From assembly GCA_013177935.1 (NCBI GenBank), contig JABLXZ010000002.1:1-64000 (forward strand): DNA of 64,000 nucleotides, read 5' to 3'. Below are positions 1 through 64,000 of this stretch, one piece after another. The DNA is from a candidate division WOR-3 bacterium (GTDB lineage Bacteria > Hydrothermota > Tepidihabitantia > Tepidihabitantales > Tepidihabitantaceae). The notes below the pieces were generated by a model. The model saw nothing but the letters and a program-made list of their open reading frames with translations, ran no database searches and was not told where the DNA came from. Position numbers and translations under genes: made by a program. Every line of letters begins with the position of its first letter. Position 1 is the stretch's first letter.

Positions 1-231
1 TTTAGTGTGAATCGCCTCAGAGATTTTTACCGGGTTGGAAGGGTTGGCGACATTAAGGATATAAACTCCACCACCAGAGCCAAGAAACGCTATGTTCCTT
101 GCCTCATCAACCGCAACCGCATAGGATGGACCAAATGGCCAACCGCCCACCAGCCGGCAGTTCAATGAGTCCTGTGCCCAGATGAAGCCGCAAAACAGGC
201 ACAAAAACGCCAACAGTATTTTAAATCTCAT
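1..231 (-). CDS. Secreted LVIVD-type repeat protein, N-terminal fragment
   Basis: This is the N-terminal 77 codons of a reading frame that runs off the window edge. An ATG at 231 is preceded by a strong Shine-Dalgarno sequence (GGCAGGAGGCG). The product starts with a signal peptide (KILLAFLCLFCGFIWA, then QD), and then shows a motif near residues 56-66 (VYILNVANPSNP) typical of LVIVD-repeat beta-propellers. It is probably exported, and may be one of the sorted surface proteins common here, but its C-terminus is outside the window. It lies downstream of the 1290-aa gene on the same strand, behind a strong terminator, so it is probably not in the same operon. The function is unknown. Confidence 0.75.
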   Translation of the reverse strand, partial: MRFKILLAFLCLFCGFIWAQDSLNCRLVGGWPFGPSYAVAVDEARNIAFLGSGGGVYILNVANPSNPVKISEAIHTK

Positions 232-274
232 ACGCCTCCTGCCTATTATAACGCTGTCAACCCCGAAAAATGAG

Positions 275-306
275 GATGTGGGGCGTCCGTTCAGACGCCC
301 CACATC
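275..306 (-). terminator. Rho-independent terminator of the 1290-aa gene
   Basis: A perfect 13-bp stem (GATGTGGGGCGTC and its complement) encloses a 6-nt loop. On the minus strand it is followed by CTCATTTTTC. It lies 11 bp after the stop codon of the gene ending at 317. Confidence 0.85.
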
Positions 307-316
307 AAACCTAAAA

Positions 317-3300
317 CTATCGCAAAAAAACCGCCTTCTTAGTGTCGCTGAAATGGGGCGCATCAAGCCGGTAGAAGTAGATGCCATAGGGAACTTGCCG
401 ATTCCGCTCATCTTTGCCATCCCAGATTACAGTGTAACTGCCAGGTTTCTGCTTGGCACTTACCAGACTCTTGACCAGTCTGCCTTGAGTGTCATAAACC
501 TTAAGCCGAACATCACCCTCCTGACCAATCTGGTATCTGATTTGCATCCTTGTTGAGAACGGGTTGGGCGCACTCTGATAGAGTCTGGGTGCCAAGAGTT
601 CAAACCCGGCGCCACTTTGCTGACCACCCCCACCGGTCTGTTTGAGATTCAACTTGTGGTAGCGCACCTCGTAGTAGTTCTGAGAAGGCTCTTCACTCCA
701 GATGCAGTGCAGGTAGGGAATAGTTGTGTCGCCCGCGGGTTTCTTCTCGAATAGCACCTGCGGATAGGTTGAGGCGGTGGGATTGTCACAGATGTTGAGT
801 GGCTCATTGAACTCAACCGCAACCATTATGTCATAGTCCCCATTCTCACCCTCCTCCTGATAGGAGATAAGCACTGTATCACCTGCAGCAATCGTCGGAT
901 AGTCGGAAATGTAGTCCTGGGTGTTACTCAAATTGACCGCTTCCTGCCAGTTGTTGTACTCATCAGCGGTTGAGCGCTGGCGGGCAAAGACATCCGGGAT
1001 TACACCCTCTGCCCAACTGACAACAACCCGGCTCTCATTCGCACCAATCACCGGATGAACAGATGGCACTTGGCTGTTGGAGAGATTGACCGCGTCCTTC
1101 CAATCTGAGGGGAAACCGCCGCTCCAGTTGTTTGCCTGAATCCGGCTCTCGCTCATCGTGTATTTCACCTCGCCATTATCACTCCAGACCAGATGGAGGT
1201 AGTCCCCTTGAGCATCAGGCTCAACTGCAATCGCCGGGTCATCAAGATTACTGCTCTGAGCAACCGTATCTATTCTCAAGCTGTCACCGTTAAACTTCGC
1301 CACAATAAGATACTTTTTACCTGCGCCGTTGTTATAAAGGAATGCGGCATAACAGCAGGGGTTATTTCCATCAGAGGCAGCGGCAATGGCAAGCGGTCCT
1401 GCCGAACCCTGAGCCGCGAAGGAATAGAGGGTCTGGGCATTTGACCAGTCCCCGTTGGTCTTGAGATAGCATGCCTCAACTGCGTTGGCGTGGGTATTGC
1501 CCGTATAGTTCATCACCGCCCATTTCCTACCCGTGCCGTCCTCCGCAATCGCCGGGAACTCACAACCTTCAGCAAGGACATCTCTTTTCCACGAGTCACC
1601 ATTCGCACTTCGGGCGAACATCACTGCACCGTCAAGGTCGGTATAGACCGCATAGAGTGAGTCTGAGTTAGCCTTGCGTATTAACTTCGTCCCGTTGTTA
1701 ATCCTGGTCGCATTGGCGCCGGCATGAGAGACATTGAAAGAGTCAACCTTGAAACCCAGCACCGCGGTGTCGGGCGCAACCTCCTCGGACCATAACAGCG
1801 CCAATCTGATCTGGTCAATAGATGGGGATATGGCACTGGATTCAGCCAGAGATTGGGGATAGCGGCAGTTATGGCTGTTTGCTACAAGCGTTCGAATACT
1901 ATCCCTGACTTTGGCTTTGATTGCCCATTTGCCATTCACCAGCTCGTTCCACACCGTTACCCCAATCCCGGCATAAACCGGATTCGCCTTGTCTGTTGTG
2001 TCTTGGTAACTTGAGTTTGCACCAGCCTGCCAGCCGGCAAACTGCGGAGCGTCGGTTACATCACAAGTGCTGTGGCAGATGACCACGCTATCGGGCACAC
2101 CATTGTTCTCAACCCGTTTTGTCCAGACACAGTGCAGAATTCCGCCCTCAATCTCTGACATCGGATGATACCCATCGCCGATTGAACCAAGCGCTTTCCA
2201 GACTGGCGGTCTTTCTGTAGTACCGGCAGCGTAGTCATAAAGCGCGCTCCCCACCACTTCAGCTCCCCGCTGATAGGTTACATAGACCGAGTCGGTGTTA
2301 GCGATGTTGATGCAGGGAAAACTGTCCGTGAGGTCATTTTTGGTATCAATCGTATCCAGGATGACCGTGCCGGTGTCAACCTTCGCAAACATAATCTTTG
2401 ATGTGCCCCCAACCGTGTCATAGACCGCAAAAGTAACCGCCGCAACTTTCACACCGTTCACCTTGCCCGGATAAAGCGCAACCGAAGGGTTAGCCGGTAT
2501 GACACCATTTGCCTCGGCAAACACAACCTGCGGTTCGGTCCAGTCCATCACATTTGGATACCACCACGCACAGTAGAGCGTGCAGCCCTCAACAAAGAAC
2601 GCCGCCACCGCCGAGTCACCGTCAGTAGCGATTGATGGGTTCTTACCCCAGCCCGGACTGAAGATGTCCTCCCAGGTTAAGCCGCCGTCGGTTGACCTAT
2701 CAACCGCAATAAAATCCTCAACCGGATAGGCACGCACAAAATAATCACCAGGAACCTGTATTTGTTGGAGAACACGGGCGTTCCCGGCTGATATGCCATC
2801 AACCTCCACTGGTGGCCAAACAACTGGTGAAGCCACCGCTCGAACCTCCCGGAAACGGAGATGCTGGAATTTCTGGGGGTTAAGAGTAGCGTAGACAAAA
2901 TAGGCACGCCCAAAGTCAGTAGTCGTGACAGAAGGCGTTAATGACAAGTATCCGCTTACTGGTTTCGGTGTCTGCCAGGACTGTCCTCTGTTTGTGGAGT
3001 AGGAAAAATATGTCTGCATCAACCTTCCTATGAACACCATAAATACCGTATCGCCTTTGTGCCAGAGGTTGGGCCAATACACCCCTTGATCAGGGAATGC
3101 CGGCTCGTTCCTTATTATAACAAGGGGTTGTTGAATACTTTGTTGGCGTTTCACAATCGCCACATATATTTTGCTATTCAAGGCACCGGGGGCAGGAGAA
3201 ACATATGCCACTACCACTGTATCATGGGTAATAGCCTGAATTGAGGGCTGTTGACCCTGCGGGGGTAGAGTTTCCGCACCCGTAAGAGAGATTTCCTCAA

Positions 3301-4189
3301 CGCCTCCGCTATATTCCTTCCGACCGCACCGGATTTGCCATGTCCCATCAGATTTCATTTTCTGAAAGGCGTAATAGAACATGTGCTCTGCGTCATCATC
3401 ACCATCCCAGGCAACAGTTAAATAATCGGTGGTATCACGGTTCGCACCCATTCTCATCTCAGGCCGGTAGTGGAACTCGGGCAGGATTTTGATTAAGTTT
3501 TCCGTAGGGGCGTCAATCCAGTCTACATCCATTGTGTCTGATGAGATTTTGGTCTCACTATATAGAATATTGGCTCCAAGACGCCAGGTACCACCAATAT
3601 GAGAAACTCGCCTTTGCAGTGCAAGCGAGGGATGCTTTGCTCCCTTATGGTTCAGAGAACGAATTAGCGGCACCAAGTCAATCCAGTCTTCTATTTGGGG
3701 ATGCTTGTGTGTATAGGCGATTTGGTGCGGCAGGTCACTATCTCCTACCGGCACATGCCACTGGTCATAGAACGCAACCGCTATCGTATCACCAAGACAC
3801 CCAATTGTCGCATCATAGGCGCTGTCATATTCCCCTTCCTGTTCATGGTGAAGTTCGGCAGATAGACAAAGTCCTTCGCTCCAGGTTCTTCCCCCATTTG
3901 TGGTAAACCGCCAATACACCCGCGGTCTTTTATCCGGTGGAAGACGGTAGTATCCGTTCTCCGTAAACACCACATGAATTGTGTCAATCGAATCATACCA
4001 TCCAGAACGCGGATAAGCCTTTGCCACCGCCCAGCCGTTGTTTTGAACCAATCCATACGGTGGCGGCGAATCAGATATGCCAAATTCAGAATAAGGCAAA
4101 ACCCGCCAGACCCACTGCGTCTGACTATATGCTACACATGATAGAACTGCTATAACAAGCAGTCCTATGGTTATTTTCAGACCTTTCAT
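317..4189 (-). CDS. Large secreted beta-propeller-like protein with C-terminal sorting domain (1290 aa)
   Basis: The ATG at 4189 follows AAGAGGAGGAACA, a strong ribosome binding site. Residues 1-22 form a signal peptide ending VAYSQ. The body is beta-rich with many sialidase/BNR-like segments: repeated stretches of the type W..STDGG.TW, and recurring phrases on 'vvawV', 'hlvWsd' and 'isYqe'. This suggests one or more propellers. The last ~85 residues contain SAPNPFSTRMQIRYQI and then VYDTQGRLVKSL, WDGKDERNRQVPYGIYFYRL and a basic end (KKAVFLR). This is the FlgD/Por-secretion type C-terminal domain that targets proteins to a type IX-like exporter. It is monocistronic, with its own terminator. 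The substrate is unknown; a surface or extracellular role is inferred from the sorting domain. Confidence 0.85.
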   Translation of the reverse strand: MKGLKITIGLLVIAVLSCVAYSQTQWVWRVLPYSEFGISDSPPPYGLVQNNGWAVAKAYPRSGWYDSIDTIHVVFTENGYYRLPPDKRPRVYWRFTTNGGRTWSEGLCLSAELHHEQEGEYDSAYDATIGCLGDTIAVAFYDQWHVPVGDSDLPHQIAYTHKHPQIEDWIDLVPLIRSLNHKGAKHPSLALQRRVSHIGGTWRLGANILYSETKISSDTMDVDWIDAPTENLIKILPEFHYRPEMRMGANRDTTDYLTVAWDGDDDAEHMFYYAFQKMKSDGTWQIRCGRKEYSGGVEEISLTGAETLPPQGQQPSIQAITHDTVVVAYVSPAPGALNSKIYVAIVKRQQSIQQPLVIIRNEPAFPDQGVYWPNLWHKGDTVFMVFIGRLMQTYFSYSTNRGQSWQTPKPVSGYLSLTPSVTTTDFGRAYFVYATLNPQKFQHLRFREVRAVASPVVWPPVEVDGISAGNARVLQQIQVPGDYFVRAYPVEDFIAVDRSTDGGLTWEDIFSPGWGKNPSIATDGDSAVAAFFVEGCTLYCAWWYPNVMDWTEPQVVFAEANGVIPANPSVALYPGKVNGVKVAAVTFAVYDTVGGTSKIMFAKVDTGTVILDTIDTKNDLTDSFPCINIANTDSVYVTYQRGAEVVGSALYDYAAGTTERPPVWKALGSIGDGYHPMSEIEGGILHCVWTKRVENNGVPDSVVICHSTCDVTDAPQFAGWQAGANSSYQDTTDKANPVYAGIGVTVWNELVNGKWAIKAKVRDSIRTLVANSHNCRYPQSLAESSAISPSIDQIRLALLWSEEVAPDTAVLGFKVDSFNVSHAGANATRINNGTKLIRKANSDSLYAVYTDLDGAVMFARSANGDSWKRDVLAEGCEFPAIAEDGTGRKWAVMNYTGNTHANAVEACYLKTNGDWSNAQTLYSFAAQGSAGPLAIAAASDGNNPCCYAAFLYNNGAGKKYLIVAKFNGDSLRIDTVAQSSNLDDPAIAVEPDAQGDYLHLVWSDNGEVKYTMSESRIQANNWSGGFPSDWKDAVNLSNSQVPSVHPVIGANESRVVVSWAEGVIPDVFARQRSTADEYNNWQEAVNLSNTQDYISDYPTIAAGDTVLISYQEEGENGDYDIMVAVEFNEPLNICDNPTASTYPQVLFEKKPAGDTTIPYLHCIWSEEPSQNYYEVRYHKLNLKQTGGGGQQSGAGFELLAPRLYQSAPNPFSTRMQIRYQIGQEGDVRLKVYDTQGRLVKSLVSAKQKPGSYTVIWDGKDERNRQVPYGIYFYRLDAPHFSDTKKAVFLR

Positions 4190-4312
4190 TGTTCCTCCTC
4201 TTGTTTACAGACATCTAAAGCATAACCTCTTTTTTATCCCTTCATTCCCTTCCCAGAACTATCGGTTAAAACATACACACCTCCTGTTTATATGCCTTTG
4301 CATTTTTTTCCC

Positions 4313-4340
4313 TTGACATCTCTGTTAATTCCGTTACACT
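4313..4340 (+). promoter_or_regulatory. Promoter of the 462-aa gene, leaderless arrangement
   Basis: TTGACA, a 16-bp spacer, then TACACT. Six bases separate the -10 element from the GTG start codon at 4347, so transcription should begin on or next to the start codon. There is no Shine-Dalgarno sequence. Confidence 0.75.
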
Positions 4341-4346
4341 TTACCC

Positions 4347-5735
4347 GTGAATATAGTATTCCTCATTTCTTCACTTGCCCTAATCTCCATCCACTTAGAT
4401 AGGCTTCCTACACCAGACACCTTCGAATTCCGCGACATAACCAGAGTGCCTTACTCCGCTATACGCCGCAGCATCTGTTGCGATGCCGACCATGATAGAT
4501 TTCCGGAATTCTATGCAAACGCCCGATGGTTCCCACATGATGCCTACATCCTTGAATTCACCCCTGATATGAACTATGATACCATCCACATTCCCGGGTT
4601 GCAATGGGCTATATTCTGGTTCATAGGCGACCTTGACCGGGATGGTAAGACCGACCTGGGACTTACTAACATAGACATAGACGGATTCTTCATCTACGAG
4701 AGCGCGGACCGCACATCCCTGCCCTTGCGCTGCGTCTGGCAGGCTAGAATCGGCTATGCAACTCCGTATGCAATCGTGACCGACCTTGATAGAGACTCGA
4801 GACAAGAGATAGTCCTGAGAGACAACCACCTTCCTGGCTCCGCTATCGGTATATTCGAAAATGTGGCAGATGACAGTTATGCATTCAGAACTGTCCTTCC
4901 AGATACCACACCTATCCGTGCCACCCTTGGCTTTGGTTGCTCTCCTGATATTGACCGGGATGGTTTTGATGAGATATTCCTGGTCGCCGGTTCAAGGGTG
5001 ATGGTCTATGAAGCGGTTGGTGACGACACATTCGCAATCAAAGCTATCTATCAATTGCCTGGTTCAAGTGGGGGTGGGTATGCAGCCATAACCGGCGGTC
5101 CTGATATTGACCGGGATGGTAGAAACGAGGCGATTCTATATGCTGTGGACTACTTTGACCAGGGTCTGCTTGCGGTGTTTGAGTCACCTGAGAATGACTC
5201 CTTTGAGATTGTCTGGTTTACGCAATTCCCAGCGAGTCAGTTCAGCCTCTCCCCACTTGTGATAGGCGATGTAGATGGTGATGGTGTGCCTGAAATCGCT
5301 TTCTCCGATGGCGCCTATGTTCATCTGTTCCGCTGCACTGGCAATGACCAGTATGAACAGTTCTGGCAGGTATACACCGGGTGTGGCGCAGTCGGACTTT
5401 ATGACCTCAACAACGACGGCAAGGCAGAGGTGATTGCTTTCTGTAATGACGATTCAACGCACATTTACGAATACTTCTCGCTTGGCATCACCGAACGCCA
5501 ACTGGCAGAGTTACAAAGAGTTAGCGTTTATCCTTCGATTGTGCGCCAGGGAGAGATGGTGAAAATATCAGGGTTGAGCGATGGAGCGGTGAGCGTTGTT
5601 GATGCCTCGGGCAGGGTTATTGCCAAACCTGAAGAAAATGTCTGGCACTCCACAACCGCGACACCCGGTACCTATTTTCTCCACATCACAAAAGGCAACC
5701 AGAGCATCATCCGTAAGATTCTCGTTCTGAAATAA
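4347..5735 (+). CDS. Secreted FG-GAP/VCBS-type propeller protein with sorting domain (462 aa)
   Basis: The GTG start at 4347 is predicted to lie at the transcription start. The N-terminus is a short hydrophobic signal (VFLISSLALISI). Seven acidic calcium-loop motifs are visible at regular intervals: DADHDRFPE, DLDRDGKTD, DLDRDSRQE, DIDRDGFDE, DIDRDGRNE, DVDGDGVPE and DLNNDGKAE. This pattern fits a seven-bladed integrin-like FG-GAP propeller with one Ca-binding loop per blade (known of the family; the fold is inferred). The last ~75 residues (VYPSIVRQGEMVKIS, VVDASGRVI, TPGTYFLHI, IIRKILVLK) form a Por-type sorting domain. It is transcribed divergently from the 1290-aa gene. Ligand and role are unknown. 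Confidence 0.8.
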   Translation: MNIVFLISSLALISIHLDRLPTPDTFEFRDITRVPYSAIRRSICCDADHDRFPEFYANARWFPHDAYILEFTPDMNYDTIHIPGLQWAIFWFIGDLDRDGKTDLGLTNIDIDGFFIYESADRTSLPLRCVWQARIGYATPYAIVTDLDRDSRQEIVLRDNHLPGSAIGIFENVADDSYAFRTVLPDTTPIRATLGFGCSPDIDRDGFDEIFLVAGSRVMVYEAVGDDTFAIKAIYQLPGSSGGGYAAITGGPDIDRDGRNEAILYAVDYFDQGLLAVFESPENDSFEIVWFTQFPASQFSLSPLVIGDVDGDGVPEIAFSDGAYVHLFRCTGNDQYEQFWQVYTGCGAVGLYDLNNDGKAEVIAFCNDDSTHIYEYFSLGITERQLAELQRVSVYPSIVRQGEMVKISGLSDGAVSVVDASGRVIAKPEENVWHSTTATPGTYFLHITKGNQSIIRKILVLK

Positions 5736-6052
5736 CGCTCCAGATTTTCAAAGAGCGAAAAGGCTAAAGCGGACAAACCGCCGGCTGCGATTTTCCAATC
5801 CGGATAAATTGTCTAAAGCGGGAGTTTCTGTCTGTCTGTCTGTCTGAGCAACAATTGTCTGATGGATGGGATAAGTTTAACGGCTAAAGCGCTACTCCTC
5901 AGCATATCCTAAAGCGCAGGATATTATATGATAAGTTCCAATATTGTCAACAGAGTTGACCTGGCGCACTATCCTCAAATTTCCTAACACGGGCATCTAT
6001 CAACGCCTTAGTTCAAATCAGAAGAATACTATTACATTTTCCTCACCCATCC
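5736..6052. other. Non-coding spacer with small repeats
   Basis: No gene is supported here. The octamer CTAAAGCG occurs four times in the same orientation (5764, 5813, 5884, 5909), and there is a (TCTG)5 tract at 5827-5846. The last part before 6053 is AT-rich and leads into the promoter of the next gene. Confidence 0.6.
5827..5846 (+). repeat. Tetranucleotide tract (TCTG)x5
   Basis: Five perfect TCTG units in a non-coding spacer between a sorted secreted protein gene and a Na/Pi cotransporter gene. Confidence 0.9.
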
Positions 6053-6081
6053 TTGACAGATGCTCATTTTGCCTCTAAGGT
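6053..6081 (+). promoter_or_regulatory. Promoter of the Na/Pi cotransporter gene, leaderless arrangement
   Basis: TTGACA, a 17-bp spacer, TAAGGT, then six bases to the ATG at 6088. No Shine-Dalgarno sequence precedes the ATG. Confidence 0.65.
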
Positions 6082-6087
6082 TTTCCT

Positions 6088-8166
6088 ATGCGGCAGTGGC
6101 AATGGCTTAAAATCTTTTTCATTATTGGGGCGCTTCTCGGCGCGTCATTGGGTTTCAGCCGCAACCTGGAGTTACGCTTTGCCCAACTTGGCGATGAAGA
6201 CATCTCCGGCAACAACCAGGTAACCGAAGCCGGAACCGAACTGCCAAAGCCGCTTACGGTGCAGGTGTTGAGTGGTGGCAAACCAATTGCCGGACTGCCG
6301 GTACGATTCTCGCTGCTCAGCGAACCGGATGAAAATCGGTTTTATCCCGGCAAATCGGCACGCATTACCGATACCATTGTTTTCACCGACCGATTGGGTT
6401 TTGCCCGTACCCGTGTGCAACTGGGCACCGGTGCCGGTAATTACCGCATCCGCGCTGTCGCCAATGGTCAGGAACTGATGTTTTCCCTGCGCGGGTTAAA
6501 ACGGAACTGGCTTTTGCTCACCCTCGTTGAAATCTTTGGTGGTCTGGCTTTGTTCCTGTTCGGTATGTACTACGGCTCGAAAGGTTTGCGCCGACTTGCC
6601 GGTAACCGGTTGCGCGAGGCGCTCTTCTCCCTGACCAGAAACCGGTTCTTCAGTGTCTTTGTTGGTATTGTTGTAACAGTCATCTTTCAATCGTCAACCG
6701 CGGTCATAAGTTTGCTCATCTCCCTCGCTTCCAGCGGACTGCTTACACTCACCCAATCGCTCGGTGTTATTCTGGGCGCCGACATCGGCACCACAATAAC
6801 CGTCCAGCTCCTCTCCTTCCAGCTGTTTGAATACTCTTTGATTGTCGTGTTCCTCGGGCTTGTGTTGATGAACACTATTCCCCGGGTCCGGGACATCGGT
6901 CAGGCGCTATTTGGTTTCGGTCTGGTGTTTTACTCTCTTAAGGTGGTGCTGAATGCCGCCGAGCCCCTGCCGTTTGTTCCGGCGATTCAGCAGGCGGTTA
7001 AAGCTGGCAGTTCCCACCCCATTCTTGCCCTTCTTTTTGCCCTTTTGCTCACCGCACTCATTCGCTCCTCAGCCGCAACGATTGGCATCGTGGTCGGCTT
7101 TTCCTTTGCCGGACTGGTCGAACTTAAAGCCGCAATCCCCTTCATCATCGGCGCCAACATCGGTAGCGCCCTCAACGCCATCGTCGCATCCTGGCGAACT
7201 AATACCGAAGCCCGGCGCATCGCCGCCGCTCAGGTTCTGTTCAAGATTACCGTTGCTATCATCTGCCTGCCCTTTCTGAACCCGCTCACCAGGCTTTTCT
7301 CTGCCACCGGTAACACCGTTGCCCGGCAAATCGCCAACGCCCATACCCTGCTCAACATCGGCTCTGCCCTGCTCTTTCTTCCCTTTTTGACCGCATACCA
7401 GAAACTGCTCTGCCTTATCGTCCCCGACAAAGAACAGAAGTACCTGGGCACAAGATACCTCAACCAGGCTTCGCTCGACGCACCGGAACTGGCGCTGGCT
7501 CAGGTCAACCGTGAACTCCTCCGGATGGCAGAACTTGTCCAGCAGATGTTCCAGCAATCAATTACCGTGTTTCTGAAAGGCGACAAAACCGACTGTCGGC
7601 AACTCGTTGCCCAGGACGACCAGGTTGACCGGCTCGAAGAAGCGCTTACCGGCTATCTCGCCCGCATCTCTCAAGAGTTGCTCAGTCCAGAAATGTCAAA
7701 AAAGACCCTCGCCCTTTTCTACATAACCGATGAACTGGAACACATTGCCGACATCGTCTCTAAAAACCTCGTCAACTACACGCGCAAGAAACTGAACGAA
7801 AACCTTGCCTTCTCTGAACCGGGTCTGGAGGATATCAAACAGTTTCACCACGAGGTTCAAGAAAACTTTACTCTTACCATCGCCTGCCTTACCACCTGGG
7901 ACAAAAACCTCGCCCAGCAACTTGTTCAAAAACGCAGCTGGGGGGTGGAGCGCAAACGAGAGCTCCACAACCGCCACCTCACCCGTTTATCCCGCGGCTT
8001 AAAAGAGTCGCTCGACACTTCAACCATTCATCTGGACATCATAGCAGACCTGGAGCGGGCTAACTTTCACCTTTCCCAGATTGGTGCTGCAATCCTCGGC
8101 ACCCGATTCACCACCGCTCCTGATGAATCCGACTCGGGTCAAACTGAGTCCGGGGCTCAGGCTTGA
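6088..8166 (+). CDS. Na+/phosphate cotransporter (NptA/PF02690 type) with PhoU-like tail and N-terminal Ig-like domain
   Basis: The 692-aa protein begins with a membrane anchor or signal (residues ~8-22). Next comes an extracytoplasmic Big-1/Ig-like domain (~30-138; KPLTVQVLSGGKPIAGLPVRF, then GFARTRV). A set of ~8-9 hydrophobic helices follows, with the two inverted QSS-type repeats expected of Na/Pi cotransporters: IFQSSTAVISLLISLASSG near 205-225 and ALIRSSAATIGIVVGFSFAG near 325-345. A cytoplasmic helical PhoU-like domain ends it (~470-680). By family it imports phosphate with sodium. The N-terminal Ig-like domain is an addition to the usual family plan. The 3' end overlaps the convergent nitroreductase gene by 59 bp. 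Confidence 0.85.
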   Translation: MRQWQWLKIFFIIGALLGASLGFSRNLELRFAQLGDEDISGNNQVTEAGTELPKPLTVQVLSGGKPIAGLPVRFSLLSEPDENRFYPGKSARITDTIVFTDRLGFARTRVQLGTGAGNYRIRAVANGQELMFSLRGLKRNWLLLTLVEIFGGLALFLFGMYYGSKGLRRLAGNRLREALFSLTRNRFFSVFVGIVVTVIFQSSTAVISLLISLASSGLLTLTQSLGVILGADIGTTITVQLLSFQLFEYSLIVVFLGLVLMNTIPRVRDIGQALFGFGLVFYSLKVVLNAAEPLPFVPAIQQAVKAGSSHPILALLFALLLTALIRSSAATIGIVVGFSFAGLVELKAAIPFIIGANIGSALNAIVASWRTNTEARRIAAAQVLFKITVAIICLPFLNPLTRLFSATGNTVARQIANAHTLLNIGSALLFLPFLTAYQKLLCLIVPDKEQKYLGTRYLNQASLDAPELALAQVNRELLRMAELVQQMFQQSITVFLKGDKTDCRQLVAQDDQVDRLEEALTGYLARISQELLSPEMSKKTLALFYITDELEHIADIVSKNLVNYTRKKLNENLAFSEPGLEDIKQFHHEVQENFTLTIACLTTWDKNLAQQLVQKRSWGVERKRELHNRHLTRLSRGLKESLDTSTIHLDIIADLERANFHLSQIGAAILGTRFTTAPDESDSGQTESGAQA

Positions 8167-8614
8167 CCTTCGGCACCCCGACCGAAATCACACACAGCAG
8201 CCCAAATTTACCAGGAATGTTAAGCAGCTCTTTTAACGACCGTTCCCGTTCCTCCCTTGGATGAACACCCAGCCAGACCGCACCCAGGCCAAGTATTGAA
8301 GCGGCTATCAGGATATTTTCGGTTGCTGCTGAGCAGTCCTGCACCCAGAAATGGGGCGAAACCTCCTTGTCGCCACAGACCGCAATCGCCAGCGATGCCT
8401 GATTTAGCATCTGCGCTGCAGGGTGAATCTCCGCGATTCGGTGCAACATCTCCCGTTCTTTTATCACAATAAAGTGCCAGGGTTTCAGATTCCTTGCCGA
8501 CGGTGCCGCCATTCCCGCCTCGAGCAGAGCGTGCACATCCGCCTCTTGCACCGGTAAATCAAGATACTCCCGGACACTACGCCGGGAACAAATCGGCAAA
8601 ATTCTCTTATCCAT
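8108..8614 (-). CDS. Nitroreductase family FMN protein
   Basis: About 168 aa from the ATG at 8614, which has AGAGG seven bases upstream; the frame can be extended two codons to a TTG that lacks such support. The N-terminal RRSVREY and the SARNLKPWHFIVI segment are the FMN-contacting signatures of the nitroreductase family, and ILGLGAVWLGVHP is the usual later motif. The length fits the short nitroreductases, which reduce quinones, flavins or nitro compounds with NAD(P)H. The substrate cannot be told from sequence. It has its own promoter (8644-8672) and overlaps the tail of the cotransporter gene on the other strand. Confidence 0.88.
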   Translation of the reverse strand: MDKRILPICSRRSVREYLDLPVQEADVHALLEAGMAAPSARNLKPWHFIVIKEREMLHRIAEIHPAAQMLNQASLAIAVCGDKEVSPHFWVQDCSAATENILIAASILGLGAVWLGVHPREERERSLKELLNIPGKFGLLCVISVGVPKVKPEPRTQFDPSRIHQERW

Positions 8615-8643
8615 AAACAAACCTCTTTGTTTTCTTTTGATTG

Positions 8644-8672
8644 ATTATAACATAAGCCCTTTGTGGTATCAA
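8644..8672 (-). promoter_or_regulatory. Promoter of the nitroreductase gene
   Basis: TTGATA, a 17-bp spacer and TATAAT on the minus strand. The start codon follows after about 29 bases with an AGAGG ribosome binding site. Confidence 0.7.
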
Positions 8673-8686
8673 CAGTTTATTATATT

Positions 8687-8717
8687 AAAAAAAGACCGCC
8701 CGGAATAAAGCGGGCGG
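8687..8717 (-). terminator. Rho-independent terminator of a small transcript
   Basis: A 7-bp GC stem (CCGCCCG/CGGGCGG, loop 8703-8710) followed on the minus strand by TCTTTTTTT. It lies upstream of the nitroreductase promoter, so it ends a separate transcript that starts near 8826. Confidence 0.85.
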
Positions 8718-8826
8718 CCAGGCGCAGAGCTACGACGCATCTCTACCCCCTCAAAAGCCTCTCCCACAATTCTTATATTAATTATGCAATTTATGTTCCA
8801 AATGTGTCGCACAAAATTAAATTAAG
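8687..8826 (-). ncRNA. Candidate small RNA or small-peptide transcript (~140 nt)
   Basis: A good promoter (8833-8861) and a strong terminator (8687-8717) define a free-standing transcript of about 140 nt that contains no gene of normal size. It does not match any RNA family I recognise: there is no SRP GGAAGC loop region, no RNase P core and no tmRNA-like acceptor. Inside it, an ATG at 8740 with GAGGGGG upstream opens a 23-codon frame (8669-8740). That frame runs through the terminator, so its coding status is doubtful. It could be a regulatory RNA or an attenuator-type leader. The nitroreductase downstream has its own promoter. Confidence 0.5.
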
Positions 8827-8883
8827 TAACACATTATAATAGAATAAGTTATTTTTACCAATCTTTAGACCACATGCGACACA
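8803..8883. repeat. Inverted repeat flanking the small-transcript promoter
   Basis: TGTGTCGCA (8803-8811) and its exact complement TGCGACACA (8875-8883) lie on either side of the promoter at 8833-8861. The left copy extends to a small palindrome, TGTGTCGCACA (8803-8813). The placement, just after the start site and near -50, suggests paired operator sites. Confidence 0.55.
8833..8861 (-). promoter_or_regulatory. Promoter of the small transcript
   Basis: TTGGTA, a 17-bp spacer and TATAAT on the minus strand; predicted start near 8826. Confidence 0.75.
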
Positions 8884-8997
8884 GGGTTATATTACTGTCG
8901 AAAAAAACGGCAAATACAGCATAAAAACACGGCTGTCATATTGTCTGTGCTTACCGGTGTTCGGATATAATGCCATAACTACACAATCTTTTAATGC

Positions 8998-9025
8998 TTG
9001 ACTTCAAGGTTTTAACCGCTAAAAT
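8998..9025 (+). promoter_or_regulatory. Promoter of the DOMON gene
   Basis: TTGACT, a 16-bp spacer and TAAAAT, followed by a short leader with AAAAAGGAG before the ATG at 9050. Confidence 0.75.
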
Positions 9026-9049
9026 TTAATAAACAAAAAGGAGTATTAA

Positions 9050-9709
9050 ATGAGGAAAAATATCGCATTGACCCTGCTTTTTTTGATAACAATCACCTTT
9101 TCGTTTGCCCTCGCTCAGGGAAAAGGCACGCCCGAAACACCTGTAGTGCCTTATGACCCCGAACTGGAAGATTGGGTTAGTGTTGATGGGTTCGTTGATA
9201 TAGAAAGCCAGGAGTATCCAGGTTCTTTTTATGACCCTGTTACCGGTGTTACTATCTACTGGGGTTATGACGATAGCCTGCTCTATGTAGCGCTCTCCGC
9301 AAAAGGAACCGGCTGGATAGCACTAGGTCTTGGCTCACCCAAAATGGACAAGTCTAACATCTTTATTGGCTACTATACCGAGGACTCAACAAACCTCGAA
9401 AACCACATCGGCGCTGGCTGGTCCCATAAGCCGGTCATCGATACGAACCTTCTTGAGGACTGGGAAGTCGATTACGATGATGAAATCGGGGAAATGGTAA
9501 TTGAGTTCACCTATCCGCTCAAATGGACTGGGTTAAAAGGTACGGCGATTTCAGAATTGACCCCAGGACAGACATACAGCCTCATCCTTGCCCGTAACCC
9601 GAAAAGCCCATCCCTAAAAGCCAAACACGCCAAGAAGTCCAGTTACACTTTTCGCCTTGCTCCAAAACCTGAACCAGTACCCGAGGACAGCACACAAAAC
9701 AAAAAATAG
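9050..9709 (+). CDS. Secreted DOMON-domain protein
   Basis: The ATG at 9050 follows AAAAAGGAGTATTAA. The signal peptide (IALTLLFLITITFSFALA) is cut near residue 23. Residues ~40-205 form one DOMON domain: WVSVDGFVDIE, then SLLYVALSAKGTGWIALGLG, NIFIGYYTED, then HIGAGWSHKPVIDT. DOMON domains bind haem or sugars and often act in extracytoplasmic electron transfer. A possible axial Met/His pair cannot be assigned with certainty. The frame ends at a TAG that is followed in the same frame by the hydrolase-like reading frame. Confidence 0.8.
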   Translation: MRKNIALTLLFLITITFSFALAQGKGTPETPVVPYDPELEDWVSVDGFVDIESQEYPGSFYDPVTGVTIYWGYDDSLLYVALSAKGTGWIALGLGSPKMDKSNIFIGYYTEDSTNLENHIGAGWSHKPVIDTNLLEDWEVDYDDEIGEMVIEFTYPLKWTGLKGTAISELTPGQTYSLILARNPKSPSLKAKHAKKSSYTFRLAPKPEPVPEDSTQNKK

Positions 9710-10459
9710 CCTACGCCCAGCCTACTACTACACCTGCTTTTTCCACTTCTTACCCAGTCCTCCTTTGCAACCCTTACTGAGAAACCAGAGCAATTTGATG
9801 TTGTCATTATCACCCATCGTGGTGGCTGGGGTAATGTCCCGCTCAAGAAATCGCCCGACATCTTCCCGATTGTAATAGGTATTCAAGACTACCTCGCCAG
9901 TAGAGGGGTTTCTTCGACTGTCATTCCTTATCATCGGGCTTCAGTTAAGCCCCCTGCCACAACCCCGAACTTTTCTACTCAGTTGAAAACATTAACTGAG
10001 ATGTTCGACCTCCACCACTGTCAGGCTCGTCAGTGCGTATCCCAAATTGAGTCTCTCGCAAAGGCAAATAGGCAACTTAAATTTGTCTTTGTCAGCATCT
10101 CAAACGGTGCGGTTTTTGCCAATCAGGTTATGGAGCTGCTCCCTCCAGAATTGGCGGCGCAGACGTTTTCTATCGAGCTCGGTCCACCCTTCTGGCATGG
10201 CTTATTGTCCTGCGAAAACAATCTGATTTTCAATAACGAAGGCGCTGACCCTCTCACCACCGGTGAAGTCGAAATTGTTCTTGCCTCCCTGCTCGAAGGC
10301 ATCAGGAATCTTCTCACCGGCTGGGTAAAAGGGAAAAACCACCGCCTCGAAGAGGTGTGGCATATCCCAGACCATGATTACATCTGGGATGAAATCGAGC
10401 CCACCGTCTTAGACTTTTTGGATAGACGCGTTATTCAATGTACCACCGCTAACCCTTGA
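9710..10459 (+). CDS. Alpha/beta-hydrolase-like secreted protein, start codon unclear
   Basis: The reading frame is open from directly after the TAG of the DOMON gene and stays in the same frame. It has protein-like content from the first codons: a hydrophobic segment (SLLLHLLFPLLTQSSFA) that looks like a signal peptide, then FDVVIITHRGGWGN. A nucleophile-elbow-like SISNGAVFANQ follows, and then HIPDHDYIWDE, which could supply the acid and histidine. No ATG, GTG or TTG occurs before the TTG at 9983, which lies ~90 codons into the conserved-looking part. Candidate starts are CTG 9734 or a rarer codon. A sequencing error or readthrough of the TAG is also possible. The alpha/beta-hydrolase assignment is moderate and the substrate is unknown. 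Confidence 0.55.
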   Translation, partial: PTPSLLLHLLFPLLTQSSFATLTEKPEQFDVVIITHRGGWGNVPLKKSPDIFPIVIGIQDYLASRGVSSTVIPYHRASVKPPATTPNFSTQLKTLTEMFDLHHCQARQCVSQIESLAKANRQLKFVFVSISNGAVFANQVMELLPPELAAQTFSIELGPPFWHGLLSCENNLIFNNEGADPLTTGEVEIVLASLLEGIRNLLTGWVKGKNHRLEEVWHIPDHDYIWDEIEPTVLDFLDRRVIQCTTANP

Positions 10460-10483
10460 CAGGGGTTTTTTTCCTGTTATCCT
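10456..10483 (+). promoter_or_regulatory. Promoter of the PQQ-propeller lipoprotein operon
   Basis: TTGACA, a 16-bp spacer and TATCCT just after the previous stop codon. A leader with AAGGAGG follows before the ATG at 10518. Confidence 0.6.
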
Positions 10484-10517
10484 ATATGTCTGATGTTTTT
10501 AACTGCAAGGAGGATGT

Positions 10518-11996
10518 ATGAAGATTAAGATTGCGCAGACATGGCTCGGCGCGGGGATTGTGCTCCTCGCGGCGTTCATATTTTCGGGCTGTCCGAAACC
10601 ACCGCTTGTTCCGGAAAAACCCAGTGGACCACTTCTCGGTTACAAAAATGTTGTCTTCACCTGCTCTACTCGCACCACCGATCCATCAGGTGGTCAGGTT
10701 GCCTATCAGTTCGACTGGGGCGATGGCTCGCAATCTCAATGGTCCGGCTGGGTTGATGGTGGTGTTGTCTATGCCGATACCCACACCTACACTACCGCGG
10801 GCTCGATGGAAATTAAAGCCCGGGCAAAAAACTCCAAAGGCCGGGTTTCCGGTTGGTCTGAGCCGCTAATTATCGAAATCAGCCCGGGTGAAGGCGAAGT
10901 CCGCTGGCGATTTACCTATACCGACCCGGAATCACCCGAAGACTCCGCCGACTTCTCCAACCACATCTTCAGCATCGGACCCGAAGGCAATATCTACATT
11001 CCGGCGGCGGACATTCCGGCACTGATGTGCCGTAACGCCAACGGCAACCGGCGCTGGGAGTTCATACCGGAAGAGGAAGACGAACTTTCCATCGGGGCGA
11101 CAATCAGCCCGGACGGCACGATTTACTTCGGTACCGAAGAAGGTAACCTTTACGCGGTCACTCCTTCTGGCCAGAAAAAGTGGAAGGTAACCTTCCGTTC
11201 CGGAATAGTTGCTCTACCCGCTCTTGGGTCGGACGGCACAATCTTTATCCAGACCGAAAACGATTCGGTATTTGCCATTGACCCAAACGATGGCGCCCGG
11301 AAATGGGTCTTCTATGCTGGTGGCGGAGAGCATTCACCCGTAATCGGTCCAGACGGCACAGTGTTTGTATCTCAGGACGACACCCTCTATGCCCTTAGCC
11401 CTTCGGATGGTCAGATAAAATGGCGTTACGGTATGCGGCAGGCGATAGCCGCACCGCCCGCGATTGACACCCGAAGTTCTGTTCTCTATGTAACCGACGA
11501 GGATGGCTGGCTTGCCTCGGTGAACCTTGCCGATGGAAATGAAAACTGGGCGGTGCGCTTCGTTGGCGAACTTTCGGCTCCGGTAATCGGTGGTGATGGC
11601 ACAATCTACATCACCCTGAGTGGTACACTGCTCGCCGTTTCACCACAAAACGGCAACATCAACTGGCAGTTCATCCCGCCACTAACCGGTGACGCCTCAA
11701 CCCCGGCGGTAAGCAATACTGGTGTCATCTACTTCCTTTGTGTTGGCTTAATAGACCAGCAAGGCGACCGGGATTCGCTCTACGCGGTCAACAGCGATGG
11801 CTCAAGGCGCTGGGCTGCAGGACTGGGCATTGGCACGCCCGGCGATTTTATTTCCGCCCCGAAGATTGACGATGCCGGCTATATCTATATCGGTGATGGC
11901 ACCCGTGCCTGGTGTGTTGTTGGCTACGGTGGTCCGGCAGACTCCTCCTGGCCTATGTTTGGTGGCGACATCAAAAACACCGGTCGGGCAGAGTAA
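10518..11996 (+). CDS. PQQ-like beta-propeller lipoprotein with PKD domain
   Basis: The ATG at 10518 has AAGGAGGATGT upstream. A lipobox (FIFSGC, Cys25) marks a lipoprotein. Residues ~40-122 are a PKD domain (FDWGDGSQSQWSGW, THTYTTAG). From ~125 to the end there are repeated PQQ/BamB-type blades with the phrases IGPEGNIYI, ISPDGTIYFGTEEGNLYAV, LGSDGTIFIQTENDSVFAI and IGPDGTVFVSQDDTLYAL. It probably sits in the outer membrane. PQQ binding is not implied, because BamB-like propellers use the same repeat as a scaffold. The ileS gene starts 6 bp downstream, so the two are probably co-transcribed. Confidence 0.85.
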   Translation: MKIKIAQTWLGAGIVLLAAFIFSGCPKPPLVPEKPSGPLLGYKNVVFTCSTRTTDPSGGQVAYQFDWGDGSQSQWSGWVDGGVVYADTHTYTTAGSMEIKARAKNSKGRVSGWSEPLIIEISPGEGEVRWRFTYTDPESPEDSADFSNHIFSIGPEGNIYIPAADIPALMCRNANGNRRWEFIPEEEDELSIGATISPDGTIYFGTEEGNLYAVTPSGQKKWKVTFRSGIVALPALGSDGTIFIQTENDSVFAIDPNDGARKWVFYAGGGEHSPVIGPDGTVFVSQDDTLYALSPSDGQIKWRYGMRQAIAAPPAIDTRSSVLYVTDEDGWLASVNLADGNENWAVRFVGELSAPVIGGDGTIYITLSGTLLAVSPQNGNINWQFIPPLTGDASTPAVSNTGVIYFLCVGLIDQQGDRDSLYAVNSDGSRRWAAGLGIGTPGDFISAPKIDDAGYIYIGDGTRAWCVVGYGGPADSSWPMFGGDIKNTGRAE

Positions 11997-12002
11997 ATCA
12001 AT

Positions 12003-14939
12003 ATGTTTAATCCTGTACCCTCTCAACCCGACCATCGCGAAATTGAGCCGCGGATACTCCGCTTCTGGGAAGAAGGTCGCCATTTTCACCGCCTGAAAGA
12101 ACGCAACCGCGGCAATCCAAAGTTTCGCTTCCTGGACGGACCAATTACCGCCAATGGTCCGATGGGTGTCCACCACGCCTGGGGTAGAACCTATAAAGAC
12201 CTGTTCCAGCGCTACAAAGCGATGCTCGGCTTTGACCAGCGGTTTCAGAACGGCTTTGACTGTCAGGGACTCTGGGTTGAGGTCGAAGTGGAAAAAGAAC
12301 TGGGCTTCAAATCCAAAAAGGACATCGAAAAGTTTGGCATCGCCCGGTTTGTTGAAAAGTGCAAAGAACGGGTGATGAGGTTCTCCCGCATCCAGACCCA
12401 GCAGTCAATCCTCATCGGTCAATGGATGGACTGGGAAAACTCCTACTACACGATGTCCGAAGAAAACAACTACTCCATCTGGTATTTTCTTAAGAAGTGC
12501 CACGAACTCGGCTTAATTTACGAAGGAACCGATGTGATGCCCTGGTGTGCCCGTTGTGGCACCGCCATCTCTGATATGGAAATCGCCACCGAGGGTTACC
12601 GCGTCCTGACCCATCCGGCAGTCTTTGTCCGCTTTCCCATCTTAAACCGTGCTAACGAATCGCTCCTGGTCTGGACCACCACACCCTGGACCCTTTCTTC
12701 CAACACCGCTGCCGCGGTTCATCCCGACCTCATTTATGTCCGGGCAAAAAAGGACGGTGAAATATTTATCCTTGCCAAAGAGTTGCTCCGGGTGCTGGGT
12801 AACGGTGCTGAGGTCATTGAAGAGTTTCCGGGCAGCAAACTTGCCGACTTGAAATACCAGGGTCCATTTGACGAACTGCCCGCACAGCAAGGGGTTGAAC
12901 ATCGGGTCGTACTCTGGAAAGATGTCAGCGCCAGCGAAGGTACCGGCATCGTCCACATCGCGCCGGGCTGCGGTAAAGAAGACTTCCTCCTCGGCAAAGA
13001 GGAAAACCTCGCGGTCATTGCACCCCTGAACGAAGACGGCACCTTCAAAGAAGGTTTTGACTGGCTCACAGGCAAAGACGCCGCCCGGGTTGCACCCGAG
13101 ATTTTTGAAAACCTCAAACAGAAAGGGTTGCTCTATCGGGTAGAAGATTACACCCACCGCTATCCGGTTTGCTGGCGCTGTGGCGAGGAACTGGTCTTCC
13201 GCCTCGTTGATGAGTGGTTCATCGCAATGGACCCCTTGCGCGAGGCGATTATGGCATCGGCAAAACAGGTGCGCTGGATTCCGGAATTTGGCCTTGAGCG
13301 GGAACTGGACTGGCTGCGCAATATGGGTGACTGGTGCATTTCCAAAAAGCGTTACTGGGGCCTTGCCCTTCCTATCTACAAATGCACCTGCGGCTGGTTT
13401 GATGTCATCGGTTCCCCTGAGGAGTTAAAAGAACGGGCGCGCACCGGCTGGGAAAAGTTTGCGGGCCACACACCGCACCGCCCCTGGATTGATGAAGTAA
13501 AAATCGGCTGCCCTAAATGTGGCAACCTCGTCTCCCGCATCAAAGATGTTGGCAACCCCTGGCTTGACGCTGGCATCGTGCCTTTCTCTACCACCCATTA
13601 CCTTACCGACCGCAACTACTGGCAGGAGTGGTTCCCCTTTGACTTCATCACCGAATCCTTCCCCGGCCAGTTCCGCAACTGGTTCTACGCCATTCTCGCA
13701 ATGAGCACCGTTCTCGAAAAATGCTCACCCTTCCGCACCGTGCTCGGTTATGCCACAATGAAAGCCGAAGATGGTCGGGAGATGCACAAATCCTGGGGCA
13801 ACGCCATCGAAGTCGAGGAGGCGGTGGCAAAAATGGGCGCCGACACAATGCGCTGGGTGTTTTGTCGCCACAACCCGACCCAGAATCTGCTCTTCGGATT
13901 CAAGGTCGGCGAAGAGGTTAAGCGCAAACTCCTCACCCTCTGGAATGTTTACAGCTTCTTCGTCACCTACGCCCTTATCGACAAAGTCAACCCCACAACC
14001 TTAAATGTAAAAAAAGAACACCTCAGCCGCCTTGACCGCTGGATTCTCTCCCGTCTCAACAACCTCGTTTTGTTCACCCGCGAACGGCTTGAAGACTACG
14101 ACTGTGCTGCAGCGGCACTGGCAGCGGAACAGTTTATCGACGAATTGTCCACCTGGTATGTCCGCCGCAGCCGGCGCCGGTTCTGGAAGTCTGCTGCCGA
14201 CCAGGACAAATCAGCCGCCTACCACACCCTTTACACCTGCCTCGTTACTCTCATCAAACTCCTTGCGCCATTCATCCCCTTCCTTACCGAAGAAATCTAC
14301 CAGAACCTCGTGCGCTCCTGTGACCCCAATGCTCCAGACAGCGTCCACCTCACATTCTATCCTGAACCTGATAAAACGCTCATCGACCCAGAACTGGAAG
14401 CCGATATGCAATTGGTGCGCGAACTGGTATCGCTGGGCCATGCCGCCCGGGAAAAGTCGCGCATCAAAGTGCGCCAGCCGCTATCCCGGATGTTCGTTAT
14501 GGCAAAACCACCGGTTGACCAAAACCGCCTCGAACCCGACATCGAGATTATCAAAGACGAGCTGAACATTCGCAACATCATCTTTACAACCGGAACTCTC
14601 CCCGAAGGATTGGCAATAGAAGAGAGTGACCATTTTACCATCGGGATTGACACCCGGTTAACACCGGAACTGGAAGCCGAAGGTCTGGTGCGGGAACTCA
14701 TCCGCCGGATTCAGAACCTGCGCAAAAATGCTGGATTTGAGGTTGCCGACCGCATCGTCCTTTCCTGCCAGGGTTCAGACCGGCTTAATCAGGCGGTCCA
14801 TCTGTTCCAGAACTACCTCCAGCAGGAAACCCTGACGATAGAACTGAAATTTGAGCCCATTCCCGACCCGGAAATTGAAACGGAAATTACCGTAAACCGC
14901 GAGCCGGCACGGCTCGCCATCAGGAGGGTAAAAACATAA
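12003..14939 (+). CDS. ileS: Isoleucyl-tRNA synthetase
   Basis: At 978 aa this is a full-length class I synthetase. The HIGH region is GPMGVHHAWG (residues ~52-61), and the KMSKS equivalent is MHKSWGN near residue 595. The editing domain lies between, with VWTTTPWTLSSNTA near 220. Cys pairs CARCG, CWRCGEE, CTCGW and CPKCG suggest bound zinc. The motif set resembles the archaeal/eukaryal-like IleS2 type rather than the E. coli type (recognition by eye). It charges tRNA-Ile with isoleucine in the cytoplasm. The stop overlaps the next start (TAATG), so the downstream gene is translationally coupled. Confidence 0.95.
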   Translation: MFNPVPSQPDHREIEPRILRFWEEGRHFHRLKERNRGNPKFRFLDGPITANGPMGVHHAWGRTYKDLFQRYKAMLGFDQRFQNGFDCQGLWVEVEVEKELGFKSKKDIEKFGIARFVEKCKERVMRFSRIQTQQSILIGQWMDWENSYYTMSEENNYSIWYFLKKCHELGLIYEGTDVMPWCARCGTAISDMEIATEGYRVLTHPAVFVRFPILNRANESLLVWTTTPWTLSSNTAAAVHPDLIYVRAKKDGEIFILAKELLRVLGNGAEVIEEFPGSKLADLKYQGPFDELPAQQGVEHRVVLWKDVSASEGTGIVHIAPGCGKEDFLLGKEENLAVIAPLNEDGTFKEGFDWLTGKDAARVAPEIFENLKQKGLLYRVEDYTHRYPVCWRCGEELVFRLVDEWFIAMDPLREAIMASAKQVRWIPEFGLERELDWLRNMGDWCISKKRYWGLALPIYKCTCGWFDVIGSPEELKERARTGWEKFAGHTPHRPWIDEVKIGCPKCGNLVSRIKDVGNPWLDAGIVPFSTTHYLTDRNYWQEWFPFDFITESFPGQFRNWFYAILAMSTVLEKCSPFRTVLGYATMKAEDGREMHKSWGNAIEVEEAVAKMGADTMRWVFCRHNPTQNLLFGFKVGEEVKRKLLTLWNVYSFFVTYALIDKVNPTTLNVKKEHLSRLDRWILSRLNNLVLFTRERLEDYDCAAAALAAEQFIDELSTWYVRRSRRRFWKSAADQDKSAAYHTLYTCLVTLIKLLAPFIPFLTEEIYQNLVRSCDPNAPDSVHLTFYPEPDKTLIDPELEADMQLVRELVSLGHAAREKSRIKVRQPLSRMFVMAKPPVDQNRLEPDIEIIKDELNIRNIIFTTGTLPEGLAIEESDHFTIGIDTRLTPELEAEGLVRELIRRIQNLRKNAGFEVADRIVLSCQGSDRLNQAVHLFQNYLQQETLTIELKFEPIPDPEIETEITVNREPARLAIRRVKT

Positions 14940-15337
14940 TGGCGAAAGCAAAGAAAAAAACCGTCCGCCACATTTCAACTAAAGACCTGCGCCGTCTGGA
15001 ACAGGCGCTCCTCAATGAAAAACAGCGCATCCTGCGCCAGGGCAACTTCACCCGTCAGGTAATGGATGTCCCGTCTAACACCGGCGACCTTTCCAGCCAT
15101 CGCACCCATATCGCTGACCAGGGCACCGAAAACTTCCAGCGCGAACTCGCCTCCCAGTTACGCTCGATTGAATCCCGCTCCCTGCGCGATATTGACGATG
15201 CCCTCAGCAAAATTGCTGCCGGCACCTATGGCATCTGCGAACTGTGCGGCGAACCAATACCTCTTGCCCGACTTGAGGCGGTGCCCGCTGCCCGGTTCTG
15301 TATGAAGTGTGCGCAAAAAGAGAAAAAAGAAGCCTGA
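14939..15337 (+). CDS. DksA/TraR-type zinc-finger protein
   Basis: 132 aa. A helical coiled-coil N-terminal half (KDLRRLEQALLNEKQRIL) is followed by a TraR/DksA zinc finger with Cys100, Cys103, Cys121 and Cys124 (CELCGEPI, CMKCAQ). Proteins of this family bind the RNA polymerase secondary channel. The acidic tip typical of DksA (DxxDxA) is only partly present, DIADQG-like around residues 58-62 (HIADQG), so general stress or spore-type relatives are equally possible. It overlaps ileS by one base and the next gene by 31 bp. Confidence 0.85.
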   Translation: MAKAKKKTVRHISTKDLRRLEQALLNEKQRILRQGNFTRQVMDVPSNTGDLSSHRTHIADQGTENFQRELASQLRSIESRSLRDIDDALSKIAAGTYGICELCGEPIPLARLEAVPAARFCMKCAQKEKKEA

Positions 15338-15957
15338 CAAACCATCAACGCTTCTCGGTCCCGGGCCGAATCGGCACGCTTTTCTTCTCCCTTCCTGGAC
15401 TCTTAACCATCAACCACGAACTCGAGATTGCCGTCTCGGCGCTGTTCATCCTCTACCTCTACATTACCTTGAAACCGTCCCGGCCAAGCATCTCCCCGCT
15501 GCGCACCTTTGTCTGGCTGGCACCCGCGCTTATCCTTTCCAACGCCCTGCTCGGTCCCAAACCCAAACTCCTTAACCTCTTCAGTACAACGGGCGCCCTC
15601 AACGGCATCCTTATCTCCTACCGTCTTATCTGGGGTGTTGTGCTCACCGGTATCCTCGTCACCGCCTGTCCGCAACAGCAACTCCTTGACTTCTTCCACA
15701 GCATCTTTGGCAAACAACTCGCCTCACTCTTAACCACCACCCTGCAACTCGTCCCCCTTTTCGCCGATATCCGCATCCCGGAACTGCGCCAGCTTCCTGA
15801 TGCCATCGCCCGACGCCTCCAGCTGGCACAGCACCATTGCCTGAACCAAAACCCAATTTCCATCAACCACTCCGACAAAAGATTAAAACTCTTTTCTGCC
15901 GACCTCCTTCTCCTCATCCCTGCTGTCCTGTGTACCATTTTCTCCTTTATCTTTTGA
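15307..15957 (+). CDS. Membrane protein, CbiQ/EcfT-like
   Basis: 216 aa with about five hydrophobic segments. The segment ACPQQQLLDFFHSIFGKQLA followed by SLLTTTLQLVPLFADI resembles the helix pair before the coupling region in energy-coupling-factor T components (CbiQ/EcfT). The A-R-G coupling motifs are degenerate (DAIARRLQLAQ). No A or S component is adjacent, so a role as an orphan transmembrane coupling protein is a guess. The GTG at 15307, inside the dksA-like gene, is the only standard start before the first hydrophobic segment. The next gene, truA, starts 3 bp after the stop. Confidence 0.5.
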   Translation: MCAKREKRSLTNHQRFSVPGRIGTLFFSLPGLLTINHELEIAVSALFILYLYITLKPSRPSISPLRTFVWLAPALILSNALLGPKPKLLNLFSTTGALNGILISYRLIWGVVLTGILVTACPQQQLLDFFHSIFGKQLASLLTTTLQLVPLFADIRIPELRQLPDAIARRLQLAQHHCLNQNPISINHSDKRLKLFSADLLLLIPAVLCTIFSFIF

Positions 15958-15960
15958 CCG

Positions 15961-16698
15961 ATGAAACAAACCACTCCCCTGCGCAACATCCGGCTGACAA
16001 TCGAGTTTGACGGCACTAACTACTATGGCTGGCAGATTCAGCCCAACCGACCAACTGTTCAGGGCGAACTCCAGAAAGCACTTTGCCAGCTGTTTGGCAC
16101 CGCCATTGAACTTTACGGCTGCAGCCGTACCGACGCTGGCGTCTCCGCCCGCAACTACATCGCCAACTTCTTTACAAACTCTACCCTCCCCTTAGAAAAA
16201 ATTGCACCGGCACTCAACTTCTATCTACCCCGTGACATCTTCGTGAAGTCTGCCGAACCCGTTCCTCTAAAATTCCACGCCCGCTACTCGGCGCGCGCCA
16301 AAACCTACTCCTACACAATTGTCCTCAACCGCTCACCGCTCCGCAGCCGCTACGCCTGGGAATACCCTTACCCCTTAAACCTTGACCGGCTCAAATCTGC
16401 CGCCCGCCTCTTTCTCGGTAAACGCGACTACAACCCCTTCTGCCACACCCGGGAGCCGAGCGGCGTCTGCCAGATTTTCTCCATCCGGATAAAAACCAGT
16501 AACGACCAGATAACCGTTTTCATCCGGGGTGACCGCTTCCTTTACAAAATGGTGCGCCGAATTGTCGGTGCAATGGTCGCTTATGCCTCGGGCCGCATCA
16601 CCCAGCAACAAATCCGTGCCGCCCTTGCCGGGAAAAAGTCGCGGCCGTTCCCGACCGCACCTGCTCAAGGGCTCATTTTGGAATCGGTCCGCTACTGA
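15961..16698 (+). CDS. truA: tRNA pseudouridine synthase A
   Basis: 245 aa, the usual TruA length. Key segments are EFDGTNYYGWQIQPNRPTVQ near the N-terminus, the catalytic motif GCSRTDAGVSA with Asp58, then FHARYSARAKTYSYTI and FLYKMVRRIVGAMV. It makes pseudouridine at positions 38-40 of the tRNA anticodon arm. It is the last gene of the ileS operon. Its final 7 bp overlap the end of the convergent binding-protein gene. Confidence 0.95.
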   Translation: MKQTTPLRNIRLTIEFDGTNYYGWQIQPNRPTVQGELQKALCQLFGTAIELYGCSRTDAGVSARNYIANFFTNSTLPLEKIAPALNFYLPRDIFVKSAEPVPLKFHARYSARAKTYSYTIVLNRSPLRSRYAWEYPYPLNLDRLKSAARLFLGKRDYNPFCHTREPSGVCQIFSIRIKTSNDQITVFIRGDRFLYKMVRRIVGAMVAYASGRITQQQIRAALAGKKSRPFPTAPAQGLILESVRY

Positions 16699-17939
16699 GC
16701 CTGATAACGCCGGGCAGCATCGTTCAGCGCCTGCTCCGGCGTTTTGATGCCGAGCGTTGCTGCCTCCAGTTCTTCAACCAGCGCCTTCCTACCGGCAAGC
16801 CACTTTAGCCCGCGCGGCTCAAAAACCCCGAACTCCATCTGCTCATACGCCGCGCGCAAACCCGGTGTCTTGTCCAGCCGCTCCTTCATCCGCGGGTCGT
16901 CAAGGCACCGCCGGTGAATTGGCACATACCAGGTGCCTAAAGACCACACCACCTGCTGCTCCGGCGCAATAAACCACTTGATAAACCGCCACGCCGCCTT
17001 CTTCTCCTCCGGCTTTGCCCGCTTGAACATCCCGATGTTTGTCCCATAGATAATTGCGGCCCGCCTTTTACCCCAAGCCGGCACCGGCGCCATTCCCACC
17101 GGAAAACTTTCCTTGTCAACCACTGGTGCCCGCCAGGTCGAACTGCCGGTCAAAGTCGCAATCCTGCCGATTAAAAAGTCGTCCATCGGATTCCGGCCCG
17201 TCATCGTGGTCTGGACACTGTCCTGGTAAATCAAATCCACCTGAAACTTAAGCACCTCAACGCCGATTGGACTGTTAAACTCTGGCTTGCCATCCTCCTG
17301 GTCTAAAAACCTGCCACCGCGCTGAAACAGCATCGAGCCAAAAATCCAGATATCGGTCCCGTTTGCTGTTGCCCACACCTCAACCTCACCCCGCTGATTC
17401 CGACGCACCAGCCGGCGACACATATTGCGAAACTCCTCCCAGGTAGCGGGAAACGAGTCATAACCTGCCGCCTTCAACATATTCACATTGTAATAGTAAA
17501 CCGGCACACTCTTATTAAACGGCAGGGTCAAAATCTTCCCCTCCCAGCGGTTGTTTTCCAGCAGCCGGGGATAAATATCAGCCCGCTCCTCCGCACTCAA
17601 CCCATCCGGTCCATTCATATAATCCTCTAAAAACTCCAGTTCGCCCGCGGCAAACAACTGTGTTGTCCAGTTCTCATACATCTGGGCAATTGTTGGTGGA
17701 CTCTGCACCGCTACCGCGCCCAGCAACTTCTGCGCCAGTGCATCGTAATTCCCCATCCCCACCAGTTCAATATCAATATCTGGATTCTCCTTCTCAAACT
17801 GCTCAACCATCGCCTTCAGGGTCTTCTGCGCCTCTCCGCCCATCGCATGCCAGAACCGCACCGTAACCCGCTTCGGTTTCGCGCGACAGCCGCTTCCGAC
17901 TACAAGAAAAATCAAACTGAAAATCAGCAACCTTCTCAC
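16692..17939 (-). CDS. Extracellular solute-binding lipoprotein of a sugar ABC importer
   Basis: 415 aa. The GTG start at 17939 lies six bases after a -10 element, so the message is probably leaderless. A lipobox (VVGSGC, Cys18) is present. VRFWHAMGGEAQKTLKAMVE followed by EFEKENPDIDIELVGMGNY-like sequence is the classic start of family-1 (UgpB/MalE-type) binding proteins. GTNIGMFKRAKPEEKKAAWR and FIKWFIAPEQQ near 290-320 are also typical. By family it binds a sugar or glycerol-phosphodiester. No permease or ATPase genes are adjacent, so its partners must lie elsewhere. Confidence 0.88.
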   Translation of the reverse strand: MRRLLIFSLIFLVVGSGCRAKPKRVTVRFWHAMGGEAQKTLKAMVEQFEKENPDIDIELVGMGNYDALAQKLLGAVAVQSPPTIAQMYENWTTQLFAAGELEFLEDYMNGPDGLSAEERADIYPRLLENNRWEGKILTLPFNKSVPVYYYNVNMLKAAGYDSFPATWEEFRNMCRRLVRRNQRGEVEVWATANGTDIWIFGSMLFQRGGRFLDQEDGKPEFNSPIGVEVLKFQVDLIYQDSVQTTMTGRNPMDDFLIGRIATLTGSSTWRAPVVDKESFPVGMAPVPAWGKRRAAIIYGTNIGMFKRAKPEEKKAAWRFIKWFIAPEQQVVWSLGTWYVPIHRRCLDDPRMKERLDKTPGLRAAYEQMEFGVFEPRGLKWLAGRKALVEELEAATLGIKTPEQALNDAARRYQAQ

Positions 17940-17945
17940 ACCACT

Positions 17946-17973
17946 ATTCTAAAAACCTCTCAAATTAGGTCAA
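17946..17973 (-). promoter_or_regulatory. Promoter of the binding-protein gene, leaderless arrangement
   Basis: TTGACC, a 16-bp spacer, TAGAAT, then six bases to the GTG at 17939. Confidence 0.75.
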
Positions 17974-17977
17974 CAAA

Positions 17978-18006
17978 AAAGGGCGTCCGAAAACCGGACG
18001 CCCTTT
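17978..18006 (-). terminator. Rho-independent terminator of the selenoprotein gene
   Basis: A perfect 12-bp stem (AAAGGGCGTCCG and complement) with a 5-base loop, then a T run on the minus strand (17975-17980). It ends the gene whose stop is at 18021. Confidence 0.85.
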
Positions 18007-18020
18007 GAAACCTGTTTCCG

Positions 18021-18806
18021 CTATCGCAAAACCGACGCCTTCATCCGCACACTACTGGCACCAGCAGCAACCTCATAAAAGTAAAGACCGTTCGGTACCG
18101 GCTTACCCGCATCATCGGTCAAATTCCAGACCACCGACTGATTACCCATCGGTAGCGTACCGGAAAACACCGTACGCACCAGTTCCCCGGAAGCGGCATA
18201 GACCCGCACCGTAACTGGACTTGCGGCGGGCAGACTGAAACTCAGCCTTTGACTCATTCCAGCCGGGTTCGGGAAAACGCGCACCAGCTCTGGTACCGCT
18301 GACCTCTTCTCCTCCTTCACACCGGTCAGATAGGGTTCAATCCAGCTCCGGATGAGTGCCTCATTAAAACCTTCCATCGACCCGACCACGATACCCGCGG
18401 TATCAATCACATAGTTCAGCGGGATGTAGCCATTCATCCGATAGGCACTCCAGGCAGGACCACCATCACGGAAAAACGGATACGAGTACTGCCGGGCATA
18501 AACCTTCACCACCGAATTCATATCCTGAAACAGATTGATTGCCAGTGGCACATAACCCTGAGCGCCATACTCATCATACATTGCCTGAATTCGCGGCAAC
18601 TCCGCGAGGCAACCTGGTCAGGTGGACTGCCAGAAAAAGAGCTGGACAACCTGCCCCCGGTACTCCGAAGGCACAAGATGTGTAACCCAGGCGGTGTCCG
18701 GAATTGAAACATCCGGAGCGGGGTCGCCGGGTTGCGGCCAAGCCATTACCAAAGCCGGTGTCAACAGCAAAAACGCCATTACACCAACCTTCACGAACTT
18801 CAACAA
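18021..18806 (-). CDS. Secreted thioredoxin-fold selenoprotein (TlpA-like, UxxC) with C-terminal sorting domain
   Basis: The frame is continuous from 18806 to 18021 if the in-frame TGA at 18618-18620 is read as selenocysteine. The sequence around it is QVVQLFFWQST-U-PGCLAEL. A TlpA/ResA thioredoxin has W-x-x-W-C-x-x-C here, so U replaces the first catalytic Cys and the second is kept. A cis-Pro motif follows (GYIPLNYVID). A hydrophobic signal (VMAFLLLTPALVMAW) precedes the fold. A Por-type sorting domain (VFPNPAGMSQRLSFSL, VPNGLYFYEV, MKASVLR) ends it. A SECIS-like stem-loop lies directly after the TGA. The start is TTG at 18806 or 18803, because the GGAGG at 18812-18816 is placed for these and overlaps the upstream GTG. 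Probably an extracytoplasmic redox enzyme. Confidence 0.85.
18581..18612 (-). promoter_or_regulatory. SECIS-like stem-loop after the Sec codon
   Basis: On the minus strand, five bases after the TGA, comes TTGCCT-CGCGG-AGTTG-CCGCG-AATTC-AGGCAA. The outer 6-bp and inner 5-bp stems are both perfect, with a 5-base bulge on the 3' side and a 5-base apical loop with G at position two. The loop begins 16 nt after the TGA, within the spacing expected for bacterial SECIS elements. Confidence 0.85.
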
Positions 18807-18833
18807 ACGCACCTCCTTTTTGGTTCTACAACC

Positions 18834-18861
18834 ATTCTACTCGCAACTTTACCCATGTCAA
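18834..18861 (-). promoter_or_regulatory. Promoter of the selenoprotein gene
   Basis: TTGACA, a 16-bp spacer and TAGAAT. A ~20-nt leader carrying AAAAAGGAGG follows. Confidence 0.75.
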
Positions 18862-19008
18862 CTCACGCCATCACCCTTCCCAATAAAATAGCAACGCACA
18901 CCGTGCGGATAATAAGCCTTTATCCAATAAATCGCCTACAAATTCAACAAATAACCGTTCGTCTTCAACACTTATTGCGTAAATGTCTAAATTTAAAGTA
19001 ACAGCGGG

Positions 19009-20412
19009 TTAGTTTCTGAAAGCGGAAAGAATTTTCAGCGCTTCCTCTTCGCTCTTTTCAATGGCAACTTCTACTGCCTTTTTTGCTGTCTCTAACAATT
19101 CCTTTGCTTTTCTTCTTGCCTCATGAGATTGCTGAACTAACTCGGCAATTTTTTGCTGGGTTGATAGACGAAGAAAAGGGATTTTTAATTTTTTAACTTG
19201 CTCTGGTTTCCAATGAAGTATAACAGAGCCTCCACAATCCCTTTCTATCTGCATTTTTCCAACAATCGAATTTATACATAAGGCAAGATACTCTTTATTT
19301 ATTTGGCTTTCGTTTATTTGTAAGTTTAAGATACCGCTTGAAATTATTCCTTCTATTTGTTCTTTTACAACATAAGCAATCCCAGGGGTTGCATCCTTGG
19401 TTAAAAGAAAATCGCCTTGTTTGGGTTCATAAGTTCCTTTTAATTGCTGGTATAACCCTTCACTTAGATATTTTTGGTCTCTGTCAGTAAATCCGTTTAT
19501 AGAAAGATTGCTTACTCTAATAAATGGCTTTCCTTCGTCTTGGTAATTCTCGCTTCCAACTTCTATACCTTTTTGAATGCTCAAAATAAATTTTCTTAAG
19601 GGTAGCATCTCTATACTTTTTTGTCTCAATTTCTCAATCACCTCTTCATACGCTGGCTGAAAATATTCGGCATCAATTCTATGGGCAGTGAAAGCATCGG
19701 AAAGATTAGCAATATATGTTTTTTGATATTTTGGCTTGAAGTCTTTTAACCCGAGTTCTTCTAAAAAAAGGTTTTCGGCTTTGAAGTAGAGGGAGTAAGA
19801 ATCCTCTATGAATTTTTCTATTTTTAAAAAACACGAACCTAATTTGTTTTGTACTTGTTTAGATATAACAGGTATTTTGAACGAACCTATTTGAAAAGAA
19901 TTTAAATATGCTTGAGCATTACCTGTAACAAATCTAAAAATTTGCAATTGCCCATACTTGGAAAGAAAAAACAATCCAGCATAGTAAGGCTTAATACTTG
20001 GGTCTAAAATTCTAACTCTTGCTATATTTTGATTTATGTTACCTTCATTAATACTATCTTGGACAATAGCTATCTGACCAATTGTTCCTCCGACCGCAGC
20101 AAACAATATATCACCAGGATGAATAGCAGATTTTTTATTTTGTTGGTGAAATTCATTTTTGCAAAAAACAATTTCAGCTTTATTTACCATTCCTATGGCA
20201 AAATTTTGAGACCTGACAAAAGGTATTCCTTGTTCTTCAAAAATTCCTCCAGGCGGAGTTGTGCCAAAAGCAACATCAGAAATAGACTTGAGCGTTCTTG
20301 CGTTAAATTTATGTATGGTTTTAAGATTATTAAAGATAGGTTTGTAATACTCCGCATCTATCCTTTTTGCCCCCTCAAGTTCTGATAATTTTATAATGCT
20401 AAATACCGCCAT
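19009..20412 (-). CDS. Restriction-modification specificity (S) subunit
   Basis: The ATG at 20412 (MAVFSIIKLSEL) has GGAG at a suitable distance, 4 bp after the methylase stop; the frame is open further upstream but without support. The ~467-aa protein has two target-recognition half-domains, each starting with a similar R-I-D-A-E-Y-(Y/F) segment: GAKRIDAEYYKPIF and AHRIDAEYFQPAYEE. Each is followed by a coiled-coil spacer, the second being QQKIAELVQQSHEARRKAKE. This is the usual HsdS duplicated layout, so it recognises a bipartite site. Base composition is visibly AT-rich compared with flanking genes, as in the adjoining methylase gene, which suggests joint transfer. Confidence 0.88.
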   Translation of the reverse strand: MAVFSIIKLSELEGAKRIDAEYYKPIFNNLKTIHKFNARTLKSISDVAFGTTPPGGIFEEQGIPFVRSQNFAIGMVNKAEIVFCKNEFHQQNKKSAIHPGDILFAAVGGTIGQIAIVQDSINEGNINQNIARVRILDPSIKPYYAGLFFLSKYGQLQIFRFVTGNAQAYLNSFQIGSFKIPVISKQVQNKLGSCFLKIEKFIEDSYSLYFKAENLFLEELGLKDFKPKYQKTYIANLSDAFTAHRIDAEYFQPAYEEVIEKLRQKSIEMLPLRKFILSIQKGIEVGSENYQDEGKPFIRVSNLSINGFTDRDQKYLSEGLYQQLKGTYEPKQGDFLLTKDATPGIAYVVKEQIEGIISSGILNLQINESQINKEYLALCINSIVGKMQIERDCGGSVILHWKPEQVKKLKIPFLRLSTQQKIAELVQQSHEARRKAKELLETAKKAVEVAIEKSEEEALKILSAFRN

Positions 20413-20416
20413 TTTA

Positions 20417-22837
20417 TCATCTCCAGAAATCAAAACCCTGTTCTTTAGCAAACTTAATGAATGCTTCTGCGATTTCGTCTAAATCATGGTCAATTACTGG
20501 GTGTCCGTGTCTATCTAAAGCAATGGAACCATCAGGGTTTTTCTTGTACCTATACTCTCCGCTTTCGTTCTTAACCGGCTTCTCATTAACCGCAAAGAAA
20601 ATCGGGTAGTCCAACTCTTGCATCACCTTTCCGTCAAGCCAGTATTTCTTAAATGCTTCTGTAATCCTTTCATCATTTATGACTAAACTTATCTGACCCG
20701 CCAATGTCCTTTGAGAAATTTCTTTTATGAGTTTATCTATCTTCTTTCGTAATGTCTTTATTTCCTTTTTCAATTCTGCTTTTCCTGTAGCATCTACACT
20801 TTGGAGTTCCTCCGCTTTTTCTGTTAGAACTTCTTCTAATTCGGACTTCTCCTGAACCAAAACAGCAAGGGGTTTCTTCCCTTCGTTTTCTTCTTCTTGC
20901 CCTTCTATTTCTTCAACCTCGCTTTCCTCTCGTGGTAATTCCTCAATGTCTTCTCTGCTTTCAAAATAGGATTCAAGGAAAGAGTTGAGTTCTTCTGGTA
21001 TTTCATCTTCCTCTACCGAACTATCCCAAGTTATGTTTTGATATTGCTCTTTTAGGTTTTCCCAAAATGCTTCCCATTCACCCTCGTATTTTACCCTTAT
21101 CTGCTGAATCTCCTCTTTTTCTTCATCCGTATATTTTTGTAAGAACAAAACGCTTGTTTTTGTCCCGGTATGTGGTTTGAATGTGTTAACATGCAAGCCT
21201 ACCACCGCTAAAATCCTTGCCTCATCAATAACAAATCTTCTGATGTATTCAGCATTTGTATTGTTAAGTAACCCTTGAGGTAAAACAATAGCCATCCTTC
21301 CACCAGGTCTTATAAATTGTAAAGAGCGCTCCAAAAAGAGAATATGCCTGCCGATTTTGTTTACCCATCTTCCGTTTTTCTCAGCCAGGCGATAGAGTCT
21401 TAAAATATCTCTTTCCTTTACCGTGCCAGCAAATGGTGGATTGGTCATTAAGACATCAAAGTCAAAGTATAAAAAGTTCTCTTGATTTTCGCGGTCTCTT
21501 TCGGGGTTGTCAGGGAATCTTAACAGTCTGCCTCTTAAGCCCGATTCTGTTTCATCTTCCCATGTATGAGGTGCTAATGAGTTGTCTTTATAGACATGGG
21601 ACCTTCCATCTCCTACGATTAAGTTAATTGCCTTGGCAATCTTTACCGCCTTTTTGGCAAAGTCAATCCCGTAAATCTTAGTTTGCGCGAAATTTCTTGC
21701 GTTTTCAGGCAGGGGTTTTCCGCTTATCATTCCGCCTGCAACCCACATCACCGAATGCAAGAGAAATCCCGCAGAACCACAGGCTGGGTCAATGACGAAT
21801 TCACCTGCTTTAGGATTGAGCATTTTAACGACCATATCTTCAACTGGACGCGGGGTAAAAAATTGCCCTTCTTTCTTTTTGGAAACCTGTGGTATTAGAT
21901 ATTCAAAAGCCTCATCGATAATGCGTAAATTAGAATTAAACAACTTTATTTTTTCTAAAAAAGAGACACAAACTTTTAAATGGTCATTTCTCAACTCAAT
22001 TTTATCTGTTGGCTCAAAAACCCCCTGCCATTCTCTTTTTGCGCCTTCTAACAGAGTTGTTACTGCTCTTTTTACCTGTTCGGAGTTTCTGTCGCCAACA
22101 AAAAATTCTAACTGATAAGATGAATTATTGATTCCTTGCCATTCATCGTAGAGTTTGGCGTAGATTAACTTAAAAATTTCCTCAAATGGGTCCACTCCTG
22201 CATTGCCTAAAACAAGTTCCTCTAAATCCAGCAATATCTTTTTAAGGGTAGTTTTACCCTTTTTTAATTCATCATTTTCTTCAAGCCAGTTAATACTCCA
22301 TCTTTCAGTTAAAATATCTCTCAGTGTTTCTGTAACCTTTGGTAGTCTTGGAATCTCCACAAAGATATTTGGTTCTTCGCGATGAAGCCTTATCATTTCA
22401 TTCCCATTAGACCAAACACCAATCGGTGCGCCTTCTGCATTACAATAACTCTTTAATTGTTCCAAGCCTGCGGTTCTTTGAGGCCTTTTTACCTCAAAGA
22501 TTATATATGGGTGTTGTAAATCATTGTGAAGTACAACTATATCTGCCAAACCAGAATCTCTTGAGCCAAAATAAACCACCCTCTCAACATCCACTCTTTC
22601 TCTTGGATAATTATATTCATTCAATAATCTATAAATCCACAGTTGTCTGACGATTTCTTCAGGGTTTGCCCCCCTGTATTTATCTTTAATCTGGCATCTG
22701 ATATAAAACCTTCCATCCCGTTCTATAATCATTGCTTCCACAGCGTTTATCTCATCAGGCGTGAAAAGAGACAATCCATGTTTCACATCTGAAGCGGAAA
22801 AAATCTGGTTTATTTTCGATTGTTGAGTCTGGGACAT
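20417..22837 (-). CDS. Fused nuclease-adenine methyltransferase subunit (type IIB/BcgI-like or type I-like)
   Basis: 806 aa. Residues ~55-170 resemble the HsdR N-terminal nuclease domain, with a PD-(D/E)xK site: Asp99 in GLADIVVL, then Glu115 and Lys117 in IIFEVKRP. The N6-adenine methyltransferase follows, with QFFTPR (325-330), motif I DPACGSAGF (350-358) and motif IV TNPPF (465-469). A charged coiled coil lies near 640-710. There is no helicase motor and no separate HsdR gene nearby. Nuclease plus methylase in one chain beside a separate S subunit is the BcgI plan (known); assignment here is inference. A long leader (~155 nt) precedes the ATG at 22837, which has AGGGGG upstream. Confidence 0.85.
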   Translation of the reverse strand: MSQTQQSKINQIFSASDVKHGLSLFTPDEINAVEAMIIERDGRFYIRCQIKDKYRGANPEEIVRQLWIYRLLNEYNYPRERVDVERVVYFGSRDSGLADIVVLHNDLQHPYIIFEVKRPQRTAGLEQLKSYCNAEGAPIGVWSNGNEMIRLHREEPNIFVEIPRLPKVTETLRDILTERWSINWLEENDELKKGKTTLKKILLDLEELVLGNAGVDPFEEIFKLIYAKLYDEWQGINNSSYQLEFFVGDRNSEQVKRAVTTLLEGAKREWQGVFEPTDKIELRNDHLKVCVSFLEKIKLFNSNLRIIDEAFEYLIPQVSKKKEGQFFTPRPVEDMVVKMLNPKAGEFVIDPACGSAGFLLHSVMWVAGGMISGKPLPENARNFAQTKIYGIDFAKKAVKIAKAINLIVGDGRSHVYKDNSLAPHTWEDETESGLRGRLLRFPDNPERDRENQENFLYFDFDVLMTNPPFAGTVKERDILRLYRLAEKNGRWVNKIGRHILFLERSLQFIRPGGRMAIVLPQGLLNNTNAEYIRRFVIDEARILAVVGLHVNTFKPHTGTKTSVLFLQKYTDEEKEEIQQIRVKYEGEWEAFWENLKEQYQNITWDSSVEEDEIPEELNSFLESYFESREDIEELPREESEVEEIEGQEEENEGKKPLAVLVQEKSELEEVLTEKAEELQSVDATGKAELKKEIKTLRKKIDKLIKEISQRTLAGQISLVINDERITEAFKKYWLDGKVMQELDYPIFFAVNEKPVKNESGEYRYKKNPDGSIALDRHGHPVIDHDLDEIAEAFIKFAKEQGFDFWR

Positions 22838-23339
22838 CTACACCCCCTTTTATGCATAATGACTTTTCAGTCTGAAATAGCCATTGCTACATTCCGTGCC
22901 CGCAACTGCATCTTGCAACGAAATGTAAGGCTCTTCTCCTTGAGTCATTATTTTACTCTTCTTTGCCACAGCATAGGGCAAAAGTTATTTTGCCTTCAGT
23001 ATAATCACCCAGTCCGCTAAGTCAATTTAGAAAAAAAGGACAATCTTTATTACTAATTAGCGACCGTGCCGGCGTAAAAATCGGGCAGATTCCAAACCAT
23101 AAAAACGGCATCAGCCGAAAAATTCGCCACCGATTCCCACTTATTAACCATACCAAAGAAAGCCCTGGTTACTACTCCCGGAACGACCCAGGGGACCGTT
23201 ACCGGTACCCTACCCACTGCGGTAATCCACTGGATTTCAATAAGTTAATGGAGCGTGAAAAAGGCGGGAGTTTGGGGTCTAAAAGATAAGGAGACCATAT
23301 CCGTAAAATAGAACGCGGTTTTTGTCGTAAAGCCCGATT
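22838..23339. other. Intergenic region upstream of the restriction-modification operon
   Basis: The first ~155 bases are the leader of the methylase gene and then its promoter (22999-23026). From ~23030 to 23339 I see no gene, RNA or terminator. The sequence changes from AT-rich to the base composition of the flanking genes in this stretch, so it may hold the edge of the acquired segment. Confidence 0.5.
22999..23026 (-). promoter_or_regulatory. Promoter of the restriction-modification operon
   Basis: TTGACT, a 16-bp spacer and TATACT on the minus strand. Confidence 0.7.
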
Positions 23340-24092
23340 TTACAGTTTCAGGAGCGTTGCCGGGTCAATCGGTTTGCCATCTTTTCTGATTTCAAAGTGG
23401 AGGTGGGGCGCGCTTGCCTGTCCGGTCATTCCGACCTTACCGATTATCTCACCCACCTTGACCGTATCCCCGCGCTGGACCAGCCAGTTTTCCAGATGGC
23501 CATAGTAACTTTCGTAGCCCTTTTCGTGCCGTAAAAGGAGGTATCTGCCGAACTGTTTGTCAACCCCCCTTTCCAGAACAACCCCATCTGCGGTCGCCCG
23601 CACCAGGCTCCCTTTCTGGCAGGCAAAGTCAATCGCCATATGCTCAATACCCGCCCCGCGCGAGACCACATAGTTGCTCACCGGCACCAGTACCGGCAGG
23701 GGTTGACTACCCCAGGGTTGATTTTTGACCCAGTCAGGCAGTTCGGCTGAGTCAACCATTCCGGTCTGCCAGTTAACCGGTGGTGGTGTCAGGTCAACCC
23801 CGAGCATCTTTGCCAGTTTCTCCCGCTCCTTTTCAAGAAACTCCAGCCGCTCCTGGAGCGCGGTCACCTTTTTGAACTCCTGTTCCAGTTGCCGGTTGCG
23901 CCGCGCCAGATAAACCATCCGGCTGAATCGGTACGCCCCGGACGCCACAAGTCCGAACGCAACAAACAGCATCACCGTCATAAACACGAGCACGACAAAC
24001 AGAAATCGTGCCAGACCGAGCGAAAGGCTAAACCTTAGCGAGTTGGGTGTGTAGTTGCCGAAGATGAAAACGGTAATCTCTTTGCGTGCCAC
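23340..24092 (-). CDS. Membrane-anchored M23 (LytM-type) peptidase
   Basis: 250 aa: one transmembrane helix (~28-52), a coiled coil (~60-98), then the LytM domain. Zinc ligands are His151 and Asp155 (EHMAIDF) and His232, with catalytic His230 (HLHFEI); YYGHL near 197 is the usual third motif. All are present, so the enzyme should be active against peptidoglycan cross-links, facing the periplasm. The GTG start at 24092 directly follows the parB stop. It is the third gene of a parA-parB-M23 operon. Confidence 0.9.
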   Translation of the reverse strand: MARKEITVFIFGNYTPNSLRFSLSLGLARFLFVVLVFMTVMLFVAFGLVASGAYRFSRMVYLARRNRQLEQEFKKVTALQERLEFLEKEREKLAKMLGVDLTPPPVNWQTGMVDSAELPDWVKNQPWGSQPLPVLVPVSNYVVSRGAGIEHMAIDFACQKGSLVRATADGVVLERGVDKQFGRYLLLRHEKGYESYYGHLENWLVQRGDTVKVGEIIGKVGMTGQASAPHLHFEIRKDGKPIDPATLLKL

Positions 24093-24971
24093 TTACGGTT
24101 GTCTTTTCAGAATTTTAACAATGCGGTTCAGGTCCTCTTCAGAAAAGAACTCAATCACCAGCCTGCCCGGTTTTTTCTCGCCCGCCGCCGGAAAGATTAT
24201 GACCCGGGTCTGAAACACCTCCTGCAGCGCCTCTTCCAGTTCTTTGATATGGACATCCTTCTCCTTTTCCGGTTGCCGGACCCGCCGCTTTCCTTCGCCA
24301 CATAAACGTTCCAGGGTCCGCACCGACAGCCCTTCGTTTATCACCCGCTCACACAGCTCCACCTGTTCGCGCCGGCTGTTGATGCTCAAGAGCGCCCGGG
24401 CATGTCCGGCTGTGATTAAACCGGCGGCAAGCGCATCCCGAACCCGGAAGGGCAGTGCCAGCAGTCGCAACGCATTGGTCACCGTGGAGCGGTCTTTGCC
24501 GACCCGGCGCGCAATCTCCTCATGGGTCAGGTGAAACTCATCGGCAAGTTTTTTGTAAGCAAGCGCCTCTTCAATCGGGTTCAGGTCTTCGCGCTGCAGG
24601 TTTTCCACCAGCGCCTGCTCCAGCATCTCCCGGTCCTCAACCGCGCGCACCACCGCAGGCACGGTTGTCAATCCCGCCGCCTTTGCCGCGCGCCAGCGCC
24701 GTTCACCCGCCACCAGTTCGTAACCGTCCCGGCGCCTTCGCACCACTACCGGCTGCAAAACCCCTTTCTCCTTGATTGACGCCACCAGTTCCTGAAACTT
24801 CGGGTCGTTTTCCCACTGTTTGGCACCCCGTGGCTGAAACGGATTGGGTCTGATTTCGTCAACTGGAATGGGCCGGAACTCGGCTGCCAGCGCTGCCTGG
24901 GTTCGTTCGGGTATGATGGCGTGAATCCCCTTGCCCAATGCCCGGCGTTTTTCCTGGGCGCTGTCGCTCAT
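24093..24971 (-). CDS. parB: Chromosome-partitioning protein ParB
   Basis: 292 aa. The ParB N-terminal CTPase domain is clear (IRPNPFQPRG, then GVLQPVVVRRRRDGYELVAGERRWRA split over residues ~60-90). The helix-turn-helix follows (LTHEEIARRVGKDRSTVTNAL, residues ~148-168), and then a C-terminal dimer domain. It binds parS sites and loads SMC. It overlaps parA by ATGA. No parS palindrome (TGTTTCACGTGAAACA-like) was seen in the window. Confidence 0.93.
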   Translation of the reverse strand: MSDSAQEKRRALGKGIHAIIPERTQAALAAEFRPIPVDEIRPNPFQPRGAKQWENDPKFQELVASIKEKGVLQPVVVRRRRDGYELVAGERRWRAAKAAGLTTVPAVVRAVEDREMLEQALVENLQREDLNPIEEALAYKKLADEFHLTHEEIARRVGKDRSTVTNALRLLALPFRVRDALAAGLITAGHARALLSINSRREQVELCERVINEGLSVRTLERLCGEGKRRVRQPEKEKDVHIKELEEALQEVFQTRVIIFPAAGEKKPGRLVIEFFSEEDLNRIVKILKRQP

Positions 24972-25750
24972 TTTTCCTCCCCTTTCTTCTCGTAGCGGGC
25001 AAGCAGTTCATCCGCCAGCGCCAGATAGGACTGGGCACCTGCTGACTGCCCGTCGTATGCAAAGATTGGCTTGCCAAAACTGGGCGCTTCGGCGAGCCGG
25101 ACACTGCGCGGTATCACCGTGTCAAACACCTGCTCCTTGAAAAAGTCCCGCACCTCCTTCTCCACCTGCTGACAGAGGTTGAGCCGACTCGAAAACATCG
25201 TCAAGAGCACCCCCTCAATCTCCAAGAGGGGATTGAGGCTCGTGCGCACTAAATTGAGCGTCTCTAAGAGCCTTGACATCCCTTCCAGGGCATAGTACTC
25301 CGCCTGCACCGGGATAATCACCCCGCGCGCGGCGGTCAAACTGTTGATGGTCAGGAGCAAGAGGGAGGGCGGGCAGTCGATGATGATAAACGAGTACTTG
25401 GGTTCGATTAACCCAAGCGCCCGACTCAACCGAAACTCCCGCTGTTCCGCATCCACCAGTTCCACCTCCGCACCTGCAAGGTTGATGGTCGCCGGCAGTA
25501 AATCCATTCCGGGAAACGGGTTATGGATAATCGCATCGTCAACGCGCTGGGCTTCCAGCAGGGTTTCGTAAACCGATACCGCAACCTTGCTGCGGTCCAC
25601 GCCCAGCCCGATTGTAGCGTGTGCCTGCGGGTCCATATCAACCAGGAGGGTGCGCGGCTTCCGGATTGCCAGTGCCGCGGCGAGATTAACCGCCGTCGTG
25701 GTTTTGCCCACACCGCCTTTTTGATTACAGATGGCAATCCGGCGCGCCAT
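24968..25750 (-). CDS. parA: Chromosome-partitioning ATPase ParA/Soj
   Basis: 260 aa. It has the deviant Walker A KGGVGKTT (residues 10-17), switch motif LLVDMDPQAHAT, and Walker B-like FIIIDCPPSL. The ATG at 25750 lies seven bases after the -10 element of a strong promoter, so the message is probably leaderless. It drives origin segregation together with ParB. Confidence 0.93.
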   Translation of the reverse strand: MARRIAICNQKGGVGKTTTAVNLAAALAIRKPRTLLVDMDPQAHATIGLGVDRSKVAVSVYETLLEAQRVDDAIIHNPFPGMDLLPATINLAGAEVELVDAEQREFRLSRALGLIEPKYSFIIIDCPPSLLLLTINSLTAARGVIIPVQAEYYALEGMSRLLETLNLVRTSLNPLLEIEGVLLTMFSSRLNLCQQVEKEVRDFFKEQVFDTVIPRSVRLAEAPSFGKPIFAYDGQSAGAQSYLALADELLARYEKKGEEK

Positions 25751-25757
25751 TACTCAA

Positions 25758-25785
25758 AATTTAGCCGAAAGGCCTCCCCTGTCAA
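25758..25785 (-). promoter_or_regulatory. Promoter of the parA-parB-M23 operon, leaderless arrangement
   Basis: TTGACA, a 16-bp spacer, TAAATT, then seven bases to the parA ATG. Confidence 0.75.
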
Positions 25786-25824
25786 CACAGTCAACAATCC
25801 GCTACCGGCGCCAAACCGCCCTGT

Positions 25825-27078
25825 TCAGAATCGGAACTTCAGCCCGAAAGAGTAACTGAACGCGGCAAGGTTGTCGATTGCCTCGCGGTGCCACTCCGGT
25901 GCGATGTTTATCATACCCTCCAGAATCAAGCCACCGCGCCGGGTGGTGAGAAACTGCCAGTTGCTGTACAGATTGAACTCATTAAATCGGTAATCGGACT
26001 GAAATCCGGAATCGGCAGCAATGTAGCGCCGCATGCCCAGCCGGTCTTCAATGGTCAGCCCGAGCCCGCCCGGTGTAAACACCTCAGCCCCGAGGGAAAA
26101 AGCCCATTCATTGTAGTCCTGCTCATCCTGCCGCTGTGTATTCCGGCTCAACTCCCAGTGCGGTCCGAACCGTAAGGCAAAACTCGAGCCCAGCCGCCAC
26201 TCGCCTTCCAGCTTGAGCCGATTTTCCGCCTGATTTTGATACACCGCGGTTGTCTCATCAAACTGCGTCAGCCGAAAATCCTCCTCAATCGTCAGCGCCC
26301 AATCGGTACCAAAATCCTGGGTAAAGGTCACATTGGGATGCTCCTCCCAGTAAGAACGGAATCGGTCCGGATAGCGCCGCCTTGCGAAGTAGTTGTCAAT
26401 CCCGAACCGGCTGCCGCCCATTGTGTAAACCTCGGCGCCACCGTAAACGGTGTGCTCAGCATAGTTGTTCGTGTCAGCGCGCGGCACGAGCAACCGATTG
26501 TTCCCATAGACCAGAGTAAAGAACAGTCCATCATCCGGCTTCAACTCAGCACCAAGCCGGACCCGATTTAAAAGATAACTGGTGTTAAAACTGTCTTCGG
26601 GCAGATAGCGCTGCAGTTCCAGCCCTTCACTGAGATTAAGGTTCCAGCCTGACCCCAGGGCGAAGTCAAGTTCCAGACTCAGATTGTTGTTCAGGTAAGA
26701 GGTATAAGATACCGAATCGGTCTTCAGTAAAAAACCCGGATGGTAGTACTGCAGTTCACCGTCATACTTACCCTGCAGTTCCAGCCAGGAACTGACCGGC
26801 AGGGTAGCGCTTAAATTGAGCCGGTCCCGTATCGAACGGGTAGAAAAAGCCAAGCCGTTACCCGCGCTCCATTCGCCTTGCCTTATCCCAATCCGGTCGT
26901 TCCCCTTCTCTGCCGATTCGAGCCAGAAGTCCCAGAAAAGCCGCAGTTCTGTGTCAAGGGCGCTGGTGTCCCGCGTCACGGTGTCAATCACAATGTAGTT
27001 TTGCGCGAAGTAGTCGCCGCTCACACCGATTTCGTTTTTGGGGTTCAGACTGAAGATGAAAAGATAGAGGCAAATCAT
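25825..27078 (-). CDS. Probable outer-membrane beta-barrel protein (417 aa)
   Basis: I do not recognise the family. After a short hydrophobic start (ICLYLFIFSLN) the sequence alternates polar and aromatic/hydrophobic residues in strands of 8-12, with turns rich in N, D and G. Examples are WLELQGKYDGELQYYHPGF, RFGIDNYFARRRYPDRF and the last strands ending FSYSFGLKFRF with a terminal Phe. This is the usual outer-membrane barrel signature. The ATG overlaps the upstream gene's stop, so it is coupled to the helical-repeat protein, with which it may act. Confidence 0.65.
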   Translation of the reverse strand: MICLYLFIFSLNPKNEIGVSGDYFAQNYIVIDTVTRDTSALDTELRLFWDFWLESAEKGNDRIGIRQGEWSAGNGLAFSTRSIRDRLNLSATLPVSSWLELQGKYDGELQYYHPGFLLKTDSVSYTSYLNNNLSLELDFALGSGWNLNLSEGLELQRYLPEDSFNTSYLLNRVRLGAELKPDDGLFFTLVYGNNRLLVPRADTNNYAEHTVYGGAEVYTMGGSRFGIDNYFARRRYPDRFRSYWEEHPNVTFTQDFGTDWALTIEEDFRLTQFDETTAVYQNQAENRLKLEGEWRLGSSFALRFGPHWELSRNTQRQDEQDYNEWAFSLGAEVFTPGGLGLTIEDRLGMRRYIAADSGFQSDYRFNEFNLYSNWQFLTTRRGGLILEGMINIAPEWHREAIDNLAAFSYSFGLKFRF

Positions 27079-28097
27079 TCCGAATCGGGCGCAGGTGTTT
27101 CGGTTTCCAAAACCTCAAGCGCCCGGTTCATCAACCGCTGTGCCTGCGTTGCCTCCTTAAATGCCGCGGCTAACTTCCCTGCCTTTTGCAGTTCACGGGC
27201 GGTCTGCTGGTGGTTGCGCGCCTCAAAGAGCAACCTCCGGGCTTCACCGCTTTTCTCCTTCTCCAGTTGTTCGGACCACAAATCGAGCAACCGCTCGGTC
27301 TCATTGAGCGTAGTTTCAAGAAGTTCCGGGCTGACATCCTTGTTGACCAGCGCCCAGGCACGCAAAGTTAAATCCCGGCTCGCCAGAGTCAAACGCAGCG
27401 CCCTGCCCAGAAACCGCTCCCGAAACCGGTTGCGTGCCTGAACCTGCCACTCATTGGCACGCTGGAACATCTCCTGTGCCCGGACATTTTTTGCCGCCTG
27501 AATCGGACCCTTTGCCCGTTCCTGAATCCGTTCGGTCCGCTCCAGTTCCAGTTCCACCCTTTCCGGTGCCAGTATCTGCCTGAGCAGTTTGAGCGCGGCA
27601 CCGATGTGCTCGCGCGCGGCTATTGTAAACCGCAGCGCCATCCGATAGCGCCGGGCACGGAAGTTGTCTTCAGCGGCTGCCTGTTCTGAACGTGCCATCT
27701 GCCACAAATCGCGTGCCCGCTGGTCCTCAATCCGATTGACCAGCGGCTCTGCCTCCTGCATTAACTGCGCGGTCCGCTCTATCTCCTGCCGGACCCGCTC
27801 CGGGTTGTTCACCACCATATCAAGCGCCTGCCACGCGCGCTGCCTTGCCGCCAAGGTCCGGCTCAATGCCCAGCGATAACGCCGGCCCCGATACCCATCC
27901 CAGGCGCTGTTCTGAATCTCAATTGCGCTTCTCAATACGGTCCGGGCTTCCTCGTTTCCGGACGGTTCAACCACCAGTCGTGCCCGTTCAATAATCTCGT
28001 CGGTCCGGCGCAGTTCGGAAACGACCTTGTCCGGACTCTGGGCAAGAACCGTGCCCAGTAAGACCAGAATCAGTAAAGTTAACCTTTTCATATCCAT
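27075..28097 (-). CDS. Secreted four-fold helical-repeat protein
   Basis: About 340 aa, starting at ATG 28097 or 28091 (the frame opens earlier at a TTG). A signal peptide (LTLLILVLLGTVLA) is followed by four tandem ~75-residue repeats. Each begins E..RT..L.E.A and contains an A..L...A...Q..A...R..RYR.AL..T..AR core; the third and fourth repeats are less exact. All are alpha-helical and rich in Arg, Glu and Ala. The family is unknown to me. It is translationally coupled to the beta-barrel gene downstream, which suggests a periplasmic partner or plug. Confidence 0.7.
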   Translation of the reverse strand: MDMKRLTLLILVLLGTVLAQSPDKVVSELRRTDEIIERARLVVEPSGNEEARTVLRSAIEIQNSAWDGYRGRRYRWALSRTLAARQRAWQALDMVVNNPERVRQEIERTAQLMQEAEPLVNRIEDQRARDLWQMARSEQAAAEDNFRARRYRMALRFTIAAREHIGAALKLLRQILAPERVELELERTERIQERAKGPIQAAKNVRAQEMFQRANEWQVQARNRFRERFLGRALRLTLASRDLTLRAWALVNKDVSPELLETTLNETERLLDLWSEQLEKEKSGEARRLLFEARNHQQTARELQKAGKLAAAFKEATQAQRLMNRALEVLETETPAPDSE

Positions 28098-28217
28098 CTT
28101 CACGTCAATTAAAAGCAATCGCCGTGCCAGAATTACAACAGATTGAAAATACGTCGCTTAACATTTTGTCCGGGTTAGACAAACTGAACATTCCTGTACC
28201 ATTCTGGCTCAAAATGT

Positions 28218-29552
28218 TCACTCGCCATCCTGTGTCTCAATCCCGAACTTTGCCAGTTTTGTGTACAGCATCCGCCGCGTAATCCCGAGCAGTTTTGCCG
28301 CCTTGGACTTGTTGCCGCCCGCTCGCGCCAGCGCCTCTTCCACCATTTTGCGCTCCATTTCCCATAAGGAACCGGGTGAGTCCGAGTCTGATTTGCGGGC
28401 AAACACCGGCTCGGGAAACTGAATAAACTGGGGTTTTATCTCCCCTTTTTCCGATAAAATCAGCGCCCGCTCCAGCACATTCTCAAGTTCCCGCACATTA
28501 CCGGGCCAGTCATAACTCAGCAATGTTTTCACCACATCTTCGGAAAGTTCCTTCTGATAACCCAGTCGGGACAAAATGTGCCGGGCAAGCGCCGGAATGT
28601 CCTCTTTGTGCTCACGCAATGGTGGCAGATGTATCGGAAATACCGCAAGCCGGTAGTAAAGGTCCTCTCGAAACCTGCCCGCACGGACCTCTTCCGGTAA
28701 ATTCCGGTTTGTTGCCGCCACAATTCGGGCATCAACCGTTATCGTCTCTCTGCCGCCGAGCCGAACAAAACTTCTGTCCTGGAGAAAGCGCAAAAGTTTC
28801 ACCTGTAACGACGCGGTGATTTCGCCAACCTCGTCCAGAAAGAGTGTTCCACCCTGCGCCTGCTCCAGCCGGCCCGATTTTCGGCTCGTCGCGCCGGTAA
28901 ACGCCCCCTTTTCATAGCCAAAAAGTTCTGACTCCAGCAGGGTCTCAGGCAGTGCGGCGGCATGCATCACGACAAACGGGTTTTGCGCCCGGTTGCTCAA
29001 ACGGTGAATCATCCGTGCCACCAGTTCTTTGCCGGTGCCGCTTTCACCGGTGATAAGTACCGTGGCGTCGCTCTGTGCCACCTTGGCAATCAAACCCTTG
29101 ACCTTCGCTATTGCCGGGCTATCACCCACCAGTTCCGCAAACCGGCTGGTCAGTTTCAGCTCCTCTTTCAACTGCCGGTTCTCATCTCTGGTCTTCTGAT
29201 GCTCCCTTATCTTTTCCAGCACCGCCTGGAGGTGGTCCAGCGCCACCGGTTTTGTGATGAAGTCAAACGCACCCTGTTTCATCGCCGCTACCGCCAGGGC
29301 AATCGTACCATAACCGGTGATGACCACAACATCGCCTTCGGGATTTACCTGCTTTGCCTTTGCCAGAACCGCCATGCCATCCACTGGCACCATCTTCAAA
29401 TCGGTAATCACCACATCAAACCTCTCCTGCTCCAGAACCCGGACCGCCTCTTCACCACTGAAAACCGGCTTCACCTCATAACCGAGTTCGCGCAGATTTT
29501 CCGCGGTCATCTCGCAGAACCGCCGCTCATCGTCCACCAGTAAAATCTTCAT
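28218..29552 (-). CDS. Sigma-54-dependent response regulator (NtrC family)
   Basis: About 444 aa from the ATG at 29552, which overlaps the kinase stop (ATGA). The receiver domain has phospho-acceptor Asp51 (VVITDLKMVPVDG). The AAA+ domain has Walker A GESGTGKE (169-176), the sigma-54 contact loop GAFTGA (216-221) and GGTLFLDEVGE. A Fis-type helix-turn-helix ends it (GNKSKAAKLLGITRRMLYTK). It activates sigma-54 promoters after phosphorylation. No -24/-12 promoter was clearly seen in this window, so its targets are unknown. Confidence 0.93.
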   Translation of the reverse strand: MKILLVDDERRFCEMTAENLRELGYEVKPVFSGEEAVRVLEQERFDVVITDLKMVPVDGMAVLAKAKQVNPEGDVVVITGYGTIALAVAAMKQGAFDFITKPVALDHLQAVLEKIREHQKTRDENRQLKEELKLTSRFAELVGDSPAIAKVKGLIAKVAQSDATVLITGESGTGKELVARMIHRLSNRAQNPFVVMHAAALPETLLESELFGYEKGAFTGATSRKSGRLEQAQGGTLFLDEVGEITASLQVKLLRFLQDRSFVRLGGRETITVDARIVAATNRNLPEEVRAGRFREDLYYRLAVFPIHLPPLREHKEDIPALARHILSRLGYQKELSEDVVKTLLSYDWPGNVRELENVLERALILSEKGEIKPQFIQFPEPVFARKSDSDSPGSLWEMERKMVEEALARAGGNKSKAAKLLGITRRMLYTKLAKFGIETQDGE

Positions 29553-30817
29553 ACCGGCAACCAAACCTCCACGGTTGTACCCTGCTCCGGCGCACTTCTC
29601 AACCGCACTGCACCCTGATGCAGTTCAACAATCCGTCGCACCACAAACAGCCCGAGCCCGCTCCCCTTCTCTTTGGTCGTGAAGAACGGCTCAAACACCC
29701 GGCTTTGGTACTCCTTTGGTATGCCCGAACCATGGTCGGTAACGAGCACCGTTAGCCAGCGTCTGCCGCCCTTCTCCGCGGTTTTCGCCTCAATCCTCAA
29801 CAATCCACCCTGCGGTTGTGCCTGGAGCGCATTGAGAAACAGGTTCATAAACACCTGGCGCAACTGCAACTCCGAACCCCGGACTTTGGGCAACTGTTCC
29901 AGCCGGTTTTCAATCCGTATCCCGTTGCGGTTCAACTCCTCCTCCATTCGTGTGAGAACCTGACCAATCAATGCGCCCAGGTCAACCTCTTCCATCTCAC
30001 CCGGCTTGCCTGAGCCGATGCTCAAATAGTTGGTCAAAGTCCGGTTGAGCCGTTCCACCTCCTCCCGGATGTAGTCAAATGTCGGGTCGTTTTCTGCCCC
30101 GTACCGAATCTTCAGCCGCTCGGTTGTGGCAAGGATGGTGGCAAGCGGGTTCCGGATTTCGTGTGCCAGCGCTGCCGCCATTTCACCAAGCAGGGCGAAT
30201 GTGCCCGCGCGCGCCGCTGCCTGCTCCAGTTTCAGGGCGTGCCGGGCGATGCTCAAAAGCGCCAGAACCAGCGCGACCAGTGCAATCAGACTCAACCCGT
30301 TGACAAACAATAGCGAATTGCGGTAAAGGGTTAGACTGCGGAAAAACCGCGCATCCGCCTCAACCCCGAGCACGCCATCAATCGTACCACCAGCACCGTA
30401 AACCGGTGCATAGGCGGTTTTCAGATAGTAAGGTCCGGCTGCGAACAGTCGGGTCCGGCTTGGCATCCCGCTGAAAGCTGATAAGATTTCGGTTGCATCC
30501 AGTTCCAGCATCGGGTCGGTCTTTCCTGCTGCTGCGGGCTCCCGCACATTAAACACATAGCGCAGACTCTCGTCAACAAGAAAGATGTTGAACAGGCCCG
30601 CTTCGTTCATCGTCTCATTCAGCGCCCGCACCTGCTCCGGTGTCAACTCCCGGGTTCGCAACTGCGTGGCAATCGTCTTTGCCACCGTTTCCAACCGGTT
30701 CCCTAACTCCTCTTCGAGCGCCGCTCGACTCCGCGACAGCACCAGCCAGCTGTGGACATTGAAAACCGCAATCACGAGCACCGTCAATACCAGCGCATAA
30801 ATGGTGAACCGCCGCAC
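29549..30817 (-). CDS. Sensor histidine kinase (NtrB/AtoS-like)
   Basis: 422 aa. An N-terminal helix (~6-28), a periplasmic sensor region of ~135 residues and a second helix (~170-190) precede a HisKA dimerisation domain with His219 (ALAHEIRNPL). The HATPase domain has LFLNALQAQP, DHGSGIP and GSGLGLFVVRRIVE. GTG start at 30817 with CAGGAGT upstream. It partners the NtrC-type regulator. It follows the C25 protein gene by 31 bp, so all three may be one operon, which would tie surface-protein expression to envelope sensing. Confidence 0.92.
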   Translation of the reverse strand: MRRFTIYALVLTVLVIAVFNVHSWLVLSRSRAALEEELGNRLETVAKTIATQLRTRELTPEQVRALNETMNEAGLFNIFLVDESLRYVFNVREPAAAGKTDPMLELDATEILSAFSGMPSRTRLFAAGPYYLKTAYAPVYGAGGTIDGVLGVEADARFFRSLTLYRNSLLFVNGLSLIALVALVLALLSIARHALKLEQAAARAGTFALLGEMAAALAHEIRNPLATILATTERLKIRYGAENDPTFDYIREEVERLNRTLTNYLSIGSGKPGEMEEVDLGALIGQVLTRMEEELNRNGIRIENRLEQLPKVRGSELQLRQVFMNLFLNALQAQPQGGLLRIEAKTAEKGGRRWLTVLVTDHGSGIPKEYQSRVFEPFFTTKEKGSGLGLFVVRRIVELHQGAVRLRSAPEQGTTVEVWLPV

Positions 30818-30848
30818 TTAAATCGTACTCCTGGTCAAACCATTTCGC

Positions 30849-33800
30849 TCACCGCACCACCGTGACCTTCTTTACCCCGCGATAACCGGCATCGGTTTCA
30901 TACCGCATGAAGTAAACACCGGGTGCTAAACTGCCGACCGAACTCTTTCCTGCCTTACCGAAATTTATTGAATGCATCTCTGCCACCACCCGACCTGTGA
31001 TGTCCACTATCCAGACCCGGACGCCTTTTGCACCGCTCCCGCTTGCCAGTTCTGCTAAATACCTCTCGAGCATCACCGGGCTTGACACCGTCGGTATTGA
31101 CTTAACGCCCTTTTCCTCACTCGCTTCGTCCATAACCCCGAGCCGCGGCACTGTGGGTCTTGAAGCCAAACCCATTGCTGGTACATAGCGCCACATTTCC
31201 AAAGTCTTGTTGCCTTTCAGGGCAAAAAACACACCTCCACTAAAATGGGCGATATCACCGCCGGCTTTAACCCGCTTCCTTTTGCCGGTCGAACCGAGCT
31301 GGGGAATGGTGTCAAGCTCCTCCCAGCGGGCTTCAGCCGTCCGATAACACCAGAACTCCGCGGTATTACCACCTTTCAGGGCGTAAATAACACCGTCGTA
31401 ATACGCGGCACCACCACCATCCTTGGACTTTTTACTCTTACCGGTCCGCGTGCTCTGCCGCGGAATGCCGGGCAGGGGTGTTGTACTCCAGCGGTTGCTC
31501 TCGATATCAAACACCCACAACTCCTCGTTGTTTGCCCGATGGGCATAGATGTTGTTAACCCCATCGTAAACCAGCCAGGAACCCTCTTTCCACTTTCCAA
31601 TCGGCGCATCTGGAAGCACACTCCACTCACCGGTTGCGGTGTTGTAACGCATAAAATCGCTGTAATAACCCTTTAACAGGTACAGATAGCCGGTGTCGTT
31701 TTTCGTTAGATATACCATATCGCCGCCGCCCTTCACCGCCTTACCACTATTACCCAGCGGAATATCAGATAGCTGTTCCCACCGGTCTTCAGTTGCGTGG
31801 TAACACCAGAAACCCCTGGTATTATTACCTTTAACTAAATATACCTTGCCTGCACCAGCCACAACACCCCGCGCACCCTTTTTCGGCAACCTTTCCTCTC
31901 TTCCCGGCAAAATCGGCGATAGGATACGCCAGGTGTCAGTAAACGGCTCATAGGCATAAAAGTCGCCTGTTTTGTTGCCTTTGCCCGCGTAAATTACACC
32001 CGAATTTTCATCCGCGGCAATCCAGCCCCCATCTTTAACCGCCGCGCCGGAAGGTTGGGCCGGCATTGGCACCACCTCGTGCCAGCCCGCCTGCCATACC
32101 GGCGTCACCCAGAACTCACCAGTTTTGATGTTGTTTGCCTGCACCTGGTCAAATGGATAATAGACACTGCACCGCACCGCCCATCTGCCACCGGTGTTCA
32201 ATGAACAGGGCGCAAATGTGACAAGCAGTTCGGAATTGCCTGGGGGTTGGTTCACAACATTCTGTTGAGCGCTATAAACCGGTTGCCCTTGAGCGTTGTT
32301 AATCACCAACCACATCTGATATGTCGCATTCACATTGCCCGGATTCTGGGCTGCTACCACGGGCGTAATTACACTTCCTGCCGGATACCGGTCGGTTGGC
32401 ACCACAATCCTTGACACCGTCACATCGCGCACCCGTACAAAAACCGCACCGGTGTCCCGGTCATTTTCCGGCACCACATCGTTCATCAGTTCGGTTGAAC
32501 AACTGACCACCAGACTGCCCCTTTCCCGGGCATACCAGCGCGGGAAAATCAACTCGTTTTCGGTGTTGGGCTGATGAAAATATGCCGTTTCCACCTGACA
32601 GTAATTTGCGCCGATTCTGAGCCGGACCGGATAACTCTCCATCCTACTACCGTAGTTGAAAAGTTTCACCACCGGTGTCACACCCATACCCGAATCTACC
32701 ATCCCAACCGGTGCCAGAATCGCTGTGCAGGCAACATCCTTTGCCACAACATCACAGGACCCGATATAGGGTCGGAGGTCTTTACCCGTAACCACAATCT
32801 GAAGCGAGCCGGTGTTTATCGGATTGATTTCAAAAATCGCCTGGCCCTGACTGTTCGTGCTGGTGTACTCATAGACGGTTGAATCCATTGATATACAGAC
32901 CACCGCATTCGGTACCGGTGCGCCACCCGCCCGCACTGTTACCACAAAAGTCTGAGGCTTTCGCAGGATAACCGAATCGTGTTCCACCTGTAAGGTTTTT
33001 ACCGGTCCGGTCCAGACATTGAGCTCTGGGTCGCCCAACAGGTTCCATTCAAGATAGCGCACCGAATCTCCATAAATTGAATCAACCCAGAACTTGCCGC
33101 GCAGTGCCGCCTTTCCCAATCGGTACTCACCCTCTTCGTACAGCGAATGGAAAAAACCCCGAAAACAGGCGCTCCGGTACCGGGAAAGGTGGTTACCCGA
33201 ACGGGTTGTTCCAAAAAACGCAATCGCACCGCCCAGCGCTCCTGGTGAACCGGCACGCACAAACCGGTCACCGTACATCGACTCACCCGGTGCCAGAGTT
33301 ATCGTAGCGCAGGTGCCGCTCACCACCACCGGCATTTTCGCACCATTTCCCCAGCCGGTGGCATCAACCGCATTAAAAGGCGAGTACCAGGTGCCAACAC
33401 CGGTACCCCGATAGGTAATGAAAAGCCTGCCATCGTGCGCTGCCGCATTCACCTCCCGGCTCGAGTCACCATAAAGGTCGCACAAACTCTCAGCCAGTGC
33501 AAAACCCCTGTCCACCCAGTACTGGCGTAAAATCCGCGAATCCTTTTGATAAAAAGAGTCCGGTGGTACATCTTCCCGAACCACAGTAGTTCCTTTGTAA
33601 AACCAGAGTGTATCAATGTCCGCAGGTGGATTTTCATACGCCAGGACCTTGGCAACAAATGTGCTGCAGTCGCGCACCGTCTGCGCCGGGAACCTTCCCA
33701 CCGGGATTTCCATCAGGTAATCCCCGCTCATATCACCGTAGTAGTTGTCGTTGTTGTTGGTGAAGCTCGGGATATGAGTCGGACCACCCAGAAGTAAAAC

Positions 33801-34043
33801 ATACTCGGGTGGAATGTCCCAGTTGTTCCAGGCATTGCGAATGTAACTGCGAATTGAGGCGGTGTCGGTTCCGGTTTCACTCGTCGGCACAACCTTTGCT
33901 AACATCCCTTTTGCGGTCTTCCAGCGGGCAAGGGGAAAGGCGGCAGGAACAAAAGAGTCCGGGGTAATTATCAAATAACGGGCGCCTTCCTCAGCCAGCA
34001 AGGAAAAAACACCCAAGAGCAGAAATACAAAACCTTTTCGCAT
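30849..34043 (-). CDS. Gingipain-like (C25) protein with six-blade Kelch-like region and sorting domain
   Basis: 1064 aa with a signal peptide (~1-17). Residues ~20-345 match the peptidase C25 fold: YVLLLGGPTHIPSF, DYLMEIPVGRFPA and the Cys motif VVVSGTCATI (Cys245). The catalytic-His position, usually GHG, reads YRGTGVGTW (Thr214), so activity is doubtful. Ig-like modules span ~345-640. From ~650 to 960 there are six blades with KGNKT-like turns and W-Y cores (e.g. GGNTAEFWCY, KGNKTLEMWRY). The last ~75 residues (VWIVDITGRVVAEMHS, LAPGVYFMRY, VKKVTVVR) form a Por-type sorting domain. The promoter is at 34108-34135, with a strong ribosome binding site. Confidence 0.85.
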   Translation of the reverse strand: MRKGFVFLLLGVFSLLAEEGARYLIITPDSFVPAAFPLARWKTAKGMLAKVVPTSETGTDTASIRSYIRNAWNNWDIPPEYVLLLGGPTHIPSFTNNNDNYYGDMSGDYLMEIPVGRFPAQTVRDCSTFVAKVLAYENPPADIDTLWFYKGTTVVREDVPPDSFYQKDSRILRQYWVDRGFALAESLCDLYGDSSREVNAAAHDGRLFITYRGTGVGTWYSPFNAVDATGWGNGAKMPVVVSGTCATITLAPGESMYGDRFVRAGSPGALGGAIAFFGTTRSGNHLSRYRSACFRGFFHSLYEEGEYRLGKAALRGKFWVDSIYGDSVRYLEWNLLGDPELNVWTGPVKTLQVEHDSVILRKPQTFVVTVRAGGAPVPNAVVCISMDSTVYEYTSTNSQGQAIFEINPINTGSLQIVVTGKDLRPYIGSCDVVAKDVACTAILAPVGMVDSGMGVTPVVKLFNYGSRMESYPVRLRIGANYCQVETAYFHQPNTENELIFPRWYARERGSLVVSCSTELMNDVVPENDRDTGAVFVRVRDVTVSRIVVPTDRYPAGSVITPVVAAQNPGNVNATYQMWLVINNAQGQPVYSAQQNVVNQPPGNSELLVTFAPCSLNTGGRWAVRCSVYYPFDQVQANNIKTGEFWVTPVWQAGWHEVVPMPAQPSGAAVKDGGWIAADENSGVIYAGKGNKTGDFYAYEPFTDTWRILSPILPGREERLPKKGARGVVAGAGKVYLVKGNNTRGFWCYHATEDRWEQLSDIPLGNSGKAVKGGGDMVYLTKNDTGYLYLLKGYYSDFMRYNTATGEWSVLPDAPIGKWKEGSWLVYDGVNNIYAHRANNEELWVFDIESNRWSTTPLPGIPRQSTRTGKSKKSKDGGGAAYYDGVIYALKGGNTAEFWCYRTAEARWEELDTIPQLGSTGKRKRVKAGGDIAHFSGGVFFALKGNKTLEMWRYVPAMGLASRPTVPRLGVMDEASEEKGVKSIPTVSSPVMLERYLAELASGSGAKGVRVWIVDITGRVVAEMHSINFGKAGKSSVGSLAPGVYFMRYETDAGYRGVKKVTVVR

Positions 34044-34107
34044 AATGCCATTACCTCCTGTTGAACCTGTTAAAATAACCCTGGGATGTAACCCGATTTG
34101 TCATTAG

Positions 34108-34135
34108 AGCATAAAACGGTAGAAGATTTTGTCAA
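34108..34135 (-). promoter_or_regulatory. Promoter of the C25 protein gene
   Basis: TTGACA, a 16-bp spacer and TATGCT on the minus strand. A leader with AACAGGAGG follows before the ATG at 34043. Confidence 0.65.
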
Positions 34136-34141
34136 TAAAAA

Positions 34142-34175
34142 GTTTACCCTCTAGCGGTGGTACGCCAGAGGGTAA
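34142..34175 (-). terminator. Terminator of the carboxypeptidase-regulatory repeat gene
   Basis: TTTACCCTCT pairs with AGAGGGTAAA, with an extra GCG/CGC pairing inside and one mismatch. On the minus strand a T-rich run follows (TTTTTATTG). Confidence 0.75.
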
Positions 34176-34190
34176 AAGTCGAATCCCAAT

Positions 34191-35078
34191 TCAGTTGCTA
34201 TCAGTCTGGTTTTTACCCAGCCGTTGCAGCCGGAAGTCAATGCCCCGGGTCATCTCACCGGAATTAACCACAACCGGTTCAGGATATGTTGCCGCCTGAT
34301 AACCGGGCTTAGTCGCGGAAACTGTATAACGACCTGGCTCAAGTCCAACAATCCGGTAAAACCCATGGCCATCAGTCCGGGCAAAACCGTTACCCTGCAA
34401 ACCTAAAGCAGTAATCAGAACACCGGCAATCGGTCTTCCGGTTTTCGCATCAACCACCTGACCCGAAATTCCACCACGCCTGGGCTTGGGTTGCAGGGCA
34501 AAGTTGATGTTTTCGGTAACCTCACCCTCAACAACCTCAACCGGCTGGGGATAAACCTCGCCAAAATAGCGCCGCGCCTTTGCCGCAACCTGATAACTTC
34601 CCGGACCTAATCCGCGGATGATGTAGTAACCGTTACGGTCGGTTCGTGCCCGACGGGTAAGCGCCTGATTGCGTACAATCACCACCGCACCCCGCAAAGG
34701 CTCCCGGGTGATACGGTCCACAACTCTGCCGCTAATCGCGCCGGTGCGTCTGGGCAAGGGCCTTAACCGCAAATCAACACCCCGGGTGATACTGCCTTCC
34801 CGAACTACCACCAGAACCGGAGAGTGTGCCGGAACAAAACCCCGTGCTCGCGCTATCACACGATAACTCCCGGCATCTAAACCTTCAATCAGGTACTCGC
34901 CTTGGTCATTAGTCACCGCTCTACCTGCGGGCGTACTGTCACTGCAAGCGGTAACAATCGCATTGGCGACAGGCTGACCGGTTGCGACATTGAATACCCT
35001 TCCCGCGATACCGCCGGTGCCGGCAAATCCAATGCCGACCAGGGTTCCGATTATAACGAACGCAAGCAGTTTCTTCAT
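34191..35078 (-). CDS. Secreted protein of three carboxypeptidase-regulatory (CarboxypepD_reg) domains
   Basis: 295 aa. A signal peptide (AFVIIGTLVGIGFA) is followed by three tandem ~88-residue Ig-like domains. Each opens with G.I.G.V.(D/N)..T..P..(G/N)A.V and holds a T(D/N)..G.Y.I.GL..G.Y.V core followed by YP.PV.V..GE.T..I.F.L. It has no sorting domain at its C-terminus (QRLGKNQTDSN). ATG at 35078 with CAGGAGG upstream. Such domains usually act as structural or adhesive modules. Its place beside the C25 gene may be incidental, because a terminator separates them. Confidence 0.8.
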   Translation of the reverse strand: MKKLLAFVIIGTLVGIGFAGTGGIAGRVFNVATGQPVANAIVTACSDSTPAGRAVTNDQGEYLIEGLDAGSYRVIARARGFVPAHSPVLVVVREGSITRGVDLRLRPLPRRTGAISGRVVDRITREPLRGAVVIVRNQALTRRARTDRNGYYIIRGLGPGSYQVAAKARRYFGEVYPQPVEVVEGEVTENINFALQPKPRRGGISGQVVDAKTGRPIAGVLITALGLQGNGFARTDGHGFYRIVGLEPGRYTVSATKPGYQAATYPEPVVVNSGEMTRGIDFRLQRLGKNQTDSN

Positions 35079-35246
35079 TTTTGACCTCCTGTTTTCATAA
35101 TTCTACTTGCCATCACCCGATATAATTACAATTGGTGTGCCAGAATCGTAACTAACCAATTGTCAGCAAGTTGTTGTTTTATGAAATTATCGACGCTGGA
35201 CTTTTGTGTTCAGGTTTGGCTTTTCTGGAACAAAAGAGTTTACTTT

Positions 35247-35798
35247 TCAGCCCACCAGTTGCTCGTAAAAATCGACCCTGCCGACACCAAAAGGAAAGTT
35301 TGCCACCCGCTGCCAGGAACCGTCCGGCAGGGTGCGGAGCAACACCACCGAATCAACAACCCCTAAACTCCTGCCCACACTCTGCACCTCTTTAATTAAA
35401 GAGTCCCACTTTTCCTCTTCCGGAACCCGGCAAACCACAAGATACACATCCCGGGACTCATCATTCTTTATTAAAGATACCGGCTCAACACCCGTGATAC
35501 TTTTCCGCAACTCCAGCACCGCCTCCTGTCCCTGGGTTACATCACCAAGTAGAAGTTCACCCTGGCGGTGCCAGTTGTCGCACACAATCGCAATCGGGTG
35601 TAACTTCCTTCGCGTCTCACTCAAACAGTTTACCATTGTAACCACATCACCCAACGCAACCGGCACCCAGGGCAAAACAACCGGAATGTGCGGCTCCAGC
35701 TGAAATAGACCGGGCGCAAACCGCTCCCGCAATCGCAAAAGTTCCTTATCCTGTTGTAATTTAGGGAAACTGACAACACTAAACTGCACCGCCCTCAT
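35247..35798 (-). CDS. 2'-5' RNA ligase/2H phosphoesterase-like protein, degenerate
   Basis: 183 aa. The layout resembles LigT/2H proteins: an N-terminal FPKLQQDKELLRLRERFAPG, then PHIPVVLPW where 2H enzymes have H-x-T, and a second half ending in DSVVLLRTLPDGSWQR. The second H-x-T is not visible and the first reads H-I-P, so it may be non-catalytic. The ATG at 35798 lies seven bases after TATAAT, so the message is predicted leaderless. Assignment is by fold impression only. Confidence 0.4.
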   Translation of the reverse strand: MRAVQFSVVSFPKLQQDKELLRLRERFAPGLFQLEPHIPVVLPWVPVALGDVVTMVNCLSETRRKLHPIAIVCDNWHRQGELLLGDVTQGQEAVLELRKSITGVEPVSLIKNDESRDVYLVVCRVPEEEKWDSLIKEVQSVGRSLGVVDSVVLLRTLPDGSWQRVANFPFGVGRVDFYEQLVG

Positions 35799-35805
35799 CT
35801 AATAA

Positions 35806-35833
35806 ATTATACCAAATCTCTAACCCCTTGCAA
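35806..35833 (-). promoter_or_regulatory. Promoter of the 2H-like gene, leaderless arrangement
   Basis: TTGCAA, a 16-bp spacer, TATAAT, then seven bases to the ATG. Confidence 0.7.
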
Positions 35834-35864
35834 TACCTGCAGATGTCTTAATAATCCGATTGAC

Positions 35865-36848
35865 TCAGCCGACGCGCAACGCCTGGGTCGTTTCCTCTTC
35901 AAGCGGTGCCACCTCAAAAACCCGGTTACCAGCCCGCACCTTTAAGCGGGGCAGGTTTTTGCCATCCGAGTACCGGGCACAGAGCCGGGCAGCAACTTCC
36001 ACATCTTTGTCGTCACCACCCTGCCAGACAACCACCACCGGTCCCGCGACATCAACCGGCTCAATCACCACATCATTGGCATTAATTAAATTGGTGATTA
36101 CCCTGTTTTCCATCTCATTTCTGCCCACGACCACCTTCCGGCCTGAAGGCAGCCGGAAATGCCTGCCCACCTTTAACAGATTCATATCGCGCAAACTGTC
36201 TTCGTTATGGGCAAACGCATCTTTCAACCTCTGAGCAAAGTTTTTATCGGTGAGAAGGCAACCACCCGCAGGACAGGGATAATCTTTGATACCGTAATGG
36301 GCAGCCAGGGCAATCTGGGGCTTGCGCGACCGTCCTTGAATCGCCAGAAGTTTCTGCCGGTCAACCCAACCTTCTATTTCCGGAATCGTTGGCTCCAGCA
36401 GTTTTGCCGAGAGTGGCCGCAAAACCCTGCCCTGCAAGCCGGACTCCCGTTCAATCAACTTCAAAGCCTGCAGATGCTGGGACATAGGCCTTTCGCCTAA
36501 AACCTCACCCGTGAAAACAAACTGGGCGCCAATCTCCTCCATATACTCCTTTGCCCGCCTAAAGGTAAAAATCCGGCAGTCAATGCACGGGTTCATTGCC
36601 GAGCCGTAACCGTGGCGGGGCTTTTTTATCATCTGGATGTACTCTTCACCCTTTGCCACCACCTTCAAAGGGATACCTAACTGCTCGGCTGCCCGCCGCG
36701 CCTCATGGCGACACCCTTTCCTGGTGCAGGTACAGAACGGACTGACAAAGTTCAGACCAAAAACCTCAATACCCTGGTCCAGTATCACCCGGCAGGCAAG
36801 GATGGAATCCAGCCCGCCCGAAAGTAACGAGACCGCTTTAACCTTCAC
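35865..36848 (-). CDS. ThiI/MnmA-like PP-loop tRNA-thiolation protein with NFACT-R-like tail
   Basis: 327 aa. The PP-loop SGGLDS (10-15) starts an adenylating ATPase domain. Cysteines are grouped as CTCTRKGC, CIDC and CPAGGC. The last motif, followed by LLTDKNFAQRLKD, is typical of the DUF814/NFACT-R-containing ThiI-like proteins. The C-terminal ~110 residues (VGRHFRLPSGRKVVVGRNEME) match that RNA-binding part. By family it probably makes a sulfur-modified tRNA base; the exact position is unknown. GTG start at 36848 directly at the predicted transcription start. It diverges from lepB. Confidence 0.75.
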   Translation of the reverse strand: MKVKAVSLLSGGLDSILACRVILDQGIEVFGLNFVSPFCTCTRKGCRHEARRAAEQLGIPLKVVAKGEEYIQMIKKPRHGYGSAMNPCIDCRIFTFRRAKEYMEEIGAQFVFTGEVLGERPMSQHLQALKLIERESGLQGRVLRPLSAKLLEPTIPEIEGWVDRQKLLAIQGRSRKPQIALAAHYGIKDYPCPAGGCLLTDKNFAQRLKDAFAHNEDSLRDMNLLKVGRHFRLPSGRKVVVGRNEMENRVITNLINANDVVIEPVDVAGPVVVVWQGGDDKDVEVAARLCARYSDGKNLPRLKVRAGNRVFEVAPLEEETTQALRVG

Positions 36849-36854
36849 AAGTTT

Positions 36855-36882
36855 ATTCTACCCGTATCCACCTCTGGGTCAA
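36855..36882 (-). promoter_or_regulatory. Promoter of the ThiI-like gene, leaderless arrangement
   Basis: TTGACC, a 16-bp spacer, TAGAAT, then six bases to the GTG at 36848. Confidence 0.75.
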
Positions 36883-36920
36883 CAGTAAGGGAAATCTACT
36901 CTCTTCGCCTACCCAGATGC

Positions 36921-36948
36921 TTGACTTTACCTTACCCTTTTCTAAACT
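36921..36948 (+). promoter_or_regulatory. Promoter of lepB, leaderless arrangement
   Basis: TTGACT, a 16-bp spacer, TAAACT, then eight bases to the ATG at 36957. No Shine-Dalgarno sequence. Confidence 0.65.
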
Positions 36949-36956
36949 AACCTGTT

Positions 36957-37781
36957 ATGGCTGATGGATTTGGCAGCGGTGTAAAACGTTTCTTTCGCGA
37001 GTGGACCCCGGTCATTATCGCCGTCCTTCTCATCCGTTCATTTCTCGTTGAGGCGTTTATGGTTCCCACCGGCTCAATGGAAGACACCATTTTGGTCGGC
37101 GACTTTATGCTCGTCAACAAATTTGTCTATGGGGTCAAAATCCCTTTCACCGACCGTACCCTTATCCCCGTCTCCAGCCCGAAACGCGGGGACATCGTCA
37201 TCTTCCGGTTTCCGGTTGACCCGGATATGCCGGTTGACTCCCTGCACCCCAACCGCTATGCTCGCATTTTCCCGTCCTGGTTACCGCTACTGCCTCTGTT
37301 CTGGGATAAACAGACCAACTTCTTCACCTGGTACACCCCGCGCAACTTTGTCAAAAGGTGCGTTGCGGTTGCCGGTGACACCGTTGAAGTACGCAACAAA
37401 GAACTGTTTATCAACGGTAAAAAAGTGGTTGCACCCTATGCGGTCCACAAGTTCTACTACACCCTGCCTCCCTTGCCTCAGGAGTTGAAGCCCGACTTCC
37501 AGCACCTCTGGGAAAACCGCAGTTTTTACCGTTCGGAACTTTCGCCCTATGTTCGGGACAACTTTGGTCCGGTGGTTGTACCCGAAGGCCACATCTTTGC
37601 GATGGGTGACAACCGGGACAACTCTGAAGACTCCCGCTTCTGGGGACCGCTGCCTTTACGCTATCTCCGGGGAAAACCGCTCGTTTTGTACTTCTCATCC
37701 AGCGCCGCTCCCAACATCGCCCGCATCATCATCTCACCCTGGGCAATTCGGTTCAATCGGATTGGCAGGCTCGTCCGTTAA
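36957..37781 (+). CDS. lepB: Signal peptidase I
   Basis: 274 aa. An N-terminal transmembrane helix (~17-33) precedes the catalytic Ser40 (MVPTGSMEDTIL). The general-base Lys133 lies in FVKRCVAVAGD, and GDNRDNSEDSRFWG is the C-terminal signature. It removes signal peptides of exported proteins at the periplasmic face, which fits the many exported proteins here. It is predicted to be leaderless. Confidence 0.95.
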   Translation: MADGFGSGVKRFFREWTPVIIAVLLIRSFLVEAFMVPTGSMEDTILVGDFMLVNKFVYGVKIPFTDRTLIPVSSPKRGDIVIFRFPVDPDMPVDSLHPNRYARIFPSWLPLLPLFWDKQTNFFTWYTPRNFVKRCVAVAGDTVEVRNKELFINGKKVVAPYAVHKFYYTLPPLPQELKPDFQHLWENRSFYRSELSPYVRDNFGPVVVPEGHIFAMGDNRDNSEDSRFWGPLPLRYLRGKPLVLYFSSSAAPNIARIIISPWAIRFNRIGRLVR

Positions 37782-37785
37782 ACCC

Positions 37786-38508
37786 TTGTCCGGCATCACC
37801 GTCACCGTCCCGTTTGGCAGCGAACCGGACTGGCGATTTGGCACCCAGCCTATGCCTTACACACCGGAAGATGCGGAAAGGTTTGTAAGCATCATTGTTC
37901 GGGAAATTCGCTCCCGGAGCAAATCGTATCGCAAACACACCTTCACCACCATCTACTTTGGTGGCTGTGGACCGTCCTGCCTCACCCTTGACCAGTTGTA
38001 CCGGATTTTACAGGCGCTCTATGACCACCTTGTAATCCAGCCTGAAGAACAGACATTAGTTGTTTTACCCGACACCGTGGATCTGGCACGGGCAAAGGTT
38101 TTGCGCGAGTCCGGATTTGACCAGGTGACATTACGGCTCAACCTTGATGCCCAAACCCTGCCCGAAAACGACTTTTTAATCCTGCGCGACACAAACTTCT
38201 TCTCGGTTGGACTGGAACTACCCGCCTCAATCCCGGAAGAAACCTTAACCCGCATCCTTGCGCTCAAGCCCGACCATATCACCTTTTACCCTGCACCAGC
38301 CAGCCCCACATTGAACGAAAAACTCGGCGCCAACTACCACCAGTACCTGCCCGGACACTTCTCATTACCCGGCAAAGAAAACCACCACCTTATCGCCTTA
38401 GTCAGCGACAAACCGGTTCTCGGGTTCGGTCCGGGCGCATTTAGCCGAACAGCGGGCAAAAACGCCGAAAATCCTAAATCATTTTCCGAATATCTGTGTT
38501 CGGTCTGA
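37786..38508 (+). CDS. HemW-like protein lacking the radical-SAM cysteines and C-terminal domain
   Basis: About 240 aa from the TTG at 37786, which gives an N-terminus (SGITVTVPFGSEPDW) that aligns with the HemW opening (..LYIHIPFCxxxCxYC). All three iron-sulfur cysteines are absent: the PFC position is PFG and no C-x-x-C follows. The next motif TIYFGGCGPSCLTLDQLYRI matches HemW TIYFGGGTPS and supports the family. It is also shorter than HemW (~370-400 aa) and lacks the C-terminal HemN domain. It is thus probably a haem-binding or structural relic rather than a radical enzyme. It follows lepB closely. The same frame extends upstream inside lepB, but only by overlap. Confidence 0.65.
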   Translation: MSGITVTVPFGSEPDWRFGTQPMPYTPEDAERFVSIIVREIRSRSKSYRKHTFTTIYFGGCGPSCLTLDQLYRILQALYDHLVIQPEEQTLVVLPDTVDLARAKVLRESGFDQVTLRLNLDAQTLPENDFLILRDTNFFSVGLELPASIPEETLTRILALKPDHITFYPAPASPTLNEKLGANYHQYLPGHFSLPGKENHHLIALVSDKPVLGFGPGAFSRTAGKNAENPKSFSEYLCSV

Positions 38509-38510
38509 CT

Positions 38511-39230
38511 TTACCGCCGCAATGACGCCTTGGAAAAAAGCGCGGGCGGAATTGAAATATCCTGTTGAATTTCTTCAATGACAAATTCGGTGCCGGCTCC
38601 GGTTTTCAACAGGTCGCGGAAGACCACCCGGGTTGCAACCCAGCGGCTATCAATCCATTTTGTCTCAAGAACCTCGGCTCTTTTGAGCGGCTTGCCGCTC
38701 TTGGAAAACCGCTCCTCTTTAAGCACAATTAACCTTTCCCGGTCCACCCAAATTTTTCGTTTTGGATAAGCAACATCCGGACTTCGGGCGTTGAGTTCCA
38801 ATACCCAGACCGGCCTGGAATCAATTGAATCGCTGCCCGTTGTGACCGCTCTGTAAATCGGGCGCAAACGCGGCTCCTCCATCATATCCTCATAAGACAA
38901 ATCCGAACCTGCTACTGACTGGCGTAACATATGACCGGAAATGCGGATTGTCCGGTCCGATTCTGGTGTGTAAATCCAGAGGTCACGCCCTAACTTTAAC
39001 ATCTTCGTGCCCTTTTCCCGTTCCGGTGCCAGATACTCAACAAAGGCGCTGTCACCCCGGCTGTAAGAACGGATGCGCACGGTCCGCACGCCCCTTCTGC
39101 CGGTGATGCGCATACTGGCAACAACCATCCGGCTTTTGGTAAAGGTGTTTTCATCAATTCGGCTAAGAAGCGAATCGCCATCGGGTAGGTTCATACTGAA
39201 AAATATGAGCAGAGCCAAAAATGTGTTCAT
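38511..39230 (-). CDS. LolA-like outer-membrane lipoprotein-sorting protein
   Basis: 239 aa with a signal peptide (FLALLIFFSMNLPDG). The region SFVEYLAPEREKGTKMLKL-like and LWIYTPESDRTIRISG, then KIWVDRERLIVLKEE are typical of the LolA/LolB-like lipoprotein-carrier fold (PF17131 type). It follows two FtsX permeases and a LolD-type ATPase and overlaps the preceding stop by ATGA. By context it should receive lipoproteins or lipids from the ABC exporter in the periplasm. Confidence 0.82.
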   Translation of the reverse strand: MNTFLALLIFFSMNLPDGDSLLSRIDENTFTKSRMVVASMRITGRRGVRTVRIRSYSRGDSAFVEYLAPEREKGTKMLKLGRDLWIYTPESDRTIRISGHMLRQSVAGSDLSYEDMMEEPRLRPIYRAVTTGSDSIDSRPVWVLELNARSPDVAYPKRKIWVDRERLIVLKEERFSKSGKPLKRAEVLETKWIDSRWVATRVVFRDLLKTGAGTEFVIEEIQQDISIPPALFSKASLRR

Positions 39231-40498
39231 TCAGAAAACTCCTTTGCCAGTCTTGCGGTTGAACGCCGGAAAATCCCCAGCCCGGAAATCGCACTGCCCA
39301 GAAATGTCGCGATTAAACCGGGCAGGAACCCGACGAAGAAACTTGTCGGTGTAATTCGGGCGCGCAGCACCTCACTTATTACCACCGTGGTATTTTTCAT
39401 CATCCCGCCAATGTTAAGCCCGATTTTCTGTAGATAATACGCCGGCACCAACCCGATAAGTGTACCTGCCACCGAACCGACCAGCCCGATAAAAAACGCC
39501 TCGGCAAGAAGCGAAAAATAAAGCGCCGGTTTGGACTCACCCAGAGCCAACCGGATGCCAATCTCACCGTAGCGCCGCAGTGAGCCCATCAATCCGGCAT
39601 TCCAGAGCACCACCGCCATCGCCATAATGAATATCAGGACAATCAAGCCGGTTGCGCCCGCAACGATGTCAATCAGCGAGCCTAAATCACTCGCCTCGCG
39701 CAAAGACCGCATTATTGGTGCAAATTCGTCCTCAATGCCGGTTAAGCCGGTGTTGTACTCCCGGGCAATTTGCACCGCGCGTCGGTCGTCATAAACTCCG
39801 TCCGCAAAGAATCCCACAATTTCGCTCGCACCATCTTCAAGCCCGAGCACCTCCTGTACGCCTTCTAATTTACCAATAACCATACTGCGGTCTAAAGCGG
39901 TAACACCAAACCGCACCGTACCCGCAAGGGTGAAGTCCGCAATCGCCATACCGCCTTCGGCGGTCATTGATATCAGGCTAACACGCGCACCCGGAGAAAT
40001 TCCCAGCCGCTGGCACAAATCCTCGCTGAGCAAAATCTCGCGGCTCTCTTGGGGAACCCTGCCCCGCACCAGCGCCTTCTGCAACTGGAGAAGTTGATGC
40101 TCAACCGAACCCGGTGTCAGGTCAACTGCTAAACCGGTAACTGGTACCTGTGCCCGGGTCATACCAAGAGAATCGGGCACATCAATTAAGCCGCTGAACC
40201 GGATGCGTTCGGTCCAGATGATATCAGAATACTTGCCCTTCAACTCCGCCTTTAACCCCTTGACACCGAACAGCGCGGTCTCCAGTGTACCGGATTCGCC
40301 TTCCTGCGCCTGTGCCCGGGTCGTTACCATTAAATGGCCCGTCACCAGTCGGGCGGTTGTGTCAAAAACGCTGTCCTGCGTCCCGCGCAAATAGGCGTCA
40401 AGAAATACCACCAGTGCAACACCAATCGCAACCGTCAGGAAGGGGAAAAGGCTTCGGCTGCGGTCCCGTATCAGTCCTTTAATTATAAAACCGGTCAT
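39227..40498 (-). CDS. FtsX/MacB-type permease (LolC/E-like), second copy
   Basis: About 423 aa starting at ATG 40498 (MTGFIIKGLIRDRSRS), which overlaps the upstream stop (ATGA); the frame is open further but the extra 54 codons read like antisense of the neighbour. One N-terminal helix (FLTVAIGVALVVFLDAYL), a large periplasmic domain and three C-terminal helices (e.g. LIVLIFIMAMAVVLWNAGL, SLLAEAFFIGLVGSVAGTLI) fit the MacB/LolCE fold. It probably forms a heterodimer with the next permease. Confidence 0.88.
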   Translation of the reverse strand: MTGFIIKGLIRDRSRSLFPFLTVAIGVALVVFLDAYLRGTQDSVFDTTARLVTGHLMVTTRAQAQEGESGTLETALFGVKGLKAELKGKYSDIIWTERIRFSGLIDVPDSLGMTRAQVPVTGLAVDLTPGSVEHQLLQLQKALVRGRVPQESREILLSEDLCQRLGISPGARVSLISMTAEGGMAIADFTLAGTVRFGVTALDRSMVIGKLEGVQEVLGLEDGASEIVGFFADGVYDDRRAVQIAREYNTGLTGIEDEFAPIMRSLREASDLGSLIDIVAGATGLIVLIFIMAMAVVLWNAGLMGSLRRYGEIGIRLALGESKPALYFSLLAEAFFIGLVGSVAGTLIGLVPAYYLQKIGLNIGGMMKNTTVVISEVLRARITPTSFFVGFLPGLIATFLGSAISGLGIFRRSTARLAKEFSE

Positions 40499-41664
40499 AC
40501 CCATTTTCCCCGGAGAGCATCGGTTGGCTTCAGTTTCAAGATGCGCCGGGTTGGCAGATACGACACAAATGTCGCCGTAATCAATACGAGAATGGTTGTA
40601 CCGAGAATCAAACCCGCGGTCCATGCCGGATACATTCGCTCTTCCAGCGCAAACCCCCACTGATTTCCGCCCGGCATTGCCAGCCCATAAGCACTTAGAT
40701 AAAGGAACAGTGGCGTACCGTAAATCGCACCCAAAAGCGCTGCCAGCACCCCGTACACCGCACCCTCAAAGGTGAACATCGCAATCACCGCACCGCGCGT
40801 CATTCCCAGCGCGATGAGCGTACCAATCTCCCGGCGCCGGCGGAAAATGGAAAACACCTGGGTGTCAAATATCGCCAAGAGTGCCAAAAGAAATAGTACA
40901 ATAAACATAATTGACTGCCCCACGGTCTTCGTCTTTATCATCTGCCGCAGGTCAGACAGGAGAAATTCGGTCGTATAAAACTTCCAGCCTTCCGCCACCG
41001 GCGGTGGTTTAACACCGGGTTTAAGAACCACGACTGTTGCCTGCCTTTCCAGCCCGGTTAGCAACTCAAGCTGCTTTAAGGGCAACCACACCTGACCCTG
41101 GTCAATTGTGCCGACACTTGTCTGCATTATTCCCGCAACCCGAGCCTCACGGGCATCAAATGCGCCCTCTTTATCCCGCCACTGCAGCGTCAAATAATCA
41201 TCAACATTGACATTTAACTTCTTTGCCATCTGCGCCCCTAACAAAACCGGTAAATCACCAGTTGAGTCAGCGAGTACTTGTGTGGGAATCTTCAAAACGG
41301 TCTGCGGCGTGGAAATCCCTTTAAGCAGTACCGGCACCATCCTTCCCTGAACAAAAACCGTCCCGGGAACAACAAGAATCGCCACCGCCTGCCCTGATTC
41401 AACCAGATGGGCAATCGTTTCCGGCAACACCCGGTGCGCATTCTCAAATGTGAGCGGGTCGTATGGGTCAAAACCTTCACACCAGAACTGACCGCCCCCG
41501 AACTCAAAATCGATTGACGCCCTCTCTGCCTGACGGTTAACCCCTTCTAATAGCCCCTGACCAAAGATAATCGCAACAAACGCCAGGGACAGGGCAAAAC
41601 CATTAAGCCAGGTTCTAACTCCTGCCCCGCGCAGGTTGCGCAGTGCCAGTTTGATCGCACTCAC
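40495..41664 (-). CDS. FtsX/MacB-type permease (LolC/E-like), first copy
   Basis: 389 aa; GTG start overlapping the LolD stop. N-terminal helix (GFALSLAFVAIIFGQGLL), a MacB-PCD-like periplasmic domain (~50-250), and three C-terminal helices (SIMFIVLFLLALLAIFDTQV; AVYGVLAALLGAIYGTPLF; GLILGTTILVLITATFVSYL). Overlaps with both neighbours show tight operon coupling. Confidence 0.88.
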   Translation of the reverse strand: MSAIKLALRNLRGAGVRTWLNGFALSLAFVAIIFGQGLLEGVNRQAERASIDFEFGGGQFWCEGFDPYDPLTFENAHRVLPETIAHLVESGQAVAILVVPGTVFVQGRMVPVLLKGISTPQTVLKIPTQVLADSTGDLPVLLGAQMAKKLNVNVDDYLTLQWRDKEGAFDAREARVAGIMQTSVGTIDQGQVWLPLKQLELLTGLERQATVVVLKPGVKPPPVAEGWKFYTTEFLLSDLRQMIKTKTVGQSIMFIVLFLLALLAIFDTQVFSIFRRRREIGTLIALGMTRGAVIAMFTFEGAVYGVLAALLGAIYGTPLFLYLSAYGLAMPGGNQWGFALEERMYPAWTAGLILGTTILVLITATFVSYLPTRRILKLKPTDALRGKWV

Positions 41665-42362
41665 CCTTTGACCTCCTCATCTGCCACCACCGCACCGTCC
41701 ACCAGTTTAATGCGGCGCCGCAAAAACTTAATTACCTTATCGTCGTGGGTAGAAAAGATAAATGTGGTACCCAGTTCCTGGTTGAGTTTTACCATTGTGG
41801 TGAGAATATGATGGGAGTTCTCGGCATCAAGGTTGGCGGTTGGCTCATCGGCAAGGATAAGTTCGGGCTCTTTTACCACCGCCCGGGCAATTGCCACCCT
41901 TTGACATTCACCGCCGGACAACTGGGACGGTTTGGAGTTTGCACGGTCTGCCAGCCCAACCCATTCCAGCGCCGCCATCACCTTTTTTCTTCGTTCTTTT
42001 GCCGGTATCTTTAAGAGCAAAAGCGGGAACTCAACATTTTCGTAAACGGTATAAACCGGCAGCAAATTGAAGGTCTGAAAGATAAAGCCAATATGCCGGC
42101 TGCGCAGTTCTGCTGCCCGCTGTGGGGAAAGCGACTCCACCCGTTCATTCAGCACCAGAACTGAACCGGCACTGGGCGCATCCAGGGTTCCAATGATATT
42201 AAGCAGAGTGGTTTTGCCCGAACCGGAAGGACCGATAACGCCACTGAACTCTCCGCGGCAAAACTTTAAACTTACCCCTTTGAGCGCCACCAGTTCCTGT
42301 CGTCCCATCGGGTAACGCTTTACAAGGTTAATCGTTTCAACAATAACTCGGCTGTCGTTCAT
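41661..42362 (-). CDS. LolD/MacB-type ABC ATPase
   Basis: 233 aa. Walker A GPSGSGKTTLLN, signature LSGGECQRVAIARA, Walker B LILADEPTANLD and the switch His (FSTHD) are all present. RHIGFIFQTFNLLPVYT is the LolD/MacB Q-loop type. ATG at 42362 with GACAGGAGTGG upstream. It powers the pair of FtsX-type permeases. Confidence 0.93.
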   Translation of the reverse strand: MNDSRVIVETINLVKRYPMGRQELVALKGVSLKFCRGEFSGVIGPSGSGKTTLLNIIGTLDAPSAGSVLVLNERVESLSPQRAAELRSRHIGFIFQTFNLLPVYTVYENVEFPLLLLKIPAKERRKKVMAALEWVGLADRANSKPSQLSGGECQRVAIARAVVKEPELILADEPTANLDAENSHHILTTMVKLNQELGTTFIFSTHDDKVIKFLRRRIKLVDGAVVADEEVKG

Positions 42363-42374
42363 TTTCCACTCCTG

Positions 42375-43373
42375 TCAATGGTTAAAAAATACCTGTCCAA
42401 CTATACCGTTTGTCTTTCCCACCGCATTGAAATAACCGGTAATAAGAAACTGCCAGTTATCCAGAGTATGCTGCCAGCCTAAATAAATATAAGGCTTGCG
42501 CTCCTGCCAGTCAAAAAATGTCAACTGATTCAGGTTGTCGTTGAGCCCGAGTGGATAGGTTAAAGAGAGCGCTGAGAGATGTTGCCAGTTGGTATGATTA
42601 TGGGTTGTCATATGTTCCAGAAGAACGGTCAACCCATTGCCAATTCCAAAGGTATAGTCCACACCACCCATTATCTGCCCCTGCCATCGCTTGCCCGTGT
42701 GTACCAGCGCACTCTCAAACCAGACCCCAGGACCGATGTCCCAGCGTCCATCCAGACCAACCTTGTCTTCCAGTACCGTATCACCCTCAACAACCGTCCA
42801 GCGATGATGAAAACTACCGGCCATCTCGCCACCCGACAAAGCCTTTTCCAGTCGGGCACCCGCCTCAGGAAACCATTTCGGGGTCGGTGTTGTTTCCAGC
42901 CCTTTGGGCTTTGAATTACCAATAAGCCCCCAGAGCCAGACATTGTCATTGCCCGAATAACCCCGGTACAGCATACCGTAAACACCTGCCGTAGTCTGAA
43001 GCGGGTCGCGCGGGTCAATTCGGTCAAACCAGCGTAAGGGCCGTAACATCACCGCCGAGCCGAAGTTAATCTGTTGCAGACCAAGGCGCACCTCAGAACG
43101 CTCGGTACCATAACTTAAAAAAAGCCGATAGAGGTCTATCTCCGCACGACAACTGGTGTTCCTGGAATGAACTGCGCTTCCGATGACCGCACGCACCGAA
43201 GCCACAAAATCAAGACTGCCCGTTGGGGTTACAAATTTGTACTCAACTCTGGGCCGGTATTCCCCCTCCATATTTATGGAGCAATGCCTTAACGAATCAC
43301 TGATGCCGATTTGCCCGGTTGCCTGGCCGTGGAACTCAAAAATACCGCTGATAAGCGCGATAAATAAAAGCAT
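42375..43373 (-). CDS. Outer-membrane beta-barrel protein of the Lol-like operon
   Basis: About 332 aa from the ATG at 43373 (a TTG lies one codon upstream). A short signal (LLFIALISGIFEFHG) is followed by many amphipathic strands, e.g. EVRLGLQQINFGSAVMLRPL, PYIYLGWQHTLDNWQFLITG and the terminal IVGQVFFNH. I do not recognise the family, but it resembles porin-like barrels (DUF-type outer-membrane proteins). It lies 12 bp upstream of the ABC genes, so it may be their substrate or outer-membrane partner. Confidence 0.65.
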   Translation of the reverse strand: MLLFIALISGIFEFHGQATGQIGISDSLRHCSINMEGEYRPRVEYKFVTPTGSLDFVASVRAVIGSAVHSRNTSCRAEIDLYRLFLSYGTERSEVRLGLQQINFGSAVMLRPLRWFDRIDPRDPLQTTAGVYGMLYRGYSGNDNVWLWGLIGNSKPKGLETTPTPKWFPEAGARLEKALSGGEMAGSFHHRWTVVEGDTVLEDKVGLDGRWDIGPGVWFESALVHTGKRWQGQIMGGVDYTFGIGNGLTVLLEHMTTHNHTNWQHLSALSLTYPLGLNDNLNQLTFFDWQERKPYIYLGWQHTLDNWQFLITGYFNAVGKTNGIVGQVFFNH

Positions 43374-43458
43374 CAAAACGCCAGTTTAACATCCTCTAAT
43401 ATCCGAAAATTGTAGCAATCCCAGCTCTGTATTACATCCCGGTCAAAAAAGTTCTCTC

Positions 43459-43872
43459 TTAGCCGGAAGAGGAGTAGCGGTTGATTCCCCGAATCATCAG
43501 TTTCATCTTGGAAATCTGGTCCGCAGGCTTCGGTGCCACAAACTTCACCCACTGCTCCTGATTGGACTCAAGGTTTATTTGATGCCAGCCCCAGGGGTCA
43601 TCAAGTTGCACGCCATTCTGGTCGTAAAAAAGCATCTTGACCTTACCGCCGATTGGCATATGCCAGCCATTCTTCAACAGAACATTGACAATCAATGCCC
43701 CGCCACTCTCTTCTTCTTTCACATCCAGCACCCGGATGTCTGACGCCAGAACCGGGTTGTTGATTACCCAGCGCCGGCTTTCGGTCTCCCGGTTTATCCA
43801 TAATGAGTTAATCGTTGTTGAACAGGCGAGGATAAGCATCAAACCGCCTGCCACAGCCCAGAAACTTTTCAT
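43459..43872 (-). CDS. YcfL-family (DUF1425) lipoprotein
   Basis: 137 aa with a lipobox (MLILAC, Cys17). After a linker comes VNNPVLASDIRV-like then GGALIVNVLLKNGWHMPI, KVKMLFYDQNGVQLDDP and WVKFVAPKPADQISKMKLMIR. This is the YcfL Ig-like fold. YcfL genes lie next to LpoB genes in many genomes, and here LpoB is two genes upstream. Strong ribosome binding site (AAAAGGAGGTTAG). It is the last gene of the seven-gene envelope operon. Confidence 0.78.
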   Translation of the reverse strand: MKSFWAVAGGLMLILACSTTINSLWINRETESRRWVINNPVLASDIRVLDVKEEESGGALIVNVLLKNGWHMPIGGKVKMLFYDQNGVQLDDPWGWHQINLESNQEQWVKFVAPKPADQISKMKLMIRGINRYSSSG

Positions 43873-43884
43873 TCTAACCTCCTT

Positions 43885-45033
43885 TTAATACACATAAAAC
43901 TCTTCTGCCAGACCGGCGACGATGAAAAACATCCCCGCCGCATAAACCGCCCGGCTATTTTCGTCCCAGAGCGGATAGTCACAGTAGCCGAGCATATTGC
44001 CTGCCTGGTTGTAAAACACCAGTCGCACCTTGCTGGTTGACTTCGAAATCCGCATTCGGGCAAAGGCGAAGTTTAAGGGTGCGTAGCCCCAGGCACGGAT
44101 GTCCCGATTCGCTTCCTCCTTGCCCAATGTGATATCAGCAATATTGTCCGCCAGTTCTTCCCCGATACCGGGTAACGCCTTTTCCAAGAGCACCGCCGAC
44201 AATACCCGCAGCCCGATACGTGCCGCTTTGGCACCCGCCTCCTGCGCTGCCTTACGATTCGCCTCGGCTCGGCTTAAACGCACCGCAAAACTGTCGCTCA
44301 CCTCAGGTAGAACCGTTACCAGAAAGGAACTGTCCGCATATACCTCTGTTCTTCCAATTGAACCGACCGTCTGATGCTCCACCTGAACCACCAGTTCCAC
44401 TGAATCGGCAGGAAGGATATAACCGCTGTCCCGCATCAGTTCCACATTTCGTACCAAGCCTTTGATACCAAGCGATTCCAGTTGCCGGAACTCAATCAGA
44501 GCATCATCAAACTTCTCCATCTTCTCATAAACAAGTCCGGTGTAGAAGTTGACAATTGGGAGTGTAGAAGCATCCTGGTCAAACTGCCGCAGTTTTTTAA
44601 ACTCAACCAGCGCCTCCTCCAGATTGTTTTCCAAAAGATAGCACAACCCGAGATAAAGATGGACCAGTTCCCGTTCCCGTTTCTTCAGTTTGTAAACTGC
44701 TCGCGAATCCACCACCAGCCAGTCATAAAGCTTTGCCGCCTCAGGCCGTTCGCCCGCATCAACCTTGTACGCTGCAAGGAATGCCCGTTTGGCATCCGCC
44801 TTTTTTCCGCCGTAAAAGTTGGTAATCCCGTAACTCAAAAGGGAAAGGATGTAGGAAAGGTCCTGCTTTTGAAACTTCTCTTCAACAACTTTCCGATACC
44901 GTTCAATCGCATTTTCATAGGAGAGATTTGAAAAGTAGCGAGGTTCAGGTGCCGATGGTACGGTAGGCGCAACCGGCACGCAGGTTATAAAAAACAGCGC
45001 GCCCAGTAGTAAAAGGACGCCCGCTCGGCTCAT
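43885..45033 (-). CDS. COG3014-family TPR-like lipoprotein
   Basis: 382 aa; lipobox FFITC (Cys18). The N-terminal half is TPR-like: YRKVVEEKFQKQDLSYILSL, ELVHLYLGLCYLLENNLEEA, NFYTGLVYEKMEKFDDALIE. The C-terminal half has the features of COG3014: VELVVQVEHQTVG, EVSDSFAVRLSRAEANRKAA and a predicted Gly-rich helix (LEKALPGIGEELADN). COG3014 is usually found beside LpoB and YcfL. It has no assigned activity. Confidence 0.78.
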   Translation of the reverse strand: MSRAGVLLLLGALFFITCVPVAPTVPSAPEPRYFSNLSYENAIERYRKVVEEKFQKQDLSYILSLLSYGITNFYGGKKADAKRAFLAAYKVDAGERPEAAKLYDWLVVDSRAVYKLKKRERELVHLYLGLCYLLENNLEEALVEFKKLRQFDQDASTLPIVNFYTGLVYEKMEKFDDALIEFRQLESLGIKGLVRNVELMRDSGYILPADSVELVVQVEHQTVGSIGRTEVYADSSFLVTVLPEVSDSFAVRLSRAEANRKAAQEAGAKAARIGLRVLSAVLLEKALPGIGEELADNIADITLGKEEANRDIRAWGYAPLNFAFARMRISKSTSKVRLVFYNQAGNMLGYCDYPLWDENSRAVYAAGMFFIVAGLAEEFYVY

Positions 45034-45040
45034 TAGCCGT

Positions 45041-45613
45041 TTACTCGTACCAGGACTTGGTGCTCTTCTTCTTCAGTTCCTGCTCATCCGCCCACACGAT
45101 TTCTGAAGTCCGGACATTAACCAGCCGCATCGTCAGTTTGTAATAGGCGAGCGTTGTAGCGCCCTTGGTCTTCTCAATGCTCATCACATCCCCGGTAAGA
45201 AAGTAGTCGGCACCAATGAGGTTTCCCAGTTTCACCGCACCCTCAACATCAATCCGCTGCGTCTCCTGGAGCGCAATCTCCTTTGCCTGCTGTTTCAACA
45301 GTTCCCGGTCAACAATCCGGAACTTGCCCAGTTTTACCAGCGCCACCATAATCTTCTCCGCAATCCCTTCGGTGTCGATGTGCTGGGAGGTCCGGTTGCC
45401 AATGGCAAGAAAAGCCAGTACCGGTTTGCCGGTGTCGGACTGTGCCGGCAGGTTGAACTCGGCAAGTGACTGCACCATCTTTTCGGCAAGAAGTTTCATA
45501 TCGGTATCGCTATAAGTGTAGTCCCATTCGGTTACCTCATCGGGACGGACATAATGGGATGTGGCGCAGGCAAAGAATAAAAGCACCGGCGCCAGAAAAG
45601 CCAGCCGTTTCAT
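45041..45613 (-). CDS. LpoB-like penicillin-binding-protein activator lipoprotein
   Basis: 190 aa; lipobox LLFFAC (Cys16). LpoB motifs: DTDMKLLAEKMVQSL near 37-51, PVLAFLAIGNRTSQHIDT near 64-81, FRIVDRELLKQQAKE and GADYFLTGDVMSIEK. In E. coli LpoB reaches through the periplasm to activate PBP1B. Here the sequence has a short linker, so its reach would be limited. ATG overlaps the upstream stop (ATGA). GGAGGAGAAAAA precedes it. Confidence 0.85.
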   Translation of the reverse strand: MKRLAFLAPVLLFFACATSHYVRPDEVTEWDYTYSDTDMKLLAEKMVQSLAEFNLPAQSDTGKPVLAFLAIGNRTSQHIDTEGIAEKIMVALVKLGKFRIVDRELLKQQAKEIALQETQRIDVEGAVKLGNLIGADYFLTGDVMSIEKTKGATTLAYYKLTMRLVNVRTSEIVWADEQELKKKSTKSWYE

Positions 45614-46155
45614 TTTTTCTCCTCCTCTTTAAGGTTTTCTTTTATTAAACTGATAAACGACCGGGCAAAATCGGTCGGACTCACAGTACCGGTCGGTTCA
45701 TAAAGCGCCCAGAGGAGCATCTTGTCCTCAGGCACATCTATCAGGGTAAACGAAACCGCCCGTACCGCTTCATTCGAACATTTCGACTTGCCATGGGCGC
45801 AGTGCGAGCATCGTGCCACTACGGTTCCAGTCAAAAGGCAGTTTACCCCCTGTTTCTTCGCCCACTCAACCGGGTCGGGCAGTTGACCGCGCATTTTACC
45901 AACATCCTTATCCGAAGGGTAAACAACCTTGACGCTCTCGGCAAGCAAAAGTAGCGCCAGCGCGTCTTCCAGTAATCGGGTGCTCTGCTGGTCAACTCCG
46001 GTGAGCGCCACCGCCACATTCCCAATTATCGGCAGTTTACCCCGGGCATCAGGATGAACAAATACCGCAGAAGGTTTCAGTGTGTCGACATCACTGGCGA
46101 CACTCAACCCAAAACAAATTATTATAACCGCAAAAATGCCTGTCTTTATCCGCAT
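45610..46155 (-). CDS. Small envelope protein, LpoB/CsgG-fold-like, with Cys cluster
   Basis: About 181 aa from the ATG at 46155, where AAAGGAG has correct spacing; the ATG two codons upstream overlaps it. Signal peptide (TGIFAVIIICFGLSVASD), no clear lipobox. The order N-V-A-V-A-L..., LLLLAESVKVVYPSDKDV, QGVNCLLTGTVVA and SFTLIDVPEDKMLLWA echoes the LpoB/CsgG alpha-beta fold. A C-x2-C-x6-C cluster with His (CSHCAHGKSKC) sits in the middle. It could bind a metal or form disulfides. Unknown function. Confidence 0.6.
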   Translation of the reverse strand: MRIKTGIFAVIIICFGLSVASDVDTLKPSAVFVHPDARGKLPIIGNVAVALTGVDQQSTRLLEDALALLLLAESVKVVYPSDKDVGKMRGQLPDPVEWAKKQGVNCLLTGTVVARCSHCAHGKSKCSNEAVRAVSFTLIDVPEDKMLLWALYEPTGTVSPTDFARSFISLIKENLKEEEKK

Positions 46156-46217
46156 CTTCATCTCCTTTCTTTATGGAATTTAACTTTGCGCCTTATCTCT
46201 GTCAAGTAATCTGCCAG

Positions 46218-47423
46218 TTACTTCTGCCCCTCGGCGTCGCCGAGAAATCTCATATCTAACCGGTTTCCGACAACGCCCTCAATCTGAAAGCGAACCGCCA
46301 ATTCCCGACTGCCAATCTGCTCGATGACTTCGGGTGTTGCCGTCTCGGACACAATCTCAATCACCGCATCACTGCCGCTCAATTTCCTGGTAATTACTGC
46401 GAGCACCCCTCGAACCTTCGCTCTGACCTCAGACTTAAAAAGCTCTACCTTCTGGAAATCCGCATTACGGGCGTAAATTAAGGTAACATTCTCCCGCTTT
46501 TTCCAGTCCGTAAGGATGCGAGAAATCAAAATGCGGCTGATTGAGTCTGCTGCCGTCTGCCGCGCTGCCTCAGCACTGAACGGAACCTCGGCATTCACCA
46601 CGCCGGCACCAAGTATCTCACCGGTGTGCAGGTTAACTGCCCGCGCACTTAACTCAATGCGGTGATAATCTCGTTCCTCGTAAGTATAGGGAGCCTTCTT
46701 CCGTACCATCGCCTCCTGCAAAGTTCCCACAACTCCAATTTCTGCGCCGGTCGCAGTACCTAAAACCATTGCTGCTTGCGTATCCCCTTCCAGAATCTTG
46801 CGCAACCGCTCCCGGTCGAGATTTTTCTCCACTGTAGCCCGGTCAACTACTGGAAACCCTTTCTCCTGAAAGGCTGCGGTCAACATCGTTTCCACCAGTT
46901 CGGGCGTCATCGTCTCCTCATTGACCGTAACTGCAACCGGATTTGCCACCTTGCGCACCACCACCATCACCCTGGGCCGTCCCTGCTCGGCAATCAGAAT
47001 TCCAATCGCTCTCAGGTCATCCTCAATCCGCTCCAGTTTCACCTTTGCCCGCACCACGACCCGATAAAGTTCTGCCTCCCTTGATTCACTAACCAGCCGA
47101 TAAGAAGAAACATAACCCTGAGCCTGTGAGTAAATCCGGTCCGAGAGCAACTGAAAGTTCTCGACCCGGGTCTCGGAGTTGATAAAAGTTCCCACCCCCT
47201 GCTCTACCGCCTTGCGTAGGGCGTCCTTCAATGCCTGGTCCCGCGCCATCGCAACATCGCCGGTAATTGTCGCCACGCCCTCGGCAAGGATTTCGGTTCC
47301 TTCACCACCACTCAGCACAACTTCAGTTGTCTGGGTTTGAACCGGTGTCGGACTGTATCCGGGGTAGTAACAGGATAAACAAAAAAGCCCGAAAGACAGT
47401 ATCAGCCTTTCTGCATTCCACAT
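46218..47423 (-). CDS. FlgT N-domain-like lipoprotein with CsgG-like region
   Basis: 401 aa; lipobox LFCLSC (Cys18). The first domain (~40-145) has the FlgT N-terminal pattern: AEGVATITGDVAMARDQALK, DALRKAVEQGVGTFINS, DRIYSQAQGYVSSYRLV. The middle (~150-310) resembles the CsgG/FlgT middle domain: GRPRVMVVVRK, GFPVVDRATVEKN, TGAEIGVVGTLQEAM, SARAVNLHTGEILGAG. No flagellar gene is in the window. In vibrios FlgT forms an outer-membrane ring (known); its role here is unknown. AAGGTGG precedes the ATG. Confidence 0.72.
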   Translation of the reverse strand: MWNAERLILSFGLFCLSCYYPGYSPTPVQTQTTEVVLSGGEGTEILAEGVATITGDVAMARDQALKDALRKAVEQGVGTFINSETRVENFQLLSDRIYSQAQGYVSSYRLVSESREAELYRVVVRAKVKLERIEDDLRAIGILIAEQGRPRVMVVVRKVANPVAVTVNEETMTPELVETMLTAAFQEKGFPVVDRATVEKNLDRERLRKILEGDTQAAMVLGTATGAEIGVVGTLQEAMVRKKAPYTYEERDYHRIELSARAVNLHTGEILGAGVVNAEVPFSAEAARQTAADSISRILISRILTDWKKRENVTLIYARNADFQKVELFKSEVRAKVRGVLAVITRKLSGSDAVIEIVSETATPEVIEQIGSRELAVRFQIEGVVGNRLDMRFLGDAEGQK

Positions 47424-47432
47424 CTTGCCACC

Positions 47433-48416
47433 TTACAGGAGAAGTTTTATTAGAAACCTGCCCGCATCGAAAAGAAACTTCGCCCCATCTTTAAGCCACT
47501 TAAGTTTATCCGCATCCTCTTTACTCAGAACAATATCCGCTCCCATCTTGCCCCGAACCTGTTTAATCTTCAAAACTAAGGGCTGGTTGGCAAACTCAGG
47601 CCGGGAAAGAATCTCGTCCAGTTTCCCGATATAATGAACCACCTTCTGACCCGTTGTTCCGGTGTACTGATACAACTCCTTCGTATCCAGAAGCAGGTTG
47701 CCCGCTTCGTCATAAATCTTCGGGAAAAGCGCCGGTTTTAAGCCGCTGTTGCCGGCGTCAAAAACCAGCGCCGAATACTTCTGTAGAAACTCTCGGACAG
47801 TTGCCGTCGTTTTAACCTCGGCCGGCATCGCACCAGGTTGCATAAGTGCTGGTTCCAGGGCATCGGTAACACTCTGGGGACCGGCAAGGTTGACCTCAAG
47901 TTCCACCTCCACCACACCACTTGCCGAATCGAACTGCGCCGGACCAACCTGGCGCGCACCTTTAACAACCCCTTCGAGATGGGTGTAAATCACATCAAAC
48001 TTCGTCACAAAGTTTTCCACCTTTGTGTCGGAATCAACCCGCACCCCTTTGATAATCTCAAGGAGGTTGCGCTGGGCAACCACCACCGCTGCGCGCTCTG
48101 CCATCAACCGGGCGCGCGCCGGATTTGGGTCCCCGGGGTCAACAACACCCGAACCACGCGCGCGCACCACCCTAGCCCCCCAATCAATAACTCCACCTGG
48201 TACCGGCTCCACAACCTCACCCGGAGGAACAATCTCCTCTACAGGCAGGGGCGGAATCTCGCTTGTCTCGCGCGGCATTGGTGGCATCTGCACCGGTCCG
48301 CTCACCGGCGCCTCGGTTGGCATCTGTGCGTTACCTGCACTCCGTACACCAACACCCGAACTTACACAGGAGACAAAAAGGACAATCGTCAAGAGCAAAA
48401 AACCTGCTGCTTTCAT
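47433..48416 (-). CDS. LPP20/FlgP-like lipoprotein
   Basis: 327 aa; lipobox LFVSC (Cys17) then a Pro-rich linker (~30-80) able to span a layer. Residues ~100-190 form the LPP20 fold: ARARLMAERAAVVVAQRNLL, EIIKGVRVDSDTKVENFVT, GVVKGARQVGPAQFDS, VVEVELEVNLAGP. The C-terminal ~130 residues (FLQKYSALVFDAGNSGLKPA ...) match no family I know. It overlaps the upstream gene (ATGA). LPP20/FlgP forms the basal disk in epsilonproteobacterial flagella, but here no flagellum is evident. Confidence 0.75.
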   Translation of the reverse strand: MKAAGFLLLTIVLFVSCVSSGVGVRSAGNAQMPTEAPVSGPVQMPPMPRETSEIPPLPVEEIVPPGEVVEPVPGGVIDWGARVVRARGSGVVDPGDPNPARARLMAERAAVVVAQRNLLEIIKGVRVDSDTKVENFVTKFDVIYTHLEGVVKGARQVGPAQFDSASGVVEVELEVNLAGPQSVTDALEPALMQPGAMPAEVKTTATVREFLQKYSALVFDAGNSGLKPALFPKIYDEAGNLLLDTKELYQYTGTTGQKVVHYIGKLDEILSRPEFANQPLVLKIKQVRGKMGADIVLSKEDADKLKWLKDGAKFLFDAGRFLIKLLL

Positions 48417-49006
48417 TTAACACCTCCTTTTTCCAGCAAAGGGAGCAGCGCGACATCCAGTGCGCTCGCCAGGGCTTCTTCTGGTCCTTCAAAACTGGAA
48501 CCCTCACCCTGCGCCGAATACAAAACCTCGCCGGTCTCAACACCGATGATGCGTACATTCAACTGCGCATCCCGTTGGTTTGGCGAGTCCGAGAAAAACG
48601 GGTCGTGCTTTACCTGCCCGACCTTAATTAACATCACCGCCGAGGCACCCATCAACTTCCCTAATCGGGCTGCCGTTTGCGGGTCAACCACCCCGGAATA
48701 GGAAAACTCCTGCTCCTTCAATACCGCCTCAACGGCGCTCCGGTCAACAACCGAAAAGTTTAAAACCTTCATCAACTGCATCTGCGCCCGTTCCACTAAA
48801 TCGGCGCCAATCGCATTATCTGAATCACCTGTTAGCTGAACCGGCAATACCGCTATCCGCCACGGCTTAGCAAGGTCAAACTGCGCCGAAATTGAATAAG
48901 GCTGCATCGCCTTCATCATCGCTGGTGTCGGTGCGCACCCGGCAATTAGCGCAACAAAAACCGCACCAATAGCAGTGCGGTATATCCTATTCCCAACAGT
49001 TATCAT
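48413..49006 (-). CDS. CsgG/FlgO-like lipoprotein
   Basis: About 197 aa from the ATG at 49006, because AAAGGAG overlaps the GTG two codons upstream. Lipobox ALIAGC. CsgG/FlgO-type core: WRIAVLPVQLTGDSDNAIGA, LNFSVVDRSAVEAVLKEQEF, AARLGKLMGASAVMLIKVG, NVRIIGVETGEVLYSAQGEG. It is the first gene of a seven-gene envelope operon; a promoter candidate is at 49040-49067. It lacks the CsgG transmembrane hairpins by length, so it is more like FlgO/LpoB-type than a pore. Confidence 0.82.
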   Translation of the reverse strand: MITVGNRIYRTAIGAVFVALIAGCAPTPAMMKAMQPYSISAQFDLAKPWRIAVLPVQLTGDSDNAIGADLVERAQMQLMKVLNFSVVDRSAVEAVLKEQEFSYSGVVDPQTAARLGKLMGASAVMLIKVGQVKHDPFFSDSPNQRDAQLNVRIIGVETGEVLYSAQGEGSSFEGPEEALASALDVALLPLLEKGGVK

Positions 49007-49039
49007 AAACACTCCTTTCAGGTTAATACCTTGAGATTA

Positions 49040-49067
49040 ATTATTGATATTAACCCGAGAAAGTCAA
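49040..49067 (-). promoter_or_regulatory. Candidate promoter of the seven-gene envelope operon
   Basis: TTGACT, a 16-bp spacer and AATAAT on the minus strand. A leader with GAAAGGAG follows. Confidence 0.5.
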
Positions 49068-49139
49068 TTATCGCCCCCAATCGTATGAATAATAAGCTAT
49101 CTTCTTCTAAATTTTGCCATAACTTTCAGCCAATACCCG

Positions 49140-49964
49140 TTATCGGGTAAAAGACACAAACCGCCAGGAGATTGAATCTCCCCTTACCGCAAACAGAAGG
49201 TAACCCGGGGAACCAAAGTCTAACTCTCGCGACATCGTGCCCGCAATCAGGTGTTGGACGCCGTTGATTGAGTTTTGCCGCCAGCCGTGAATATGACCAC
49301 AACAGTAGGCATAAACCCGATTTTTAACAAGTAAACTCATCAACTTCGCCCGCTCGGAATTAGAGGCAAGCCGAAACGGTCCGGGTAGTGTACCATCGTA
49401 AATGGGAAAGTGAGTGAAAACCAGTTTTATTTTGTTTGTATCGGCAAGAATGCCTTCCAGCCAGTCAAACTGGGTCTTGCCCACCTCACCCTCTGCGGTA
49501 TCAAAGAAAATTAGTTTCAGCCTCGTGCCAATCTGCACCGCATAAGTCGCCGGTCCAAAGGTCTGTTTAAAATCTGCCCAACCGGAGGAAGAGTAAAGGT
49601 CGTGATTTCCAATCGTCGCATAAAACGGGGCGATTGCTGCCAGCACTGTTCGGGCTGAGTCATACTCCACTCCCGCCCCGTACTCGGTGATATCACCTAA
49701 AACGCAAAAGAAATCAATCCCCAGCGAATCCACATCGTGCTGGAACCGTTCCAGATAACATCCAGCCGCTTTTCCGATGTGGACATCTCCAAACACCGCA
49801 AACTCAAATGTGTCGCCAACCAGAACCGGTGCCGGCGTAGGAAGAGCAAAACTTTCTTTTGCCCTCTTTTCCACATCGGGATGGAAAAATGCCTCCTTCA
49901 GGTCCGCCTCACACCCGAAAATAACCAGCAAAAGGAACCCGAAAAATAGACGCATTCTACTCAT
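49140..49964 (-). CDS. Metallophosphoesterase lipoprotein
   Basis: About 274 aa from ATG 49964 (overlaps the upstream stop). Lipobox LVIFGC. The calcineurin-like motif set is complete: FGDVHIGK, VLGDITEYG, IGNHDLY, THFPIYDG and GHIHGWR. Two-metal phosphoesterases of this group hydrolyse phosphodiesters or monoesters. Location and lipid anchor suggest an envelope substrate. It is coupled to the barrel gene upstream. Confidence 0.88.
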   Translation of the reverse strand: MSRMRLFFGFLLLVIFGCEADLKEAFFHPDVEKRAKESFALPTPAPVLVGDTFEFAVFGDVHIGKAAGCYLERFQHDVDSLGIDFFCVLGDITEYGAGVEYDSARTVLAAIAPFYATIGNHDLYSSSGWADFKQTFGPATYAVQIGTRLKLIFFDTAEGEVGKTQFDWLEGILADTNKIKLVFTHFPIYDGTLPGPFRLASNSERAKLMSLLVKNRVYAYCCGHIHGWRQNSINGVQHLIAGTMSRELDFGSPGYLLFAVRGDSISWRFVSFTR

Positions 49965-50646
49965 ACCTGACCCCAAGGTATGCCTCAAACTCGCCGGGTG
50001 AGAAGAGCAAAGTGGAAAAACCCTTTACCGTGCTTTGACCCACAGCGAACACCCGCCAGTGCGGTGCCACCTGATAACTAGCGCGGACACCAATAGGAAA
50101 CATCTGGGGGTTATGAATCTGGTACCGGCTGATATTGGACAGAAACAACCCCAACTCCGCTCGAGTTGTATGCCAGACCGTCCACTCGAGCCGATACAAA
50201 AGGTTCCATTCGCCCGCCGGACCGGAAAACACCCAGGGTTGTCTAAACTTTGTAGTATCAAACACCCCTTGCCGCCAGGCAACCCCAACTCCTGCCGCCA
50301 ACCGCCCGAAGCCTGTGCGATTGAGCAAGAGAAAAGCCCGATTCTCCCCGCACCGCCAGTCACGCCACTCCTGATGCTGAAACCCCAATGCCCCACGCCA
50401 GCGGGAAATTACCGGCAAACCGAACTCACCCTTGAACGCATATCCGCCCAGCCCGGAATTTTTCCCGAAATTTCCGTAAACCCCGGCATCAAGCGCCATC
50501 CTGTTTCTGAATGTCACCTGAACCCCACCCCCAATAACCCCTTTTTCCTCAACTCCGGGCTCAATTCGATACCCCAGCCCGATATCGGGCACTATCGGCA
50601 CCGCCTCAACAAGCGCCACAAAACTGAAAATCAATATCAACCGCAC
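49957..50646 (-). CDS. Outer-membrane beta-barrel-like protein (229 aa)
   Basis: GTG start; a hydrophobic N-terminus (LILIFSFVALVEAVP) is followed by alternating strands with aromatic girdles (GALGFQHQEWRDW, AGVGVAWRQGVFD, RAELGLFLSNISRYQI, FEAYLGVRYE at the end). No family recognised. A 26-codon frame lies just upstream in the same transcript. Coupled to the phosphoesterase gene. Confidence 0.6.
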   Translation of the reverse strand: MRLILIFSFVALVEAVPIVPDIGLGYRIEPGVEEKGVIGGGVQVTFRNRMALDAGVYGNFGKNSGLGGYAFKGEFGLPVISRWRGALGFQHQEWRDWRCGENRAFLLLNRTGFGRLAAGVGVAWRQGVFDTTKFRQPWVFSGPAGEWNLLYRLEWTVWHTTRAELGLFLSNISRYQIHNPQMFPIGVRASYQVAPHWRVFAVGQSTVKGFSTLLFSPGEFEAYLGVRYE

Positions 50647-50650
50647 TGGC

Positions 50651-50731
50651 CTACCACCAAAAGCCTGACATCACCCCAATCCCGTAGTGCCGGTATCTAA
50701 ACGAAGAAGACGAACCTGGTGTGCTTATCAA
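50651..50731 (-). CDS. Possible 26-aa small protein in the leader of the barrel gene
   Basis: A TTG start at 50731 has AAGGAGAAAGGG upstream and lies just behind a strong promoter. The frame gives a 26-residue peptide ending YGIGVMSGFWW. It ends 4 bases before the GTG of the next gene. It may be a leader peptide or a remnant of a barrel strand. Weak evidence apart from the ribosome binding site. Confidence 0.35.
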   Translation of the reverse strand: MISTPGSSSSFRYRHYGIGVMSGFWW

Positions 50732-50752
50732 CCCTTTCTCCTTAACCAATTA

Positions 50753-50780
50753 AGTGTAGCCATTCGTTACCGCCTGTCAA
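50753..50780 (-). promoter_or_regulatory. Promoter of the barrel-phosphoesterase operon
   Basis: TTGACA, a 16-bp spacer and TACACT on the minus strand. Confidence 0.8.
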
Positions 50781-51210
50781 ACAACAGGGTTTTCGTACCC
50801 TCGGCTGCCCGGGGGCAATCACCGGGATAGTCTTCACCGCCAATTTACGCCCCGCCTATTTTATCACCCATCTTTTCGCATTGAACCCAACTCCAAACGC
50901 CCTTCCAGAGCCTATCTTATTGATAATCCGTAATGTTATGTCTTTAATCCTTTTCAATGACCCATCCCGCAGAATAAACTCCGTGATATCCTAAAAAGGT
51001 CGTGCCATCCCGGGGCAGACTGTCTGGATTTTCACCTGAAAAATCATCTTCAAATTTACCAACTACCCAAACCCATCAGCCCAAATCAGGCGACTTTTCG
51101 CAACCCACCGAGAGAACTAAATAATATTAAAAAGAATAAGGTAATCGGGCACACCTTTCCCCTATCGCTCTGCCAATTTGCCCACCTATCAAAACAAATG
51201 AAAAATTTTC
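50781..51210. other. Non-coding divergent spacer
   Basis: No gene, RNA or strong hairpin is supported. The stretch separates two divergent promoters (50753-50780 and 51211-51238). Confidence 0.55.
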
Positions 51211-51238
51211 TTGACAGAAACGATAAATATGGTATTAT
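51211..51238 (+). promoter_or_regulatory. Promoter of the rrf2-ferredoxin-hcp operon
   Basis: TTGACA, a 16-bp spacer and TATTAT, with nine bases to the ATG at 51248 and no Shine-Dalgarno sequence. The message is predicted leaderless or nearly so. Confidence 0.75.
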
Positions 51239-51245
51239 TATACCA
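51230..51245 (+). promoter_or_regulatory. Palindromic operator candidate over the -10 element
   Basis: TGGTAT-TATT-ATACCA: perfect 6-bp arms around a 4-base centre. It covers the -10 element and the predicted start. A site of this kind next to an Rrf2 gene suggests autoregulation. Confidence 0.6.
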
Positions 51246-51247
51246 GA

Positions 51248-51664
51248 ATGGCAGAATTATTTAACATCCCCGAAGCAGCCCGCCTCGGACTGCATGCCGC
51301 ATTAATCCTTGCCCATCGTCCTCGGGAACGCTGGACAATCAACCGCCTTGCCCAAACCCTTGGTCTCTCTGCTGCCCATCTGGCAAAAGTACTGGCGCAA
51401 CTGGAAAAAACCGGCTTGGTCAAAGGCAAAACCGGACCAGCGGGCGGTTATCGTCTGGCGCGACCGGCAAAGGAAATAAGCCTGCTCGCGGTCTATCAGG
51501 CGGTTGTTGGCACAGTCGAAGTCAACCACTGTCCTTTTGCCATCCCGATATGCAGCGGTGGCTGCCCGGTGGGAAATTTCCTTTTAAAAACCAACCGGCA
51601 ACTGGTCCGGTACTTAAAGACGACCAGTTTAGCCGAAGTCAAAATAAACCTGGAGGGTAAATGA
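51248..51664 (+). CDS. Rrf2-family iron-sulfur transcriptional regulator
   Basis: 138 aa. The winged helix is clear (WTINRLAQTLGLSAAHLAKV, LVKGKTGPAGGYRLARPAKE). Three cysteines at 95, 102 and 106 (HCPFAIPICSGGC) match the Rrf2 cluster site, though the spacing (x6, x3) is shorter in the second gap than in IscR or NsrR. Adjacent genes encode an Fe-S protein and Hcp, so it probably senses NO or redox state, like NsrR. A palindrome at 51230-51245 could be its operator. It overlaps the next gene by ATGA. Confidence 0.9.
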   Translation: MAELFNIPEAARLGLHAALILAHRPRERWTINRLAQTLGLSAAHLAKVLAQLEKTGLVKGKTGPAGGYRLARPAKEISLLAVYQAVVGTVEVNHCPFAIPICSGGCPVGNFLLKTNRQLVRYLKTTSLAEVKINLEGK

Positions 51665-52482
51665 AAAAAACAAGAAAGATTATCCATATTGACGAGGAAA
51701 AATGCACGGGCTGTGGTCTCTGTATCCCCAACTGCCCAGAAGGGGCGCTGCAGGTGATTGACGGTAAGGCTCGATTGATCTCAGACCTGTTCTGTGATGG
51801 TCTGGGTGCCTGCGTCGGTACCTGTCCCGAAGGCGCGCTCACGATTGAAGAACGGCCGGCTGAACCCTATGACGAGCGCAAGGTGATGGAAAATATCGTG
51901 CGCGCCGGTGCCAATACCATCCGCGCCCATCTCCAGCATTTAAAGGAGCACGGTGCCCAGAAATTTTACGAGGAGGCGCTCGCCTATTTGAAGGAACACA
52001 ACATCCCGACACCAGACGAAAAACCGGCGCTTGCCTGTGGTTGCCCGGGCACTCAGGTACGCCGTTTAACACCCAAAGGAAACCCGACGCCTGATACCAC
52101 TCGTCCGGAATCACAGCTCACCACCTGGCCCATTCAGTTAACCCTTGTACCGGTCCATGCTCCGTACTTTAACAACGCCCACCTCCTGCTTGCTGCTGAC
52201 TGCACCGGCTTTACCAGCACCGCATTTCATCGCGACTTCCTTGCCGGTAAGGTCCTGCTCATCGCCTGTCCCAAACTGGACGATGCCCAGTTCTATTTAG
52301 AAAAATTGACAAACATCTTCCAGGAGAATAACATCCTTTCGGTAACCTGTTTGCACATGGAGGTACCCTGCTGTTATGGTCTGGTGCAAATTGCCCGTCA
52401 GGCGCTTGCTGCCAGCGGGAAAAACATCCCGTTTAAGGAAATCACCCTAAGTATTGATGGTAATATCAAGGAGGAGAAATGA
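51661..52482 (+). CDS. 4Fe-4S ferredoxin-type electron donor for Hcp
   Basis: 273 aa. Two cluster motifs occur near the N-terminus: CTGCGLCIPNCPEG (15-28) and a second, C-D-G-L-G-A-C-V-G-T-C-P (45-56). Later cysteine groups (ACGCPG, VPCCYG) may hold a further cofactor. Such proteins are commonly encoded with hcp in anaerobes and pass electrons to it. Both ends overlap the neighbours by ATGA, so the three genes are one operon. Confidence 0.85.
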   Translation: MKKTRKIIHIDEEKCTGCGLCIPNCPEGALQVIDGKARLISDLFCDGLGACVGTCPEGALTIEERPAEPYDERKVMENIVRAGANTIRAHLQHLKEHGAQKFYEEALAYLKEHNIPTPDEKPALACGCPGTQVRRLTPKGNPTPDTTRPESQLTTWPIQLTLVPVHAPYFNNAHLLLAADCTGFTSTAFHRDFLAGKVLLIACPKLDDAQFYLEKLTNIFQENNILSVTCLHMEVPCCYGLVQIARQALAASGKNIPFKEITLSIDGNIKEEK

Positions 52483-54140
52483 ACGAAGAGGTAAAGATGT
52501 TCTGTTATCAGTGTGAACAAACCAAAGGCGGTACCGGCTGCACAACTCAGGGGGTCTGCGGCAAAGACGCCACAACCGCGACTTTGCAGGACCTGTTAAT
52601 CTACGCGACCGAAGGCATCGCCCAGTTTGCCCACCGTGCCCGGCGTTTGGGTTTCACGGACCGCGAAATCAACCTGTTTACGGTTGAGGCGCTCTTTTCC
52701 ACCATCACCAATGTTGACTTTGACCCGGAAAGATTGAAAGGGCTTCTCTTCCGCGCCGCCGATTTAAAAACCCGGGCACAAAGACTGTACCTTGACGCCT
52801 GCCGAACTAAGGGGGTTCAACCGGAAACCCTTGCCGGACCCGCTACCTGGACTCCGGCGCCTGATATTGATGGCCTTGTCGCGCAGGGTAAAAAAGTCGG
52901 CATCCTCAGCCGGCACGAACGCTTCGGCGACGAACAAGCCGACCTGATGGACCTTATCCTCTTCGGACTAAAAGGCGCTGCCGCCTATGCTGACCATGCT
53001 GCGATTCTGGGTAAAGAAGACGACCGGCTCTACGCCCGGTTTCACGAACTACTCGACTACCTGACCCGGGACCAGTTCGACACCCAGGAACTGTTAAATA
53101 ACGCATTAGCGGTTGGCGCACTCAACCTGAGCGTAACCGAACTGCTTGATTTGGCAAATACCTCAGCCTACGGCGAGCCAGTTCCAACCCGGGTTCGGAT
53201 TACGCCGGTGCGGGGCAAAGCAATCTGCGTCTCGGGCCATGACCTGGGCGACCTCGCCGCCCTCCTTGAGCAGACCAAAGACAAAAATATCAACATCTAC
53301 ACCCATGGCGAAATGCTGCCGGCTCATGGCTATCCCAAACTTAAAGCCCATAAACACCTCGTTGGTAACTACGGCTCTGCCTGGCAGAACCAGCAAAAGG
53401 AGTTCCCGCTCTTCCCCGGTGCAATTCTGATGACCACAAACTGTCTTCAGCGACCTCAGGAGAGTTACAAAGACCGAATCTTTACCTCCGGACTCGTTGC
53501 CTGGCCCGGAGTGCGCCATGTGACCCGGGAAGACTTTTCCCCGGTGATTGAAGCGGCACTTGCCCAACCCGGATTTGTCACGGAAGGAGCCGAGCATTAC
53601 ATTACCGTGGGCTTTGGCCGCAACACCCTGTTAAGCAAAGTTGACGAAATAACCGAACTGATTCAATCGCAGCGCCTGCGTCACATCTTTCTGATCGGTG
53701 GCTGTGACGGTGCAAAACCGGGCAGGAACTACTACACCCAGTTCGCCCAGCAGGTTCCTAATGACTGTCTCATCTTAACCCTTGCCTGCGGTAAGTACCG
53801 GTTCAACAAACTTGAGTTCGGGACGATTGAAGGTCTGCCCCGGCTCTGGGATGTCGGTCAATGCAACGACAGTTACTCGGCAATCCAGTTTATTGTCGCC
53901 TTAAGCAAGTCGCTCGGAGTCAACCCGAACGAACTTCCACTGTCGCTAATCCTTTCCTGGTATGAACAAAAGGCGGTAGCGGTTCTTTTGACTTTGCTCT
54001 ATCTCGGCATCAAAAACATCCGTCTCGGACCGTCTCTGCCCGCATTTCTCACGCCCGGGATTGTTCAGATACTCGTGGACAAATTTAATCTAACGCCGAT
54101 CGCAACACCCGAAGAAGACCTGAAAGCGATTCTCGACTAA
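52479..54140 (+). CDS. hcp: Hybrid cluster protein (hydroxylamine/NO reductase)
   Basis: 553 aa. N-terminal cluster motif C-x2-C-x8-C-x5-C (CYQCEQTKGGTGCTTQGVCG), as in anaerobic class Hcp. Hybrid-cluster ligands are in the later part: HGEMLPAHGYP, GAILMTTNCLQRP (Cys), GGCDGAKPGRNYY (Cys) and LACGKYRF (Cys). By family it reduces NO or hydroxylamine and removes reactive nitrogen, using electrons from the ferredoxin just upstream. Tail overlaps the convergent gene by 4 bp. Confidence 0.95.
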   Translation: MNEEVKMFCYQCEQTKGGTGCTTQGVCGKDATTATLQDLLIYATEGIAQFAHRARRLGFTDREINLFTVEALFSTITNVDFDPERLKGLLFRAADLKTRAQRLYLDACRTKGVQPETLAGPATWTPAPDIDGLVAQGKKVGILSRHERFGDEQADLMDLILFGLKGAAAYADHAAILGKEDDRLYARFHELLDYLTRDQFDTQELLNNALAVGALNLSVTELLDLANTSAYGEPVPTRVRITPVRGKAICVSGHDLGDLAALLEQTKDKNINIYTHGEMLPAHGYPKLKAHKHLVGNYGSAWQNQQKEFPLFPGAILMTTNCLQRPQESYKDRIFTSGLVAWPGVRHVTREDFSPVIEAALAQPGFVTEGAEHYITVGFGRNTLLSKVDEITELIQSQRLRHIFLIGGCDGAKPGRNYYTQFAQQVPNDCLILTLACGKYRFNKLEFGTIEGLPRLWDVGQCNDSYSAIQFIVALSKSLGVNPNELPLSLILSWYEQKAVAVLLTLLYLGIKNIRLGPSLPAFLTPGIVQILVDKFNLTPIATPEEDLKAILD

Positions 54141-55951
54141 GGGGCTAAAACCACCTTCTGTACAAGGGTACGGGTCTCGGTCTGAAGCCGGACAAAGTAC
54201 ACTCCCGACTTCATCCCATGCCCACCCAGCACGATACTGCCCTCCTGACCCGCGATTTTCTGAGTCGCAAACACCCGGCCCGTAATGTCCATTAGTTCCA
54301 AACTACCCTGCGCAGCATCACCCAGCTGGTATCGCACCTGGACCTGCTCTCGACCTACCGAATTGATTAGTTGTAGACCCGGTGCCGACGATAACTTGCC
54401 TCCTTCCGCCATTACGGCAGACCGGTGCGGTGGTGCGGGATTGACAATCTCCTCCCCGGGAACAAACCGCCACAACTCCAGGGTCTTGTTCCCCTTAAGC
54501 GCATACAGAACTCCCGCAGCGGAAAACGCAATGTCACCACCAGCGCGCACCCGCTTCTTAGAACCGGTAGAGCCCACTGAAGGGATTGTGTCCATTTCCA
54601 CCCACGAATCGCCTTCCGGAACATACCGCCAGAACTCACAGGTGTTGCCGCCTTTCAGGGCAAAAATTGAACCAAACGCCCAGGTACCGCAACTGCCATC
54701 CTTTGCCCTTTTCCGGGTCAACATCCGCTCGCTTGCGATTGGCATCGGCACCAGCGGTGTTTGCCGCCACTCGCCCGCCGCGATATCATACGCATAAAAC
54801 TCATGATACTTTGCCTTGTGGGCATAAATCGTATTTTCGCCGTCGTAAACCAGCCAGGAACCGCGGTACCACTTTGATGTTCCGGGTGCCGGTGCCAGTT
54901 CCTCCCAGACACCGTTGATAATGTTGTAACGATAAAATTCGTTACGGGTCCCCTTCAGGAGGTAGATGTAAGGAAGTCCATCCTTTTCGACAAACACCAT
55001 ATCGCAGCCATCTTTGACCTTTCGATGGCTCGGACCATAAGGCACATCGGGCAGAGCCTCCCAGCCGAGCAAAGCACTGTAACGCCAGAATCCAAGCGTA
55101 TTGTTGCCTTTTGTCGCATAAACATAGCCATTGCTCGCGACGCAGCCCACCGAACCCCTTCCGGGATTTTTACCCTCCGCGCCCTTCTGCCAGGGGTCAA
55201 GTTCGCGCCATACCGGAGAAGCGTTCGGGTCGTACAGGTAAAAATCTGCAGTTTTATTCCCTTTTGAAACATACATCACACCCGCTTCTTCATCCGCGGC
55301 AATCCATCCACCGTCTTTAACGCCTCTACCGCTCGGCGGTGCCGGTATCTGGTCTGCCTCAGACCAGCCAACAGGCAATGGTGGTCGGTCCAGAACCTTG
55401 AAGACCGCGGAAACGGTATCGTTTTCCCGATGCGCGTCGTTCGCCAGTGCCACCGAACAGCGGGCGATATGTGACCCCAGACCATGCAACCGGGTCGGGA
55501 CAAAATCCACGATCCGCGACTCACCCGGTTCAAGATGGACCAGTTTAAAATTCTGGTAAACTGGAATTACCCCGCCGACCATATAAATCTTAAATATTGC
55601 AGTAAAATTTTCCGCCTCGGTGCCGTAGTTTGCCAGTTCCGCCTTCGGTGTAATATCGCTCAATGTATCAACCCGTCCTAACGGCGCAACAATCCTTACT
55701 GCGGCAACATCGTGTACGCCAACCCATTGTGGTCTGGGATGCCAGAAACCAATCCAGGCGATAAAGTTGCCACCGGTCACATATCCAATTGTCGTCTGGT
55801 GAAAACTGCCGTTAAGTATAAAACTGGTACTTCTTGCCTCTACCCCGCCTTCATCAATCACCCATTCGGGCAACCGGTAACTCTGTGCCAGTACACCGGT
55901 ACAGAGCAAAATTGCCAGTCCAAACGCGCCCGCTAAAAAAAGCCGCCGCAT
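54137..55951 (-). CDS. Secreted six-blade Kelch-like protein with sorting domain (604 aa)
   Basis: Signal peptide (FGLAILLCTGVLAQ). An N-terminal beta domain (~20-200) includes a CARDB-like segment (DVAAVRIVAPLGRVDT, KAELANYGTEAENFTAIFKI). Residues ~200-510 are six blades with KGNKT/KGNNT turns and FY.Y or FWRY ends, closely like those of the C25 protein at 30849. The last ~70 residues (LELMDITGRVFATQ, MKSGVYFVRL, LVQKVVLAP) form the sorting domain. It is in an operon with the gene 26 bp upstream. ATG with GGAGGCGAAT upstream. Confidence 0.82.
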   Translation of the reverse strand: MRRLFLAGAFGLAILLCTGVLAQSYRLPEWVIDEGGVEARSTSFILNGSFHQTTIGYVTGGNFIAWIGFWHPRPQWVGVHDVAAVRIVAPLGRVDTLSDITPKAELANYGTEAENFTAIFKIYMVGGVIPVYQNFKLVHLEPGESRIVDFVPTRLHGLGSHIARCSVALANDAHRENDTVSAVFKVLDRPPLPVGWSEADQIPAPPSGRGVKDGGWIAADEEAGVMYVSKGNKTADFYLYDPNASPVWRELDPWQKGAEGKNPGRGSVGCVASNGYVYATKGNNTLGFWRYSALLGWEALPDVPYGPSHRKVKDGCDMVFVEKDGLPYIYLLKGTRNEFYRYNIINGVWEELAPAPGTSKWYRGSWLVYDGENTIYAHKAKYHEFYAYDIAAGEWRQTPLVPMPIASERMLTRKRAKDGSCGTWAFGSIFALKGGNTCEFWRYVPEGDSWVEMDTIPSVGSTGSKKRVRAGGDIAFSAAGVLYALKGNKTLELWRFVPGEEIVNPAPPHRSAVMAEGGKLSSAPGLQLINSVGREQVQVRYQLGDAAQGSLELMDITGRVFATQKIAGQEGSIVLGGHGMKSGVYFVRLQTETRTLVQKVVLAP

Positions 55952-55977
55952 ATTCGCCTCCGTTTCCTGCCGGAGTT

Positions 55978-57354
55978 TTACCGGCTGGGCTGCATTCTTA
56001 CCGGAATACCAATCTCGGATGCCGGCGGTGGTGCCTCAGGCAACCGGAGGTCCTTGCCATCCTTTCGCGTCGCAATCACCCGCCAGTAAAACCCGGCATT
56101 GGAACGCCCGCCTTTTAACTCGTAAACATCAAATCCGGTCTGGTCAGTTTTGACATATACGCCATTACACTCGTCGGTCAGGGTCACAAAAACCCGTAAC
56201 GGTGCACTTTCATCCACGGCAACACAGTCTAAAAACAGCGGGTCTAAGTTCACCCGACAGTGGCCATTGACAAGCCGGGCTTCGCCAAAATCCTCAAAGA
56301 AGGGCTGGGGTGACTCGGGCGCAAAGAGAATCCGTTTCCCTTCCCGGGTTGCCATTATCGTTGAGACCTGACCATCACCAAGGATTTTGTAGTTCTGTCC
56401 GTTGTAGCGATAGGCAACATAGGCATAGGTGGAATCGGTCGTGCCAAATGTCCGGAAATAACCGCCGGCGCGGTTGCCGCTCAAATTTCGCGCCAGACCG
56501 TAAACACCGACCGTGGTACCGTTGAACGCACCACCACAACCCTGGGCAAGCGTAAAAACCGTATCACGAATTCTGTTCCCCATAGTAGCAACACCAGTAC
56601 CAGTGGTGTCATGAGCATAGGCAAAAAGACCAAACCGCCGGGCGGAAAAGGTTCCACCCGAGCCCGCGGTCAAATAGAACAGGGTGTCGTAGTTACCGCA
56701 GCCGGCAACGCCGGTGCCACGAGTGCTAAAGTTAGTTCCATAAACGCCAAAACTGCTGTCCTTTTCACTTCTGCCATAAATCGTCGGCGTGTGATTGCCG
56801 CTAACTCCCACCCCATAAGCAGCAAAAATCCCATTGCTGATACCGGCACCGCTGATGTAAAAATTGGAAGGTGCCTGCATTGTTGTACCGTTCCAGATAA
56901 AATCAGTATGGTGCTTGTTGTCAAGCATATCGGCGTTGTCCGCCTTTGCCGAATGAATCCCATATGCCATTGAAGTAATCTCAGTGCGTGGGGTCATAAC
57001 CTGGCCGCTGATTGTCAACTGCAACCAGCGCCGCTCCCCGGTTCGGAAAATGGTTGTGTCGCCTTCGCTCAGCAGTAATTTAACATTGAACACACCCTGC
57101 CGTACCGGCACGGTTTGCAACTGGGGACCAAAAAGCCGCAGACCACCACTTTCGGCATCGTAAATCTCAAACGCCATCGCCAGACCCGGACTCGTGTTAT
57201 TGATGGGTGTGCCACTCGCATCGGTAAGGTAGCCCTGGTAATTGATAAACATCGGCACGCCGTCTTTTGTTACAACCTCAGCAGAAGGCTGTGGTGTTGG
57301 GGTACCGGCAAACAAAAGTATGCTTACCCCGGCTAATACAAAGAAACAACGCAT
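55978..57354 (-). CDS. Secreted trimeric-like tail-fibre/adhesin-like protein (458 aa)
   Basis: Signal peptide (FVLAGVSILLFAGTP). N-terminal INYQGYLTDASGTPINNTSP then FEIYDAESGGLRLFGPQ and VRQGVFNVKLL match a domain common in FCB-group surface proteins. Asn/Gly-rich repeats follow (~160-320) of the type YG(V/R)...GVYG, as in phage tail fibres. A conserved C-terminal region (NLDPLFLDCVAVD, VFVTLTDECNGVYVK) resembles that seen in tail-fibre-chaperone proteins. No typical Por sorting domain is present. Probably a surface or cell-contact protein. SD AAAGGAGGTTAG. Confidence 0.65.
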   Translation of the reverse strand: MRCFFVLAGVSILLFAGTPTPQPSAEVVTKDGVPMFINYQGYLTDASGTPINNTSPGLAMAFEIYDAESGGLRLFGPQLQTVPVRQGVFNVKLLLSEGDTTIFRTGERRWLQLTISGQVMTPRTEITSMAYGIHSAKADNADMLDNKHHTDFIWNGTTMQAPSNFYISGAGISNGIFAAYGVGVSGNHTPTIYGRSEKDSSFGVYGTNFSTRGTGVAGCGNYDTLFYLTAGSGGTFSARRFGLFAYAHDTTGTGVATMGNRIRDTVFTLAQGCGGAFNGTTVGVYGLARNLSGNRAGGYFRTFGTTDSTYAYVAYRYNGQNYKILGDGQVSTIMATREGKRILFAPESPQPFFEDFGEARLVNGHCRVNLDPLFLDCVAVDESAPLRVFVTLTDECNGVYVKTDQTGFDVYELKGGRSNAGFYWRVIATRKDGKDLRLPEAPPPASEIGIPVRMQPSR

Positions 57355-57412
57355 CCTAACCTCCTTTTATGCTTTTAATACTATAAAAACCCCGACAATC
57401 CCTCCCTAATTT

Positions 57413-57440
57413 ATTTTGCCAGATTTTCCGATTTTGTCAA
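57413..57440 (-). promoter_or_regulatory. Candidate promoter of the tail-fibre-like operon
   Basis: TTGACA, a 16-bp spacer and CAAAAT on the minus strand. Confidence 0.45.
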
Positions 57441-57547
57441 GTTTTTCTATAATCCAAAAAATCACGCCGTATGCCGCCCGACAAATTGACCTGCCGCTTT
57501 TCGAAACGCCCCTTTCTAAACTGAATTCTGTGACTTTTGCGGTTTTA

Positions 57548-57576
57548 TTGACAGATAAAACGCTTTTTTCTAACAT
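57548..57576 (+). promoter_or_regulatory. Promoter of the 915-aa gene
   Basis: TTGACA, a 17-bp spacer and TAACAT. A leader with ACAGGAGG follows before the ATG at 57598. Confidence 0.7.
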
Positions 57577-57597
57577 ATCTTACAAACAGGAGGTAAA

Positions 57598-60345
57598 ATG
57601 CATTTTTTAATCCCAACGCTCCTAATCTGCCTAAGTCAATTTACCTTCCCGCGGACAAATTTAAAGCGGCAAATGACGCAGTCGCAAAATCATTTGCCCA
57701 GACGGCATTTCTTCCTGTTTAACAATCTAAAGCAAAATAATAAAAACGCTCATAAAACCATATTTGATTTTAGAAACCGCCGCTCTAAAATGGGGTTTCC
57801 CAAATTGAACTCCTCATTTCTCGAAGAGTTCGCCTTTGATACCACATCTTATCTTGGAGCGGCTCCCGGAGACCAGGATTTTCCCGCAATTGCCTTCAAT
57901 GGCACACAGGCTTTTGTCGTCTGGACCGATTGGCGCAATCAATATGCCCAAATTTGCGGCGCCCGCATCACTGCCGAAGGTACAATCCTCGACACATTCC
58001 CGATAACCATCTCTACCGGCGAAGGAAACCGGGTATTTCCATCAATCGCCTTTGATGGCAATAACTACCTTGTCGTATGGATGGATGACCGCGACAATGA
58101 CTGGTTATTTGACATTTACGGTGCCCGTGTCTCATCAACCGGCGTGGTTCTTGACCCTGAGGGTATACCGATTTCTTACGGTGGTGACCATCTTTACCCA
58201 TCAATCGCCTTTGACGGCACCAACTACTTTGTCGCGTGGAGCGATGACCGGAACGGCAGCTACTACTACGATGTCTATGGCGCTCGGGTTACTCCTGCTG
58301 GCACCGTCTTAGAACCGTCCGGAATTCCTATCTGCACGACCGCCTATAACCAGTTTGTCTTTCGCAGTATCGCTTTCGATGGCAATAATTATCTTGTTCT
58401 CTGGTCTGATGGTAGAGACGAAGGTGGTGAGTCCTTTAATATTTATGGGTCTCGCATCAGGCCCGACGGTGTGGTAATTGACACCAATGGCAAACCAATC
58501 ATCCGGGAAGTCAACAGTCAGTTCTTACCCCGATTGACATTTGATGGTACCAACTACTTTGCCGTATGGATGGATGACCGCGCAGCCCTTGAATCATACC
58601 GTCTTTTGGGTTCCCGGATATCAACTTCCGCAAACCCGCTCGACTCCAGTGGCATCCTCCTGAACGAAATGGAAATCTCCTTTCCCGATATTACAACGGA
58701 CGGAACAAACCACTTTATCACCTTTCTCTGGGCTGATGGCGTTTATGGGATGCGCATTACCCGGGAAGGTGTGGTGATTGATACGGGCGGTTTTATGGTT
58801 AACTACAACTTCTCATTATCCCCTCCGGTAACGACCTTTGGGCAAAACCGCTATTTCGTATCTTACTCAATTTATGGTGAAATGGACTCCGATATCCTGA
58901 CCACCCGCATCGCCACCGATGGCACAATTTTAGACCCGGACGGAATATTGACATCATGGGGACTAAGAAGCACCCCTCAGACTTATCCGCAAGCCGCCTT
59001 TGACGGGTCAAACTACCTCGTGGTCTGGGAGGATTTTCGGGAACCGAATGGTGTTATTTATGGTACGAGATTAACACCCACGGGTCAGATTCTTGACTCA
59101 GGCTCCATTTTCATCTCCCCCGGCGGCAGTATAACGGAAAAACCGGTGGCGGACTTTGACGGCGAAAACTTCCTTGTCGTGTGGACCGACTTTCGCTACG
59201 GTGAAGCCGACATATTTGCCGCCCGGGTCACGCGCCAGGGGGTACTCTTAGATTCAACCGGAATCCGGGTTTCGCAGAACAGTGGCATTGACGACTTCTA
59301 CCCGGCGGTGACATTTAACGACCCGTACTATCTTATTTCCTGGATGGCTTACGACAACAGTAACGCAAAGTATTCAGTTTATGCGGCGCGCGTCACTCCA
59401 GAAGGCCGCGTCCTGGACAATATTGAAATCGCTCGGACCGAGTTGGGAGTGGGTTTCCCCAGAGTTATCAAAGGAACCGACCATTACTTTATTACTCGCA
59501 TGCAGTACGACGGAAGTTATAACCACATCTATGGAGCAAGGGTAACGCGCGCCGGAGAACTAATTGACCCCGAGGGGATACCAATTGACACCGCAATCGG
59601 CTATGAAAAAATGTTTCCCGATGTTGCCTTTGATGGTACCAACTACTTCGTTGTTTACCAGCGCGCCGATGCGAATGGAATATTTGATATCTACGGCAAA
59701 AGGGTCAGAGAGGATGGCACTGTACTCGACTCATTGCCTCGACCGATTTCGCTCACCAACGACCGCAAAACTTATCCTCGCGTTGCCTATGGCGGCGGTA
59801 AATATTTGGTGATTTGGGAAGACTATCGGGAATCAGGTGTCAGCGCCATCTACGGTGCGCGGGTGACAACCACCGGTGTGGTCATTGACACTCAGGGCAT
59901 GCGGTTAATCGCTCACGAACAGTGGCGGATTGGTCCTGATATCTGTCGCGGGCCGCAACGGGAAACAGAAACCCAGTTTCTTTTGACTTTTTGGGGCTAC
60001 TATCCCCCGCTCGAAACCGACAAGGCGCTTGGGGCATTTTATCTTGAACCCATTGGTGTCCAAGAAAAAGCCGGTGCCACTTTGCCCCGGGAAATTGCCA
60101 TTAAACCCAACCCCCTAAAAACCCGGGGTGTATTACATTTAACAACTCCAAAAGAAGACGAAATTACTGCGGGCATTTACTCAATTGATGGTCGATTGCT
60201 CAAAAACCTGTTTACCAGAAAAAGGGTAATGGCTGGTGTTCACACTATTCCGTTTACAACGAACGGACTCAGCAACGGTGTTTACTTTATTGAGGTGAAA
60301 TCTACCTCTGGAACGGTGCGAAAAAAGGTTGTTGTTACGGAGTAG
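57598..60345 (+). CDS. Secreted 13-14-blade propeller protein with sorting domain (915 aa)
   Basis: Signal peptide (IPTLLICLSQFTF). From ~85 to 800 there are 13 clear and one degenerate repeat of about 50 residues. Each reads like (S/A)IAFDG(T/N)NY(F/L)VVW.D.R, then D(I/V)YGARVTP.G.VLD..GI.I. Fourteen blades would make two stacked seven-bladed propellers (inference). The last ~85 residues (AIKPNPLKTRGVLHLTT, IYSIDGRLLKNLF, LSNGVYFIEV, VRKKVVVTE) form a Por sorting domain. Overlaps the convergent clostripain gene by 11 bp. Confidence 0.85.
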   Translation: MHFLIPTLLICLSQFTFPRTNLKRQMTQSQNHLPRRHFFLFNNLKQNNKNAHKTIFDFRNRRSKMGFPKLNSSFLEEFAFDTTSYLGAAPGDQDFPAIAFNGTQAFVVWTDWRNQYAQICGARITAEGTILDTFPITISTGEGNRVFPSIAFDGNNYLVVWMDDRDNDWLFDIYGARVSSTGVVLDPEGIPISYGGDHLYPSIAFDGTNYFVAWSDDRNGSYYYDVYGARVTPAGTVLEPSGIPICTTAYNQFVFRSIAFDGNNYLVLWSDGRDEGGESFNIYGSRIRPDGVVIDTNGKPIIREVNSQFLPRLTFDGTNYFAVWMDDRAALESYRLLGSRISTSANPLDSSGILLNEMEISFPDITTDGTNHFITFLWADGVYGMRITREGVVIDTGGFMVNYNFSLSPPVTTFGQNRYFVSYSIYGEMDSDILTTRIATDGTILDPDGILTSWGLRSTPQTYPQAAFDGSNYLVVWEDFREPNGVIYGTRLTPTGQILDSGSIFISPGGSITEKPVADFDGENFLVVWTDFRYGEADIFAARVTRQGVLLDSTGIRVSQNSGIDDFYPAVTFNDPYYLISWMAYDNSNAKYSVYAARVTPEGRVLDNIEIARTELGVGFPRVIKGTDHYFITRMQYDGSYNHIYGARVTRAGELIDPEGIPIDTAIGYEKMFPDVAFDGTNYFVVYQRADANGIFDIYGKRVREDGTVLDSLPRPISLTNDRKTYPRVAYGGGKYLVIWEDYRESGVSAIYGARVTTTGVVIDTQGMRLIAHEQWRIGPDICRGPQRETETQFLLTFWGYYPPLETDKALGAFYLEPIGVQEKAGATLPREIAIKPNPLKTRGVLHLTTPKEDEITAGIYSIDGRLLKNLFTRKRVMAGVHTIPFTTNGLSNGVYFIEVKSTSGTVRKKVVVTE

Positions 60346-62479
60346 AAGCACTCACCTTAGCAATTTTCCCTATCTTCTTAAACCCTTTGCCTTTGACCAC
60401 AACAAGATAAACCCCGTCCGCCAGGTCCTGGTTGTACTCATTTTTGCCATCCCATTCGATTATCCGGCTCGACACCCGCGTGAATTTTCTCACCAGTGTT
60501 CCCGACAGGGTGTAGATTAAAACATCGGGTGTCTCCTCCTCGGGAAAATCCAGCACCAGTTTACAAGCACCGGAAAACGGTGCCGGCAATGTATAAGGTT
60601 CTGCCCAGCTGGAAATTTTCACGGGATAGCGCTGGCTAATCATTGAACGGTTTCCAAAAGAGTCAACCGCAACAACAAAGAAGTTGTAACCTGTTGTGTC
60701 CCGGGCAAGATTGAACAGATAGGCGGTGGTTTCCGGTGTTACCGTCGCCTGGCGTAACCGCGCAAACTGCTCAACCCGGATATCATCAATAAACACTCCT
60801 AACCGATTCCCCGTATCATCGGTTTTGTAATAAAACCGCAGATAAACCTGACCTGCGGGTAGAAGATACCGGTACTCCTGCCAGGTGTCCGCCTGCCCAT
60901 AGAGTGAATCCAGTGAATACCAGTTAATTGTATCCCTGGACCATTCAACATAACACACATCGCGGCTGATATCACCGGTGGTATCCTCTGCCTCTTCGGT
61001 CCAGTAATACGCATAAAAAGAAAGCAACCCGCCCGCCTCAAGGTTAAGCGGTTGTTGGAGTGTAAGCCTCGTGTTCAGGTTCGGTGCCGAACCGGAAAAG
61101 AATGCAGTTCCTGGTGAGCGAAAGTACCGGCTGGAAACGGTCCAGCCCGAACTTTCCCAGTTCCCCAGACTATCCGCCCTTTCCAAAAAAACATTCTCGG
61201 GCTCTGCCGCCTGATAAAGTTCATATACTACCGGACTCAGGTCAAACGCCTGATACCACCAGAGCCGCACATCGCCCCGCTTGCCCGTTTGGTGATGGAC
61301 GATTTCTGGCCTCGTTGGCTTGACATCGTCCTGGCAATAGTAATTGTTAAGGAAATGAAGCCAGGGCACCGAATCGGCAAAGTCAAGGGTCCGATACTCG
61401 TCGATTTTCTGCTTAAACCTCAGATACCCGGCAGGAAACCATACCGAAATTCCCCGAGCATTCCCGTAACTACCGCTCACCGCATTGCCGACAATCAGTG
61501 GATTCAACGCCGCGCGCAAGCCGCTCAAACCGGTACCGGGTGCCAGTTGCCAGAGATGGATAAAATCGACCTGCTCATCCTGATAACAGGGTGGGCTTAT
61601 CGCATTTCCGGAAAATGTCTGCACCCCCTGGCGTGCTAGTTTAAAGCCTGCTGTATTGGGCGCAAGGCTATCACTTACCACCGGCTTGACGCTCGCCAGA
61701 ACCCGCGTCAGCTGCTTCATATCAACCGCGGACAGACACACATCCTCACCCGGGTACGAAGCCACATAATCGGCACACATCTCAGGCAAAAACTCCCTTG
61801 GAGTTGCGGTTGGATGTGCCACCAATCGGCTCAAAAACGCATCGTAAGGAAAACCCTCCCAGGGCACAACCGCTTCTGATGCTAAAAGATAGTCGCACAA
61901 ACCTAAAAGCTCGGTTGCCACCTCAATCGTACCCATCAAACAGGCATCAAACCCAATAATGGTGATACTCTTCCCCAGTTTCCTCTTACCAGACCGGATT
62001 GCCTGTTTTAACTCACCACCAGCAACACCCATCATATGCCCATCCGACTCATCAATCACCACCGCCCGCTGCGGACCATAACCCTTGCGCCAGCCATCAC
62101 CATGGTCCCAGATGATTAAAAAGTAGTTCCGCGCCGGATACCGCTGACCAAGAAACCCGATAAACTCGGCAAGGGTTGCGGTGTCTGCCATATCTCTCTC
62201 GCCGAGATCACCAAGCAAAACGAGGGTGTCCTTACGGACCAGATAGCGCCGGCAGTTAGGATTGGTGTCGCGGGCAGCATTGTCTACCTGAACAACTATG
62301 TTAACCTCTTCAGTCGAACCTACCCTCAACATCTCGCCAATATCAACCGCGGCTTGCTCGCTCATTCCATTGTCCGCCGCCATATAAACACCCACGGTCC
62401 ATTGCGCCGCGGACAACACCGAGAAACAAATCAGAAGGGGGATGGCTTTTAACCATCCCCCTACCGGTTTAACCTGCAT
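60335..62479 (-). CDS. Clostripain-family (C11) peptidase with sorting domain
   Basis: 714 aa. The C11 core has His126 (IIWDHGDGW) and Cys180 (GFDACLMGTIEVA), with the usual DLGERDMAD and SEAVVPWEGFPY segments. So the Cys-His dyad is intact and cleavage after Arg or Lys is likely by family. A discoidin/jelly-roll-like domain follows (~430-600). The C-terminus (DFPEEETPDVLIYTLSGTLV, WDGKNEYNQDLADGVYLVVV) is a Por-type sorting domain. It lies 8 bp after the PorV-like gene and is co-transcribed. It may mature sorted surface proteins. Confidence 0.88.
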   Translation of the reverse strand: MQVKPVGGWLKAIPLLICFSVLSAAQWTVGVYMAADNGMSEQAAVDIGEMLRVGSTEEVNIVVQVDNAARDTNPNCRRYLVRKDTLVLLGDLGERDMADTATLAEFIGFLGQRYPARNYFLIIWDHGDGWRKGYGPQRAVVIDESDGHMMGVAGGELKQAIRSGKRKLGKSITIIGFDACLMGTIEVATELLGLCDYLLASEAVVPWEGFPYDAFLSRLVAHPTATPREFLPEMCADYVASYPGEDVCLSAVDMKQLTRVLASVKPVVSDSLAPNTAGFKLARQGVQTFSGNAISPPCYQDEQVDFIHLWQLAPGTGLSGLRAALNPLIVGNAVSGSYGNARGISVWFPAGYLRFKQKIDEYRTLDFADSVPWLHFLNNYYCQDDVKPTRPEIVHHQTGKRGDVRLWWYQAFDLSPVVYELYQAAEPENVFLERADSLGNWESSGWTVSSRYFRSPGTAFFSGSAPNLNTRLTLQQPLNLEAGGLLSFYAYYWTEEAEDTTGDISRDVCYVEWSRDTINWYSLDSLYGQADTWQEYRYLLPAGQVYLRFYYKTDDTGNRLGVFIDDIRVEQFARLRQATVTPETTAYLFNLARDTTGYNFFVVAVDSFGNRSMISQRYPVKISSWAEPYTLPAPFSGACKLVLDFPEEETPDVLIYTLSGTLVRKFTRVSSRIIEWDGKNEYNQDLADGVYLVVVKGKGFKKIGKIAKVSASTP

Positions 62480-62487
62480 CCCCGTTG

Positions 62488-63555
62488 TCAGAAGCCAACC
62501 GTTAACATCAAACGATGGGTCGGCTTCAGATAACTGTAGTACCGGAACGCGTAGTCAAGCCCCAGTTCCAGCCCTTCAACCACCTTACCCTTCACACCGG
62601 CACCAGCACACAATCCGGTAAAGTCACCCAGTTTCTTCATATACTGCTGGTCGGTGTTGAAGATGTAACCAGCACGCAAGAACAGCATATCCGCCAAACC
62701 GTACTCCAGTCCGAAATTGACCGTCTCGTTGATGTCAGAAGGGTGCACCAGGTCAATCGCTGCGGTCAGCCGGTTGTTGTCGTTCTTCAAAACATCCATC
62801 GCCACCCCGAACCGGAAAGTTGTCGGCAGGGGCACCGGTGTTGTTTTGTAAGAACCCTGCAACTGACTGGGACCGGAATCGGGCCAGTAAAAGTTGTAGT
62901 CAAGATGCGGACCGGCGTAACTCAACTGACTGCCGTAATTGGTAACCGCCGCACCGAGCCGCAACGACTTGAACCCGGTATTGTAAAACAACCCGACATC
63001 AAGCCCCAGCGCTGAAGCCGACAGGTCCCATATCGTCTGATTGATACCCTTCACCGTCAAACCAAACGACAGTTTATCAGTGATGATTCGGGCATAAGAC
63101 AGACCGAGTGCCAGGTCCGAGGCACCGATTGTCAACCCGGTGCCTTCATCTTCGCGCAGCGGTGTCTGCGGGTTATCCACTGTTGTCTGCTCGATCGAAC
63201 CCATCGTCAAGGCGGTTGCTGAGATTGCCACCGTTCCGAAATTGGTCACCGGCAGCACCACCGTCAGATAGTCGTGGTTGATGTCAGCAAACCAGTTGGC
63301 GTGATTAAACTGCGCCTGCCGTTTGATGTATGCAATACCCGCCGGGTTAAAGTAACTTGCTGAAGCGTCGTCTGCCAGCGCGGTAAAGGCGTCACCCATT
63401 CCCGATGCCCGACCAACGCTGATTTTCAAAAACTGGGCACCGGTTGTCGCCACCTTAGAAAACGCCGCCCAGCTCATCGAAAATAGCACAAGGGCGATTA
63501 AAATCGCCCTGCCCCATTTTCCGACTTTATCACCTCTGTAATCAACTGGTCTCAT
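62488..63555 (-). CDS. PorV/PorQ-family outer-membrane protein
   Basis: 355 aa. Signal (ILIALVLFSMSWAAF); TTGAQFLKISVGRASGMGDA then FTALADDASASYFNPAGIA, the PorV/FadL-like opening. Later strands include GFKSLRLGAAVTNYGSQL and the terminal LKPTHRLMLTVGF. In type IX secretion PorV is the shuttle that receives cargo C-terminal domains (known). It is the only such component in this window. SD GGGAGGTGAAGG precedes the ATG. Confidence 0.82.
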   Translation of the reverse strand: MRPVDYRGDKVGKWGRAILIALVLFSMSWAAFSKVATTGAQFLKISVGRASGMGDAFTALADDASASYFNPAGIAYIKRQAQFNHANWFADINHDYLTVVLPVTNFGTVAISATALTMGSIEQTTVDNPQTPLREDEGTGLTIGASDLALGLSYARIITDKLSFGLTVKGINQTIWDLSASALGLDVGLFYNTGFKSLRLGAAVTNYGSQLSYAGPHLDYNFYWPDSGPSQLQGSYKTTPVPLPTTFRFGVAMDVLKNDNNRLTAAIDLVHPSDINETVNFGLEYGLADMLFLRAGYIFNTDQQYMKKLGDFTGLCAGAGVKGKVVEGLELGLDYAFRYYSYLKPTHRLMLTVGF

Positions 63556-63569
63556 CCTTCACCTCCCTC

Positions 63570-64000
63570 TTAATGGATGACCATAAACTTACCGGTAAAC
63601 TCACCCACTGGTGATTCAACATGGTAGATGTAAACACCAGGGGCAATCAACTGTCCGTAGTCGTTGATCAAATCCCAGGTTGCGGTTCCACCCTCATCCA
63701 GCGGCTGCTTCTTCGTGTCTTTATGCTCAATCACCTTCAACAGGTCACCCGCAGTTGTAAAGATTCTTATCGTGCAGGTGCCGGGCAGATGGGTAAACTT
63801 AATCACCCGCTGCTCTGATGTCTTTTCCCAGCCATTGAACACGATGTACGGGTTAGGTACCACCTTCACCGCCAGCTTCTGCTCTGTCGTCGTATCCGTA
63901 TAACCCGGCGTCGCGCTGATTCGGAACACATTGAAAAACGGCGCAGCACCTTCGGCGCGATGCCCGACAACACTCCACACATCACCATCATTGATCGAAC
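63570..64000 (-). CDS. Large secreted protein, C-terminal fragment with sorting domain
   Basis: The frame runs out of the window at 64000 without a start; only the C-terminal ~143 residues are seen. The last part (KVVPNPYIVFNGWEKTSE, FTHLPGTCTIRIFTTAGDLL, LIAPGVYIYHVESP, GKFMVIH) is a sorting domain. The upstream gene continues beyond the window. It lies 14 bp before the PorV-like gene. Confidence 0.8.
   Translation of the reverse strand, partial: SINDGDVWSVVGHRAEGAAPFFNVFRISATPGYTDTTTEQKLAVKVVPNPYIVFNGWEKTSEQRVIKFTHLPGTCTIRIFTTAGDLLKVIEHKDTKKQPLDEGGTATWDLINDYGQLIAPGVYIYHVESPVGEFTGKFMVIH

What the first reader, a model, noticed from the sequence alone, without database searches (positions are those of the whole stretch)
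18021..18806. Secreted selenoprotein: TlpA-like thioredoxin with Sec in the active site and a sorting domain
An in-frame TGA (18618-18620) falls exactly at the first catalytic Cys of a thioredoxin fold (WQST-U-PGC), with the second Cys, a cis-Pro motif and downstream fold intact. The flanking frames join without any shift. Immediately downstream is a perfect bulged stem-loop (18581-18612) with its loop 16 nt after the TGA. The product also carries an export signal and a Por-type C-terminal sorting domain. An exported, sorted selenoprotein of this design is not one I know to have been described. Redox activity outside the cell is inferred.
Basis: partly seen in the sequence, partly recalled or inferred. 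Interest (0 to 1): 0.92.

Follow-up and report, generated by a model that had tools for sequence, protein, structure and literature searches.

The report
Secreted selenium-dependent thioredoxin-like protein
A bacterium of the uncultured WOR-3 group carries a gene whose apparent stop codon is almost certainly read as selenocysteine, giving an exported redox protein with a cell-surface sorting tail; the redox module is of a known kind, while its use in surface-sorted proteins across this phylum seems not to have been described.

Summary
On the minus strand, TGA 18618-18620 interrupts one continuous ORF (18021-18806) at the first active-site position (UPGC) of a TlpA/ResA-like AhpC-TSA domain. 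The TGA is kept in 38 homologous genes from 23 genomes, from same genus to same phylum. The genome encodes SelA, SelB, tRNA-Sec (UCA) and SelD; a second SelD is itself TGA-containing. The hairpin starting 10 nt after the TGA (6 bp, AGUUG loop 16 nt after the TGA) meets the published bSECIS model. It pairs in 100% of cells over 28 distinct sequences, and all six pairs show double-sided changes.

Cys homologues exist. One lies in a genome with no SelA and no SelB above cut-off, and has lost the hairpin. The product has a signal-peptide-like N-terminus and a C-terminal domain above the T9SS type A sorting cut-off; the genome has SprA and 15 C25 peptidases.

The redox module belongs to a catalogued kind (Prx-like thiol:disulfide oxidoreductase, PF00578, UxxC). 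The exported, sorted, paralogue-rich version across WOR-3 was not found in the literature searched. Verdict: a genuine selenoprotein gene, new variant of a known kind. Location and activity are inferred.

The parts
18021..18806 (-). Full selenoprotein ORF read through TGA (TTG start at 18806-18804 or 18803-18801), 260-261 aa
   Evidence: same-frame homology on both sides of the TGA; dN/dS well below 1 on both sides: 0.061/0.26 before and 0.051/0.51 after against the same-genus orthologue
18618..18620 (-). In-frame TGA read as selenocysteine, position 1 of the UPGC active site
   Evidence: TGA conserved in 38 homologous genes of 23 genomes
18609..18611 (-). Resolving cysteine (Cys66) of UPGC
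   Evidence: invariant in alignments A2 and A3; one divergent paralogue, L080, lacks it
18591..18607 (-). bSECIS hairpin: 5' arm 18607-18602, loop AGTTG 18601-18597, 3' arm 18596-18591
18581..18612 (-).
   Evidence: present here; only 61% of outer-stem cells pair in relatives
18384..18731 (-). AhpC-TSA / ResA-TlpA-like thioredoxin-fold domain
   Evidence: Pfam PF00578 E 1.5e-14; PF00578 in the genome scan; PDB relatives DsbE, ResA, StoA
18420..18422 (-). Proline codon (Pro129) of the IPLNY motif, the expected cis-Pro
   Evidence: invariant in A2; cis geometry inferred from the fold family
18741..18806 (-). Predicted signal peptide (LLKFVKVGVMAFLLLTPALVMA, cleavage before WPQPGD)
   Evidence: direct reading; similar N-termini in relatives; no signal-peptide program was available
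18045..18278 (-). C-terminal Ig-like domain: T9SS type A sorting domain / FlgD_ig
   Evidence: TIGR04183 27.3 bits (cut-off 23); FlgD_ig 42.5 bits; predicted beta-sandwich matches PorU, PorZ and FlgD
18834..18861 (-). Promoter-like site TTGACA-16-TAGAAT
   Evidence: 11 of 12 matches
18812..18816 (-). Shine-Dalgarno GGAGG
   Evidence: AAAGGAGG also before the orthologues
17978..18006 (-). Intrinsic terminator directly after the TAG stop, 3' of the read-through ORF

Best explanation
The gene encodes a selenoprotein. SelB with Sec-tRNA(UCA) and the hairpin 10-27 nt downstream recode UGA 18618-18620 as Sec. The product is exported through the inner membrane by its signal peptide and, from its C-terminal domain, sent on by a T9SS-like system to the outer membrane or cell surface. 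There the UPGC thioredoxin fold acts as a thiol:disulfide oxidoreductase: selenolate attack by Sec63, resolution by Cys66. Shown computationally: the Sec codon, the SECIS element, the machinery and the domains. Inferred: actual Se incorporation, export route, final location, substrate and electron donor. The confidence given is for the Sec reading; for surface delivery by T9SS it is about 0.6.
For: In-frame TGA at the same active-site position in 38 genes; selA, selB, selC and selD present; second SelD contains TGA in ATCAGUASK, so the genome recodes UGA elsewhere too. Hairpin covariation and agreement with the bSECIS model of PMC13188914 section 5 (spacing 16 nt, 5-nt loop with G at position 2 followed by U, MFE -17.1). 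Purifying selection on both sides of the TGA; terminator after the distal stop. The Cys homologue in G008 lacks the hairpin, and G008 has no SelA and no SelB above cut-off. TIGR04183 matched by 20 of 21 family members; SprA 452.5 bits (cut-off 200) and 15 C25 peptidases in the genome.
Against: No direct proof of Se incorporation. G029 carries the U form but shows no SelA and only a partial SelB at a contig edge. G012 carries a Cys form but keeps SelB and tRNA-Sec, so the Sec/Cys to machinery match is not perfect. Asp and Ser forms exist in duplicates. Pfam's Por_Secre_tail stays below its cut-off here. The structure model is poor for the thioredoxin part. TGA is the commonest ordinary stop in the window (24 of 47 ORFs), so recoding must depend on context.
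Confidence: 0.93

Rival explanations
1. Selenoprotein as above, but periplasmic: the C-terminal Ig-like domain is a structural or anchoring module and not a T9SS sorting signal.
For: The tail scores higher with FlgD_ig (42.5 bits) than with TIGR04183 (27.3), and is below Pfam's Por_Secre_tail cut-off. T9SS in this phylum is inferred from SprA and C25 homologues only.
Against: TIGR04183 above its cut-off here and matched in 20 of 21 members. About 60 places in the genome resemble the protein, nearly all in the tail region, mostly in long open frames. The fold matches PorU and PorZ.
Confidence: 0.3
2. Pseudogene: the TGA is a nonsense mutation or sequencing error and only a fragment is made.
For: A 192-aa ORF from 18599 is what a standard gene caller would list.
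Against: TGA conserved in 38 genes, purifying selection on both sides, hairpin covariation.
Confidence: 0.01
3. UGA is read as tryptophan or another ordinary residue by a variant code or suppressor.
For: The ORF is open under such codes.
Against: TGA ends 24 of 47 window ORFs; relatives have Cys rather than Trp at this position; the genome has a complete Sec system.
Confidence: 0.01
4. The enzyme is a peroxide- or other small-molecule-reducing Prx-like enzyme and not a protein disulfide oxidoreductase.
For: The best Pfam family is AhpC-TSA/Redoxin; Sec often favours peroxide reduction (general knowledge).
Against: The Prx TxxC/U motif is absent (here T directly precedes U, motif UPGC). The nearest curated models and structures are ResA, StoA, DsbE and TlpA.
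Confidence: 0.25

Closest known systems
Prx-like thiol:disulfide oxidoreductase selenoproteins (PF00578, UxxC/UxxU; PMC13188914 Table 1, PMC9312934)
   Same: AhpC-TSA domain, UxxC motif, downstream bSECIS
   Different: Here fused to a C-terminal T9SS/FlgD-Ig tail, in WOR-3, with several paralogues per genome in some relatives
UGC-containing TlpA/ResA-like selenoproteins (NF041054 WAxxUGC_long, NF053656 TUGYCR)
   Same: ResA/TlpA-like fold with Sec replacing an active-site Cys
   Different: UxxC instead of UGC or UGYC; scores far below both models' cut-offs
ResA / StoA / TlpA / DsbE exported thiol-disulfide oxidoreductases
   Same: Fold, export, active-site position, cis-Pro region
   Different: Sec instead of the first Cys; extra sorting domain
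T9SS type A cargo proteins (e.g. gingipains; TIGR04183)
   Same: Signal peptide plus C-terminal Ig-like sorting domain; SprA in the genome
   Different: Cargo is a selenoprotein, outside Bacteroidota
TonB-dependent receptor selenoprotein (FCYXU motif, NF049945; PMC12013277)
   Same: A predicted selenoprotein of a family that sits in the bacterial outer membrane
   Different: Unrelated protein; shows that Sec beyond the inner membrane is not unprecedented

Membership tests
Bacterial selenoprotein | In-frame UGA at a redox position, homologous sequence on both sides | tested here: met
Bacterial selenoprotein | SECIS hairpin within 16-37 nt, 3-9 nt loop with G in its first two positions, 4-16 bp stem, MFE <= -7.5 | tested here: met
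   6 bp, AGUUG, 16 nt, -17.1 kcal/mol; covariation
Bacterial selenoprotein | SelA, SelB, SelD and tRNA-Sec in the genome | tested here: met
Bacterial selenoprotein | Cys-containing homologues | tested here: met
   L049 and L053, plus distant CxxC homologues L086-L088
Bacterial selenoprotein | Selenium actually incorporated | not testable with these tools
   needs mass spectrometry or 75Se labelling
Prx-like thiol:disulfide oxidoreductase (PF00578, UxxC) | PF00578 domain over cut-off with UxxC | tested here: met
   54.5 bits against cut-off 26; UPGC
Peroxiredoxin (TxxU/TxxC) | TxxC/U peroxidatic motif | tested here: not met
   WQSTUPGC: T directly before U
WAxxUGC_long / TUGYCR selenoproteins (NF041054, NF053656) | Score over the curated cut-off and UGC/UGYC motif | tested here: not met
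   20.5 of 300 and 18.5 of 100 bits
T9SS type A cargo | C-terminal sorting domain over cut-off | tested here: met
   TIGR04183 27.3 against 23; but Pfam PF18962 17 against 27
T9SS type A cargo | Signal peptide | tested here: inconclusive
   typical by eye; no predictor available
T9SS type A cargo | T9SS machinery in the genome | tested here: inconclusive
   SprA over cut-off and C25 peptidases; PorK/L/M/N and PorV not tested

The most novel reading that the evidence does not exclude
WOR-3 bacteria display a family of surface-sorted seleno-thioredoxins on the cell exterior: several architectures, up to about six Sec paralogues per genome, and two alternative SECIS positions in the same gene region. 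They would carry out selenium-based redox chemistry outside the cell, a use of selenocysteine not previously described.
Probability: 0.45. Interest if true: 0.65.

Novelty: new variant of a known kind. Interest (0 to 1): 0.52.

Why it matters
It adds an unstudied phylum to the Sec map with a clade-wide, duplicated selenoprotein family that standard annotation truncates. It also raises a testable question: why spend selenocysteine on proteins destined for the cell surface, and what reduces them there. The covarying SECIS set, and the Sec to Cys/Ser/Asp replacements, give a compact natural experiment on gain and loss of Sec.

Tried and rejected
Sequencing error, nonsense mutation and pseudogene: rejected by conservation of TGA. 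Variant code: rejected. The outer bulged stem as part of the SECIS: not conserved. SelA presence against Sec/Cys state gave Fisher p 6e-5 (22/23 against 0/5). I do not lean on it, because G012 (Cys form, no SelA found) still has SelB and tRNA-Sec, and G029 (U form) lacks SelA, both probably through assembly gaps, and because related genomes are not independent. The AlphaFold model was poor outside the C-terminal domain (mean pLDDT 47), so fold matches are used only for that domain. Literature searches combining selenocysteine or selenoprotein with WOR-3, Stahlbacteria or type IX secretion found nothing relevant; the library lacks most subscription journals.

Full report
OBSERVATION. The minus-strand ORF 18806-18021 is continuous except for one TGA at 18620-18618. 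The TGA replaces the first Cys of a CxxC-type active site (FFWQST-U-PGC-LAELP). A GGAGG ribosome site and a promoter-like TTGACA-16-TAGAAT precede it, and a strong intrinsic terminator (18006-17978) follows directly after the distal TAG stop. The transcription unit therefore appears to cover the whole read-through ORF.

CONSERVATION OF THE TGA. Searching 199 related genomes found close homologues in which the frame is again open except for one TGA. I extracted them and confirmed that the TGA falls on the same residue: 38 U-type genes in the tree set, from 23 genomes including this one. The same-genus orthologue is 90% identical and evolves under purifying selection on both sides of the TGA (dN 0.061 / dS 0.26 before, 0.051 / 0.51 after). 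Most named relatives from the genome collection are candidate division WOR-3 bacteria. In the tree, Cys (two close genes), Asp (one) and Ser (one, TCA) states sit singly among Sec genes. This suggests they derive from Sec, though the root is not fixed.

SECIS. Starting 10 nt after the TGA, the 6-bp stem with a 5-nt loop (AGUUG here) forms in every one of 28 distinct sequences. All six pairs show changes on both sides (28 cells), while every shuffle and slid control is far lower. The hairpin meets the bSECIS rules in PMC13188914, read. The family-f19 genes (8 in G076 and G087) lack this hairpin. Most of them have a different one, around GCCA-AGGT-TGGC, with its loop 24 nt after the TGA, within the published spacing range. 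The SECIS has therefore probably moved within homologous coding sequence. The Cys gene L049 has lost the hairpin. L053, also Cys, retains it, as a recent replacement would.

MACHINERY. SelA (567.6 bits), SelB (383), tRNA-Sec with UCA anticodon (Rfam 74.2 bits; ARAGORN) and SelD are present. A second SelD next to selB itself contains TGA at its catalytic position (...ATCAGUASK...). Of 22 relatives with the U form, 21 show SelA (one of them, G113, split in pieces below cut-off) and G029 does not. The Cys-only close relative G008 has no SelA and no SelB over cut-off. G012 (Cys form) has SelB and tRNA-Sec but no SelA in the assembly.

PROTEIN. Domain scans give AhpC-TSA (54.5 bits), with ResA, StoA, TlpA and DsbE as nearest named relatives. 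The C-terminal 80 residues pass the T9SS type A cut-off in NCBIfam, and 20 of 21 aligned family members match that model. The structure model is reliable only for this domain; its best matches include PorU, PorZ and FlgD. The genome encodes SprA (452.5 bits, cut-off 200) and 15 C25 (gingipain/PorU-type) peptidases, and carries about 60 places that resemble the protein, nearly all in the tail region. The N-terminus reads as a signal peptide. Relatives show further architectures: thioredoxin domain with a long middle region and an FlgD_ig tail (about 470 aa), and thioredoxin domain with HYDIN-type Ig domains, one of them with a Por tail.

MECHANISM. Shown by computation: recoding signal, machinery, fold family, tail. 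Inferred: selenolate attack on a disulfide by Sec63 with Cys66 resolving; export and surface sorting; substrate and reductant unknown. A periplasmic location and a peroxidase-like role are the main live alternatives.

NOVELTY. PF00578 UxxC selenoproteins are catalogued (PMC13188914 Table 1; PMC9312934), and a TonB-dependent receptor shows that outer-membrane selenoproteins are already predicted (PMC12013277). I found no description of T9SS-type selenoproteins or of Sec use in WOR-3, within an incomplete library. It is a new variant of a known kind, with very strong support for the Sec reading and moderate support for surface display.

Noticed in passing
window 19009-22837: Type I restriction-modification genes (specificity subunit 19009-20451, N6 methylase with HSDR_N domain 20417-22837) lie between the M23 peptidase gene and the selenoprotein gene. 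In relatives L041-L045, L110 and L111 the ParA/ParB/M23 genes (as far as the locus reaches) lie close by the selenoprotein gene, so this looks like an insertion.
   Followed up: partly
L017:1501-2409 (G000:C3:106492-107400): Second SelD, adjacent to selB, is itself a selenoprotein gene (ATCAGUASK); the genome also has a TGA-free SelD at C2:440593.
   Followed up: partly
L078, L079, L081, L082, L083: Family-f19 members use a different SECIS-like hairpin (loop 24 nt after TGA) instead of the one 16 nt after TGA: the SECIS seems to have shifted within homologous coding sequence.
   Followed up: partly
L070:1989-2858 and L083:3943-5034: Tandem or neighbouring paralogues have Asp (GAC) or Ser (TCA) at the Sec position; possible redox-dead duplicates.
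   Followed up: partly
L080:1085-1612: Paralogue with U but Ser in place of the resolving Cys (USGS).
   Followed up: no
L084:1128-1949: Divergent paralogue in G016: C-terminal part of a longer ORF with UPLC, an FlgD_ig tail and its own 6-bp GC hairpin; very long branch in the tree.
   Followed up: no
G012 and G029 assemblies: G012 has SelB and tRNA-Sec but no SelA; G029 has a U-type gene, a half SelB at a contig edge and no SelA: probable assembly gaps or partial loss.
   Followed up: partly
window 30849-34043: C25 (gingipain-like) peptidase with Kelch repeats, one of 15 C25 proteins in the genome.
   Followed up: no
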